The notes under the pieces: model-generated
Seen by the model: the letters and a program-made list of their open reading frames with translations, nothing else
The model's database searches: none
Told to the model about the DNA's origin: nothing
From: Hexactinellida sp. DTS-2022
Lineage: Eukaryota > Porifera > Hexactinellida
Direction of reading: 5' to 3'
Length of the DNA: 64,000 bases
NCBI GenBank assembly: GCA_028753945.1
Contig: JAPNXP010000002.1
Coordinates: forward strand, 8,308,001 to 8,372,000
Program-made: the position numbers and the translations under genes
Part shown: positions 1 to 64,000 of the stretch, piece by piece
Layout: every line of letters begins with the position of its first letter
How positions within the stretch are numbered: the first letter of the stretch is position 1

Positions 1-1299
1 AGGATATTTGGGTGGACTAATATAGAGTTGTGACAGATATAACTCAAATATATGTATATTTTCATAATCCATGGTTTATCAAATACAGATTTATAATTTT
101 TATGAAAACGACGTAACTTTATTTTCCTGATGCAGAATTGTTCAAATTTTGAGATCTGATAACTAATATGATAGTCGTATTTGTTCCTGTTTAGAAACAA
201 AGGATTACTTATATATTAACGGCGTTATATCGATTTAAAGAGAAAGTGCGTGTCATCACTTTTTGTCTAAATCCTCGAATAAATATTTTCAAAAATTCTA
301 GCATGTTGATATATTATTGTGCTCTTGTTGGATTTCAAATTTATAGGTTCTACATATTATATTCAAAAAACTACAGGTTAAGGTTCAGGTATACTCTAGA
401 GCACTTCTACCAAAACTATTTACCCGAATTAATTAAATTTTTTACAGCGGATTTACTTCATCTTCTAACCGGCAAAAATGCAATAATATTCGAACTAGGT
501 AACTCAGTGAAAAATATTTTTTCTAGAAAATCGTATTTTGCGGAACGGATAGGTTTTTTCCTGCTAATGATTAGGAGTAGATTGTTGCTGCATTGCATTA
601 AGAAACTCCTAAACTATCATATGAGTGCAAGAATTCTTTTAATCACGTATGAGTCAAATTTTTCATCAATAAATGTGGACATCACTTTTTTCATCAACAA
701 TAAATTAAATAAAAATAAAAATAAAAGTTACAAATGAAATCGCTACACTCATATGATAGAACTAATTGAGATCTGTCCAAAACCGTTGAGATTTTGTTTC
801 TAGGTGGTATATGAGTCATAATATGACTTCCGCAATGGCAATAATTGTGTTTGGAGATAGCGAGGTTTGAAAAAAAGTGTCCCACATGGCAGTGGCTTAG
901 GTAGAGGACACTAAAAAGTCTGTATCATTGAGAGTTTTCAATATTCTTCCATAATATTTGAAATTAAGATGCGATATATGCTGTTCTATCCAAATATAAG
1001 ATAAAACCTATATGTGGCAATGTCCCGAAATTATCAAGTTTCCATGGTATACTGCAACCGGCAACCAAAACCAGAACCCCAATATTTCTTTCAAAACTCG
1101 AAGTGAGTCAAACTGGAGAAATAATTGGAATTTTTCTTTGAAATTTCGTCAAAGTCCACATGGGTATCCACACAATCCGAAAATGCAATAAAAACGAGAT
1201 TTACCATAGTTTGGGGTTTATCGAAATTTTGGGATTTTGTAGAGTATACCTGAACCTTAAGTTATTTTCCTGAAAATCACACCGGCAGTCTACGGTTAA
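1..1299. mobile_element. TTAA-bounded repeat family R1, copy 1 (left end outside window)
   Basis: This AT-rich repeat ends at 1295 in a CCGTAGACTGCCGG-type terminus (read on the minus strand) followed by TTAA. The same sequence recurs in reverse at 4034-4235 and forward at 20386-21163, both with the same CTGCCGG(A)GTGA terminus next to TTAA. A second TTAA element (382-1256) is inserted inside it. No transposase motif is visible; the 163-codon open frame at 246-737 crosses the junction of the two repeats and is not a gene. The TTAA target suggests mobilisation by a piggyBac-like transposase (inference). Confidence 0.55.
382..1256 (-). mobile_element. TTAA element, family T1, copy A (875 bp)
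   Basis: Flanked by TTAA at 378-381 and 1257-1260. Terminal inverted repeats read GGTTCAGGTATACTCTA. It is the reverse complement of copy B (15024-15896) and nearly identical to it over its whole length, which points to recent movement. No coding capacity is recognised: the long open frame is shared by all copies but resembles no transposase. Likely a non-autonomous element of the TTAA-targeting (piggyBac-like) type. Confidence 0.8.
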
Positions 1300-2118
1300 A
1301 AAGAAATTCTTCTCCCATCAGACGCAGAATTTTGAGATTAATCCAAATATGAAATAGAAATTGGGGGTTTAGTAAAACATCTTTTGAGTTATGGACCAGA
1401 CAAATTTTGAAATGTGTTAAAAATGTGTCCAAAATGTGTTAATCAAAAATCGTAACCCCAGGTGCTAATTAAACGGTCCCAACGCACCTACATGCCAAAT
1501 TCAGCCCATCAACTATAAAGCTCTGGCCAGGGCACCGTCTACGGAGAAATATTAATAATATCGTCAATAAAGGCAATGATTTCAATGCTGGGCCACTATA
1601 CTAAAGTATAGTCGGCACAGTAATATTAATAATATTAATAATTACCAACCAAAGCACTAAGTTCGATACTGGGCCACTATACTTAGTATTGTTGGCTCAG
1701 TAATAATAATCTCAACCATAGCCTACTCTATATAAGGCCTACCATCAAATGTACCATGGATGAAGTAGTGTACGATGAGATTAATTTTATTAATTTATCT
1801 GTTATAATAAATAATTCTAATAAATTAATAGATTTTCTCTATTGAGTCTTTATTGCTTACTTAACAACAATGATAAGAATACATAAATAATAATGGGGTT
1901 CAAATTACAATAATAATAATAGAAGAGTATCCTTCTAGTCTATTTCATTAATGTGAGAACTTCTTCATTTTTCGCTATTCTATACCTTTAGATGCAACAG
2001 CGAGTTATAATTATTAACCTTGTTTGCTAGTAAACAGTTGGAACAAGTGAAAATAATATTTTTTAGGATAGTCTAAATAGAGACACCACAAGAAATGCAA
2101 CTCAATTTAGCAATCGCA
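1300..2118. other. Gene-free repeat-rich stretch
   Basis: No gene seen. Positions 1436-1545 match the reverse complement of about 58172-58285 (a dispersed repeat containing AACCCCAGGTGC and GGCCAGGGCACC). Positions 1585-1700 hold two copies of a short unit with GGGCCACTATAC. The stretch 1730-1860 contains a TATATAAGG-like sequence and AATAAA-like motifs, but no paired repeat was found to call it a long terminal repeat. Confidence 0.5.
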
Positions 2119-2836
2119 TCAGTGTCTTCTAAGAATATCAAGGTTACTTTCACAATATTTTTTCTGGATGATATCGCCAACCCTCAATATCGCCAACAAA
2201 TTTTCTTTGCTTTCAATTGCAATTAACGTCTTCCATAAAGTTACTATAGATCCGAGGATAAACTCAGATGGATACTTTAGGCCACCACGGTCAGTTAATT
2301 GCAAAAGCCTGAACTCGGGTTGTGAATCTTCATCAAAGATAAAGTCTTTGTCAATGGTCAAAAAATCAATGCAAACATGACATGGCTGAGTTTTTAAAAT
2401 CTATTTATGTACTGCATAACCAGCAATAAAAGCTAATGACTGAAGAGTCTGTAAACTACATTCAATGGAAGTTAGATCATCAATTTCATTCCAGACTAGT
2501 TGGACATCGATTTCATCGCCATTATTCGTATCAAGGGATGAGTATGAATCAATAAATGTCTGAATTGAATATAAGCCACAATCTTTTTGTGAAGCTAAAT
2601 TCTTTAATATGTTAGATAACTTGAGGCGGCGTTCAGTTTCAGGGATTTGAAGATACGAGATATGATAGTTTGAACCTGACATCATATGATATAGGCCAAA
2701 GTAATGTTCCAATGGAACTGTCTGTAAAAGTATGTCAAAAGATAGTTAAATCCACAAAATCCAGTTAAATGCTTAGTTATCTGAGGCAATACAGTACAAG
2801 CATGTTTAAAACTGGTAAACATTTGTTTACTTAATT
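2119..2836 (-). pseudogene. P-superfamily (THAP9-like) transposase, C-terminal part, copy P1
   Basis: Minus-strand coding relic of the C-terminal third of a P-type transposase. Reading leftwards it shows SKQMFTS, then PLEHYFGLYHMMSGSNYHI (2712 down), the P-family motif of the form (D)PLE..FG.YR.MSG, and finally LLQLTDRGGLKYPSE near 2290. The two open segments (2712-2401 and 2361-2119) are in different frames, so it is broken. It matches plus-strand copy P3 (45094-45810) along its whole length. The SKQ-FTS stretch at its start also occurs at the left edge of the 7453-9428 piece, so the two may come from different P insertions. Confidence 0.8.
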
Positions 2837-3383
2837 CGCACTAAACATCTAGTGTACTCCTTAAAATAATTACTGAGACTTATTTTTTACTTCCTTTGCA
2901 ATTTACGATTTTAGTATGTATGGAATTTAAAAAAACTCTAAATAAAGTTTCAATTCAAATTAATACAACTTCTTAAATTTTTCAAGAGCTCATCATACAC
3001 TAATTTAATCTTTTTCAATACCCTTTTATTTAGAAGGTTTGTATTCTGGAATTTACAATATACAAAAATTCAAATAATTAGATACTCGTTGATGCTTTTT
3101 CAAGATCTTGGCATTATCCTTGTTAAAGTCAAACACAAATCACTTTCCAAAGCTATCCTGTTACGATTCTTAGTTTATATATTAAGATAGTAAAACACAA
3201 TTTTATTGCTTTGAGGCTTCCCACGATACAATATTTAATAGAAAATCAAATTCTGGATAAAGGCTATTATTGTCGCTAAACAGGAGTTACCCCAACATGG
3301 CCCACGGCCCAGTTCCCGTATACAATTCTGCCCATCACATACATTAGAAGCCTAAGTATTCGTACAATACTAATTATTTCCAG

Positions 3384-3971
3384 GGGCCTTATTCACTAAA
3401 CTACTTAAACTTAAACTTATACTTATACTTAAACTAAGCAATTACTTAGTTTTCATTAAGTATAAGTATACTTCTTAAACTTAACTGTATACTTAGTTTA
3501 CTTAGTATACATATATGCAAAAACTAAGTAGAATACTTAGCTTTTTATTTAGTTTGCCATAAAACTAAGTTTTATTCTGAAATTGGTTGAACTTTTGATA
3601 TGCTTATCAATATTATAGTATTTAAGATTCAAACTTGATGCATTTACACAAATATCTTTATAAATTTCTTCGATAAGTTAATAATTTAATGAATATGTAG
3701 ACCTAAGTGTCCTCCAATTTTGACTTAAAATCTTAAGTAAATTTGGACAAAAAACTAGTATTATACTTAGTTTTAGACAAAACTAAGTATTAAACTAAGT
3801 ATTGTACAAAAACTAAGTATTTTTTCTTAGTTTTGCTTTGTGAATACCGACTTAGTTTTTTGCTAAGTATAAGGAATAATACTTAGTTTTTACCAAGGTT
3901 TTGGCTATATACTTAGTTTTTACTTAGTTTAAGTATAAGTATAAGTTTAAGTAGTTTAGTGAATAAGGCCC
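3384..3971. mobile_element. MITE, PIF/Harbinger-like, 588 bp
   Basis: Long terminal inverted repeats begin GGGCCTTATTCACTAAACTA and continue into ACTTAAACTTATACTTATAC. A 3-bp duplication CAG lies at 3381-3383 and 3972-3974. GGG/CCC ends with a 3-bp duplication fit PIF/Harbinger non-autonomous elements. The interior is an array of ACTTAGTTTT/AACTAAGTAT variants on both strands. No coding. Confidence 0.7.
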
Positions 3972-4033
3972 CAGAAACTTTATAACATTTGTAGATGCTT
4001 ACACATGAATCTTTACAAAAAGTGATATATTAA

Positions 4034-4235
4034 CAGTGTGCTGCCGGAGTGATTATCGGGAAAATAGCTAACCCTGTAGTTCTTTGTATTTAAATTTAGA
4101 ACCTATTAATTTAAATCCAGCAAGAGCACAATAATATATCAACATGCTAGAATTTTTTAAAAAATTTACTCGAGGATTTTGACAAAAAGTGATGGCACAT
4201 ACTATATCTTTAAATCGATATAACGCCGTAAACAT
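4034..4235 (-). repeat. Fragment of repeat R1 (reverse orientation)
   Basis: Reverse-complement match to about 200-375 and to about 20975-21163. It begins just inside TTAA (4030-4033) with the same CTGCCGGAGTGA terminus as the other copies. It ends where the CAGTACACCCGCG stretch begins. The 60-codon minus-strand frame here is shared with the repeat and is not a gene. Confidence 0.6.
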
Positions 4236-4755
4236 GTAAGTACAGTACACCCGCGCTAATCCGAACCCCGTTATTCCGAATCCTCGCTAATCCGAACTGG
4301 AGAAACCAAAATATTGTTCCATTAAATGTGGGAAAAAATCGTAAATTGCAAAGGAAGTAAAAAATAAGTCTCAGTAATTATTTTAAGGAGTACACTAGAT
4401 GTTTAGTGCGAATTAAGGATGCTTCTGGTGAAATTTTAGGTTTTTAGTGACAAAATTGAAATGCGCATTTATACTGTGCTGAAGCTTTTACTATATCATA
4501 AAATTAAGTGAGAAGTGAAATTTTTTGAAAAAATATTCTGCAAAGTCTTCAAAATGTACATTTTGTGACGTCATTATTGATGATTCAGCTTTTTTATCTT
4601 CGCAATTGACATTCCTAGGTTTTATATGTACTATATCGTGCACTTAAATACTGTATATATAGTATATACTAACATTAATAAGCACAAATAATTCAGTGGT
4701 TACCATATATTGCCAAAAATCAGTTGATAATGGGCTAGAAATTTTGATCTGCATA

Positions 4756-5014
4756 CCGTAATTATTCGAATAGTAGCCTAGGCGATTATTGTTTTTTAGG
4801 CCATTTTCTGACCAATAATTTTTGTGACTTTTCGAGAATATCACATGTTGATACAATTTATTTAGTATAGTCGGTTGATAATCGTATTGCGACTAATATT
4901 AGATAAATAAATTTTCTCAGGGTACCCGTGATAAATTTGTATTTGCTAATTTGGTGGTCTATTATTGGAGGTAGGCGATTATTCGAATAGCGGCTACTAT
5001 TAGAGTATATACGG
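4756..5014. mobile_element. TA-flanked MITE, family M1, copy 1
   Basis: About 259 bp, with ends CCGTAATTATTCGAATAGTA and its diverged complement, and TA at both edges. The same family is at 15950-16209 and about 37251-37499. TA targets fit the Tc1/mariner/pogo group. Non-coding. Confidence 0.7.
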
Positions 5015-5430
5015 TATTTCTTTTTAATTTTTGAAGCATCATCAACAGATTAATTGACTATATTATATAATTCAACTCAATTGTCAAAAATATTAGTATA
5101 TTCATACTGTATCCCAACTAGTTTAGACATGTTACACTTATTAGAACATTAATCACTAAGTTGGCCATGATTTAATCGCTGATGAAGATGTCCCAAAAGA
5201 AAGCGGACTCCATTAATATGACAGAAACCTGCATGGAATTAGATTAATTGAAGCTAATTATATGTTTATTGCTTAAAGGAAGTCCACGCCTTGCAACACT
5301 AACAGAATTAAATGCCAAATTGAAATGTTTAATCAATATGCTGCAAGATAATGCTATGTAATGCGTGTAGATTTTCAACAACATTTTTCCAAAAACATAA
5401 TTTTTTGGCACTCTCAGACTTTTATCTTAA

Positions 5431-6068
5431 GGTTAAATTTGGGCAGATTCAGGCAGAAAAACACATAAATTTCGATTTGAAGTTAGGCCTTTGAATTTCA
5501 CATATATGATGGAAGACATTATAGTTAGTTACAAACTGAAAACGAAATCAAATTAACTTCTATAATTTCGATTTTATGGGGCTTCCAGTTTTCTACAAGT
5601 ACAAAAGTCCCATAGGGGGATTTCTTCAGACTCCACATAATAAGTGTGTGGTTTTTAAAAACAATATTAGCTAAAGACCTATACTGTGTGATCTATCAGA
5701 TAGATCATCGTTATGGGCGGTTGGTGGGCGGTTTAGAATTTTGATAAGATCTAAATAAAAAAAAATGCGACCTTTTGAAACCAAAAAATGAATATAAAGG
5801 TCAGCTTTTTATGCGAAATTTGATAAAATGTTTGAAAAGAAAAATTCCAAGTCATAATTCTAAAATGTAAACCGTCTACCAACTCCTTACGCTTATAATC
5901 TTTAAATATTGATTCTGATAACAAACATTGATGGCCGCATTGTCAAATTAACGCATAATATAGACCACCACTTTTGAAAATCGCCCTATGGGAGATTTGT
6001 ATTAGCCAAATTTTGAAGCCGACAAAAAATAAAAAGTATAATAGATATGGACATTTTCTTTTTGGTTT
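5431..6068 (+). mobile_element. TTAA element family T2, truncated copy
   Basis: Starts after TTAA (5427-5430) with GGTTAAATTTGGGCAGATTC. It follows the complete T2 copy at 9433-10152 to about 6068, where similarity stops about 80 bp short of the other end. No gene. Confidence 0.7.
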
Positions 6069-7452
6069 CAGAGGCCCTAATTTATACTAGAACCAACAAA
6101 CGCAACCTATGTAAGGTACAAAATAATGAACATATCATCCCCTTAGTCCTGTTGAGGTGTCAAAAAATCAAGATTTTGGGGTCTCTTACACCTCTTATCA
6201 GTTGTCATGCCACCATGGTAAAAGTACAAATCTCACATATCCTATAATGCTTGCATTTTTAAGTGTAGTTACAATGAATAACTACTCCAATTTAGGGAGC
6301 ATTCGGTGGTAGATTTTTTTTGAAAAAGTCAGCAGATATTGGTCACGTTACCATTGGGATGACGGCGGCACTTTCACAACATTATTCATTGGGAAACACA
6401 AAATATTCACAATTTGAATTTTATTTTAAATACGGATTTTTTTGCGTATCGGATTTTTTGCCTCTTTTCCATTCATTTAGGGGGCAAAAAAAAAATCAGT
6501 TTCGACTGTATGCTAGGTCCCGTTAAATATCCAAATATCCCGCGGAATACAACTTCCCGTCCCGCTTTGTCCGTGGCTCAGGTTGGCATGTATGTAATCT
6601 ATTATTTTCTTGAACGATGTTGCTTAGTAATTACATTAGGCGAATGTTAGTTGTACTTTTTCGTATCCATAACAACCCAATAATTCCATTGCAATGTCCT
6701 AGTACCTAAACCAGGCAAATAATAATGTCGTTAATATAAGCTAATTCCTTAACAACATCCGAGTTACAAAGTAAAGTAACTATACTCCCACTCAAACAGG
6801 AGCATGAGCCCAGTACTTTTCATCACCTCAATTATACATATATTGCTTCCTAGGAAAGATTTTTTTGTTATAATCAAGTAGGAATATATGAACGTATAAA
6901 CCTTTACCCCTCACAAATCAAACACCTCCTTTTTCGCATTTTGCTAATTTTCGATTCACTTACATTTCTCAATTTCGGGCAAAATGTCGATTTTTTTTAA
7001 ATAATTAAGAAAATTCGAATATTGTTTTTTCTGAAAAATGTAATGTGATAGGCCCAAACGGACTTCGGATATGTGATCAGCATATCAAAATTACCATAAA
7101 ATACATTGTCGCTATCTCGTATTTTTTTGTGTGTTGTACAGTGTTATCAACTGGTTTTGGCAATATATGCTAATCACTGATATATTTGTGCATATTAATG
7201 TTAGTTTATATACATAAAGTATATAAGTGCACGATATAGTACATATAAAACAAAGGAATGTTAATTGAGATAATAATAAAAGCTACATCATCAATAATGA
7301 CGTCACCAAATTAACATTTTGAAGACTTTGCAGTATTTTTTTATTATTAATTTCACTTCTCACATAATTTTATGATACATTAGCTTCATTTCACAGTATA
7401 AACTCTCATTTCAATTTTGAAACAAAAACCCTAAATTTCACCCTAAGCATCC

Positions 7453-9428
7453 TTAAGCTTGTAAATGTCTGTTTGCTCAATTTACCACCTTTCTTGGGCG
7501 GTGACTGCCAAGCATCTAACCAATAAACAATTGGTGTCAAAAAGATAAATCGCTCATCATTAAATATTAGAGGTTTAGACATAGGATCATTCAAACGAAC
7601 ATGTTTATAGGGCATGTTAACGTTGAAGATTTTGAAAGAGATAAGAGAATCCCAACAAAGTCAGAAGTGTTGGATTTAAATGCTTGAGATCGTTGTTCAT
7701 TCTGTATGGCTAAACCAGCAATGGTGGATTCATGTACTACTTTCAAAACCAACTTAACATTCTGACGTTCAAGGCTGGATGGCTAACAAGATTTAGCTGT
7801 CAAACGCGGAGCGAGTTTTGCCAAGCTATCTCTCTCGGAGTTATATAGCATACGGATGTCACGGAAATAAGCATGACATATTTTTAATGGATAGGTACAC
7901 TGGTCAATAGAAATACAATTCAAATCCAGATAAGAAAACAGTTTACCATCAGATTGCTGATTTAACCAATTATATCGAACACTTTTAAGAATATGTACAA
8001 AGTCAAACGTGATGAAAAGATTACTATTGATATCACAAGGATGTGGTACTTTTGCATCCAGTTTGCCAATAGGGGAAAACAATTTAAAAAGTTTGACATT
8101 AAGAGGATAGTTGTCGGTAGAGATGATCTAAACGAATAAGCCACATACCTCGACATCACGAATACAAGATTTGATAGTCTCCAATATATTTTCAGCTGTT
8201 ACTGAAGCACATGGCAAAAGACGAACAATATAAGACCATTTCTTATACAAGCTGGAGACCATAATCGCGAAAACAGTCTTTGTAGGATTACCTGGATCAA
8301 GGTTAGAACAAAGTAATCACCCCCTTTATATGAAATATCGGATTTGACATGAATCTCATCCATTTGAAAAATAACATGTCTTTGTTCCAGAGAGAAAGAT
8401 TGTGTGGCTTGTTTAAGGAATGTAAAGAACTAGTTTTCAAGACCAAAGGATGAATACAACTTTTGTAATGTCCTGGGGTGCGGAAGAGATAGACAGGACA
8501 TACTCTCAGAGGCGGCGCCACGCTGGGGCCAGGTGGGGCAAATGCCCCACCTGGCCTTCGGCTTGCCCCACCACTGGTGGGGCGAGCCTTATCAATAGCT
8601 TAGAATTTATTTGGGCGCTTTTGAAGTTTTTTTCGCTCGTCTTCTTAATAGGACGCTTTTTTACTCCAATTTTGTAGCATGGATTACGTTTGAATTGCTT
8701 TTCATGTTTGCAAGCCTATCGGACAGACGAATGGGGCTCGTATTGTAGTAATAGTACTAGCACTATTGTGTGTCTACCAATATTTTTTGATGGAGTTTAT
8801 AGTTAAACAATTTGCCCCATTTCAAATGTCCCTTGCCCCGGACAGCCCCATCGGTCATTTTGGTCTCGCGCCGCCACTGCATACTCTGAAGATACTGTTA
8901 TGATACAGGTGAAATGGGATGTGGTTTCAGAGATAAAATTTGGGTTAATACGTTATATCTCCGCCTATTTTTCGGGACAAGACTGTTTTGAAGTTGGCAA
9001 ATAATAATTGGAGTCTAGAAACCTCTGGATAAGGAATCAGTTCGTCATCGGATTTGGTTTCATGCATATTATCAATAATTTGTTGGAGGTGACGTTCTGC
9101 AGAAGCGATATGAGATGCATTATTAGAACTAGTGGGAAAGGTTTCAGTGTCTATAGAAGGTGGTGGATTGGAAATTTCATCAAGGATAGATACAAGTTTT
9201 CGAATATCATTCAAAGTTAATTGAGAAATTGAAAACATTTCACCTTTAAAATAATTTTTTACGGATAAATCAAATTCGACTGACAAGTACGTATCAACTT
9301 CAATTTTACAATTATGAAAACCAGGACTCATAATAATTAAAGTAAATTCATCAGGATACCATAAGGACCACGTTTTATGTATAGAGAGAAAATGTAACTT
9401 ATCTTGTAACTCCTGGAAACTTTGGATC
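7453..9428 (-). pseudogene. P-superfamily transposase, central part, copy P1
   Basis: Minus-strand relic. Reading leftwards from 9428: an N-terminal linker (open from about 9428 to 8945), then a segment with FQMDEIHVKSDISYKGG near 8370 (the D-E motif that in P/THAP9 transposases carries the first catalytic aspartate), FDFVHILKSVRYNWLNQQ near 8000 (the D.xH(I/L)LK..RNNW block), and YWLDAW near 7520. The frames change several times, so it is inactive. A 373-bp hAT element (8507-8879) interrupts it. The order and motifs match copy P3 on the other strand. Confidence 0.8.
8507..8879. mobile_element. hAT-type MITE, 373 bp, inside P1
   Basis: Perfect 8-bp duplication CATACTCT at 8499-8506 and 8880-8887. 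Ends read CAGAGGCGGCGC and, on the other strand, CAGTGGCGGCGC. The sequence is GC-rich compared with its surroundings and contains CCCCAC-rich self-complementary stretches. CA...TG ends with an 8-bp duplication are the hAT signature. No transposase. Confidence 0.85.
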
Positions 9429-9432
9429 TTAA

Positions 9433-10152
9433 GGTTAAATTACGGCAGATTCACCCAAAAAAACACTTGAATTTAGTTTTGAAGGTGGGAGTTTGAATTT
9501 TACATATATGATGGAAGACATTATAGCTATATCGAAACTGAAAACGAAATCTAATTATCTTCTATAAATTCGAAATTATTGGGCTTGCAGTATTATGCTA
9601 ATACAAAAGTCCCATAGGGGGATTTTTTCAGACTCCACCTGATAAGTGTGTGGTTTGCAAGATCATTATTTGCTAAAGACCTGTACTGTGTGATCTATCA
9701 GATAGACTATCGTTATGGGCGGTTGGTGGGCGGTTTAGAATTTTGATAAGATCGAAATAAAAAATATTGCGACCTTTTGAAACCAAAAAATGAATAAAAA
9801 GGTCATCTTTTTATGCGAAATTTGATTAAATGCTTGATAAAATAAATTCCAATTCATAATTCAAAAATGTAAACCGTCTACCAACTCCTTACGCTTATAA
9901 TCTTTAAATATTGATTCTGATAACAAATATTGATGGCCGCATTGCCAAATTACCGCATAATATCTACCACCACTTTTGGAAATCGCCCTATGGGAGATTT
10001 GTATTAGCCAAATTTTGAAACCGACAAAAAATAAAAAGTATAATAGATAGGGACATTTTCTTTTTGGTTTATTGATTTGTATCGTATAGGTATATATTTC
10101 TCACAATTACAGGTTAATACAAGAACTTTTATTCACGTGGGGTAATTTAACC
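9433..10152 (+). mobile_element. TTAA element family T2, complete copy (720 bp)
   Basis: Flanked by TTAA at 9429-9432 and 10153-10156. Ends are GGTTAAATTACGGCAGATTC and, on the other strand, GGTTAAATTACCCCACGTGA. It sits exactly within a TTAA of the P1 transposase frame, between the THAP part and the body. A second complete copy in reverse is 16889-17605. Non-coding. Confidence 0.85.
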
Positions 10153-10156
10153 TTAA

Positions 10157-10576
10157 ATCTTTCATTTTCTTCAACTTCTGACTTGAGACTAAGTGTCACC
10201 GCTTGATTGAGGAGCTCGTCATCCTTGCATTCTCGAGAGAGACGGCTGCGTTTGTTGGTAGAGTGAGATGAATAATATAGTGGACATCCTGGTAGTATAG
10301 CTGGCACTGCTCCCTATTTCAGCTTAGGACGACTCCTTGGCATCTCTCGATAACTCCCGTCTCCATTCGGGACTCTATGCATATATTCGATATCTTCCTC
10401 TCTAAAATGCTTCAGCATACATACACGACTTTCAGCTCATCAACATCTTCTCTGTGTAGAGCTCGCAGCCAAGCGTGTTTCAGTTCATCTGGCTCAAGTG
10501 GCATCTTGAAAACTGGAATTCTGTCATTCGGGTCGTAATTGCTCCTGCAGCCTGGGGCAGAACAATTGTTCGGCAT
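10157..10576 (-). pseudogene. THAP zinc-finger domain of P1 transposase
   Basis: Minus strand, starting with ATG at 10576 and reading MPNNCSAPGCRSNY, then IPVFKMP, AWLRAL, VVYVC followed after a frame change by KHF, and AVPAILPGCP. This is the C2CH THAP fold: Cys5 and Cys10, a later Cys and His, an invariant Trp, and the closing AVP motif. THAP domains bind DNA at the N-terminus of P-element and THAP9 transposases, which fits the transposase body to the left. A stop and a frame change within the domain mean it is not functional. Confidence 0.85.
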
Positions 10577-10887
10577 TCGAAAATATTAGCAGCTAGCAAA
10601 ATTTAGATAACAGGAATGTTAGAAAGATGCGCAAATAAAGGAGAAATAGAATATAAATAAAGTTATCTAGAAAATATATCAAAACATCTATTACTCAATT
10701 GTATTAACGATTCCCAATACTGGATTCCTCAACATTGGTAAGATTGGTGTTTTCACTACTCTATCCAAGCAATCACTGACTAAAGTAATCAAAGATTCAT
10801 CAAAGAAATACTAAAATGTGAAATGTGAAACTTTATGGCCTATAATCTCATTCGAGGGTACGTTTACATGTCCATTTTTTTTTCAGA

Positions 10888-11011
10888 CACCCGAGGAGCT
10901 AGAATCAAAAGAACGTGCCAAAATACTCGCAAGACCCGACTTCCTATCTGTCAAAAATATATTCCGTCAACCTAAGACGCACCGTTTTCAAAATGATCCA
11001 CATATGGGCAA
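10888..11011 (+). CDS. Candidate internal exon, function unknown
   Basis: A pyrimidine-rich tract ending in CAG (10887) precedes an open frame of 41 codons reading TPEELESKERAKILARPDFL and on to NDPHMGK, after which a GTAATG donor-like site follows at about 11012. The composition looks protein-like and charged, and the acceptor is strong. I do not recognise the family. It could be an upstream exon of the Mutator-like gene at 11655-12546 or a leftover of a host gene. Confidence 0.35.
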
Positions 11012-11351
11012 GTAATGTGGCCACTTTTGAAGACGCAGCAAATTTCCTCTCTCCTAAACTATATACTCTAGAGCTTACCTCTAACCATCTATTCACATCA
11101 ATATCCAAATACAAACTCATTGGAAGAACCAATTATACAATTTTCCAAATGGTTACAATCCTATAACACAAGCCCATATTTGGTGGTGTCATTTCAGTGA
11201 TGTGACAATAGATCTTGAAATTAAATAATATGCGAGAGCTTAGATGGAAATTCCTAGAAATATCAATGATCCATTTCAAGCATGAAGGTAAAGTTCAATA
11301 AGATATAAAACAATTTTCCACAATATTGCAACCTCTCTACCATTTTTCAAG

Positions 11352-11470
11352 AAAAATGGATTGACCAGATGCGGGACCAAATGCCAGAATTTTTTGAGAA
11401 AAATACCAGAGAATATAATCTAAAGAAATTTGTATACAATCTGGGATACCTAATCTTGATGTTCAATTAA
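11352..11470 (+). CDS. Candidate exon, function unknown
   Basis: After CATTTTTCAAG, an acceptor-like site, a frame reads KWIDQMRDQMPEFFEKNTRE and continues to a TAA at 11468-11470. The amino-acid mix is typical of a real alpha-helical protein rather than of AT-rich noise. It does not join in phase with the 10888-11011 candidate, so at least one exon is missing or the calls are wrong. Family not recognised. Confidence 0.3.
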
Positions 11471-11654
11471 CTCGGTACTTCAATAATAAGCATTAACGCT
11501 ACCTACGACTACTATTTTCCCATTTTTCCAGAAAAAAAAATCTTTTGTTCTAAAGTTAACTTTTTGTTTATAGACACCTCTGCCAATTCCTATGAAACTG
11601 GCAAAATCAGATTTATCATATTTGAATTTTTTGGCCACATAACTAGTCATAAAC

Positions 11655-12546
11655 TCCAACCAGTGGGCTGGTTATTGTACAGAACAGGGGAAAGAGTCCT
11701 GAAGAAATACAGAAAGCTCTCTACGTCCTTGCCGATCACCTTGTTGAGAACCATGATAACTGTCCTCATACCAGAGATTCGTGGTGCTATATGGGGAAGA
11801 ATATTGCTGAAGTAAAGGATGACGACACAATTTCACCGGTGAATCTCCGGGTCCCATACCTCACGGCACCAGAACTGGCTCGCCTCTTGGATGTCTTTCA
11901 GAAGTTCGCGAGCATTGCTTTATGTTCCGCCGTAACCCTTGGCAAGACGCAGAACGCGAATGAATCTCTGCACTCCGTCCTATGGCATAACGCGCCGAAA
12001 ATCAAGCGTGTCGGCCAGAAGTCCCTCCAAGCCTCAGCAGCGCTGGCGGTCACCACTTTCAACGAGGGCTCTATGTCTCTGGCTAGCGTGCTTACCAACT
12101 TAGGAGTAGCCTGTTCACATAAGACCTTGCTCTATTTCGCGAGAAAGGACAAAGAACGCAACCGGTGTCGTATCAAAGCTGTCTCTGAAACCCAGAAGAG
12201 GAGACGAAGGTTACTCCAGTCCCAGTTTCTGACCGCAGAATCTTCCAGACGCAGGCGGGAAAAGGCTGGGGCAAAGTATAAGTCCAAAGCCTTTGGTAGT
12301 GAAGCTTCATCGAGTACCCCTGCGAAGAAAGCCGTTGCAAAAGCGTCCACTGGTGACGGATCAGACACCGTTTGCGAAGAGTGCCAGTTGCGAAATTGTC
12401 CGATCGGAAGAAAGCGGAAGACCGATGACTGGGTGTTTTGCGAATTCTGCGACCAGTGGTATCACGCTAGGTGCATGAAAGTGACCCTGAAGGAAGTAGG
12501 AGATGAACCATTCCAGTGTTTCGACTGTGAAGAGCAAGATCCTTAG
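11655..12546 (+). CDS. Mutator-like transposase C-terminal region with PHD-like zinc finger
   Basis: One open frame runs from just after a stop near 11655 to TAG at 12546. The first Met (11791) is internal, because upstream codons read KALYVLADHLVENHDNCPHT and DSWCYM, a Cys/Trp block typical of Mutator-like transposase proteins of animals. A likely exon start is after TTATTGTACAG (about 11684). Next come TQNANESLHSVLWHNAPK, the conserved QN.NES..S..W motif, a basic helical stretch (KRRRRLLQ, RRRREKAG), and a terminal zinc finger with CEEC, WVFCEFCDQWYHARC and FQCFDC spacing like a PHD finger. The frame is intact and visibly richer in GC than its neighbours. It may be a young insertion or a retained, domesticated copy. 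The N-terminus and catalytic residues are not in this exon. Confidence 0.7.
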
Positions 12547-12617
12547 ATATATTTGTGTTAGTAACCTTAGATTGCATGTATTTGTCTTGAATTTGTCTTT
12601 CTTCCTCATTATCTCCA

Positions 12618-12623
12618 AATAAA
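12618..12623 (+). terminator. Poly(A) signal AATAAA
   Basis: AATAAA lies about 72 bp after the stop codon of the Mutator-like/PHD frame, a normal distance for the 3' end of an animal transcript. The site suits that gene, but AATAAA is common in AT-rich DNA. Confidence 0.45.
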
Positions 12624-12639
12624 TTTATTGCAATACTGA

Positions 12640-13130
12640 ATATGAGAGAATCTAGTGAACTCCGAAAGTATTTATAATAGAAACTATAAATTTGGGGGTT
12701 ATGTAGTATACATATATATGTAAAACAATAGCAGAGCGTTTTCTAACTTTTTTATTAATTCAAATTGTTATAAGGCCAAGAATCCCAAAAAAGTACAAAT
12801 TCCATACGTAATTGGACCTAATATATTAATATTCTAATTAACTAAATTAATTTTGACAAAATTGGAGATTTTGGCGGGTACCCGTATCGAACGCATATTG
12901 ATTTGACGCGTTGCGAGTTAAAAGCAAAGTAATTCATGCTCTCGTCATTTTCTACTAGGAAAATCTCTTGCTTAGTTACTATAGCAACGGAAAGTATGTA
13001 TTTACATATTTGTGTCAAAACTATTTTGAAAATCTATGATTTTTTTTATAAAATCATTACTATATAGTATGTTATAGGAACTGAAGCACTAATTGAATTG
13101 AGTCCGTCAAGTCCTTTTTTTTTACCCATC
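12640..13130. other. No gene seen
   Basis: AT-rich sequence with no convincing open frame or paired repeats. Confidence 0.5.
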
Positions 13131-13545
13131 ACAAGCATTCTCAAGTAGTCGTAGGTAGCGTTAATTAGATACGTTGCCGGTGGTTTCTATTGATGTTAAA
13201 GATCAAATATCGACAAAAGTGTCCAATCAGGACACTTGAAAATAAGCTTTGTTTATTTGCATTCATTTACGAACTTAGAACAAGAAAATACTTTTTTGAA
13301 ATAATGACTGCCAAAAAACTCACAAATTGATAAATTCGTAATTAATGACGTTGATGGTTCCAAACAGTGCATCGAAATAAACACCGTTCAATTTACTATC
13401 ATCTAAGAGCTTAAAATTCAGAATAACCATTTTTGGAACAATGACAGTCAGAAAAACTCCCAAAGTGTTTAATTCGTGGTTTAAGGACGTTGCAGGTTGT
13501 TTCATTTGATGCTAAAAATCAAATATCGTAGAAAGTGTCCACAGT
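13130..13545. repeat. Degenerate tandem repeat (about three units)
   Basis: Units with GACGTTG.(A/T)GGTT, GATCAAATATCG or AATCAAATATCG and AAAGTGTCC recur near 13170-13230, 13340-13390 and 13480-13540. They are diverged copies of one sequence. No coding; the minus-strand frame at 13505-13320 lies within the repeats. Confidence 0.45.
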
Positions 13546-14279
13546 GGGAATTTTCTGGGGTGTAAGTAGAAATAAGAAAACTAAGCTAGATAGACTCTAA
13601 TGAAGTATTATTGAAATATAGGTTATCGGTAGCTGCAAAGTGAATGGCATTATCAAAAATGATGTACGTATTCACCTAAACGTAGTTCTATACAATTCAT
13701 GTTAATTATACCATAAATTATACTTTAGGTTTGTTTACAAATTTTTTATTGTTCACCCATGATTATTGATTATATTTCTTGAACAAGGTATAATCTTTTC
13801 AAAAATCCTAATATTTATGGTTCAAAGTTATTAAGTAATCTACGTCGCGCCTTTTCGCGGATTTAGAAACTATTTTATAAGAATATCACATCAACTATGT
13901 TTTAGAGCTAGTATGACCTAGTTTTGACAATATTGTTGAGATCTCAGTATGTAAAGTATGCTTCCACTAATTTGCCGACTGTTCAGCTCCCTACTAAACT
14001 TTAATTCATCAAATTGACACCGAATTGTTTGATATTAGTCAGTTTCTAAATTATTGTAACTCCTAACTCACTGGAAGAGTTAAGAAATTCTAAAGCTTCC
14101 TTGTTATGCATAAGAAATATTTTAATTGAAGGAGTATCATTTACTTGAATCACTTATCTTAATAAATTTATTAATATTAAGGAGTTTAATCAAAGTTTTT
14201 TATCCATCCTCTATTGTATGTCTCTACAAAGTTTTTGCAAACGCTCCAATTCTGATTGGCCCGTACTGGCAGTCCATAA
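13546..14279. other. No gene seen
   Basis: AT-rich stretch, without open frames that look like protein and without clear inverted repeats. Confidence 0.5.
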
Positions 14280-14427
14280 CGCTGGTTCCGCCCATAAATC
14301 GCCCACAATTAGAATTGTCCCAAATTTTCAATATTTTTACACTCACTCTGGAAGGATGTTATCTTTCGACAGGACTTTGGTTTTCATCGATTCGATTATA
14401 AATTCCTGAGGTATGAACGTTTTAAGC
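14280..14427 (+). repeat. Dispersed repeat shared with 50576-50733
   Basis: Both copies start CGCTGGTTCCGCC and contain GGAAGGATG(G/T)TATCTTTCGA and TATGA(A/C)CGTTTTA at matching spacing. The open frames here are shared only because the repeat is shared. Type of element unknown. Confidence 0.55.
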
Positions 14428-14559
14428 GTTGTATACTGTATCTATTTAACCGAAATATAATTCTTAATATTATGACCACTGATGTTATAAATGCAGTCGA
14501 TGCCCTTAAAAATACTTAGGACCAAGTTTTCTGATAAAGTATAGGTGCTCGCAGTGCCT

Positions 14560-14700
14560 ATGCTCCTATATGGCCATATTATTGTATAAGAAGATGATTT
14601 TGACATTTAGTGACGTCAAAAGGTAAGAAAAATGTCCAAATCAAATTTTTCTTTCGGATTCGGGTATATAGCATGTCATATTATAGCTTGGAGGTTAAAC
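14560..14700 (+). repeat. Dispersed repeat with TTTTGAC.TTTGGTGACGTC core
   Basis: GATTTTGACATTTAGTGACG, followed by AATCAAATTTTTCTTTCGGA and TATAGCTTGGA. The same block occurs twice at about 22885-22995 and 23065-23170 within the segment that interrupts the satellite. Function unknown. Confidence 0.55.
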
Positions 14701-15023
14701 AACAGTGTAACAATAGTTTGATTTATTTATACAAATCCATGGGTCTTTCTCCTCAACACCTCTAGATATCTCCGAAACGGATGAAATTATTTGTAATCTT
14801 TTTATTTTAACAGCTAACAACATTAAATAGATATTTCTCTGCTAGAGATCAATTCTTTGATCAAGAGGTAATTCCTGTCGACGTGGATGTTTCTATAGAC
14901 TTGTTCAACATCCTCAGTTGAAAATGATTATTATTGAAAAACAAGACTGACGACTTTAAATTTGCTAACTCATTAAATTTGGAGCATTTTTATGCATATT
15001 CAGTGGAGCCTCCCATAACTTAA

Positions 15024-15896
15024 GGTTCAGGTGTACTCTACAAAATCCCAAAATTCGATAAACCCCAAACTATGGTAAATCTCGTTTTTATTGCATTTTC
15101 GGATTGTGTGGATACCCATGTGGACTTTGACGAAATTTCAAAGAAAAATTCCAATTATTTCTCCAGTTTGACTCACTTCGAGTTTTGAAAGAAATATTGG
15201 GGTTCTGGTTTTGGTTGCCGGTTGCAGTATACCATGGAAACTTGATAATTTCGGGACATTGCCACATATAGGTTTTATCTTATATTTGGATAGAACAGCA
15301 TATATCGCATCTTAATTTCAAATATTATGGAAGAATATTGAAAACCCTCAATGATACAGACTTTTTAGTGTCCTCTACCTAAGCCACTGCCATAGGGGAC
15401 ACTTTTTTCAAACCTCGCTATCTCCAAACACAATTATTGCCATTGCGGAAGTCATATTATGACTCATATACTACCTAGAAACAAAATCTCAACGGTTTTG
15501 GACAGATCTCAATTAGTTCTATCATATGAGTGAAGCGATTTCATTTGTAACTTTTATTTTTATTTTTATTTAATTTATTGATGATGAAAAAAGTGATGTC
15601 CACATTTATTGATGAAAAATTTGACTCATACGTGATTAAAAGAATTCTTGCACTCATATGATAGTTTAGGAGTTTCTTAATGCAATGCAGCAACAATCTA
15701 CTCCTAATCATTAGCAGGAAAAAACCTATCCGTTCCGCAAAATACGATTTTCTAGAAAAAATATTTTTCACTGAGTTACCTAGTTCGAATATTATTGCAT
15801 TTTTGCCGGTTAGAAGATGAAGTAAATCCGCTGTAAAAAATTTAATTAATTCGGGTAAATAGTTTTGGTAGAAGTGCTCTAGAGTATACCTGAACC
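15024..15896 (+). mobile_element. TTAA element family T1, copy B (873 bp)
   Basis: TTAA at 15020-15023 and 15897-15900. Ends GGTTCAGGTGTACTCTA and, on the other strand, GGTTCAGGTATACTCTA. Almost identical to copy A in reverse; the shared 120-codon frames differ by about one residue. A young, non-autonomous copy. Confidence 0.8.
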
Positions 15897-15949
15897 TTAA
15901 CTCCAAATATCGGACAACCCTCGTGGTACGGATTTATTTATTTAGCATA

Positions 15950-16209
15950 CCGTATTTATTCGAATAGTAGCCAAGGCGATTATTGTTTTTTACTCCATTT
16001 TTGGACCAATAATTTTGAGCAATTTTCTAGAATATCACATTTTATTACAATTTATTTATGATTATCGGTTGATAATCGTATTGTGAGTTATATTAGATGT
16101 AAATGTTTACTCCGGGTAGCAGTAATAAATTTTATTTGCTACTTTAGGGGGGCGATTATTGGAGGTAGGCGATTATTCGAATAGAGGCTACTATTCGAAT
16201 AAATACGGT
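15950..16209. mobile_element. TA-flanked MITE, family M1, copy 2 (260 bp)
   Basis: Ends CCGTATTTATTCGAATAGTA and its near-perfect complement, with TA at 15948-15949 and 16210-16211. This is the best preserved of the three copies and defines the family. Confidence 0.8.
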
Positions 16210-16595
16210 ATGTCTAATAGAAAAGCAACCTCTAAATAGCGGACAACCTCTAAATAACGGACAACGGTTCCGGTCCCAAGGTGTCCGTTATCATACTCTA
16301 CTGTATATCTCCTTTTAAAAATGGTGCATGTTAAAATCATAAAGTATATTATGGAAGGTTGGAAGATCGGGTAATGCGAGGATCTTTTTCTGAAGGTTTA
16401 AATTATAGGTGCACGGGTGTCTAGGAATCAAATCAATCTATGTAGTAACTGAAAAAACGTTATCCTATCGCTTCTCTATCTCTTACAACTTACACGGGAG
16501 CCCAATTACAGTATTTTTGCTATGACTAAACTCTATTGTTTCTCTACCGTCATTTATCTGTTAGTTCTCAACTAACGTCATCCTTTACTTCTGTA

Positions 16596-16884
16596 GCATG
16601 ATATTTTGAGACGCGTGAGATTTTGAGACGCCTATGTGATACACTAAATAAACCATGGATGTGCTATTACAAATTAAACAGTGATATTTTGAGACGCTAT
16701 AAAAGGAATGTTTCGCTTATTTTACTTTTTAATATGAATTTAAGAATAATATAATTTTGAGACGCGTGAGATTTTGAGACATTGTATTACCAAACCATGG
16801 ATGTGCTATCAGAAATTATACAGTGATAGTTTGAGATACTACTATAAAAATAATTTTTGGCGTATTTTACATTTTATCATGAAT
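16596..16884 (+). repeat. Degenerate tandem repeat with TTTTGAGACGC motif
   Basis: Two units about 157 bp apart share ATTTTGAGACGCGTGAGATT, AAACCATGGATGTGCTAT and ATACAGTGATA. The array resumes at 17610-17700 (TTTTGAGACG twice) on the far side of the T2 element at 16889-17605, which was inserted into its TTAA. No coding. Confidence 0.6.
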
Positions 16885-16888
16885 TTAA

Positions 16889-17605
16889 GGTTAAATTACC
16901 CCACGTGAATGAAAGTTCTTGTATTAATCTGTAACTGTGAGAAATATATACCTATACGATACAAATCAATAAACCAAAAAGAAAATGTCCCTATCTATTA
17001 TACTTTTTATTTTTTGTCGATTTCAAAATTTGTCTAATACAAATCTCCCATGGGGCGATTTCCAAAAGTGGTGGTAGATATTATGCGGTAATTTGGCAAT
17101 GCGGCCATCAATGTTTGTCATCAGAATCAATATTTAAAGATTATAAGCGTAGGAGTTGGTAGACGGTTTACATTTTTGAATAATGACTTGGAATTTTTTT
17201 TATCAAGCATTTAATCAAATTTCGCATAAAAAGATGACCTTTTTATTCATTTTTTGGTTTCAAAAGGTCGCAATATTTTTTATTTAGATCTTATCAAAAT
17301 TCTATGCCGCCCACCAACCGCCCATAACGATGAGCTATCTGATAGATCACACAGTACAGGTCTTTAGCAAATAATGATCTTGCAAACCACACACTTATCA
17401 GGTGGAGTCTGAAAAAATCCCCCTATGGGACTTTTGTATTAGCATAATACTGCAAGCCCAATAATTTCGAATTTATAGAAGATAATTAGATTTCGTTTTC
17501 AGTTTCGATATAGCTATAATGTCTTCCATCATATATGTGAAATTCAAACTCCCACCTTCAAAACTAAATTCATTTGTTTTTGGGTGAATCTGCCGTAATT
17601 TAACC
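16889..17605 (-). mobile_element. TTAA element family T2, complete copy (717 bp)
   Basis: TTAA at 16885-16888 and 17606-17609. It is the reverse complement of the copy at 9433-10152 and very similar to it, with ends GGTTAAATTACCCCACGTGA and GGTTAAATTACGGCAGATTC. Non-coding. Confidence 0.85.
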
Positions 17606-17826
17606 TTAAGAATGAACTATGATTTTGAGACGATGGTAAAGATAAACCAGAGACATCGATGTTCTATTATATCTTCTTTTGAGACGCTGGTATATAACAA
17701 ATTCTGAGTGATTACATGTTTTGAAGGTCTCACTATATGTTACATTCTATCTGCAATAAGTATCCCTTTCAAATTAATTTAAATTGCTGCTAATTATACA
17801 ACTTAACTTTAAGTTGTACACTAGAT

Positions 17827-18417
17827 CAGGGAATGAAAGGTTCATGAACGGACTCAATTTACGAAATTCAGTTCATCTTAAATTTACGCACGTTCAGTTC
17901 GTTCAAGTTAATCTCCTACTTCAGCTCCACCAGCGTTCGTTCAGTTCGTTCACGAGCTATCCCGCGTTCGTTCAATCCGTTCAATTAAGTTCGTTCAGTT
18001 CATTCAATCCGTTCAATTCGTTTAGTAAGTTCTTTCAGTGTACAGTGAGTAAGCCGAACTATTCCGTTTGTGATAGACTGTTCGATCCTCCAAGCTGTTA
18101 TTGAAGTTCAGGTTAAGAAGCTAGAATCTAAGCTCAGAGACATGAGTCCACTAGGGATCCCGGAATTAGCACTTTTGCAGTCACCTGTTATATTTAAGGA
18201 TCCAAATATATAATTTATGTTTATTCTGCTTAGTTCGTTCAGTTCAGTTCGTTCAATCCGTTCAATTCGTTCAATTCAGTTCGTTCAGTTCGTTCAATTG
18301 CCGTTCGGAAACCGTTGGCGTTCGTTCACTTCGTTCACCGTGAATCCCTTAAAAGTCCTGCGTTCAGTTCGTTCACTTCAAGTTCAATAAGTTTGTTCGT
18401 GAACTTTTCATTCCCTG
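17827..18417. mobile_element. hAT-type element with internal GTTCGTTCA repeats (591 bp)
   Basis: Perfect 8-bp duplication CACTAGAT at 17819-17826 and 18418-18425. Ends CAGGGAATGAAAGGTTCATG and, on the other strand, CAGGGAATGAAAAGTTCACG. The interior is an imperfect array of GTTCGTTCA/GTTCAATCC units in two blocks (17870-18035 and 18230-18415). The target is the CACTAGATGTTTAGTGCG repeat also seen at 4394. The 106-codon frame at 17784-18104 is repeat-derived. Confidence 0.85.
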
Positions 18418-18425
18418 CACTAGAT

Positions 18426-19453
18426 GTTTAGTGCGGATTATCAATGTTAGTACAAGTTTGGTTCGGATAATCGAGATTCTCATTTATAGATGCCGATAGA
18501 AAATGCATTACTTCTCTGATCCGAACGAATTCACTAATCGAGACAAAATATTTTTGAATTTTTGAAACGCAATCTAATGAATGATTGCGTGATCACGCTT
18601 AAAATGAGAAAGCATATTGACAATCTGGTGTTACCTACGTTACCGCATCATTAATGTGTATGTTCTATTAATTGTAGAAGAGAAGATTCTATACTAACAA
18701 AAAAGTTTGCGTATGCCAAATTCTGTAAATGTATTTAGGTGCGCGACTGTGAAAAGCTGTATACGTCCCTAAATGGAACAGTCGATATACACAAATGATA
18801 CCTAGAAAACTAAAACAATGAATTTATAAATCTTTTGGCAGACTACCACTACATATGGTCACTATCTTATATGGATCTTCAATTAGGGTTACTTCACTTC
18901 AAAACAAAATGGAGTAAAAGATTTCACAAGCGTCTTGGACTCTTTCGCCACTTTGCGTAGTGCTTTTCAAGAAATTTATTCATCTGACTCTCAGATTTAC
19001 TCACTTGAAAATTGGCCAACGGGCACACAATTTCCTTAATTGTAGAGAAATGTGGCCCTTCTTGACCTATACGGACAAGGAAAGATACATTATCTCCACT
19101 TAGCGGTGCTCTACTGTCTCTAGCAAATATGGTGGAATAATAAAAAGGAGCTTTCTACCGTGCAGCAGGCCAAAGGCATTGAAGCAGCACTGCAAGGGTA
19201 TTGTGTTCTGGGTACATATCCCTAGTGTATGTGTCTGTTGCGAATCCTAACCAAAAGGCTTTTTCTTGATCCAAAGATATTCCTTTAACCGTACACTGCC
19301 TAAATGATACACGTTGTATCAGGTGAAAAACTGGACGATAAAATTATTCAAATTTAATGAAAATTCCGGATCAGAAATTGTTTTTTATTATCTATCGAAT
19401 TCTTTCAATAAATCTAAATTTTCAGAATTTGTGACGATGATGTAGCATAAAAG
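18426..19453. other. No gene seen
   Basis: Begins with the rest of the CACTAGATGTTTAGTGCGGA repeat (to about 18485). The rest has no open frame of note. Some less AT-rich stretches (18890-19260) look like decayed coding sequence, but no family is recognisable. Confidence 0.4.
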
Positions 19454-19457
19454 TTAA

Positions 19458-20328
19458 GGTTCAGGTTTACTCTACAAAATACCAAATTTCGATAAAATCC
19501 CAAACTATTGTAAATCTCGTTTTTATTGCATTTTCGGATTGTGTGGATAGCCATGTGGACTCTCACTAAATTTCTAATAAGAATTCCTATTATTTCTCCT
19601 GTTTGACTCTCCTCGAGTTTTGAAAAAAATACAGGGGTTCTGGTTTTGGTTGCCGGTTGCAGTATACCCTAGAAACTTGATAATTTCGGGACATTGCCAC
19701 ATATAGGTTTGATCCTTTATTTGCATAGAACAGCATATATCGCATCTTAATTTCAAATCTTATGTAAAAATATTGAAAACTTTCAATGATACATACTTTT
19801 AGTGTCATCCACCTAACCCACTTCCATAGGGGACACTTTTTTTCAAACCCCGCTATCTCCAAACACAATTATTGCAATTGCGGATGTCATATTATGATTC
19901 ATATACCACCTAGAAACAAAATCTCAACGAATTTGGACAGCTCTCAATTAGTTCTATCATATGAGTGCAGCGATTTCATTTGTGAGTTTTCTTTTTCTTT
20001 TTATTTAATTTATTGATGATGAAAAAAGTGATGTCCACATTTATTGATGAAAAATTGGACTCATAAGTGATTCAAAGAATTCTTGCACTCATATGATAGA
20101 TAAGAAGTTTCTCCATGCAATGCAACAACAACAATTTACTCTTAATCATTTACAGGAAAAAATTTATCCAATCCGAAAAATACGATTTTATTGAAAAAAA
20201 ATCACTGAGTTACCTAGATCGAATATTATTGCATTTTTGCAATTTAGAAGATGAAGTAATCCGCTGTAAAACATTAATTAATTCGGGTCGAAATATTTGG
20301 TAGAAGTGCTCTAGAGTATACCTGAACA
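19458..20328 (+). mobile_element. TTAA element family T1, copy C (871 bp)
   Basis: TTAA at 19454-19457 and 20329-20332. Ends GGTTCAGGTTTACTCTA and, on the other strand, TGTTCAGGTATACTCTA. Same orientation as copy B but more diverged, so older. Non-coding. Confidence 0.75.
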
Positions 20329-20385
20329 TTAACTGCACCACTCGCCTGCCACTTACTTTTGCATATTGGAATTGAGAAAATTTAA

Positions 20386-21163
20386 CCGTGGGTATGCACA
20401 AGAGAAGATATTAGACTAAATACTATCTTTAGGATATTTGGTTGGCCTAAAATCGAGTTGTCATAGATATAACTCCAATATGTATTTTTCGCAATCAATT
20501 GTTCATAAAAATTAGATTTACAATTCTTTGAAACTGACGTAACTTTCGTTCACCTTGGCAGAAGGGTTCAGATTTTGGAATCAGATAACTAACAACAAGT
20601 CGTAATTCATGTTTTGAAACGGAAGATTTCTTATATTGTAAGGGGGAAGACATGGGGATGGGGTCAAGCCCTCAAAAGGACTTAATTAAGCCCTTTATTG
20701 ATACGCTTCAAGTCATTTTCAAGCCCTTACAATTACTTTGGGAGACATGATTACCAAATATGGTCAATATTTTCTAGAATCACTGAGTGTGTGCATTTAG
20801 AAACATAAAATTTATTTAGGCTCATCGTATAACAAGCCTAAAACTCAAAAATATGCCCTGGGAACTTATTCAATAAAACACGGTATTGATTTTGATTAGA
20901 TAATTAGAGTAAATACTTAATTCCGGAAGTAAGTCCTTTTGAAAGGACTTGAGCTCGTGTCTGTTAGGGAGTATTATCGTAATTACGGGAATGTATATGT
21001 CATCACTTTTTGTCTAAATCCTAGTAGAATTCTTTTCAAAAATAGTAGCATATTCATATAAATTATTGTCCCCTCATTGGATAACAAATTAATCGGTCCT
21101 AAATATTAAATACAAAAATTGTACTGTTTACAATTTACGGGAATTCACTCCGGCAGTCTTCAG
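20386..21163 (+). mobile_element. TTAA-bounded repeat R1, copy 3, with an insertion
   Basis: Follows R1 copy 1 from GGATATTTGG onward and ends in the CTCCGGCAGTCTTCAG terminus before TTAA (21164-21167); a TTAA also lies at 20382-20385. About 330 bp (20641-20971, beginning AGGGGGAAGACATGGGGATG) are absent from copy 1 and look inserted; they carry AAAAGGACTT near both ends in inverted order, but no duplication was identified. Confidence 0.5.
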
Positions 21164-21167
21164 TTAA

Positions 21168-21992
21168 ACTTGTCACAAAATCTATGAGAGAAGCGAAATT
21201 GCCGAGATGAGGAAGTTCGCGCACAAAAAACGTGCAATTTTCATATACTGTTTTATGAATAGGTTGTAATCCTTCTCTTTAGAAGCTTGAACAAGTATCG
21301 AATTGTCCCTAATCTTATCAAAGACTGATTTCTGTTGACCACTGACAATTATATCGAAATCCACCATTGGTAATGGCTGATAAGCTTAGTGGCCTTCGGC
21401 CTTTCTAACTGGATCTGCAGTTTGGGTATTCCCTAATTACAAATACTCTTCTTTTGTTTGTTCTCGAAGACAGCGATATAGAGTGGAGTCAATACTACAC
21501 ATTTGCAAAAATATTTACTTTCCATTTAGTTCACACAGTCATTCCTCTCCTCCAAGCTTAGTCTAAGGCGACATTTCATTTCTTAAAAGTGGCACGGCGA
21601 AGAATTTTAAAGTAATGAATGTGGTGCGGCTACGCCGCACCAATTGTTCGTACATGTTACGGCGGGGCTGGACTGGCTATTTGAATATGACCCGGCAATT
21701 ATTTAATCATTTAAGGTTAAAACATAAGTATAGCAATTAGTAAAAGAATTGGATAATTATATCAAAAAGTTACACAAGTTTGAAGTGAGATGGTGCTTCA
21801 ACATTTCGAAAAATGTTTGGATAATCAACAAATAAAGGTAATTTTGTGACGTCATAAATCAAAAAGCACTCTACCGATTGGTCTAAGATTTTGAGGAAAG
21901 ACAAGACTTGCTAGTAGCTTGTTACACAGCAATTTACAGACAAATCGATTGATAGTGGTGAAATGACTGGTTGATTTGACATGGAATTCCTC
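21168..21992. other. No gene seen
   Basis: Mixed sequence. A short hairpin with stem GGTGCGGC and loop TAC is at 21623-21641. GTGGCCTTCGGCCTTTC occurs near 21391. The 61-codon minus-strand frame at 21367-21182 resembles nothing known to me. Confidence 0.4.
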
Positions 21993-22356
21993 TTAGCACA
22001 CTTTGTTTTAACTTAAATTTGTTTAATATTTAATATTGGGCCACACATCAACAGGCACCACCGTCCAGGCGGAAGAGCAGAGTGTTCGCTTAGTGAATTG
22101 CTTGTCTTATCACACTTTGGTTTAACATAAATTTGTTTTATTTATTTAATATAGAGTCACACAAGAACAGGAACTACCGTCCAGGCGGAGGACCAGAGTG
22201 TTCACTAAGTGTATTGCTTGTCTTAGCCCACTTTGGTTTAACTTAAATTTGTTTAATATTTAATATTGGCCACACATCAACAGGCACCACAGTCCAGGCG
22301 GAAGAGCAGAGTGTTCGCTTAGTGAATTGCTTGTCTTATCACACTTTGGTTTAACT

Positions 22357-23171
22357 TAAGGAGATAGAGGCGTGGATTTTCGACACCCGATGACCCCCAA
22401 ATATTATTGTATTATTGAACAGTACTAGTAATTCTAAGAAGGACGTGGATGCTCAGAATTTCAAAAATCGAAAAATTGCTATTAGAAATTCATAGTCGAA
22501 GTTTAGCCTAATAGTGAATCCATACTAGTCAATAAAAGTTCTAGCTATTTACTCTATTTGGCGCAAGTTCTATTATAGTGCAAGTTTAACTCTACTACAT
22601 TAGTACAAGGGATTTTGCCACATAGAATTTTCGATATCGATTTGATTCTTTTTTTCTATAGATTTTCAAATAATTACTCGATTTGATCGGAAATTTGGCA
22701 TTATAAAATTATTAACTCTAAAACTTTGTATTAAAGTTGAAAATCGACACGGCAAAATCCCAAGAACAACTGACAAGGCTCATTTTTGAGGGATAGTTTT
22801 TTTCTCTACGACTTATACTTTTTGAGATATGCGAGCTATACAAAGGTCACTCCCCGGAAAAATCAAACGGAATGTATTTGTACAAAATGACGGTGATTTT
22901 GACCTTTGGTGACGTCAAAAAGGTAAAGAAAATGTCTGAATCAAATTTTTCATTCGGAATTGGATAGATACCATGTCAAAGTATAGCTAGGAGTGTTTAA
23001 AATATAATATATCATTTTTCATGAATTTACAATTATTTACTATTCTATGGCCATAATATTTCATAAGACTATGATTTTGACCTTTGGTGACCCCAAAAAG
23101 GTTAAAAAATTTCCAATTCGAAATTTTCTTTCGGAATTCGATAGATAGTGTATCAAAGTATGGTTGGAAAG
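22357..23171. other. Non-satellite segment inside the array
   Basis: The satellite unit breaks at its TTAA and is followed by GGAGATAGAGGCGTGGATTT. Unique sequence and two copies of the GTGACGTCA-containing dispersed repeat follow before satellite resumes at about 23172. No terminal repeats were found, so the mechanism is unknown. Confidence 0.6.
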
Positions 23172-26100
23172 CTTAACTTGAATCTGTAAATATTTAATAT
23201 TGGCCACACATCAACAGGCACCACCGTCCAGGCGGAGGAGCAGAGTGTTCGCTTAGTGAATTACTTGTCTTATCACACTTTGGTTTAACTAAATTTGTTT
23301 TATTTATTTAATATAGAGTCACACAAGAACAGGAACTACCGTCCAGGCGGAGGAGCATAGTGTTCACTTGGTGTATTGCTTGTCTTAGCACACTTTGGTT
23401 TAACTTAAATTTGTTGTATATATTTAATATTGAGCCACAAATCAACAGGCAGTGCCGTCCAGGCGGAGGAGCAGAGTATTCACCTGGTGTATTGCTTGTC
23501 ATAGCACACTTTGGTTTAACAAAAATTTGTTTAATTTATTTAATATTGAGCCACACATCAACAGGCAGTGCCGTCCAGGCGGAGGAGCATAGTGTTCACT
23601 TAGTGTATTGCTTGTCTTAGCACACTTTGGTTTAACTTAAATTTGTTTTATTTATTTAATATTGAGCCACACATCAACAGGCACTACCGTCCAGGCGGAG
23701 GAGCAGAGTGTTCACTAAGTGTATTGCTTGTCTTAGCCCACTTTGGTTTAACTTAAATTTGTTTAATATTTAATATTGGCTACACATCAACAGGCACCAC
23801 AGTCCAGGCGGAAGAGCAGTGTTCACCTGGTGTATTGTTGTCTTAGTACACTTTGGTTAAACTAAAATTTGTATTATATATTTAATATTGAGCCACACAT
23901 CAACAGGCTCTACCGTCCAGGCGGAGGAGCAGAGTATTCACCTGGTGTATTGCTTGTCATAGCACACTTTGGTTTAACATAAATTTGTTAGATATATTTA
24001 ATATTGAGCCACACATCAACAGGCAGTGCCGTCCAGGCGGAGGAGCATAGTGTTCACTTGGTGTATTGTTGTCTTAGCACACTTTGCTTTAACTTCAATT
24101 TGTTTTATATATTTAATATTGAGTCACACATCAACAGGCAGTGCCGTGCAAGCGGAGGAGCAGAGTATTCACCTGGTGTATTGCTTGTCATAGCACACTT
24201 TGGTTTAACAAAAATTTGTTTTATTTATTTAATATTGAGCCACACATCAACAGGCACTACCGTCCAGGCGGAGGAGCAGAGTGTTCACTAAGTGTATTGC
24301 TTGTCTTAGCCCACTTTGGTTTAACTTAAATTTGTTTAATATTTAATATTGGCTACACATCAACAGGCACCACAGTCCAGGCGGAAGAGCAGTGTTCACC
24401 TGGTGTATTGTTGTCTTAGTACACTTTGGTTAAACTAAAATTTGTTTTATATATTTAATATTGAGCCACACATCAACAGGCTCTACCGTCCAGGCGGAGG
24501 AGCAGAGTATTCACCTGGTGTATTGCTTGTCATAGCACACTTTGATTTAACATAAATTTGTTAGAAATATTTAATATTGAGCCACACATCAACAGGCAGT
24601 GCCGTCCAGGCGGAGGAGCATAGTGTTCACTTGGTGTATTGTTGTCTTAGCACACTTTGCTTTAACTTCAATTTGTTTTATATATTTAATATTGAGTCAC
24701 ACATCAACAGGCAGTGCCGTGCAGGCGGAGGAGCATAGTGTTCGCTTAGTGTATTGCTTCTCTTAGCACACTTTGGTTTAACTTAAATTTGTTTTATTTA
24801 TTTAATATTGAGCCACACATCAACAGGCACCACCGTCCAGGCGGAAGAGCAGAGTGTTCGCTTAGTGAATTGCTTGTCTTATCACACTTTGGTTTAACTT
24901 AAATTTGTTTTATTTATTTAATATAGAGTCACACAAGAACAGGAACTACCGTCCAGGCGGAGGACCAGAGTGTTCACTAAGTGTATTGCTTGTCTTAGCC
25001 CACTTTGGTTTAACTTAAATTTGTTTAATATTTAATATTGGCCACACATCAACAGGCACCACAGTCCAGGCGGAAGAGCAGAGTGTTCGCTTAGTGAATT
25101 GCTTGTCTTATCACACTTTGATTTAACTTAAATTTGTTTTATTTATTAAATATAGAGTCACATAAGAACAGGAACTACCGTCCAGGCGGAGGAGCATAGT
25201 GTTCACTTAGTGTATTGCTTGTCTTAGCACACTTTGGTTTAACTTAAATTTGTTTTATTTATTTAATATTGAGCCACACATCAACAGGCATTACCGTCCA
25301 GGCGGAGGAGCAGAGTGTTCACTAAGTGTATTGCTTGTCTTAGCTTTCTTTGGTTTAACTTGAATCTGTAAATATTTAATATTGGCCACACATCAACAGG
25401 CACCACCGTCCAGGCGGAGGAGCAGAGTGTTCGCTTAGTGAATTACTTGTCTTATCACACTTTGGTTTAACATAAATTTGTTTAATTTATTTAATATTGA
25501 GCCACACATCAACAGGCACTACCGTCCAGGCGGAGGAGCAGAGTGTTCACTAAGTGTATTGCTTGTCTTAGCCCACTTTGGTTTAACTTAAATTTGTTTA
25601 ATATTTAATATTGGCCACACATCAACAGGCACCACAGTCCAGGCGGAAGAGCGGTGTTCACCTGGTGTATTGTTGTATTAGCACACTTTGGTTAAACTAA
25701 AATTTGATTTTATTTATTTAATATTGAGCCACACATCAACAGGCTCTACCGTCCAGGCGGAGGAGCAGAGTATTCACCTGGTGTATTGCTTGTCATAGCA
25801 CACTTTGGTTTAACATAAATTTGTTTTATTTATTTAATATTGAGCCACACATCAACAGGCAGTGCCGTCCAGGCGGAGGAGCATAGTGTTCACTTGGTGT
25901 ATTGTTGTCTTAGCACACTTTGCTTTAACTTCAATTTGTTTTATATATTTAATATTGAGTCACACATCAACAGGCAGTGCCGTGCAGGCGGAGGAGCATA
26001 GTGTTCGCTTAGTGTATTGCTTCTCTTAGCACACTTTGGTTTAACTTAAATTTGTTTTATTTATTTAATATTGAGCCACATCAACAGGCACTACAGTCCA

Positions 26101-29100
26101 GGCGGAAGAGCAGAATGTTCACTTAGTGTATTGCTTGTCTTAGCAAACCTTGGTTTAACTTAAATTTGTTTAATATTTAATATTGGCCACACATTAACAG
26201 GCACCACAGTCCAGGCGGAAGAGCAGAGTGTTCGCTTAGTGAATTGCTTGTCTTATCACACTTTGGTTTGACTTAAATTTGTTTTATTTATTAAATATAG
26301 AGTCACATAAGAACAGGAACTACCGTCCAGGCGGAGGAGCATAGTGTTCACTTAGTGTATTGCTTGTCTTAGCCCACTTTGGTTTAACTTAAATTTGTTT
26401 AATATTTAATATTGGCCACACATCAACAGGCACCACAGTCCAGGCGGAAGAGCAGAGTGTTCGCTTAGTGAATTGCTTGTCTTTTCACACTTTGGTTTAA
26501 CTTAAATTTGTTTTATTTATTAAATATAGAGTCACATAAGAACAGGAACTACCGTCCAGGCGGAGGAGCATAGTGTTCACTTAGTGTATTGCTTGTCTTA
26601 GCACACTTTGGTTTAACTTAAATTTGTTTTATTTATTTAATATTGAGCCACACATCAACAGGCATTACCGTCCAGGCGGAGGAGCAGAGTGTTCACTAAG
26701 TGTATTGCTTGTCTTAGCCCACTTTGGTTTAACATGAATCTGTAAATATTTAATATTGGCCACACATCAACAGGCACCACCGTCCAGGCGGAGGAGCAGA
26801 GTGTTCGCTTAGTGAATTACTTGTCTTATCACACTTTGGTTTAACTAAATTTGTTTTATTTATTTAATATAGAGTCACACAAGAACAGGAACTACCGTCC
26901 AGGCGGAGGAGCATAGTGTTCACTTGGTGTATTGCTTGTCTTAGCACACTTTGGTTTAACTTAAATTTGTTGTATATATTTAATATTGAGCCACAAATCA
27001 ACAGGCAGTGGCGTCCAGGCGGAGGAGCAGAGTATTCACCTGGTGTATTGCTTGTCATAGCACACTTTGGTTTAACATAAATTTGTTTATTTTATTGAAT
27101 ATAGAGCCACACATCAACAGGCAGTGCCTTCCAGGCGGAGGAGCATAGTGTTCACTTAGTGTATTGCTTGTCTTAGCACACTTTGGTTTAACTTAAATGT
27201 CTTTTATTTATTTAATATTGAGCCACACATCAACAGGCACTACCGTCCAGGCGGAGGAGCAGAGTGTTCACTAAGTGTATTGCTTGTCTTAGCCCACTTT
27301 GGTTTAACTTAAATTTGTTTAATATTTAATATTGGCCACACATCAACAGGCTCTACCGTCCAGGCGTAGGAGCAGAGTATTCACCTGGTGTATTGCTTGT
27401 CATAGCACACTTTGGTTTAACATAAATTTGTTTTATTTATTTAATATTGAGCCACACATCAACAGGCAGTGCCGTCCAGGCGGAGGAGCATAGTGTTCAC
27501 TTGGTGTATTGTTGTCTTAGCACACTTTGCTTTAACTTCAATTTGTTTTATATATTTAATATTGAGTCACACATCAACAGGCACCACAATCCAGGCGGAA
27601 GAGCGGTGTTCACCTGGTGTATTGTTGTCTTAGCACACTTTGGTTAAACTAAAATTTGTTTTATTTATTTAATATTGAGCCACACATCAACAGGCTCTAC
27701 CGTCCAGGCGGAGGAGCAGAGTATTCACCTGGTGTATTGCTTGTCATAGCACACATTGGTTTAACATAAATTTGTTTTATTTATTTAAAATTGAGCCACA
27801 CATCAACAGGCAGTGCCGTCCAGGCGGAGGAGCATAGTGTTCACTTGGTGTATTGTTGTCTTAGCACACTTTGCTTTAACTTCAATTTGTTTTATATATT
27901 TAATATTGAGTCACACATCAACAGGCAGTGCCGTCCAGGCGGAGGAGCATAGTGTTCACTTGGTGTATTGTTGTCTTAGCACACTTTGCTTTAACTTCAA
28001 TTTGTTTTATATATTTAATATTGAGTCACACATCAACAGGCAGTGCCGTGCAGGCGGAGGAGCATAGTGTTCGCTTAGTGTATTGCTTCTCTTACCACAC
28101 TTTGGTTTAACTTAAATTTGTTTTATTTATTTAATATTGAGCCACACATCAACAGGCACTACAGTCCAGGCGGAAGAGCAGAATGTTCACTTAGTGTATT
28201 GCTTGTCTTAGCAAACCTTGGTTTAACTTAAATTTGTTTAATATTTAACATTGGCCACACATCAACAGGCACCACAGTCCAGGCGGAAGAGCAGAGTGTT
28301 CGCTTAGTGAATTGCTTGTCTTATCACACTTTGGTTTGACTTAAATTTGTTTTATTTATTAAATATAGAGTCACATAAGAACAGGAACTACCGTCCAGGC
28401 GGAGGAGCATAGTGTTCACTAAGTGTATTGCTTGTCTTAGCACACTTTGGTTTAACTTAAATTTGTTGTATATATTTAATATTGAGCCACAAATCAACAG
28501 GCAGTGGCGTCCAGGCGGAGGAGCAGAGTATTCACCTGGTGTATTGCTTGTCATAGCACACTTTGGTTTAACATAAATTTGTTTATTTTATTGAATATAG
28601 AGCCACACATCAACAGGCAGTGCCGTCCAGGCGGAGGAGCATAGTGTTCACTTAGTGTATTGCTTGTCTTAGCACACTTTGGTTTAACTTAAATTTGTTT
28701 TATTTATTTAATATTGAGCCACACATCAACAGGCACTACCGTCCAGGCGGAGGAGCAGAGTGTTCACTAAGTGTATTGCTTGTCTTAGCCCACTTTGGTT
28801 TAACTTAAATTTGTTTAATATTTAATATTGGCCACACATCAACAGGCTCTACCGTCCAGGCGGAGGAGCAGAGTATTCACCTGGTGTATTGCTTGTCATA
28901 GCACACTTTGGTTTAACATAAATTTGTTTTATTTATTTAATATTGAGCCACACATCAACAGGCAGTGCCGTCCAGGCGGAGGAGCATAGTGTTCACTTGG
29001 TGTATTGTTGTCTTAGCACACTTTGCTTTAACTTCAATTTGTTTTATATATTTAATATTGAGTCACACATCAACAGGCACCACAGTCCAGGCGGAAGAGC

Positions 29101-29497
29101 GGTGTTCACCTGGTGTATTGTTGTCTTAGCACACTTTTTTTTAAACTAAAATTTGTTTTATTTATTTAATATTGAGCCACACATCAACAGGCTCTACCGT
29201 TCAGGCGGAGGAGCAGAGTATTCACCTGGTGTATTGCTTGTCATAGCACACATTGGTTTAACATAAATTTGTTTTATTTATTTAAAATTGAGCCACACAT
29301 CAACAGGCAGTGCCGTCCAGGCGGAGGAGCATAGTGTTCACTTGGTGTATTGTTGTCTTAGCACACTTTGCTTTAACTTCAATTTGTTTTATATATTTAA
29401 TATTGAGTCACACATCAACAGGCAGTGCCGTGCAGGCGGAGGAGCATAGTGTTCGCTTAGTGTATTGCTTCTCTTACCACACTTTGGTTTAACTTAA

Positions 29498-31580
29498 GGT
29501 CCAGGTATACTCTAGAAAAATGGAAAATTTCGAAAAAAACCCAAAAAGGTCTTTTTCGTTTTTATTGTATTTTTGGATTGTATTGATATCCATGTGTACT
29601 CCCAAGAAATTTCTAAGAAAAACTCCATATATCTTTCAAGTTTGACACATTTTCGTGACCTCGTCTCTGATAAATAAAAAAATTAAAAAATTAAAAAATT
29701 AAAAATTAATAAAATATTAATTTAAAGGGAAATTGCTGTTGGCACAGGTGTAATTTTTGATTTAGTTAGTTCAATATAGGATTTATTTTAGAATAATTGC
29801 AAATACAAATAAAATTGCTTTTGGTACAGGTGTAATTTTTGATTTTAGGTAGTTCAATATAGGATTTATATAGGAATAATTGCAAATACAAATATAATTG
29901 CTTTTGGTACAGGTGTAATTTTTGATTTTAGGTAGTTCAATATAGGATTTATATAGGAATAATTGCAAATACAAATATAATTGCTTTTGGTACAGGTGTA
30001 ATTTTTGATTTTAGGTAGTTCAATATAGGATTGATATTAGAATAATTGCAAATAAATAAAATTGCTTTGATACAGGTGTAATTTTTGATTTTATGTAGTT
30101 CAATATAGGATTTATATTGGAATAATTGCAAATATTTAGGAAATTGATGTCGGCACAGGTGTAATTTTTGATTTTGGTTAGTTCAATATAGGATTTATAT
30201 TAGAATAATTGCAAATACAAATAAAATTGCTTTTGGTACAGGTGTAACTTTTGATTTTAGGTAGTTCAATACAGGATTTATATAGGAATAATTGCAAATA
30301 CAAATATAATTGCTTTTGGTACAGGTGTAATTTTTGATTTTAGGTAGTTCAATATAGGATTTATATAGGAATAATTGCAAATACAAATATAATTGCTTTT
30401 GGTACAGGTGTAATTTTTAATTTTAGGTAGTTCAATATAATATTTATATTGAAATTATTGCAAATATAAGGGAAATTGATGTCGGCACAGGTGTAATCTT
30501 TGATTTTTGGTAGTTCAATATAGGTTTATATTGGAATAATTGCAAATATAAAGGATTTTAATGTCGGCACAGGTGTAATTTTGGTTTGGTAGGTAAATAT
30601 AGGGATTCATATACGAATAATCAAAATACAAAGGGAATTACTGTCTGCACAGGTGTAATTTTAGACTTTTGGTAGTTCTATTTGGAAATTTTATGGAAAT
30701 AATTGCAATTACTACGAAAATGCTCTCTGCACAGGTGTAATTTAGAATTTTGTGGTCAATATAGGGATAATTGAGGAATAATTTCAAATATAAATTGAAA
30801 TGAACACTATTGAATGCGCAGGGCCGTGGTTATTGGGTGGAGAATTAGATTGGGATCCCAATAGTGCTCCTAACAATTGTGGTGTCACGTCAACTTGGTG
30901 TTGGGTAAAGAGATAAATACCAAACTGGGAGGGAGAACGGAAGTGGCTTTGGAGGTGCAAGTGGTTGTGGCGGCGGCTAATTCACTTCAATACACATAGT
31001 GAGTTAGAATTTGAATGAACAACGTGAATTTATTAGTTTACCTCCTCTATACTTTACCTAAAATTTTATATTCATATTTCAAAAGCCTATATCTCAAAAC
31101 TAACATTTTCAGTTTTGTGTAATAGGTCATTTTGTCAATTTTGGTCGTGGAATCAAAAGCTCAACGGTTTCGGATAGATCTCGTGAAGATACAACTAATG
31201 AGTGCAGCGATTTATTCTATTATGGATAGTTCATGTGAATTTTGGATTTTGGATCAGGAAAATCTTCATTTGAAAGTCGACATCACATAAAAGTATTTGA
31301 AATCCAGAAAAATCCAGATATTCACAATTCCTGCACTCATTAGATTTATTACATCCAGCTAAACACATTCAATCAATAATATTATTGGTCTTGTTCATCT
31401 TTGCTGATTGATCTTCTACCCAATAGTGGTAAAATTAAAAAAAAGATTTTTCCTCTCTTAGTATATATGCCAATATTATTGTATTTTTGGCATCCTGAAG
31501 AAGAAGTATATACGCTGTAAAAAATTGAGTTAAATTGGGTAAATACTTTTGGTAGAAGTGCTCTAGAGTATACCTGGACC
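29498..31580. mobile_element. TTAA element related to T1, carrying a minisatellite (2.08 kb)
   Basis: Inserted exactly at the TTAA of a satellite unit: TTAA at 29494-29497 and 31581-31584, with the unit continuing across. Ends GGTCCAGGTATACTCTAGA and, on the other strand, GGTCCAGGTATACTCTAGA. The outer parts match T1 copies D and E (37795-38898, 54661-55351). The centre is an 83-bp minisatellite. No transposase. Confidence 0.85.
29735..30790 (+). repeat. 83-bp minisatellite
   Basis: About twelve to thirteen units with ACAGGTGTAATTTTTGATTT, AGGTAGTTCAATATAGGATT and GGAATAATTGCAAATA. The period is 83 bp where units are well kept (for example 29823 to 29906). Units decay towards the right end. 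The 60-63-codon minus-strand frames are repeat artefacts. Confidence 0.9.
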
Positions 31581-32501
31581 TTAAATTTGTTTTATTTATT
31601 TAATATTGAGCCACACATCAACAGGCACTACAGTCCAGGCGGAAGAGCAGAATGTTCACTTAGTGTATTGCTTGTCTTAGCAAACCTTGGTTTAACTTAA
31701 ATTTGTTTAATATTTAACATTGGCCACACATCAACAGGCACCACAGTCCAGGCGGAAGAGCAGAGTGTTCGCTTAGTGAATTGCTTGTCTTATCACACTT
31801 TGGTTTGACTTAAATTTGTTTTATTTATTAAATATAGAGTCACATAAGAACAGGAACTACCGTCCAGGCGGAGGAGCATAGTGTTCACTAAGTGTATTGC
31901 TTGTCTTAGCACACTTTGGTTTAACTTAAATTTGTTGTATATATTTAATATTGAGCCACAAATCAACAGGCAGTGGCGTCCAGGCGGAGGAGCAGAGTAT
32001 TCACCTGGTGTATTGCTTGTCATAGCACACTTTGGTTTAACATAAATTTGTTTATTTTATTGAATATAGAGCCATAAATCAACAGGCAGTGCCGTCCAGG
32101 CGGAGGAGCATAGTGTTCACTTAGTGTATTGCTTGTCTTAGCACACTTTGGTTTAACTTAAATTTGTTTTATTTATTTAATATTGAGCCACACATCAACA
32201 GGCACTACCGTCCAGGCGGAGGAGCAGAGTGTTCACTAAGTGTATTGCTTGTCTTAGCCCACTTTAGTTTAACTTAAATTTGTTTTATTTATTTAATATT
32301 GAGCCACACATCAACAGGCAGTGCCGTCCAGGCGGAGGAGCATAGTGTTCACTTGGTGTATTGTTGTCTTAGCACACTTTGCTTTAACTTCAATTTGTTT
32401 TATATATTTAATATTGAGTCACACATCAACAGGCAGTGCCGTGCAGGCGGAGGAGCATAGTGTTCGCTTAGTGTATTGCTTGTCATAGCACACTTTGGTT
32501 T

Positions 32502-35500
32502 AACCAAAGTGTGATAAGACAAGCAATTCACTAAGCGAACACTCTGCTCTTCCGCCTGGACGGTGGTGCCTGTTGATGTGTGGCCCAATATTTTATATTA
32601 AACAAATTTAAGTTAAAACAAAGTGTGCTAAGACAAGGAATACACTAAGTGAACACTATTCCTCCGCCTGGACGGTAGTTTCTGTTGATGTTTGGCTCTA
32701 TATTAAATAGATAAACAAATTTAAGTTAACCAAAGTGTGATAAGACAAGCAATTCACTAAGCGAACACTCTGCTCTTCCGCCTAGACGGCACTGCCTGTT
32801 GATTTGTGGCTCAATATTTAATATATAAAACAAATTTAAGTTAAACCAAAGTGTGCTAAGACAAGCAATTCACTAAGTGAATTCTTTGCCCCTCCGCCTG
32901 GACGGTAGTGCCTGTTGATGTGGGCTCAATATTAAATAAATAAAACAAATTTTAGTTTAACCAAAGTGTGCTAAGACAACAATACACCAGGTGAACACTG
33001 CTCCTCCGCATGGACGGTAGTGCCTATTGATGTGTGGCTCAATAATTTATAAATAAAACAAATTTAAATTAAACCAAAGTGTGCCAAGACGAGCAATACA
33101 CCAGGTGAATACTCTGCTCCTCCTCCTGGACGGCACTGCCTGTTGATTTGTGGCTCTATATATAAAATTTTTTTTAGTTAAACCAAAGTGTGCTAAGACA
33201 AGCAATACACTAAGTGAACACTATGCTCCTCCGCCTGGACGGTAGTTCCTGTTCTTGTGTGACTCTATATTAAATAAATAAAACAAATTTAAGTTAAACC
33301 AAAGTGCGATAAGACAAGCAATTCACTGAACGAACACTCTGCTTTTCCGCCTGGACGGTGGTGCCCGTTGATGTGTGGCCAATATTAAATATTAAACAAA
33401 TTTAAGTAAAACCAAAGTGGGCTAAGACAAGCAATACACTTAGTGAACACTCTGCTCCTCCGCCTAGACGGTAGTGCCTATTGATGTGTGGCTCAATATT
33501 AAATAAATAAAACAAATTTAAGTTAAACCAATGTGTGCTAAGACAAGCAATTCATTAAGTGAACTCTTTGCTCCTCCGCCTGGACGGTAGTTCCTGTTCT
33601 TGTGTGACTCTATATTAAATAAATAAAACAAATTTAAGTCAAACCAAAGTGTGATAAGACAAGCAATACACCAGGTGAACACTCTGCTCCTCCGCCTGGA
33701 CGGTAGTGCCTGTTGATGTGTGGCTCAATATTAAATAATTAAAACAAATTTTAGTTTAACCAAAGTGTGCTAAGACAACAATACACCAGGTGAACACTGC
33801 TCCTCCGCCTGGACGGTAGTTCCTGTTCTTGTGTGACTCTATATTAAATAAATAAAACAAATTTAAGTTAAACCAAAGTGTGATAAGACAAGCAATTCAC
33901 TAAGCGAACACTCTGCTCTTCCGCCTGGATGGTGGTGCCTGTTGATGTGTGGCCCAATATTAAATATTATACAAATTTAAGTTAAAACAAAGTGTGCTAA
34001 GACAAGCAATACACTAAGTGAACATTCTGCTCTTCCGCCTGGGCGGTAGTGCCTGTTGATGTGTGGCTCAATATTAAATAAATAAAACAAATTTAAATTA
34101 AACCAATGTGTGCTAAGACAAGCAATTCATTAAGTGAACTCTTTGCTCCTCCGCCTGGACGGTAGTTCCTGTTCTTGTGTGACTCTATATTAAATAAATA
34201 AAACAAATTTTAGTCAAACCAAAGTGTGATAAGACAAGCAATACACCAGGTGAACACTCTGCTCCTCCGCCTGGACGGTAGTGCCTGTTGATGTGTGGCT
34301 CAATATTAAATAATTAAAACAAATTTTAGTTTAACCAAAGTGTGCTAAGACAACAATACACCAGGTGAACACTGCTCCTCCGCCTGGACGGCACTGCCTG
34401 TTGATTTGTGGCTCAATATTTAATATATAAAACAAATTTAAGTTAAACCAAAGTGTGCTAAGACAAGCAATACACTAAGTGAATACTATGCTCCTCCGCC
34501 TGGACGGTAGTTCCTGTTCTTATGTGACTCTATATTAAATAAATAAAACAAATTTAAGTTAAACCAAAGTGTGCTAAGACAACAATACACCAGGTGAACA
34601 CTGCTCCTCCGCCTGGACGGCACTGCCTGTTGATTTGTGGCTCAATATTTAATATATAAAACAAATTTAAGTTAAACCAAAGTGTGATAAGACAAGCAAT
34701 TCACTATGCGAACATTTTGCTCTTCCGCCTGGATGGTAGTGCCTGTTGATGTGTGGCTCAATATTAAATAAATAAAACAAATTTTAGTTTAACCAAAGTG
34801 TGCTAAGACAACAATACACCAGGTGAACACTGCTCCTCCGCCTGGACGGCACTGCCTGTTGATTTGTGGCTCAATATTTAATATATTAAACAAATTTAAG
34901 TTAAACCAAAGTGTGCTAAGACAAGCAATTCACTAGCTGAACTCTTTGCTCCTCCGCCTGGACGGTATTTCCTGTTCTTGTGTGACTCCATATTAAATAA
35001 ATAAAACAAATTTAAGTTAAACCAAAGTGTGCTAAGACAACAATACACCAGGTGAACACTGCTCCTCCGCTTGGACGGCACTGCCTGTTGATTTGTGGCT
35101 CAATATTTAATATATAAAACAAATTTAAGTTAAACCAAAGTGTGCTAAGACAACAATACACCAGGTGAACACTGCTCCTCCGCTTGGACGGCACTGCCTG
35201 TTGATTTGTGGCTCAATATTTAATATATAAAACAAATTTAAGTTAAACCAAAGTTTGCTAAGATAAGCAATACACTAAGTGAACACTATGCTCCTCCGCC
35301 TGGACGGTAGTTCCTGTTGATTTATGGCTCAATAATATATATATAAAACAAATTTAAGTTAAACCAAAGTGTGTTAAGACAAGCAATACACTTCAGAAAA
35401 CACTATGGTACTCCTCCTGGACGGTAGTTCCTGTTCTTGTGTGACTCTATATTAAATAAATAAAACAAATTTAAGTTAAACCAAAGTGTGATAAGACAAG

Positions 35501-35706
35501 CAATTCACTAAGCGAACACTCTGCTCTTCCGCTTGGACGGTGTTGCCTGTTGATGTGTGGCCCAATATTAAATAATAAACAAATTTAAGTTAAACCAAAG
35601 TGGGCTAAGACAAGCAATACACTTAGTGAACACTCTGCTCCTCCGCCTGGACGGTAGTGCCTGTTGATGTGTGGCTCAATATTATATAAATAAAACAAAT
35701 TTAAGA
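32502..35706 (-). repeat. 116-bp satellite array, inverted part
   Basis: The same satellite in the opposite orientation, running to AAATAAAACAAATTTAAG at 35706. The switch is at 32501, centre of the palindrome CACTTTGGTT-T-AACCAAAGTG, and the two sides continue as diverged reverse complements. About 27 units. A single inversion or fold-back event is the simplest cause. Confidence 0.95.
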
Positions 35707-36147
35707 ATGATATACGATTTTGAATAAAAAAATGCAAAATAATTATGAATCATTTCTAAAACATCAAACGAAATGTTAGAGTAATAATTAATACGATATG
35801 CGCTGAGGTTTATTCATAGTACTACAGAAATGAAACATAATACAGCGTGAATATTATTTTTGAAAATATGGAAAAAAAAAATTTTTAATGAGAAATTAAA
35901 ATGTTAACTATTCCTCACGTAGTGAATACCCTACCGTTCACACTTTTGAAAATATTCTAATATATGTTTCCTGAGAATAAATTGATAATATATTAGCCAA
36001 CACATTAGATAATGATTTATCGTAGATCTCCTAAAATATCTCAATGTTAGTCACTGTTTTTGTGCAATCTAATCCAATCAATTAAATCAGAAAACTATTT
36101 CCGAAATATTAGTTAATCTCTTCTAACAAAAATATACTTCTGTTTCT
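35707..36147. other. No gene seen
   Basis: Very AT-rich flank of the satellite, no open frames or repeats of note. Confidence 0.5.
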
Positions 36148-36522
36148 TTACTTATTAAGAATGTTTCTAACAGTATTCATCGACATATTAGCTAGGGAAA
36201 CATCATTGGCAAAAATATTCGTTTGGGAATAGGGCCAGGAACAATTACAAAACGTCCTGACTTTGTTTACTATTTTGCGCTGAACAATGGGTTTGGGATA
36301 ACGGTGTTGCAGACGGAATAAAACTGGGGCAAATTGAGCTAGAATTAATCTGCTCAACATTTCTCACCTAAACACGCGTCGATTATTCGCTACAATTTGA
36401 ATCAAATCAGCAAAGACTGCTTTAAATGCTCCTTCCTGTGTGTTCTCAAACATATGCTCTTGAGTTGTAACTACGGCTATTGTACTTGTTCGAGATTTAG
36501 TATATATAGATCTGACTAAACA
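36148..36522 (-). CDS. Candidate host-gene exon(s), function unknown
   Basis: On the minus strand TTTTTTTTATAG, a strong acceptor, ends at 36523. The frame from 36522 reads CLVRSIYTKSRTSTIAVVTT, EHMFENTQEG and AFKAVFADLIQIVANNRRVF and reaches AG|GTGAGA, a good donor, at 36368/36367. The exon would be 155 nt. Past an in-frame TGA just after that donor, the same frame is open again for 70 codons (36360-36148, MLSRLILAQFAPVLFRLQHR), also protein-like. Either the gene is spliced here, or it is a pseudogene with one stop. I do not recognise the family. Confidence 0.4.
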
Positions 36523-37070
36523 CTATAAAAAAAATATATATGACTTTTCTGTTACTTTCATTGTTTGCTATTTTTTCCAAAATCAAAAAATAAGTTTTGA
36601 ATTCTACTGTACTTATTTACAACTTTAAATTTATGCATGTTAATTATTACTCGGACATAGCCGACATAGAAGATTCGATCTCGAAAGCGTTTTATATTTT
36701 AGCTTAATTAACGTAATTCCCCGAATAAGCGCACGGCTCTTAATGTTTTCGTGTGTCAAAATTATCCTGAAGTTTTTGTGAAAAATCCAGAATATAATAT
36801 TTAGGTCGGTTCTAATGGTTTATAACAACAGTATAGCTACTGAAGTTTCAAAAATCAATGGAATTTCATTGCAGTGATCTACTAATGTGTTTAACATTGT
36901 TATAGAACCACATTATTAGATTCCTAATGAATGAAGTGTATATATATAGTAAAACTGTATTATAATATAAATAAACAGATAATTATCTATAAATAGTAGA
37001 CCTAGTCCAACGTGCGCCCATTTTCAAAGAAATTCTCACAAGTATTTGATGATTTCAAACTTACCGTATA
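36523..37070. other. No gene seen
   Basis: AT-rich, perhaps intronic to the candidate exon at 36148-36522. No other signals. Confidence 0.4.
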
Positions 37071-37246
37071 CAGTTGAAACCGGATATTTTTAACACATTC
37101 TTTACACGAAAATTTGTTAAAAATATCCGATTGTTAAAAATACCCGATTATATAACAACAACAATAATTAATTATTTGCAAGAAAATGTGTTAAAAATAT
37201 CCGATTGTTAAAAATATCCGGTGCTAAAAATATCCGGTTTCAACTG
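37071..37246. mobile_element. pogo/Tigger-like MITE, 176 bp
   Basis: Ends CAGTTGAAACCGGATATTTT and its perfect complement, with TA at 37069-37070 and 37247-37248. CAGT ends with a TA target are characteristic of pogo/Tigger elements. Interior repeats TTAAAAATATCCG. Confidence 0.8.
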
Positions 37247-37250
37247 TATA

Positions 37251-37499
37251 CACTAATAATAGCCCCTATTCGAATAATCGCCTACCTCCAATAATAGCCC
37301 CCCAAATTGACAAATAGAAATTTACTACAGGTACCCTGAGTAAATTTATTTATCATATATTAGTCGCAATATGATTATCAACCGACTGTACTAATAAATT
37401 TTATCAACATGTGATATTCTCGAAAGATCACAAAAATTATTGGTCAGAAAATTGGCCAAAAAACAATAATCGCCTAGGCTACTATTCGAATAAATACTG
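37251..37499 (-). mobile_element. TA-flanked MITE, family M1, copy 3
   Basis: Reverse-orientation copy of the 15950-16209 element (CTATTCGAATAATCGCCTAC on the left, GGCTACTATTCGAATAAATA on the right). The outer bases are mutated. It directly abuts the pogo-like MITE. Confidence 0.7.
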
Positions 37500-37794
37500 T
37501 ATGTTATATTGCCTATATAGAAATGAAGCGATGCAGCATAATTTTGATATTCCTCATGCATTTGAAAATTTGTTGTAAGTGTTTGAATCAGAAAAATGCA
37601 AAATAATCATGAGAAATTGATAAGTTTGACTTTAAAACTTGATAGCACAATAATAAGCCTATGAATTGATTTCAAATGATGCTCCATTTTCTCGTATTTA
37701 TACATAGATAATATCTAATGAATATCAACTCTTAATCTATCTTAGTTTTTGTCAAAAATGAGCGCACATATTTCACTTAGGTATAGGAATTTAA

Positions 37795-38898
37795 GGTTCA
37801 GGTATACTCTACAAATTTCGAATATTTATATAAAATCCAAATCATTGTCAATTTCTCTTTTATTGCATTTTGGGATTGTATTGATACCAATGAGTACTCT
37901 CAAGAGATTTCTAAGAAAGATTCCTATTATTTTTCCAGTTTGACACACTTTGGTCACCTCAATTTAGGAATAATTGCTGTAAATTTTTTTTTCAAAAGCC
38001 GCTATCTCAAAACTAACTTTTTCATAATTGCGGAAGAAGTCATTTTGTCAATTTTGGTCGTAGAATCAAAAACTCAACGGTTTCGGAGAGATTTCGTCAA
38101 GAAACAACTTTTCAGTTCTGCGATTTACCCTAATATGAATAGTTCATCTGTTTTTTGGATTTTGGATAAGGAAATCTTCATTTGAAAATCGACATTACAT
38201 AAAAGCAAGGTTGCAACCGAATAGTTGACCGAATAGTTGCTCGCCAATTAGCTAAGAATCGGTCGCTTACCCAAATTCAGGTTTTTTGGTTTTTTATGAA
38301 CCCTGATGTATTTAGCTCATCAAATAAAAACATTTGGCTTACCTGATGATAATATTTTGCTGATCTGATATTAGTATTCGGTTGACCAAATAGTACTATT
38401 CGGTTGACCGAATAGTACAATTTGTCAACCGAATACTAACATATATTAGCAAAATATCATTATCAGGTGAAGCAAATACTTGTATTTGTAGACATGGATA
38501 TATATGCGTTCCAAAATGACAAATAATACTTTGTTTCGGTAAGCGACCGAATCTTAGCTAATCGGCAAGCAACTATTCGGTTAACTATTCGGTTGCAACC
38601 TTGCATAAAAGTAGTTGAAATCCAGAAAAATGTAGATATTCACAATTCCTGTACTCAAAAGTTATATTACATCCAGCTAAACACATTTTATCAATAATAT
38701 TCTTGGTATTGTTTATCTTTTCTGATTGATCTATTCCGAAAAAATGTTATAATATAAAAAAAGTTTTTTCCTCAATTAGTATATTTGCAAATATTATTGT
38801 ATTTTTGGCATCCTGAGGATGAAGTAAATACGCTGTAAAAAAATTAATTCATTCGGGTAAATACTTATGGTAGAAGTACTCTAGAGTATACCTGAACC
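37795..38898 (+). mobile_element. TTAA element family T1, type 2, copy D
   Basis: TTAA at 37791-37794 and 38899-38902, ends GGTTCAGGTATACTCTA on both strands. It matches copy E (54661-55351) in reverse once the hAT insertion at 38206-38603 is removed, so the insertion came later. Non-coding. Confidence 0.8.
38206..38603. mobile_element. hAT-type MITE, 398 bp, inside T1 copy D
   Basis: Perfect 8-bp duplication CATAAAAG at 38198-38205 and 38604-38611. Ends CAAGGTTGCAACCGAATAGT and its complement. Most of the element is palindromic around GGTTGACCGAATAGTA-type units. The empty site is preserved in copy E. Confidence 0.85.
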
Positions 38899-39072
38899 TT
38901 AATATTAGGTAATATGGAACTTTGATCAATCACTTCAACGAATATTATTCGAAATCTATTCTGTCATAAGTATAGATAAGGCTAAATCTTATAAAATACA
39001 TTTGACTACAATATCAACAATTTAGTGATGATGCCGGTCGAGCCTTAACTTCTCAACGCGAATTTTCATATG

Positions 39073-40177
39073 TACTACCTATTTCCTTCAGACAGATCCA
39101 CTAGAACACCACTTCGGGTTGCATAGACTGATGTCTGGATCAAACTATCACGTCTCAAATGGCTAAATACTAGAAACTGAACTACGGCTCAAGATATCTA
39201 GTATATTGAAACTGTTTTCCCATGAGCCCTCTTCAAAAGAAAATAATCTGGGATCGTTTATCAAATCTTTCTCACCAAAAGAAGACGTCGGTGATTCTCC
39301 TATTATAGATTTAGCACCATTTCTCTCAAAGCTACAAGATATTTCTACTGTAATCATTGCTGGCGAAAATCTTCAATCTTTGACATTTATTGCAGGTTAT
39401 TGCGTGCATAATACTTGAAGAACAAGAAATTTTCGCATTGTCGTATATGGCAAGATTTATAAATTACAGTCTACTCCGCTTAATTTGGACACATTTGATC
39501 CAGGCCTCTTGTCCCATTAAGCGGAGATCCCAAATAACCGAAAAATTGTTGAAAGTAGTGATCTACGTACGATTTTCAACCATTTTACATTTAAACCTGC
39601 TACAACTATTCCTCCAATGCCTGCAGATCCTTTATTACACTCAACCCCATAGTATGAGCCTTTTTATTCTGTGGACCATTTGAATCTTCCCCTGAACCAC
39701 AAGGTCATAGACTCTGAGAAATTTCAATTTTTCGGAAATAAAAGGAAAATACACCCTAATTAGATATTTTGTTATGCCTTTATCAGAATTGACCAAGATT
39801 ATTAGAATTTGTTCCGTTTAATCAGAATTTTATATTGTCCGAGTACCAATTTTGAACATAATTTGTTGAGTTTGTCCCGATTAAGCGGAGTTTGTCCCGA
39901 TTAACCGAAAATATTTAGTATTAGTTACTATGGAAAGGATTTGGTTCTTGGGGAGTTGTCCCAATTAAGCGGTTGTCCCGATTAACCGGTGTCCCAATTA
40001 AGCGGAGTACACTGTATTGATGAGTACTTGTTGTTTGATCCAGAAGAAGCTAAAATATATAAGCTCATTGAAATCTTGGAAAGAGGATCATTGAAGTGGC
40101 CTTCAAATTCTGTCTTAGAGTCGATCATTTGTGTTTGGAGAATTCTAATCACTCTAAGACAAGATATTGATATATAG
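39073..40177 (+). pseudogene. P-superfamily transposase C-terminal part, copy P2
   Basis: Plus-strand relic reading FLQTDPLEHHFGLHRLMSGS, then LETELRLKISSILK, LQSLTFIAGYCVHNT and, beyond a nested MITE (39467-40014), EYLLFDPEEAKIYKL and GSLKWPSNSVLESIICVWR. These follow the C-terminus of copies P1 and P3 in order. A stop after the MSGS motif and the MITE insertion break it. Only the last third of the protein is present. Confidence 0.75.
39467..40014. mobile_element. pogo/Tigger-like MITE, 548 bp, inside P2
   Basis: Ends CAGTCTACTCCGCTTAATTT and, on the other strand, CAGTGTACTCCGCTTAATTG. TA at 39465-39466 and 40015-40016. The right half contains several GTCCCGATTAAGCGG/AACCG units. Non-coding; the 97-codon frame at 39390-39683 is an accident. 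Confidence 0.8.
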
Positions 40178-40356
40178 ACAATATTTTTCACTGAAAAACC
40201 TCGACAAATATTAATTGGTCTGTCTATTAGAATCCTTGAGAATGACTCCTGTGAACCCTAGCGCAACAGATGCTCAATTTGTAATACTTATGGTTGGGAG
40301 AGCATACGTTACTTGCTTTTTGTAGCCTCAAACTGTCTTATCTCCAACATGGTTAA

Positions 40357-41007
40357 GGTTAAATTACGGCAGATTCTTGCAAGAAAAAAAATTATTTCGT
40401 TTTGAAGTTAGGTGTTGATTTTCACATATATGATAGAAGACATTGTAGCTATGTCGAAACTGAAAACGAAATCGAATTATCTTTTATAAATTTGATTTTA
40501 TGGGGTGGGCAGTTTTATGGTAATACAAAAGTTCCATAGGGAGATTTCTTCAGACTCTACCTGAAGAGTAGTTGGTTTGCAAGATCATTATTAGCTAAAG
40601 ACATATTCTGTGCGATATATCACTTAGATCATCGTTATGTGCGTTTGGTGGGCGGCTTAGAATTTTGATTTGACCTAAATAAACAAAATGCGACCTTATG
40701 AACTCAAAAATTGATTAAAAAGGTCATGTTATTATGCGATATTTGATAAAATGTTTGAAAAAATAAATTCGGAGTCACAATTCAAAAATGTAAACCGGCT
40801 ACCAGCTCCGTACGCTTATAAACTTTAAATATTGATTTTGATAACAAATATTGATGGCCGCATTCCCAAAATACCGAATATTATCGACCACCACTTTTGG
40901 AAATCGCACTATGGGAGATTTGTATTAGCCAAATCTTGAAACCGACAAAAAATAAAAAGTATAATAGATAGAGACATTTTCATTTTTAGTTTATTGCTTT
41001 GTATCGT
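40357..41007 (+). mobile_element. TTAA element family T2, copy lacking its right end
   Basis: TTAA at 40353-40356, then GGTTAAATTACGGCAGATTC. It follows 9433-10152 to about GTTTATTGCTTTGTATCGT and then diverges, so about 70 bp at the right end are missing. More diverged than the two complete copies. Confidence 0.75.
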
Positions 41008-42060
41008 CAGGGACTTCTATAATATAGGGAGTGTAAACTTCGTTTTACGGTAAATTAGCGTAGGCCTAAAACAGTATTGTTACATATTGATATCCCGTAA
41101 TCCGCTAATGTTAGACTCAGGAAATGTATTATTGTCGTATCGGAAGTCATATTTTGGGAGTCCAACGGTCATATTGGTTTATCGAAAATATTTGTGGAAT
41201 GTAAGTTATGCGATTTTCACACCCTTCCATATATGGTAATATTGTTAAAAGCTCGAGATTACTTAACAATATACATATGAAATGTATCATTTTCGTACAG
41301 GAAATTATATATTGGGAGTCCAACGGTCATATTGGTTTATCGAAAATATCTGTGGAATGTAAGTTATGCGATTTTCGCACCTTTCCATATATGATAATAT
41401 TGTTAACTGAACACTGACGAAAGCTTTTTCATGAATTTCTAATTCACTACAATTCTTTTGAATATAAAGAATGAACTTTTATATTCAAAAGTGATCAAGA
41501 CATTCATATTTTGTCAACATTTAAAATTTTTTGCAATATTTTGTTCAAGTTGTTTGTCAAAAAATGGTGACAAACAATTTTTAATTAAAACGAAATATCC
41601 AGAGAATAAAGGAAGTTAGTCTTACTTTGAAAACCAAATCATGTGAATCCATAATATTTCATTTTGGATTACATATCTCAAAAGATTCCGACGCATGCAA
41701 CTAAATCTACATCAAAATTTATAAACTACTGAAGTTTGTATTTTTGAACCATGGATGACGAAAAAATGTAAGAAAATTCCATTATGCCCGTCAACTCCAT
41801 AAATATACTAGTAAACATTCAAAAATGGGTCTTTACATTGAATTCCATAACTAACATGTTTTGCACAGCCAAAGTTGGCATTTTATTATTTCTAATTGAG
41901 GTGGCATTCAAGTGGCAGATGACACTTTTATGCTATGTCATCATCTTGAAATTTCAAAAAAACTTTTTTATGTTCGAAATCGATAGAGTATATAAAAACA
42001 AGTTTAAAACATTGAGTATTGACTCAGGTATATTTTATAATTGACATGTTTCGCGCTAAA
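41008..42060. repeat. Repeat block shared with 46975-48545
   Basis: Two direct copies of GGTCATATTGGTTTATCGAA...CCATATAT(G) (41166-41240 and 41325-41395) match 47025-47100. From TTAA at 41403, GTTAACTGAACACTGACGAA and what follows to about 42040 match 47920-48540 in reverse, including the frame MFCTAKV.I.LFLIEVAFKW. The frame is a shared repeat feature and not a known protein. Confidence 0.6.
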
Positions 42061-42757
42061 AACTAACATAAAAAATTTTTTTAAATATTTGGCTAGTATG
42101 GATTAGGCCTATATTGACATTGTCTAGTTCATAACTAAGGATATATACATAGTAGAACTCTAATATTTTCAGGGATATCTTAGATATATTAGTACTATCC
42201 AAAAACGCAATAAAAACATTAGGTCGTCGGGTGTCAAAATATCAGTACTGAGCAACCTTAATCTTGCTGCCATTACCTGATAATTGGTTAGTATGGCATC
42301 CTGATAATCATAATACTAGGTTCATTCAACCCAATATGGTTAAGGAGTCAGGAAGTTAAATATGGCCAGTTTTTATAGAACATCTCTACAAAGTTACTCA
42401 GAACACTCCAATTTATATATCAGCATGACTGGAAGCACATTAAAAGTCATCAAAAAAATTTCTAGAAGATTCAAATGTATATTCTTGTCAGGATAGTACT
42501 AAACGTCCCAAATCCGTGGGAAATTCGGACAAAAGGACACTAAACCACGTGGCACCGGTCATTTATAGCGGGTCTAAATACTTTTGTTATATAATTATAA
42601 TCCTGGTAAATAAGTCTAAAATCTGCCGCTAATAGTGTCCGGAAGTTAGAACTAAGCTCTAACGAAGATTGTATTTTTGCTTACGTCATCAAATTGTGCC
42701 ACATGACACATCCATATATGGTAAACAAAATCATAGAATGTAAACTACATGTTATGT

Positions 42758-42831
42758 AGTCCTAATTTGTTGCCCAGTGAATTTGTATTGATTAAGTCCT
42801 AATTTGTTGCCCAGTGAATTTGTATTGATTA
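42758..42831 (+). repeat. 37-bp tandem duplication
   Basis: Two identical units beginning AGTCCTAATTTGTTGCCCAG, 37 bp apart. The identity suggests a recent duplication. Confidence 0.85.
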
Positions 42832-42967
42832 AATGACATCGTTACATGGTTAGAGCTAGTCGCAACGAATTCTCATTCGTGAGATAATTAATTGCTCCGT
42901 CATCAAAAGTGGCGCATTCATATGACCATATATGGTCAAAGAAATTAAAATTTGCAGAAATGTGAAT

Positions 42968-43397
42968 CAGGGCCGTGCCACTAATGCAAACTGACCAGGT
43001 CAAACCAGGGCAGATTTTTTCCAGACCAGGTTCTGACCAGGTTGACCTAGTCATTTAACCAGGTCAACCTGTTCATTTAATCAGGGTAACCTGTTCATAT
43101 AACTAGGTCAACCTGGTCATTTACCAGGTTCTCACTAGAGAGAGAGATTTTCAGTGCTTTATACGTATATTATATATTTAATACTCAATAGTCATAACAA
43201 TAATAATTGTTTTGAAACTCATCAGCTAGTGAGAACCTGGTTAAATGACCAGGTTGACCTAGTTATATGAACAGGTTACCCTGGTTAAATGAACAGGTTG
43301 ACCTGGTTAAATGACTAGGTCAACCAAGTCAGAACCTGGTCTGGAAAAAATCTGCCCAGGTTTGACCTTGTCGGTTTGCATTAGTGGCACGATCCTG
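42968..43397. mobile_element. hAT-like palindromic element, 430 bp, inside T3
   Basis: Ends CAGGGCCGTGCCACTAATGC and, on the other strand, CAGGATCGTGCCACTAATGC. TGTGAAT (7 bp) occurs on both sides (42961-42967, 43398-43404), one base short of a normal hAT duplication. The arms of about 170 bp consist of CAGGTTGACC/GGTCAACCTG units, so the whole element can fold into one hairpin. Confidence 0.75.
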
Positions 43398-45860
43398 TGT
43401 GAATTTTATTATTTCAACTGTTTAGAGCCATACTAATATGTCTAAATCCAATTTTGCTAAACAATACGATTGAATTTGACGGACTTATAGCTGATGGTCC
43501 ATTTTCTGCCCCCTTCTGGCCCTGCAGGTATTGGATTTATGACGTTTTGATCAATCCAGACAAGAATATACTTCAGAATCTTCTAGAAATTTTTTTGATG
43601 ACTTTTTATGTCCTTCCAGTCATGCTGATATAAAAATTGGAGTGTTCTGATTAACTTTGTGGAGACGTTCTATAGAAACTGGCCATATTTTACTTTGTGA
43701 CTCCTTAATAGGACTTTCTGTCGATTTATGTCTGGAAGTAAATAATTTTTTAACTGTATCCGCCTGGTTCCATGGACAAATTATTCCTCTTTCGGTAAAT
43801 TCAATTAATTAATGATATTCGACAAATTGAATCTATACTGCATGAAATCTCCTAAAATATGTCTCTGATTCTAGTTGTAACCCACATAAATATAATATTC
43901 CTCTTGCCAAAAAACACATATATAATGTTATTGATGATTTAGAGTGTATCAACGGACCTACATACAATTCTTCAGATTTAGCTATGCTTCAATGTATCCT
44001 CTGTCAATTAGATAATACATTTATTCCTAAAACAGGCGAAGATACAATATAATAACACAAATTATGTCCATTAAGACTCATCTCAATTCTCCAGCTTGTT
44101 ATATCTATCTTCAGGGTTTAGAATGTATTACTCTACCACATGTCCATACATTCGATAAGTTGTATTCTTCCTTCGGTCTTGAAAATGATTTTTGCACTTA
44201 TCTCAACCAGGCTACATCTTGCTTTAGTTCCGAGGAAAAAATAATAATTCAAATGGATGAAATCCAAGTTAAATCTGATATTGCTTATAAAGGCGGGAAA
44301 AATATTGCAACAAATTTGAACCCTGAGGATACGACGAAAACTTTATTCGCCTTATGGTATCTAGTTTGCATAGGAAATGGTCTTGTATTACCCGTTTGTT
44401 ACCATGTGCAACTATCTCAGCTAAAAGAATCTTTCCCACTAACAAATCTTGTATAATCGATATTGAGCATTGTGGTTTAAAGGTCCAAATGATTTCTACC
44501 GATAACTACCCATTGAATGTTTTAACTTGTTTAAATTGTTTTCTCTTAGTGGAAAGCTGGAAACTAGAGTATCCCACCCTTTTGATGAAAATAGACCTCT
44601 CTTCTTTACATTAGATTTTGTCCAAATATTGAAAAGTATACGCAATAATTGGTTAAATCAGAAAATTTTGATAAAACTTTTCTTTTTCCAAATTTTGAAC
44701 ATATTGACGTTGATAAATGCAGCTACCCCCTCAGTGTCCATTCTGTTCCTTTCAAGATGTACACCTTCTCTACAATTCTGAACGATACAGTTTAGCAAAA
44801 CTAGCCCCTCACTTGACTGTAAAAGCTTGTTTTCCTTCTAGTTTAGAAAGGCAAAATGTCAAATTGGTTTTGAAGGTTGTTAGCGAACTTACACTATCTG
44901 CTCTTGAAATCCAAAATGAAAGTCATTGTCCGGAGAATCGTAATAATACATCTAGTTTCGTAAGTATCCTTCTTACTCTTTGGAAGATATTCAATATCAA
45001 TACGCCGTTCAAAGGGACCCGTTTAAATGATAGCCTCTCAAGACCGTTGATCTTAAACGATGAACGATTTTTATTTTTGACACGTATAGTATTTTGGCTA
45101 GATGCTTGGCAGTATTACCTGACAAAACGGGTAAATTGAGTAAGCAAACGTATACTAGTTTTAGACACGCCTGTACTGCCTTACCACTTATAACTAATCA
45201 TCTAACAGAAAATAGTGGCTTTTCTCATACATTATCATTCTTTTTACAAACTGACCCGTTGGAATACCATTTTGGACTCTACCGTATGATGTCGGGTTCG
45301 AATTACCATATTTCTTACCTTCAGATTCTTGAAAACGAGCGTCGTTTTAAACTTTCTAGTATATTAAACATGTTTGCAGACCAACAAGACGCTTTCCAAA
45401 CGATTCAGACATTTGTAAAGTCCTTTTCTACCCCCTCTGATACATCTAGTGATGATGGAATAGCTGTATTGCCTTTTCTTGATGAAATTGGCGATCTATC
45501 ATCCATTGAATGCTCTCACCAAATACTTCAGTCGTTAGCTTTTATCACAGGCTATACGGTCCATAAGTTCTTAACAGGATCTCCTGAATGCCATGTGTGC
45601 ACTGATACTTTAACTTATGATAAAGAATTTGTTTTTGATGTTGAATCACATACTGAGTTTAAGCTCTTACAATTAACAGATCGTGGCGGACTTAAGTATC
45701 CGTCCGAGCCTGTTCTTACTTCAGTTATAACTTTATGGAAGATAATGATTGTAATAGAAAATAATATTCAGCTGTTGACTTTGCTTGTAGACGGTCCCTC
45801 TAGATTCTAGAAGGTTATTGGTAGAACTCACCTTGATATACATGTAAAATCTTTATGATA

Positions 45861-46974
45861 TTGCTATCTGGAAATCAAGTTGTATTAATTGCGATGTGTA
45901 CAGTTGGAGTATTTTAATGCGCCCATGCAAAGAGCTACTTCCAAAAACAGATTATTTTGTGATACTAGAAGAAATCAAATTGTATAGATTCGAGGCAGAA
46001 TGATTAGTTTCAGGCGAATAACTGTAGGTTGTAGGATAGAAAAATAGGAAAGGCGTAAGTTATAAGTTCATCATATACTGCATATGAACGAATGCATCGA
46101 AAGCTGTAAATTATACCCAATTCATTGCGTGGAAATATAGTAAGAAATATCTGATAATTTGAATAAACCAAACTTTGAAACCGATTAATCTAAATAACAA
46201 TTCAACCAAATAATGCACTACCCGAATTATTTGTTCAATCAAATAATTTGATCTACCGCAATTACTTGTTCAACCGAATAATTTGTTCAACTGAATACAT
46301 TCTGAGATATCAGAATAAAGGTAACAAATACTTAGGAGATGCGAGTTTAACTAATGTGTGTGTATTTCATGCAGTTGTAAGATATTATTTCGAATTAATT
46401 GACCATAAATCATGCCAAGGTAAATATTTAAATATTAACTATGCTACATTTATTTATATTTTCATGGATTTGTACAACTGAATAATATTCATAAGTAAAA
46501 AAACTAGAATATTTAAGATATTTCTTACTATAGTAAGAAATATCTGATAATTTGAATTAAGATACAAAATTTCACAAATAGTGGGGTCAAAAATTAAGGT
46601 TCCGTGACCAACCTCTGGCTAGTTAAGTTTTATGCCTGATTCTGATACTTTAGGATCTAACTCGCGATTTAAGCTCCCATGCCGCTCTGGAAAGTTTGGG
46701 CAAACTTTTTTATAGCGACAAATTCAAAGAGCCACCGGCAATCATTTTGAAAAATTAAGGCCCCTCTCTGAACATTTTATATATTGAGATTAGAGCTAAA
46801 TTTAGGTCTATTACCGAGATTTACTTGGAGACATACTACATAGCGAGTTTCAAGTTTATTGCATGTATATAGGATGAGATATGCTTCAAATCCCTTAAAA
46901 AAATAGTTTAAAGAAGGGACCTCCCATGGTGACAAATGACGTAAGAATCTTCCAAAGGATATTACATTAACTAT
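45861..46974. other. No gene seen; one repeated flank
   Basis: GTAAGAAATATCTGATAATT and what follows is present at 46139-46166 and again at 46531-46558 in the same orientation, bracketing about 390 bp rich in AACCGAATAATTTG units. This may be an inserted element with an unusually long duplication, or a local duplication. The frame at 46248-46481 resembles nothing known. Confidence 0.45.
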
Positions 46975-47111
46975 ATACATGTGAAATGTATCATTTTCGT
47001 ACAGGAAATCATATTTTGGGAGTCCAACGGTCATATTGGTTTATCGAAAATATTTGTGGAATGTAAGTTATGCGATTCTCACACCTTTCCATATATGGTA
47101 ATATTGGTAAA

Positions 47112-47850
47112 ATCTCGAGATTAGTTAGTTTTATACATATGAAATTTATTATAATAAATTTCATATGTATAAAACATTTCCCATTCGCCAATAATTATTG
47201 GCAAATGGGAAATGGGAATTTATATCCAGGGACTCTGTAGATCACATTGGTTTACCTAAGGCGTTCCCCTTAGCCTATATTATTATTTTGGCACTCTCCA
47301 CAGGAGGATTGCCCCAACCCTATTTTGTAGTTTAGCTAATAATTACATATCTGATAACTGTCATTATGTTGTTTATTAAAAAACAAGGCTGGATTCGGTT
47401 AACCGGTTAACCGTTGCTGACATCGGTTAACGGTTAGAGATTTTATTAACCAGTTAGCCGGTCTATTGAATAACAGCAGAGTTATTGGGAAATTAATGAA
47501 TAAATTATTAAATTTTTTTGAATTTTATCAGAATATGTAGTCCTAAATCCATTTCTCATCACCACTTAATAAATTTTATTGGACAACATTGATTTAAATA
47601 TAGATTTGAAAGAAACTTATCAAGATTTTTTAATAAACACATAATGACAGATATCTGATGGGTAAGAATTAGCTAAACTACAAAACAGGGTCGGGGAAAT
47701 CCTCCTGTGGAGAGTGCCAAAATAATAATATAGGCTAAGGGGAACGCCTTAGGTAAATTAACGTGATCTACTGAGTCCCTAAATATGAATTCCCATTTCC
47801 CATTCGCCAATAATAAATTTCATATGAATAAAACTACTAATCTCGAGATT
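47112..47850. mobile_element. Foldback element with long inverted arms
   Basis: The left part (about 47112-47350) and right part (about 47660-47850) are reverse complements, including AATCTCGAGATTAGTTAG, ATTTCCCATTCGCCAATAAT, GGCACTCTCCACAGGAGGAT and TTTTGTAGTTTAGCTAAT. At the left edge is a perfect 48-bp palindrome (47128-47175). The loop holds GGTTAACCGGTTAACCG units. Non-coding. Confidence 0.65.
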
Positions 47851-47854
47851 TTAA

Positions 47855-48622
47855 CCGTAGACTGCCTAATCGCCACACAGTGTGGCAGTGCCAACAAACG
47901 TAGTGAATAAACTACAAATTTTAAAAGATTTCCGATTTAAACATGTTTTTATATACTCTATCGATTTCGATCATAAAAAAGTTTTTTTGATATTTCAAGA
48001 TGATGACATACCATAAAAGTGTCATCTGCCACTTGAATGCCACCTCAATTAGAAATAATATAATGTAAACTTTGGCTGTGCAAAACATGTTAGTTAGGAA
48101 TTCAATGCATAGACACTTTTTTGAATGTGTTACTCGTATATTTATAGAGTTGTGGGACATAACGGAATTTTCTAACATTTTTTCGTCATTCATAGTTCAA
48201 AAAAACAAACTTTATTAGTTTTAATATATTGATGTAGATTTAGTAGTGTGCGTCCGAATCGTTTAAAATATGTTATCCAAAATGGAATATTATGGCTCCA
48301 CATGATGTAGTTTTCAAAGTAAGACTAACTTCCTGTATTCTCAGGATATTTCGTTTCAAAGAAAAATTGTTTGTCACCATTTTTTGGACAAAATAATGAA
48401 CAAAATTTCGCAAAAACTTCTAAATGTTGACAAAATATGAATGTCTTGATGACTTATGAATATAAAAGTTCATTCTTTTGATTCAAAAGAATTGTAGTGA
48501 ATTCGAAATTCATGAAAAACCTTTCGGCAGTATTCAGTTAACTTGAAATTTCAGACATATATGGACAGTTGACGAATTATACTTTGTGCTGCCACACTGT
48601 GTGGCAATTCGGCAGTATACGG
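47855..48622 (-). mobile_element. TTAA element family T4 (768 bp)
   Basis: TTAA at 47851-47854 and 48623-48626. Ends CCGTAGACTGCCTAATCGCC and, on the other strand, CCGTATACTGCCGAATTGCC, followed on both by ACACAGTGTGGCA. The interior matches 41403-42040 in reverse. The end sequence resembles that of R1, so the two families may share a transposase (inference). Confidence 0.75.
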
Positions 48623-48626
48623 TTAA

Positions 48627-48820
48627 TCAATAACAGGAAAATACTTATCCGTTCCCCAAAATACGATTTTATAGAAAAAAAAATTTCACTGAGTTACCTA
48701 GATCGAATATTATTGCATTTTTGCCATCTAGAAGATGAAGTTAATCCGCTGTAAAAATTTATTTAATTCGGGTCAATATATTTGGTAGAAGTGCTCTAGA
48801 CTCTAGAGTATACATGAACC
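48627..48820 (+). mobile_element. TTAA element family T1, right-end fragment
   Basis: Matches the last 190 bp of copies B and C, ending CTCTAGAGTATACATGAACC then TTAA (48821-48824). The rest of the copy is missing; it abuts the TTAA of the T4 element. Confidence 0.75.
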
Positions 48821-48824
48821 TTAA

Positions 48825-50300
48825 TTTGCTCTATAACTATGTAGTAAATATCCATAATATTAGAAGTTGCCAATTATCGACGATTTACAATCTAGAATTA
48901 ATTTTTCGAATTGTAACCTCAATTATGAATTGTTCCTTACTCTATTTAGCGACGTCTGGCCATGAACGAATTTTGATTTTGGACTTAAAATTTTATATAT
49001 TTTATTTTTAGAAATTAATTTGTAATACAGGTATTTAAAAAAATTATTGCTTTATAAAACTTATTTAAAAAACAAAATCTGTCATCGCCAGACGCTAGTA
49101 AATGTTCTCATACGCCTTTTTCACAATGTATGTCCTCTTCAAAAAAAATTAGTTATCTTGTACCGTTATTAATGAAAATTCATGAAAAAGTGGATAAAAT
49201 TTTATTTACTTTTTTAGTTTGTTTTTCAATAAATTCATATAATCAAATACAATGAACTTTTGCACAGGAATTATTTTTAACTTTATCATTATAAAAAAAA
49301 ATTAATATATTTTTTCCCAAAAAGTGACCTCAAAGGTGATTTTTGGGATTTTTTTTTAGATATGTAAACTTGGTATATTTTCGCACTATATTTATCAATA
49401 ATAATAAATTTTCAATTCCCCACTTTTGCAACGATGATCGCTAAGTGTCCCCCTTGAGATCCATAAATCACTTCAACTAAGACTTTGACCTTTATGGGCA
49501 TAAAATGTGCCAATTTCTGATGACCAAGCAAAAAGCACATCTCCTGAACCTTTGAGTCTAGAGCTTAGCAACAAAATCCTAGTCACATCTTTACATCAAA
49601 TAAAAATCATTGAAATCACACTTTAGCTCTGAAAATATTTTGTAGGTCATTCTATATAATTTATACTCCCATATATGGTAATGGAAGGTGCATTAAAACA
49701 ATAACTAAGCATAAAATTCACCTATTAGAACAGAACAGCTAGAACATATCCCTAAGTTCCTAATAGGTTTTAAAATCAAATTTATATGCAATGGATCATA
49801 TAGCATAGTTTGGTAATGCAAATCAGTACGATAAATAAGTTAATATTCTGTTCAAATGGTCATAAATCCATTTATTACTTTCCAGCATTCCTCACTATTT
49901 CAAAATATTTTCCTGAAAAGAAAAACAACAATATCATTCTGAAAATTTCAAAGCATGTTCACCATATCTATACCCTAAATAAACATATTTTTAATTATTG
50001 ATTAACAGCTCAAAAATCATTCTGTAACTTCCTTTTGACGAAAAATGATCAAAAACATATAAAAATATATGATTCCTGGTCCAATATTGCCAGAAAAATA
50101 GTTTTAGTTGTTATCAGCCCTAAATGCATACTAAACTATAAGTCTATACATGTTACGATATGCCTATATGCTTTTCACTCATCTATTTAGATATCAAAGT
50201 CATGAAAATATTTTAGCGTAGTATTATTTCTGATAGAAGGTAAATTTAGTATTTCAAAAAATCTAGACAAATGAAAAGTGATAAATGCAATTTAATAGGC
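48825..50300. other. No gene seen
   Basis: Very AT-rich, with short frames only and none that look conserved. A CCATATATGG palindrome is at 49669. Confidence 0.5.
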
Positions 50301-50304
50301 TTAA

Positions 50305-50575
50305 GGTTAAATTATGCAGATTCAGCTAAAAAAACACATGAATTTAGTTTTGAAGGTGGGATTTTGAATTTCACATATATGATGGAAGACATTTTAGCTA
50401 GATTCAAACTGAAAACGAAATCAAATTATCTTCTATATCCTCGATTTTATGGGGCGTGCAGTTTTATGCTAATACAAAAGTCCCATAGGGGGATTTCTTC
50501 ATACTCCACCTGATATGTGTGTGGATTTCAAGATCGTTATTTGCTAAAGACCTATGCTGTGTGATCTATCAGATA
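50305..50575 (+). mobile_element. TTAA element family T2, left fragment
   Basis: TTAA at 50301-50304, then GGTTAAATTATGCAGATTCA. It follows the left 270 bp of T2 to GTGATCTATCAGATA and is then replaced by the repeat at 50576-50733, also found at 14280-14427. Confidence 0.75.
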
Positions 50576-51432
50576 CGCTGGTTCCGCCTTTGTATCGACC
50601 AAAGTTAGAAATGTTCAAATTTTTACAATATTTTGCAGACATAGCGGAAGGATGGTATCTTTCGATGGGATTTGGGTTTTCATCCTTCCGATCATTATTT
50701 CCAGAGTTATGACCGTTTTAGTAGCGGCATTTAATATTAAAACTCCGTTTTATTACTCCGAAGGTGTTGCCCACGTTAAAATAACTATTTATTGTATTTA
50801 CAACGTTTCAATATTCATACATATGATAGTCTGACGAAAGTTTTGCACAACTCAACAATGTTTTTGTGTAAAAGTGGAAATTGCAGAAGTTTTATCCCTG
50901 CGGCGGTCTTAATGAATTGTGATAGTTTAATGACAGTCTATTTTGTGGTTTCCTAAACATCATGATTTCACCTCTAATTGGTTCTAAATATAGAATTTCG
51001 TAAGTTACAAAGTAGTTTCTATAGTACAATAATTATAGCTATATTTGAATCTACTTGAAGTGTACTTAATATTATTTGTTTACAATGTTGATAAATCTAT
51101 ATATTTTACTAACTTTTAAACTTGATTTCATCGGTTTCAAAATATATATTTAGTCCCCCGATCTGTGGGTATATACATTAGCATCTTTTAGGACCAATCA
51201 CAACCACCTTAGTGACCTTATAGATGTGGATGGGTAGAGATTTATCTAAGTTTTTTGCATCTTCCCTTATTCCCGCGAGTTATCGAAAATAAATTATGGT
51301 TAAGTCTGGACACCTTTTTAGCAATTTCAATGAAATTCAAAAAGTTATTTCATGGAATTTCTTTAAAAAGTTTTATCGTAACATTACTAAATTATAAATA
51401 TGTACTCTACTTTTGTATATTATAGAATTAAA
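50576..51432. other. Dispersed repeat, then upstream region of the Transib gene
   Basis: 50576-50733 is the second copy of the 14280-14427 repeat. Beyond it no frame or terminal repeat is evident. I searched for a CAC(A/T)(A/G)TGG-type Transib end upstream of the transposase and did not find one. Confidence 0.45.
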
Positions 51433-53619
51433 ATGAATAACCAAGAAGCTGCAGCCTATCTTTTTAAACATGAGAAACCCACTGTTGCTGCTCGTATGTA
51501 TTTAGAATTATTTGAGTTAGACGGGAACTATTTCAATGTCCTGAAGAACAAGTTTAATCGATTAAAATTGAATCGTCAAACTTGCCTTAGAAACAATACG
51601 CTCTCTGTCTGGGAAGGTGAGTTATTTTACACACATCCTTCAGAAGATAATCCTACAGTGCATGAATTGGGAAATCTATGTCCACTCTGCAGTAATGAAC
51701 TAGAATTCACGTGTCTTAAGTGCAGAAAAGATATATTTGTAGAAGAACATACCAATACCAGGAAGAAATTTTCAGAATTGTCCTTAGAATCTCAACGAAG
51801 TAGATTTACTGAATTATTAGAACATATTACATTTGTTGCAGATCGTGGAGAACTAAGTGATCAAGAAGTTGCAAGTTATGCTCTTAAATTCATTTCAAAT
51901 GCTAGCCATTATAGAAAAGTTTCTAAAGTTTGTACAAACATAATCGACACAGGTACATTTGCACTAGCTGAAAGACAAATTCCGCTTGAAAAGTCCGCTT
52001 TTCTATTGGACATTTTAGAAATTGGAAAACCAAAGTACACAACTCTAAGACAACTTTGCAAACCAGAAGGAGTTTTATTCCCATCCTATGACAAAATCTC
52101 AATATTTCGTTCTAAAATTGCACTATCCACACAAATTCAAACTATCAATAGAGAAGCTAGTCCTATAGGTGTAGGTTATACTTATTCTACTATCGTTCAG
52201 TACACCTTTGAAAGTTTATTAGAAACGATCAATGTTAAATGTTCAGAATATCCAATATCCTTTGAGATAGCCGATGGCCTCGATGGATCAGGCAGTCACA
52301 AGATTTACAATCAGTTATCTCGGGACCCAAATTTTTCTACTAAAAGCTTCTTATTATACGCTTTCAAGCCTCTAACCATTAAAGACAAAAATATGAACAT
52401 TGTATGGAAAAACAAACACCCTAATTCTCCTTTTGCGACACGTCCAGTGTTATTACTTGCCATTAAAGAAAACCAAAAAAACGTTGATTTCATAATGAAC
52501 TTATTTATCAATCCTCCTAACCTTTGATATGGAACAAAATGGTCTTAATTTATCGGATGGTGTATGTAATGTCAAAGTCTTTCGAACCATGTTTGATGGT
52601 AAATGTCAAAAATTCTAAGTGGAGCTGGGGGTGCTAGTTGCCAGATGTGCACCGTAACTCACAAGGAAATGAAGGAAATCAAATTGATTAGTCCGGGTTT
52701 CCAATCAATCGGCATATTCATGATGCAATTTCTATCTTTAACGACGTAAATATTGATGAATACCTTAAACTTGACTCAGACACAAGATATGGATTAACTC
52801 ACCCACCGTCATCGAAAATTGATATAATTCCTGCTTCTCCATTGCGCTGCTACTTTTTTCGCTGGTTCATGTTACTGATTTACCACCTAGATGCAGGAAA
52901 AAAGCACTGGGCACCAACTTCACCACCTATCCAAGCATCCATGAAACGCATGAGATCATAGATCTTAGAACATACTGGTTTCCACATCGATATCCCTTCA
53001 TGTGATGGTGGCACTTCAACAACCGGTAACATAGCCAGAGACTGCTTCTTAAACAAGAAAGATTTCCTGAAATGGGCAACATCCACAATTAACGAAGTAG
53101 AAACTGAATGGGTTGAGATCATACACCAAAATTTATCCGTCATTATGAGGGTTTATAACAGTAGCCACAAAATCGATACAAATAAATTTAGTCAAATTGC
53201 CAAGACAACTTACGAATTCATAGTAACGAAATTCACTTGGGCAAACATTACACCATCTTTACACAAATTGTTGGCATTCGGGTGAAGTAATCGATGTTTA
53301 CAACAACGGATTCGGAGTTAAGAATTTCTCTGAAGAAAGTCTTGAAGCTTTGAACAAATACGTGAGGAAATTTAGGGAACAGTTGTCTCGAAAGATCAGC
53401 TTTGAGTTAAATGTTCATGACATAATGGTCAGGTTGACAACTCAGAGCGACCCAGTGTTAACCCAGTTTAGAAAGTATTCCACTAACCAATCAAATCTAG
53501 AAATTGATTTTGAAAATTTGTCAGCTCAAGATAAACTCGTTACCTCATTATTATTATGTGTTACAGACAATCTTCAAGGTGGTTTGGATTGCAGGTCAGA
53601 GAAATTAATAAGGCAATAA
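51433..53619 (+). pseudogene. Transib/RAG1-like transposase, first half open, second half frameshifted
   Basis: A 364-codon frame from ATG 51433 (an in-frame ATG at 51400 is also possible) to TGA at 52527 carries CPLC and CLKC zinc-binding pairs (residues 83-97), then DGLDGSG at 281-287, matching the RAG1/Transib block with the first catalytic Asp, and KNKHPNSPFATRPVLLLAIK, matching PNSELCCKPLCLMLADE of RAG1. After the stop, other frames continue the family in order: GAGGASCQMC at 52621 (RAG1/Transib zinc block), GGTSTTGNIARDCF near 53010, FTWANITPSLHKLLAFG near 53240, and SEESLEALNKYVRKFREQLS at 53320-53390, where the last catalytic Glu is expected. The C-terminal frame ends at 53619. At least three breaks, so it is inactive as it stands. 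Transib is the source superfamily of vertebrate RAG1; no RAG2-like (kelch) frame was seen nearby. Confidence 0.8.
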
Positions 53620-54231
53620 ATTTTGAATTTTTTTCCCATTTTATTCTGCTTTGAATAACGAAAACAATGTTAACAATAAATCATATTTATATTTATTAAA
53701 GTGTTTTATCGATAACCTATCACTTCATAATGCATTTGTAGGGTCTAGCTCTTTACCTGAACCACATTATAAATAAAAAATGAACTGTGTTCAATTTTGT
53801 GACGTCATATCTCACTTGAATGAAGCCATACAAATAATCGCTTAATACCATTTGATTCCTTTGGTTGGATAAGCTATTAGATGATAATACATTTCCTGTG
53901 TATATCTGGTCTATAAATGCCTATTCGTTGTAAATTGCTATTTTCGGCCACTGTGGAGTCTAGTCAGGGAATTATATACGTCGATACATATATACTAGTC
54001 GGATAACCAGTCTACGCCGTGGGGTAATTCAAGTTTGGTGTCATAGGAACAATCAATTAAAGTTGATTTCACAGAAGTTTTAGTATCTGATTATGAACAA
54101 AGTTCACTTAAGAGCTAACGGTATATGTCTTTGTTATAGTGGCCTGTGTATTTGCCTCTAGTTTAAGAGCCCAGAGGTGTAAGTATATAGAAATATTGGA
54201 AAGCAAAGCTCGTTAAATTGTGTTACGTATG
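53620..54231. other. No gene seen
   Basis: AT-rich 3' flank of the transposase. CACTGTGG occurs at 53949 and resembles a Transib end, but its orientation is that of a left end and no partner was found. Confidence 0.4.
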
Positions 54232-54500
54232 CCCCCAGTCAGGCCCTACGAGAGGGGGGGGGGCAGACGGGTCGGTGCCCTGGGGCCCAGGGCTAAATAG
54301 GGGGCCCAGGGCTAGAGAAGGGGCAGGGCTAGATATGGACCTCGTGGCCTAGGGAGGCCCAAGATCTGGGTCATTAATGTCCTAAGTCCATGTATTTGAT
54401 TATTATTGTTTCTGACTAGACCTATATTTTGCATAGTGGCGTGAAATTCGAAATTTAAATGTATTAATATCTTTTGTCATTATTCTAGTTCTTCACTTAA

Positions 54501-54656
54501 GGTTCAGGTATACTATACAAAATCCCAAATTTCGATAAAATCCCAAACTATTGTTAATCTCGTTTTTATTGCATTTTCAAATTGTGTGGATACCCTTGTG
54601 GACTCTCACGAAATTTCTAAGAAGAATTCCAATTATTTCTCCAGTTTGACATTTGC
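54501..54656 (+). mobile_element. TTAA element family T1, left-end fragment
   Basis: After TTAA (54497-54500), GGTTCAGGTATACTATAC and about 150 bp match the left end of copies B and C, up to CCAGTTTGAC. It is cut off at the TTAA of copy E. Confidence 0.75.
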
Positions 54657-54660
54657 TTAA

Positions 54661-55351
54661 GGTTCAGGTATCCTCTAGAGTACTTCTAACATAAGTATTT
54701 ACCCGAATGAATTAATTTTTTTACAGCGAATTTACTTCATCCTCAGGATGCCAAAAAGACAATAATATAGGCAAATAAACTAATAGAGGTAAAATCTTTT
54801 TTTAAATTTTACCATTTTTGCGGAATAGATCAATCAGAAAAGATAAACAATACCAAGAATATTATTGATAAAATGTGTTTAGCTGGATGTAATATAACTT
54901 TTGAGTACAGGAATTGTGAATATCTACATTTTTCTGGATTTCAAATACTTTTATGTGATGTTCAAATAAAGATTTTCCTTATCCAAAATCCAAAAAACAG
55001 ATGAACTATTCATATTGGGTAATTCGCAGCACTGAAAAGTTGTATCTTTACGAGATCTCTCCGAAACCGTTGAGTTTTTGATTATACGACCAAAATTGAC
55101 AAAATGACTTCTTCCGCAATTCTGAAAATGTTAGTTTTGAGATAGCGGCTTTTGAAAAAAAAATTTACAGCAATTATTCCTAAATTGAGGTGACCAAAGT
55201 GTGTCAAACTGGAAAAATAATACGAATCTTTCTTAGAAATCTCTTGAGAGTACTCATTGGTGTCAATACAATCCCAAATGCAATAAAAGAGAAATAGACA
55301 ATGATTTGGATTTTATCTAAATATTCGAAATTTGTAGAGTATACCTGAACC
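54661..55351 (-). mobile_element. TTAA element family T1, type 2, copy E (691 bp)
   Basis: TTAA at 54657-54660 and 55352-55355. Ends GGTTCAGGTATCCTCTA and, on the other strand, GGTTCAGGTATACTCTA. Reverse complement of copy D without the hAT insertion. It shows the empty site of that insertion. Confidence 0.8.
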
Positions 55352-55864
55352 TTAATGCTAGTCAATTAGTAAGGGGCCCAGAATTACTCTGCCCCGAGGC
55401 AAATAATTTCTCTCGGCGGCCCTGCCCCCAGTAACGCACCACGAATATGCTAAGAAGATGCAAGGCATAAAATCAAAAGACGCACATGTTTGTTTGATCA
55501 GTAGCGGTCCCAGGGAGGGAGAGCCCCCGGATCTAAAACATCAGTAAATATTCTTCCCCGGCACCTATCCTAGGGTGATAGTATAATTGAAAGGAACACG
55601 TGGAGCCATACTAACGCCCCTCCCCTAAAGCTGGCTGGCCAGATTCTATAACCGACAATTGAATTGATATCAATTCATCAAAGATTTGAAAATAAAAATG
55701 AAAAGTAACCAACAATTATAAAATCTATCAATAAAGGGCAACTTGCAGACCTTAACGTCCGCACTAAGGAGGTATTATTAACAATTCCGAACCTCTGCAC
55801 CTTTATCACACTACATACAAAAAATGACCAATTAAATAACACATCGAAAATAACAAATAGTAAA

Positions 55865-56503
55865 TTAAACGTTAGAGGAATCCAAATACTTAAGTAAATA
55901 TTCCGGGTAAACGCGATCATTGCAGTATATGGCAAGCGTTTTATAACCAGATGGTTGATTCCCAGACTGGCTGTCGAATCTCGCAGTGGATACACCTGTA
56001 CCTAAACACTGAATATATGGGGGAACAATCAATGAACGGTCACAAGGCAGATTAACTACATTACTTGTTATGACTCTAACCTGTAGAATACATTTTAGGT
56101 TGGTCCTTCTTGGTAAAGAGAATGAGTACGAATTGCTAAGTCGCACATCATAAGAAAAATAGAGTGCACGCCTCCATAGACCCGAATTTGCATAGCGATA
56201 ATCGATCCCATCAGTAGAGGAGACATTTTTATCTGGATTCATATCTCCAGTACCATAGAACAAGGTCTCTTCATTCGGCTCCTCATCTCGAGCTAGAAAT
56301 CGTTGGTATAATTGGTGGTAATTAAACCAGAGAATCTTGTTCTGAATGCGTTCCACGGTTATTAAGATCATTAGCCTCCGTTTGAATGACTGCTGTACGC
56401 TTGCAAACTCAGCTGTACCTGGATCAACAGTTTCCAACAACACATCACCCTCAAATTTTGTCCATAAAAATGGGTATTTAGGAATACACACACTTTCCAC
56501 AAA
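55865..56503 (-). CDS. PARP catalytic domain (PARP14/PARP11-like), last exon
   Basis: Minus strand. TTCTGTGCTCTTCTAG, a strong acceptor, ends at 56504 and the frame starts at 56503 (no ATG; the first codons are TTT GTG), so this is a 3' exon of 212 codons ending in TAA at 55865-55867. It reads ITVERIQNKILWFNYHQLY, ETLFYGTGDMNPD, ALYFSYDVRLSNSY, SLIVPPY, and RVYPEYLLKY. This is the fold order of PARP14/PARP11-type mono-ADP-ribosyltransferases. Numbering from the GTG at 56500, the NAD-site triad His-Tyr-Glu is Tyr82-Tyr114-Glu200: the usual His of LFHGT is Tyr, as in catalytically dead PARP13. The frame is intact, so it is probably a host gene or a recent copy. Upstream exons were not found. 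Confidence 0.75.
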   Translation of the reverse strand, partial: FVESVCIPKYPFLWTKFEGDVLLETVDPGTAEFASVQQSFKRRLMILITVERIQNKILWFNYHQLYQRFLARDEEPNEETLFYGTGDMNPDKNVSSTDGIDYRYANSGLWRRALYFSYDVRLSNSYSFSLPRRTNLKCILQVRVITSNVVNLPCDRSLIVPPYIQCLGTGVSTARFDSQSGNQPSGYKTLAIYCNDRVYPEYLLKYLDSSNV

Positions 56504-58046
56504 CTAGAAGAGCACAGAAGAATTATCTCTATCTAGAGAAAGAACTAAAGCTCATGTGTCAACTGAACTAGGTTAAAATTATTTCTGTACAATGTTCACA
56601 ATTTAAAAAGTTTCATTTAGCTAAAGAAATCGAAGATACTTTTTGGGTAGGAGAAGTTAGGCTTCAAACGAATTTTCGTGTTAGTAATGAACATACTGTA
56701 ATAAAAGAAATATTAGACATTAAGTGCTACGCTTGCTGGCCAGGTCGCAGCGGGAAGTGTTAGACATTTTGTATCAATAAGTTGATTTCGTTTATCATGA
56801 ATTCTCTCTATTATGGAGACAATATTTGGTCCCATCAATGTTTACACTAAAATAGCCGGACTATACATATGCATTTTGAAATCTTAAGCTGACAAAAATC
56901 CGCATCGAAATGGGTTTTTTAAATCAAACGAATAGTCGTTTAGTAATTTTTTGAACGAATATTCACGTATCCTTTTAGCCCAACTATTAATAACATTTTT
57001 ATAAGGAAACGATGTTTAATACAAGCTCGTACTCAATTACGAATACGTATATATAGGTTAATGAATTTCAAGTGTCATTTAGCCTGCTCGATGAAACTTA
57101 ATAATTAAGCATAAGCTCTGGATTCTACCCATGTAAAAGGCATATTTCGTCCGGGGAATACCATTAACGTTTGTTTGACGTAAATCAACCATTTTCTCCA
57201 TATTGGACTTACTATTATAGTAGACTGAATACTATAGAATATATTACATAGATATACTAACCGACAATGACCGTTATTTGATTGGTGATAGCTTCCAAGT
57301 GAATTTGTGTTTATATTAGTGAAATTAAAACACTTGGAAAATTTTACAATAAATAATGATGAAGTCAATTCTAATATTCCTAATTGTAGAGTAAATACTT
57401 CACTTATTCCTATTTCTATTTGTAATAGTTAATCTACTTTATTAATAAAAGATTTCAAATCTTCACAATTCAAACATTATTAATTCCTTTTGTATTTAAC
57501 TTATAGACGGTTCCAATTGGATTATTGGGGTTATCGAGTGCGCTGAATTCAAATATGATAGTGAAATTCGATTTAAATTAATAATAAGTGCAAATAATTG
57601 AACTTTATTTATTTTGCTGTACATAATAATGGTGTTAAATTATTAATTTATTAATTAAATATTTATACTAATTAGCAAATTTCATTAATCTCAGAGATGA
57701 TACAAGATAGAAACAAACTTTCAATTTATCAATTGGTCCTCATGCCACGTACCACCTATACAAGTGAGTCTTGACAGCTTGAGGTGATGATGACATCATC
57801 AAAAAAATCTATTTTTAGAATTTTGTGAATTATATAATTCGCATGGGTTGGTTGGAGTTGGGTGAATACCCAATACGCATTTTAAAAATGCTGAGTCATC
57901 ACAGATTATATTCTACTGAAACCTGAATATCTCTCAAATGAAGTGAGCTAAATGGAAACTTGCACCACTCTAAGGGTCGTTGCCTACTGAAACACCTTTC
58001 TGAAATAATTTAAAACTTCATTGTGATGATGACTAGGCGAAAAAAA
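56504..58046. other. No confident gene; upstream of the PARP exon
   Basis: If the PARP gene is real its earlier exons lie here or further right on the minus strand. A plus-strand open stretch (56573-56762, KFHLAKEIEDTFWVGEVRLQ) looks protein-like but matches nothing I know. The 87-codon minus-strand frame at 57368-57105 ends PGRNMPFTWVESRAYA and is likewise unrecognised. Confidence 0.35.
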
Positions 58047-58166
58047 AATCCAAAATTGCAGCTTGTGCCGACAGCATGTTCCTTTGGAGGCACTATCAAT
58101 AAATCAACACCAAAATATAGTGCCACCTAAGGAATATGCGTCGGCACAGGCTGCAATTTTGGATTT
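58047..58166. repeat. Imperfect hairpin, 50-bp arms
   Basis: Arms 58047-58096 and 58117-58166 share AAATCCAAAATTGCAGC, GTGCCGAC and GGCACTAT with a few mismatches around a 20-bp loop. A repeat also found in reverse at 1436-1545 follows (58172-58285). Confidence 0.7.
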
Positions 58167-58499
58167 CATTTCTCCGTAGCAGGTGCCCTGGCCACACCAG
58201 TATACATTAAGGGCTGAAATTTGGCATGTAGTTGCGAAATGACCGTCTAATTTGCACCTGGGGTTACGATTTTTGATCAAATAATTTTAACACCTATTTA
58301 AGCTGATTATGGCTCATAACATGAAATAATTAATAGTGAACTTAATAAGATTTACATATTTGGAAAGAGAATTAAATTCTCCACCTTTTGGCAAATCGCA
58401 AATGTTCAATTTGGCCTAGGTTTGTGCCATTAATGGGGGTTGAAATTTCTTTGTTTACTCACACTTCAATTTCAGTAAAGTGTTAAATCTAATTCTATT

Positions 58500-58636
58500 G
58501 ATTCAACTTGTAATAATTATATTGATTAACTTGTTAAATCCTACTCTAGTGATTCAACTTGCGATAATAATATTGATTTAACTTGTTAAATCCTACTCTA
58601 GTGATTCAACTTGCGATAATAATATTGATTTAACTT
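58500..58636 (+). repeat. 52-bp tandem repeat, about 2.6 units
   Basis: Units starting GATTCAACTTGCGATAATAA at 58551 and 58603 are identical over 52 bp; an earlier unit from 58500 is diverged. It lies just beyond the stop of the helicase relic. Confidence 0.85.
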
Positions 58637-58654
58637 ATAAATTCCAGCTGGCTT

Positions 58655-59450
58655 CTATTTAATTGTAGTATTACTATAGACTACATTTCTAATCCAAACT
58701 TCCCCAGATTTTGATTTGTGAGTTCCACATACCATTATTTTTAGTCCCAATGGATTTTTAACTCTACTCAATGCAACATAGAGTTTGCCATGACTAAAAA
58801 TGGCTTCAGGAGATGGCAGATATTGACCAACGGTATCCAAACTCTGACCTTGCCCTTTGTTAATTGTGATACAATAGGCTAGGCGGATTGGAAACTGCCT
58901 CCTTCTGAGAATAAATGGAAGTTCAGACTCAGAAGAAGTCAATATAATTCGTGGTATAAACACTCGCTTATGCTTGTTTGTACCAGTTGCGATCTCCGCG
59001 TCAATTACTCGGTTTGAGAATGCTCTAATAATCAACCGAGTACCATTACAAAGACCCTCATCGGGATCAAGGTTACGCAATAGAATTACATTCGCAAACA
59101 ATTTCAAAAATAGCCGATGAGGGGACATACCGTTAGGAGTGATGAAATTTAAAAACTCATTTGGAAAATTTACTGCAGCAGTACCTTCTACAGAATCTGC
59201 GCTCAACAGAGTTATACCATCACCAGGAAGCTGATGAATTACGTAATCGTTTATTAAATCAGCTGTATCATTTTTAGGACACAGAATAATTTTTTGACTT
59301 ACATAATCACGATCGGCATAATTTACATTTATATCACCATAGACTGAAGTAACCAAGTCTGTAATGGAATCACCTGGTACTACAAATTTGTTATCTATGT
59401 GAATCATTTGATTGTCATCCTCAGGTTCAGTTAGGGAAGTTTTTAAATCC
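58655..59450 (-). pseudogene. Helitron/PIF1-type helicase, C-terminal part
   Basis: Minus-strand frame of about 264 codons, open from near 59450 (KTSLTEPEDDNQ) through Met 59407 to the stop at 58655. It reads VVPGDSITDLVTSVYGD, LCNGTRLIIRAF, LPFILRRRQFPIRLAYCITI followed by NKGQGQSLDTVG (helicase motif V), and HGKLYVALSRVKNP (motif VI). These are the last motifs of superfamily-1 PIF1 helicases as found in Helitron RepHel proteins. The Walker A/B half and the Rep nuclease are missing. It ends head-to-head against the OTU frame at about 59453, which suggests a rearrangement breakpoint. Helitron origin is the best guess; a cellular PIF1 copy is the alternative. Confidence 0.75.
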
Positions 59451-59455
59451 TCTTC

Positions 59456-59933
59456 TCAAATTGAGCCCATAGAAGACATAGATGAAATATGTTCTCTATT
59501 GAATGAAACATTCCCAAGTTCCCAATTGACAATGACTCCTTTGCCTGAGGCTATTGCTCCTGCAAAGAGAGAGTCTGTCCTAAATATATCTGATGGCAAA
59601 GGAAAAATCATGAAACTTTTTGAGTTTAATGACAGTACTATTAGCCCATTGGAAGTTATAGACAAAATGGATATAGCTGAATACACTGTATCACCATTAT
59701 CAGATCGTGAATGTATATTTGATGCAATAATTCGAGATCCATTCGATTTGTCAGAGTCTTTTCTCAATGGTACGGTGAATAATCTTACTATCCCAATGCG
59801 GCAGAAGATTGCGAAATGTATTGGATTACACGATATACTAATTTTACCTATTCGTGAGACTCGAGGTGCAGTAAGCAATTATTACACCTCACTTAAAGCA
59901 CAACTACAACATATTTTGGTCAGAATGTTTCAG
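59456..59933 (+). pseudogene. N-terminal part of OTU-containing protein (Helitron-associated type)
   Basis: Open frame reading QIEPIEDIDEICSLLNETFP and IRDPFDLSESFLNGTVNNLT up to ALKAQLQHILVRMFQ. An AG at 59424 could be an acceptor, but the first codons overlap the opposite-strand helicase. It leads directly into the OTU motif, which continues after the hAT element at 59942-62341. The family of this N-terminal region is not known to me. Confidence 0.55.
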
Positions 59934-59941
59934 TGTATAAT

Positions 59942-62341
59942 CAGTGCCGGATTTAGGGTGTTGTGAGCCTAGGGCTTTTTATTATTTTTGGGCCTATTTT
60001 TATATCCTTTATTTTTCCAATGTAGTCCCTACTTACATATTTAACGGTGTCCGGACAGGGCTAATTACAGAAATTCTTTTATTCCACCGGAATTTTTTTT
60101 TTTTATAAATATACACTCAATGACATAAATATTTGTCCTCCAATCTTAATTTTGATTTTGTCATTCATAAGTGTCACAATATGACGTTGCAACACCTCCA
60201 TATATGGTAAAGATTACAAATTTTTCCGATATCATTGAAATTTTACAGTAGAGTATGAGTAATAGTAGACATTATCTTGTTTTTTCTAGAAGTAATATAT
60301 TGGGGGGGAATACTAAGACACTTTAGAATCAAAATGAAATGTTAGTAAGTGACTATATTTAGAAATTAGAACAAATAAACACTTAATTTTCAAATGCATG
60401 TTTCAAAGAATAATAAAATTGATTTAGAAAGCTTAGTTTTGATGAAATGGGTTGAGTTATCTTTACAAACTCAACTGCATTGTCAATAACATAACTATAT
60501 CGAAAAAAAATAGGAAGTAGAATGAGTAATTTATGATTTGGGATTGAATATAGGAACAGAATGTGTGAAATTTCCCAATAAATTGAAGAAATGTGGACTT
60601 TGAATCGAAAACTGTAAAAAAATCGAGGAGAAAAAATTAAATTCATTGTTATCGCTAGTTCGATAGGTTTCTAAGAAACTCAATTTCTTATACAACAACT
60701 AGTTAGAAGTTGGGAAGTGCTTCTACAAAAGATTATAGACTATTAGACTATGTTACGGTCAATTAGAAGCCATTTTTAGAAATTCTATTTATAATTTCCT
60801 ACATTTTGAAATTTGAATTTTTAAAAGTGCAGTTATTCTTAGAAATGCCTTCGAAGATACTTGTCATGAATCACAAGTAGTTATGAAGAAGCAATACAAA
60901 TTTACCATTGTAATTTGTCTGAATCCCTATCCGGACACCGTTAAGCATAAACAATGAAATAACACTTTTTCTTTCATAATTACTATTAATATAAACCAGT
61001 TCTTCGGTCTAGGTCGCATCGTGTCCTTTTTCGTTCGTGTTAGACTACAAAACACAATTAACGGACGCTTCGCGACCTTACCAACCTCAAAAGATCACTC
61101 ATAATAAATAAGTTAAGCCTGTGAATTGTAAATTACACGTACTTAATTTAATTCAGATTAGTTTGTCGCAATTTGGGAGTCAATGTAATTCAACTTCTTA
61201 ATTAAAATGCTATTTAATACCAAGATTTCCCTCCTGATTATAAATTGTTGGATCAATATGTCATTTACAAATTACAATGCAGAAGATATAGGCGGGTATA
61301 TCGTTGAAATATTTGATAGTAATTTCATGCATAATTATGTGATTGACGTAAGCAAGAATAAATCACCAATAGAAGTAGACTGCCAAATTGGATTAATCAA
61401 AGTAAGCAATCTCGGAAAAATGTAGGTGAAGATTAAATCTCCAAAACACAATTTGATCAATGAGGAAGCTGTTTGAGGTACGTTTTTGATAATACCTGGC
61501 GGAGATTAAAACTGAAAATTGTTAAATTTTGAGGAGAAATACAATACAATATATATTATAATGTGACAAATTTGTGTCGACTGAATCAAAATAGTAGGAG
61601 TAAAATCCAAATTAGTTCCTACGTGAACGAAAGGCTATAATCCCATAAATCGTAACGTATGCTTCATTTTATGGAGCCTTGTAATCTAAAATTGTGGTTG
61701 ATTCAGACAAAGATTAATGAGTTATTCCCAAATACACTCAAAACTCCCATATCCGGCCTCTCTTAACGAAGGTTGCCCGTAACGGGAATTTCCCCGCATC
61801 TCAGAAAGTTTATTGTCCATATTTTTATCATTAAATGTGATTTTTAGCAAATGAGACATATTTAGTTTGACTATACATCAATAAGGGTGCCCGTTTGGAA
61901 GGTTGTGCGCTTTTATGACATCAGAATGCCGATATTTCGTTTAGAAGACGTTAAGACCAATTCATCTTTGTGAACGTCTAAAATTACCCCTGGATACCAA
62001 TTTGTATTTTTCTAGATCATATTGTCTTCCCTAATAATTCAAGACTAACACACACAATTGCACAAAAGCAGACAACAATTATGCTTTTAATATATGGATA
62101 GATAACTTTTATAGAGAAAAATGTCACGTAGTACTTATGTATCTGGTGTTGCTAAATTTTTATTGAAACTTCGGGTTTAGCTCAAGCAAACTATTCATTA
62201 TATTTTGAAGTTTTTTCGGCGGAAACTAGTTTCTACTCCCTAATCAATCCCATTTCCAGGTCAAGTTGACCTAAACTGGGCCTAAGAATGAAGTGGGCCT
62301 AGGGCTTTAGCCCGAGCAGCACTATGGTAAATCCGCTACTG
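59942..62341. mobile_element. hAT-type element, 2.40 kb, inside the OTU gene
   Basis: Perfect 8-bp duplication TGTATAAT at 59934-59941 and 62342-62349. Ends CAGTGCCGGATTTAGGG and, on the other strand, CAGTAGCGGATTTACC. Inner parts repeat GGGCCTAGGGCTTT. A TTAA element (60045-60940) is nested within. No hAT transposase frame is visible; the 72-codon frame at 61207-61425 (DIGGYIVEIFDSNFMHNYVI) is unassigned. Confidence 0.85.
60045..60940. mobile_element. TTAA element family T5 (896 bp)
   Basis: TTAA at 60041-60044 and 60941-60944. Ends CGGTGTCCGGACAGGG and, on the other strand, CGGTGTCCGGATAGGG. No second copy in the window. Non-coding. Confidence 0.7.
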
Positions 62342-62349
62342 TGTATAAT

Positions 62350-62805
62350 GTTCAACCAGATGGTAACTGTTTGTACCGTACCGTACTCTATCTCATATAA
62401 TATTTGGCACTGAAATTTCTTTCGAGATATTAAAGTACAATCTGATTAATACATTCATTACCAGTACCCAGCATCACTACAATGTTATGCGCACATCTGG
62501 CATACACAGTGAGCAGGAATTGCATGAACACATTAACGCTATTTCTGCATCCAACGCTTGGGGTACAAATGTTGAACTTAATATGTTAGCCGCCTTGGCT
62601 GGAATTGACATATTATCAGTTGACTGTACTCATGTCAACTCAATGAATTGGAACATTCTCCCTAACTATTAACACAATAAGTTAGACACTCCTATTGAAT
62701 GTGATCCGATTTTTAATGCACAGAAAGTCTGTATTTTACATCATAGACTTAGTAGCCGTCTAGAAGGAAATGAACATTTTGATTCCTTCTTTTTTGCTTA
62801 GTAAT
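62350..62805 (+). pseudogene. OTU cysteine-protease domain, interrupted
   Basis: Directly after the hAT duplication the sequence reads VQPDGNCLYRTVLYLI, the OTU catalytic block with Asp and Cys (DGNC.(Y/F)R). NVMRTSGIHSEQELHEHINA and NAWGTNVELNMLAALAGIDI follow, and NEHFDSF near 62775 sits where the catalytic His is found. Stops and frame changes occur after ILPNY, so it is broken. OTU domains are known as extra parts of animal Helitrons, which fits the helicase alongside. Confidence 0.75.
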
Positions 62806-64000
62806 GTTTCATCGCATTGATGAATATAATATTACCTCGGCTGCTTACAGTTCAGGCTCTCGAAGGTCAGAACTAGCGCCCTTCTGGATGAGTTCATAAG
62901 TTCATAACTTAGAAAATTCTTTCAATCTATGAAAATACTTTTAATAACTTTTGATACTCATCATTTTTTTCAATCCATTTTACAACAGGTAGCTCTAAGG
63001 AATCTTGCTGTGCGACGCTTTCAGATATTGTCTGATTGTGGCGCCTCAGGTGAGACGTTTTAGGTAAGAATGACTGACCGTACTACTGAAATAGTGCTAA
63101 CATGACTTCCTATTTCTGGCTCCCAGTGCTGACACCTTCATAATGATAGTACACACTATCATGTTGATTGTGGCGCCTTATGTATTTTAAGCTACTTTGT
63201 TTAAAATTGACAAATTATCGAGCTTAAATTGACACGCAATTAACCATATTGAATACTAAACACATGTGTACGTATGTATATATCATAAAGAATAATATCT
63301 TTCATCTACTATTTTCTCGATGAGTGGAGGTTTCTTGGAATTTTATTTGGTGAGTATACTATTTATATGTATTGTTAATGAATACTTCAGATATTAATTC
63401 CTTATAATTTCCAAGACAATCAACAATACTTTAATTGGACATCTATTAATTGGGATCAAGAGATGACCAATCATGATCAATGATTCATGATGCTACTCAT
63501 TGGAATAGATATAAAGACATATTAATGGTGAGAATGTAGAGATATTTAGTTTCACTATTTTAAACGTTGTTGTAGATTAGTAATTTCACCATTAAATCAA
63601 CTAAAACTAACAGAATAGTCCTATCTACGGGGTATCGAGTCAGCGAATACAGAATCAACAGCACTCTCTAAGGAGTTCCTATCTACCAACAGAAACACAA
63701 TAAGCAACAACTTCCATATCCATAGGTGCCACTCGAAGAGGGAAGGGGCCTGGTAACACGAGTGGCTCGCAGTAGACGCTTAGTAGTTTTGCTGTGTAAA
63801 CCCTCCAGGGGAATGGAAGTACAATTGTGTAAACAATTATAATTTTGATTTAAAACATAAAATCAAACAAAACCTTGTACAGCATTTACTTAATAATAAA
63901 AGCTTGGAAAAGTTAATAATAACTAAAACAGAATACAATAATCGATTTACCAAAAGTATGCATAAATCCGCTGAAAAAATGAAAATTTACAACGAATCCA
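62806..64000. other. No gene seen
   Basis: AT-rich sequence. TGATTGTGGCGCCT occurs at 63034 and 63165, bracketing about 130 bp with an ATGATAGT-ACACTATCAT palindrome. A GC-richer patch at 63720-63810 has no open frame. Confidence 0.45.

Follow-up and report, generated by a model that had tools for sequence, protein, structure and literature searches.

A broken, very probably RAG-like Transib copy in a hexactinellid sponge genome and its relatives with unequal two-part ends

Transib transposases are relatives of the enzyme that cuts antibody genes, and a broken transposase gene in a hexactinellid sponge raises the question of whether it belongs with ordinary insect-type Transib or closer to RAG1 and RAG1L, and of what ends its family carries. 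The window, the whole 64,000-nucleotide stretch analysed, corresponds to C11:8308001-8372000, and the genome searched comprised 112.4 Mb in 18 contigs; the GC content of the DNA here is 34-36%. Searches for Chitin_bind_4 and for let-7, run without positive controls, gave no match. The window very probably holds a dead copy of a cut-and-paste Transib-superfamily transposon that belongs to the RAG-like Subgroup I type, and its relatives carry one transposase and two-part short/long ends.

The broken copy in the window

The first-pass annotation had placed a Transib/RAG1-like transposase with an open first half at 51433-53619. A broken transposase does lie there, but the element is longer, from 50906 to 53955. 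Its features are given below with window coordinates, strand and the evidence for each.

50575-50905, no strand assigned: unrelated high-copy repeat, abutting the remnant where the left end should continue (copies elsewhere at 87-91%; the query ended at 50905)
50906-53955, plus strand: Transib element remnant, left end missing and right end kept (sister-copy alignment, right terminal repeat)
51433-52527, plus strand: open first half of the transposase with the N-terminal domain, NBD-like region, first catalytic Asp block and PNS block (ORF, HzTransib match, family alignment)
CPLC from 51679 and CLKC from 51712, plus strand: Cys pairs (sequence)
51760-51987, plus strand: NBD-like region, approximate span, starting RKKFSELSLESQRSRF (aligned with the part of the family proteins that has a weak match to the RAG1 nonamer-binding domain)
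52273-52293, plus strand: DGLDGSG, first catalytic Asp block (sequence; family members aligned with RAG1, BbRAG1L and HzTransib)
52420-52470, plus strand: PNSPFATRPVLLLAIKE block, the PNS block (sequence, family alignment)
52589-52600, plus strand: MFDG, second catalytic Asp block, in another frame (sequence, family alignment)
52692-53619, plus strand: second half of the transposase over several frames, 52692-52961, 52962-53285 and 53227-53619 (blocks as in the intact relative)
53329-53346, plus strand: SEESLE, catalytic Glu block (sequence, family alignment)
53920-53955, minus strand: right terminal repeat, CACAGTGG, 21 bp, then GAATAGG, a long-spacer end (pattern match at C11:8361920-8361955)
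53949-53955, minus strand: RSS-type heptamer CACAGTG at the right terminus; the next five bases are GAGTC (sequence)

In the ORF list, the open frame of this copy runs from 51391 to 52527, with its first ATG at 51433. DGLDGSG, the PNS block and the later-frame blocks are present in the order that had been described; the later frames carry MFDG, GGASCQMC, GNIARDCF, PSLHKLLAFG and SEESLEALNKYVRKFRE..SRKIS in succession, and the blocks match, in the same order, those of an intact 743-aa relative (L009, protein P0001). We take the Asp of DGLDGSG, the Asp of MFDG and the Glu of SEESLE to be equivalent to RAG1 residues D600, D708 and E962. Assignment to the Transib/RAG1 relationship was upheld: searched alone against solved structures up to E 10, the window frame gave one match, HzTransib (PDB 6pqn; E 0.0014), and the Pfam RAG1 model (PF12940) matches genome-wide. 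HzTransib matches both the window frame (E 0.0014) and the intact relative (E 1.1e-28), so the blocks are not due to chance. The AlphaFold model of the window frame alone had a mean pLDDT of 33. The Cys pairs, described earlier as zinc-binding, are seen in the window copy and L009 but are absent from the other ten rows of the 12-row family alignment, one of which is truncated there, and their only Pfam matches were non-significant (E 0.23 and 0.28).

A sister copy on the same contig (C11, 3706785 to 3709954) is 96.3% identical to the window copy over 2652 bp from 50906, the sister stretch used for this alignment having ended at the point matching 50906. Homology in the window starts about 126 bp inside the sister's left end, and the two right ends (the sister's at C11:3706785) are identical over 36 bp. 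The sister has AGTTA on both flanks, a 5-bp TSD. Because its transposase is broken across several frames the window copy is dead, and with the gene frameshifted and the left end gone it is no longer able to transpose.

Other features of the window were recorded alongside. Positions 50300-50905 hold two adjacent high-copy repeats of ~276 and 331 bp, with 87-94% identity among the copies listed. A palindromic stretch at 54497-55355, with imperfect inverted arms of 80 and 71 nt that are 75-80% complementary and an outer arm holding TTAAGGTTCAGGTA, looks like an unrelated non-autonomous transposon. On the minus strand, 58655-59455 encodes part of a Pif1-type helicase (Pif1_2B, E 2.7e-16) that may belong to a Helitron, and 55865-56503 gives a weak match to the PARP catalytic domain (E 2.4e-4, below the Pfam cut-off). 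A 297-aa ORF at 11653-12546 on the plus strand, ending in a PHD finger (E 3e-6), may come from another transposable element.

The sponge family and its placement

With high probability, the window element is part of a large Subgroup I-like Transib expansion. The window frame has at least 119 matches in its own genome, a figure that is not a copy count because some copies are split into two matches. Intact copies, which the first-pass annotation had suggested seeking, exist: 13 of these matches fall in frames of at least 700 aa without a stop. Twenty loci were fetched first, mostly picked for long frames, and 16 further loci later. Both ends were located in 16 of the first 20, which gave element lengths of 2.9-4.2 kb; each element has a single gene, and intact transposase frames have 711-757 codons. 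ORFs of at least 80 aa outside the transposase were found in 6 of these 16 delimited elements, none longer than 135 aa. In the family alignment, the proteins show 42-55% identity to P0001. Two loci, L010 and L011, are 99.86% identical over 3.66 kb and have different 5-bp duplications, which indicates recent mobility.

Many elements of ~0.97-1.3 kb, too short for the gene, lie on C1, C2, C7, C9 and other contigs (for example C1:2191915-2193051) and have CACAGTGG short/long ends like those of the coding copies. Locus L039 (C2:3227715-3229811; 754-2850 of the locus) encodes a divergent member with a 698-aa frame; its right end, at 3230203, has the long spacer, and the locus may represent a distinct deep lineage of Transib. 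Family-specific peptide patterns matched 55 and 243 places in viral contigs and prokaryote genomes, respectively, none of them confirmed as relatives. At the contig ends C11:15563090-15563329 and C18:6621300-6621539 (L036 and L037) the same repeated unit of ~200 bp is present, probably a subtelomeric satellite, and no simple telomere repeat was found in the four contig ends examined.

The sequence scores favoured Transib throughout. The intact relative P0001 scored 103 bits to HzTransib (E 1.1e-28), 25.7 to amphioxus RAG1L and at best 22.9 to RAG1, and the 12-row family profile scored 159 bits (E 1.2e-45), 73 and at most 60, respectively. HzTransib was the top reference for 20/20 family copies (38-105 bits; BbRAG1L, 6-47; mouse RAG1, 10-31), so the earlier suggestion that the protein lies closer to RAG1 or RAG1L than to insect Transib did not hold; BbRAG1L itself scored 229 bits to mouse RAG1 and 19 to HzTransib. 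The Pfam RAG1 model found 68 places genome-wide (best E 1.5e-6), 67 of them in the C-terminal catalytic part, between model positions 474 and 651; the other, C13:2658447-2658659, is a weak match to N-terminal positions 12-83 (E 0.05). In a separate Pfam search, the RAG1 model scored 25.2 bits against a cut-off of 25. In a tree of 17 family rows and three references, with long branches flagged, BbRAG1L and mouse RAG1 split from HzTransib and the family with 100/100 support, while the branching among L039, HzTransib and the remaining 16 rows stayed unresolved. The profile search and tree that had been proposed agree on relatedness to Transib/RAG1 and do not support a closer tie to RAG1L than to insect Transib; with three references, finer placement is beyond the reach of the tree. 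The PNS block had been singled out as a RAG1 feature, which the comparison contradicts: PNS is present in all 13 family rows compared, and HzTransib has PCS. At the next position, presumably that of RAG1 E649, RAG1 has E and BbRAG1L has V, HzTransib has P, and family members have P, S or H.

Subgroup I Transibs have asymmetric TIRs, keep α11-α12 of the zinc-binding domain and end in a CTT1 tail; Subgroup II Transibs have lost the α11-α12 segment and have a different tail, and it is the Subgroup I elements that were proposed as intermediates between Transib and RAG1L (PMC9435367). We took HzTransib as Subgroup II because this segment is missing from it and because of the order of the legend in PMC9435367. 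Between the second CxxC Cys (ZnC2) and the following, ZnH2-side His, 22/22 family copies have 65-69 residues; BbRAG1L has 60, mouse RAG1 64 and HzTransib 30. The RAG1-like spacing noted at first is therefore real in this stretch, but the scores favour HzTransib. With helices assigned by spacing, the α11-α12-like, RAG2-contact segment of ZnB appears to be kept in the family. The N-terminal third gave a weak match to the RAG1 nonamer-binding domain (3gna, E 0.011, family profile A1). A tail of the form Cx2Cx3GHx3-6C is present in 9/20 copies, with 3, 5 or 6 residues after GH and never 4, and some of the tail-less copies are truncated; the RAG1L form is Cx2Cx3GHx4C according to the available part of PMC7204232. 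These domain features fit a Subgroup I-like family rather than a plain insect-type Transib, and because only three reference proteins were used the placement rests on them and not on the tree.

Set beside Subgroup I as described for ctenophore, Hydra Transib-9 and bacterial elements (PMC9435367), the sponge family is alike in its single transposase, asymmetric TIRs, α11-α12-like segment and NBD-like region. It differs in having very many copies in one genome, and the CCGHC-type C-terminal tail of Subgroup I is found in only 9/20 of its copies. One to a few autonomous copies are given as typical in the portion of PMC4411706 available to us; many Transib copies in one genome are nevertheless not unique, a putatively active CMC-Transib having been reported from Hydra in the accessible text of PMC12220107.

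Two other placements were weighed. The family could be argued to be an ordinary insect-type Transib of Subgroup II, of no particular relevance to RAG, on the grounds that HzTransib is the best structural and best-scoring relative, has similar catalytic blocks and shares with most family members the P after PNS/PCS; some Subgroup II elements also have asymmetric ends (PMC9435367). HzTransib, however, has a ZnB segment ~35 residues shorter than that of the family (30 against 65-69), its PDB chain does not extend over the upstream NBD-like N-terminal region of the family, and some family copies have the CCGHC-like tail, which together make this placement very unlikely. A RAG1-like (RAGL) element whose RAG2L partner was lost or misplaced would share with the family the RAG2-contact segment, the CCGHC-like tail in 9/20 copies and asymmetric RSS-like ends, and L039 reaches 66 bits to BbRAG1L. 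Yet L039 scores 105 bits to HzTransib and 128-274 to the family, and all 20 copies score HzTransib above BbRAG1L and mouse RAG1. Used as a query on the host genome, BbRAG1L gave 99 matches; the best two (L039, the top match, and L040) are family members and many of the other 97 sit at known family positions. No RAG2-like kelch gene, as envisaged in the first-pass annotation, was found beside the copies, the host genome gave no RAG2 family match and a single sub-threshold match to the RAG2 PHD (E 0.80) in searches run without a positive control, and the 16 delimited elements contain no extra ORF above 135 aa. A RAGL (RAG1L-RAG2L) transposon was rejected on the scores, the tree split and the missing RAG2, and we regard an element of this kind that has lost its partner as highly improbable. 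The Subgroup I-like reading is retained below.

Two-part ends of unequal length

End pairs were compared in 21 non-redundant elements, near-duplicates (L011, L012, L015, L050, L053 and L060) having been dropped and loci without both ends left out (L013, L020, L022 and L024 of the first 20; L046, L047, L055, L056, L057 and L059 among the 16 later ones). In one pair, the left end is that of the sister and the right end that of the window copy. The CAC-type ends expected of a Transib/RAG1 relative are present: 40/42 ends start with CACAGTG, and the other two with CACATTG and CACAATG. An exact 5-bp TSD flanks 13/16 pairs from the first 20 loci, as it does the sister copy, and 7/10 pairs from the 16 further loci, where a TSD match helped to pick the pair and the ends of L049 were set separately. 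The terminal block common to both ends comprises 8-18 identical bases in 13/14 elements and 4 in L028.

Behind the terminal block, the best-preserved ends carry a GRAATAGG box that starts at base 19-20 on the left and base 29-30 on the right, giving spacers of 11-12 and 21-22 bp; in the left end of L009 the best match to the box is at base 11, not 19-20. The offset was recovered by a shift test that assumes no box sequence. In 19/21 elements, a 14-base stretch of the left end gave its best match to the element's own right end when shifted by 9 or 10, against a mean of 2.6 and a maximum of 8 in 2000 shuffles of the right ends; the exceptions were L026 and L028, and L023 tied with shift 0. Own partners match at 10.3/14 bases, compared with 7.2 for swapped partners (0/20,000 as high). 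The distal box is element-specific and common to both ends in 19/21 elements. A-rich stretches are also present, at about bases 29-34 of left ends and 11-16 of right ends; they were set aside as a nonamer, and the box was used as the distal signal, because they flank the box on opposite sides in the two ends.

Genome-wide, the pattern CACAGTGG-gap(0-30)-RAATAGG occurred at 573 sites, against 15 for the reversed pattern. Gaps were taken from 171 of the 573 (100, plus 71 via a narrower pattern), which lie on C1, on part of C2 and, for the GGC type, on C3-C11. Among these 171, the gap was 11-12 in 64, 19-22 in 102 and another length in 5, and 32/32 inward-facing neighbours less than 7 kb apart combined a short with a long spacer, differing by 9 (20 pairs), 10 (11) or 8 bp (1). 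Nineteen of the 32 pairs span 1.14-1.17 kb, which is not enough to hold the gene. This pairing is consistent with a short/long rule and is not proof of one, because common descent alone could yield short + long pairs.

Similar architectures are known. The 12/23 RSS has the exact heptamer CACAGTG, as here, and spacers of 12/23 against 11-12/21-22, in both cases about one turn apart, and the 9-10 bp offset of the family is close to its 11 bp; its distal motif is ACAAAAACC in place of the GRAATAGG-like box, and many family left ends have an A-tract after the box (RSS details from the available part of PMC8289069). ProtoRAG of amphioxus also combines a terminal and a distal block with asymmetric spacers but has 27/31-bp spacers, a CACTATG start and RAG2L, according to the same partial source. 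AanRAGL of Aureococcus has two-part asymmetric ends with 4/13-bp spacers, a 9-bp difference against 9-10 here, and a 5-bp TSD; unlike the sponge family, it carries RAG2L and a CACACCC... terminus (PMC9435367). For Transib5 of Drosophila and Transib2/N1-N3 of Anopheles, 12/23-like asymmetric TIRs are reported in the accessible part of PMC8355894, in few elements and with the asymmetry defined by a nonamer-like motif. Asymmetric Transib ends and RAG-like Transib proteins have thus both been described before (PMC9435367; PMC8355894, available text). In the text of mainly open-access literature, we found no earlier account of a family-wide exact heptamer, an element-specific shared box or box-NBD covariation.

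End recognition and the spacer rule

Which part of the transposase might read which part of the end was explored by covariation across the 21 elements, with partial Mantel tests that are exploratory, uncorrected for shared ancestry and optimistic for related sequences. Box distance followed the NBD given the core (r 0.29, p 0.013), with a lower value for the core given the NBD (r 0.15, p 0.086). Terminal-block distance followed the core given the NBD (r 0.40, p 0.0002) and not the NBD given the core (r -0.10, p 0.89). An 11-element set was similar (box against NBD given core, r 0.28, p 0.038). In 17 sliding 80-aa windows, uncorrected, the best box signal fell at residues 121-200, the NBD window (r 0.37), and the terminal-block signal peaked at 201-360. 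Box covariation is not exclusive to the NBD, because windows at 321-480 also reach r 0.30.

These patterns suggest a model in which a transposase dimer would grip both ends, the catalytic core reading the terminal block and the NBD-like region the distal box, and in which the difference of about one helical turn would ensure that left ends join right ends. On the precedent of RAG and Transib, the enzyme would nick at the heptamer border, the flanks would be closed as hairpins, and the freed element would be inserted with a 5-bp duplication. We put forward only tentatively, as a possibility rather than an expectation, that RAG2-less Transibs obey a one-turn/two-turn pairing in which the NBD reads the box and a pair needs one 11-12-bp and one 21-22-bp end behind the RSS heptamer. 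The short/long asymmetry may instead be functionless, inherited from one ancestral element, and by descent all pairs would indeed look alike; this is unlikely in our judgement, as the 9-10 bp offset is kept among widely differing proteins (42-55% identity to P0001) and within each element the boxes of the two ends change in concert.

The sponge genome holds many diverged elements, some of them recently moved, with an exact RSS heptamer and a steady short/long asymmetry. As a natural variation series, the family can be used to match parts of the end to the transposase domains that read them, and to ask how the 12/23 rule arose and whether spacers must be unequal when RAG2 is absent. If the pairing proposed here is true, the V(D)J spacer rule, like the split of tasks between core and NBD, would be older than RAG2 and survive among natural variants.
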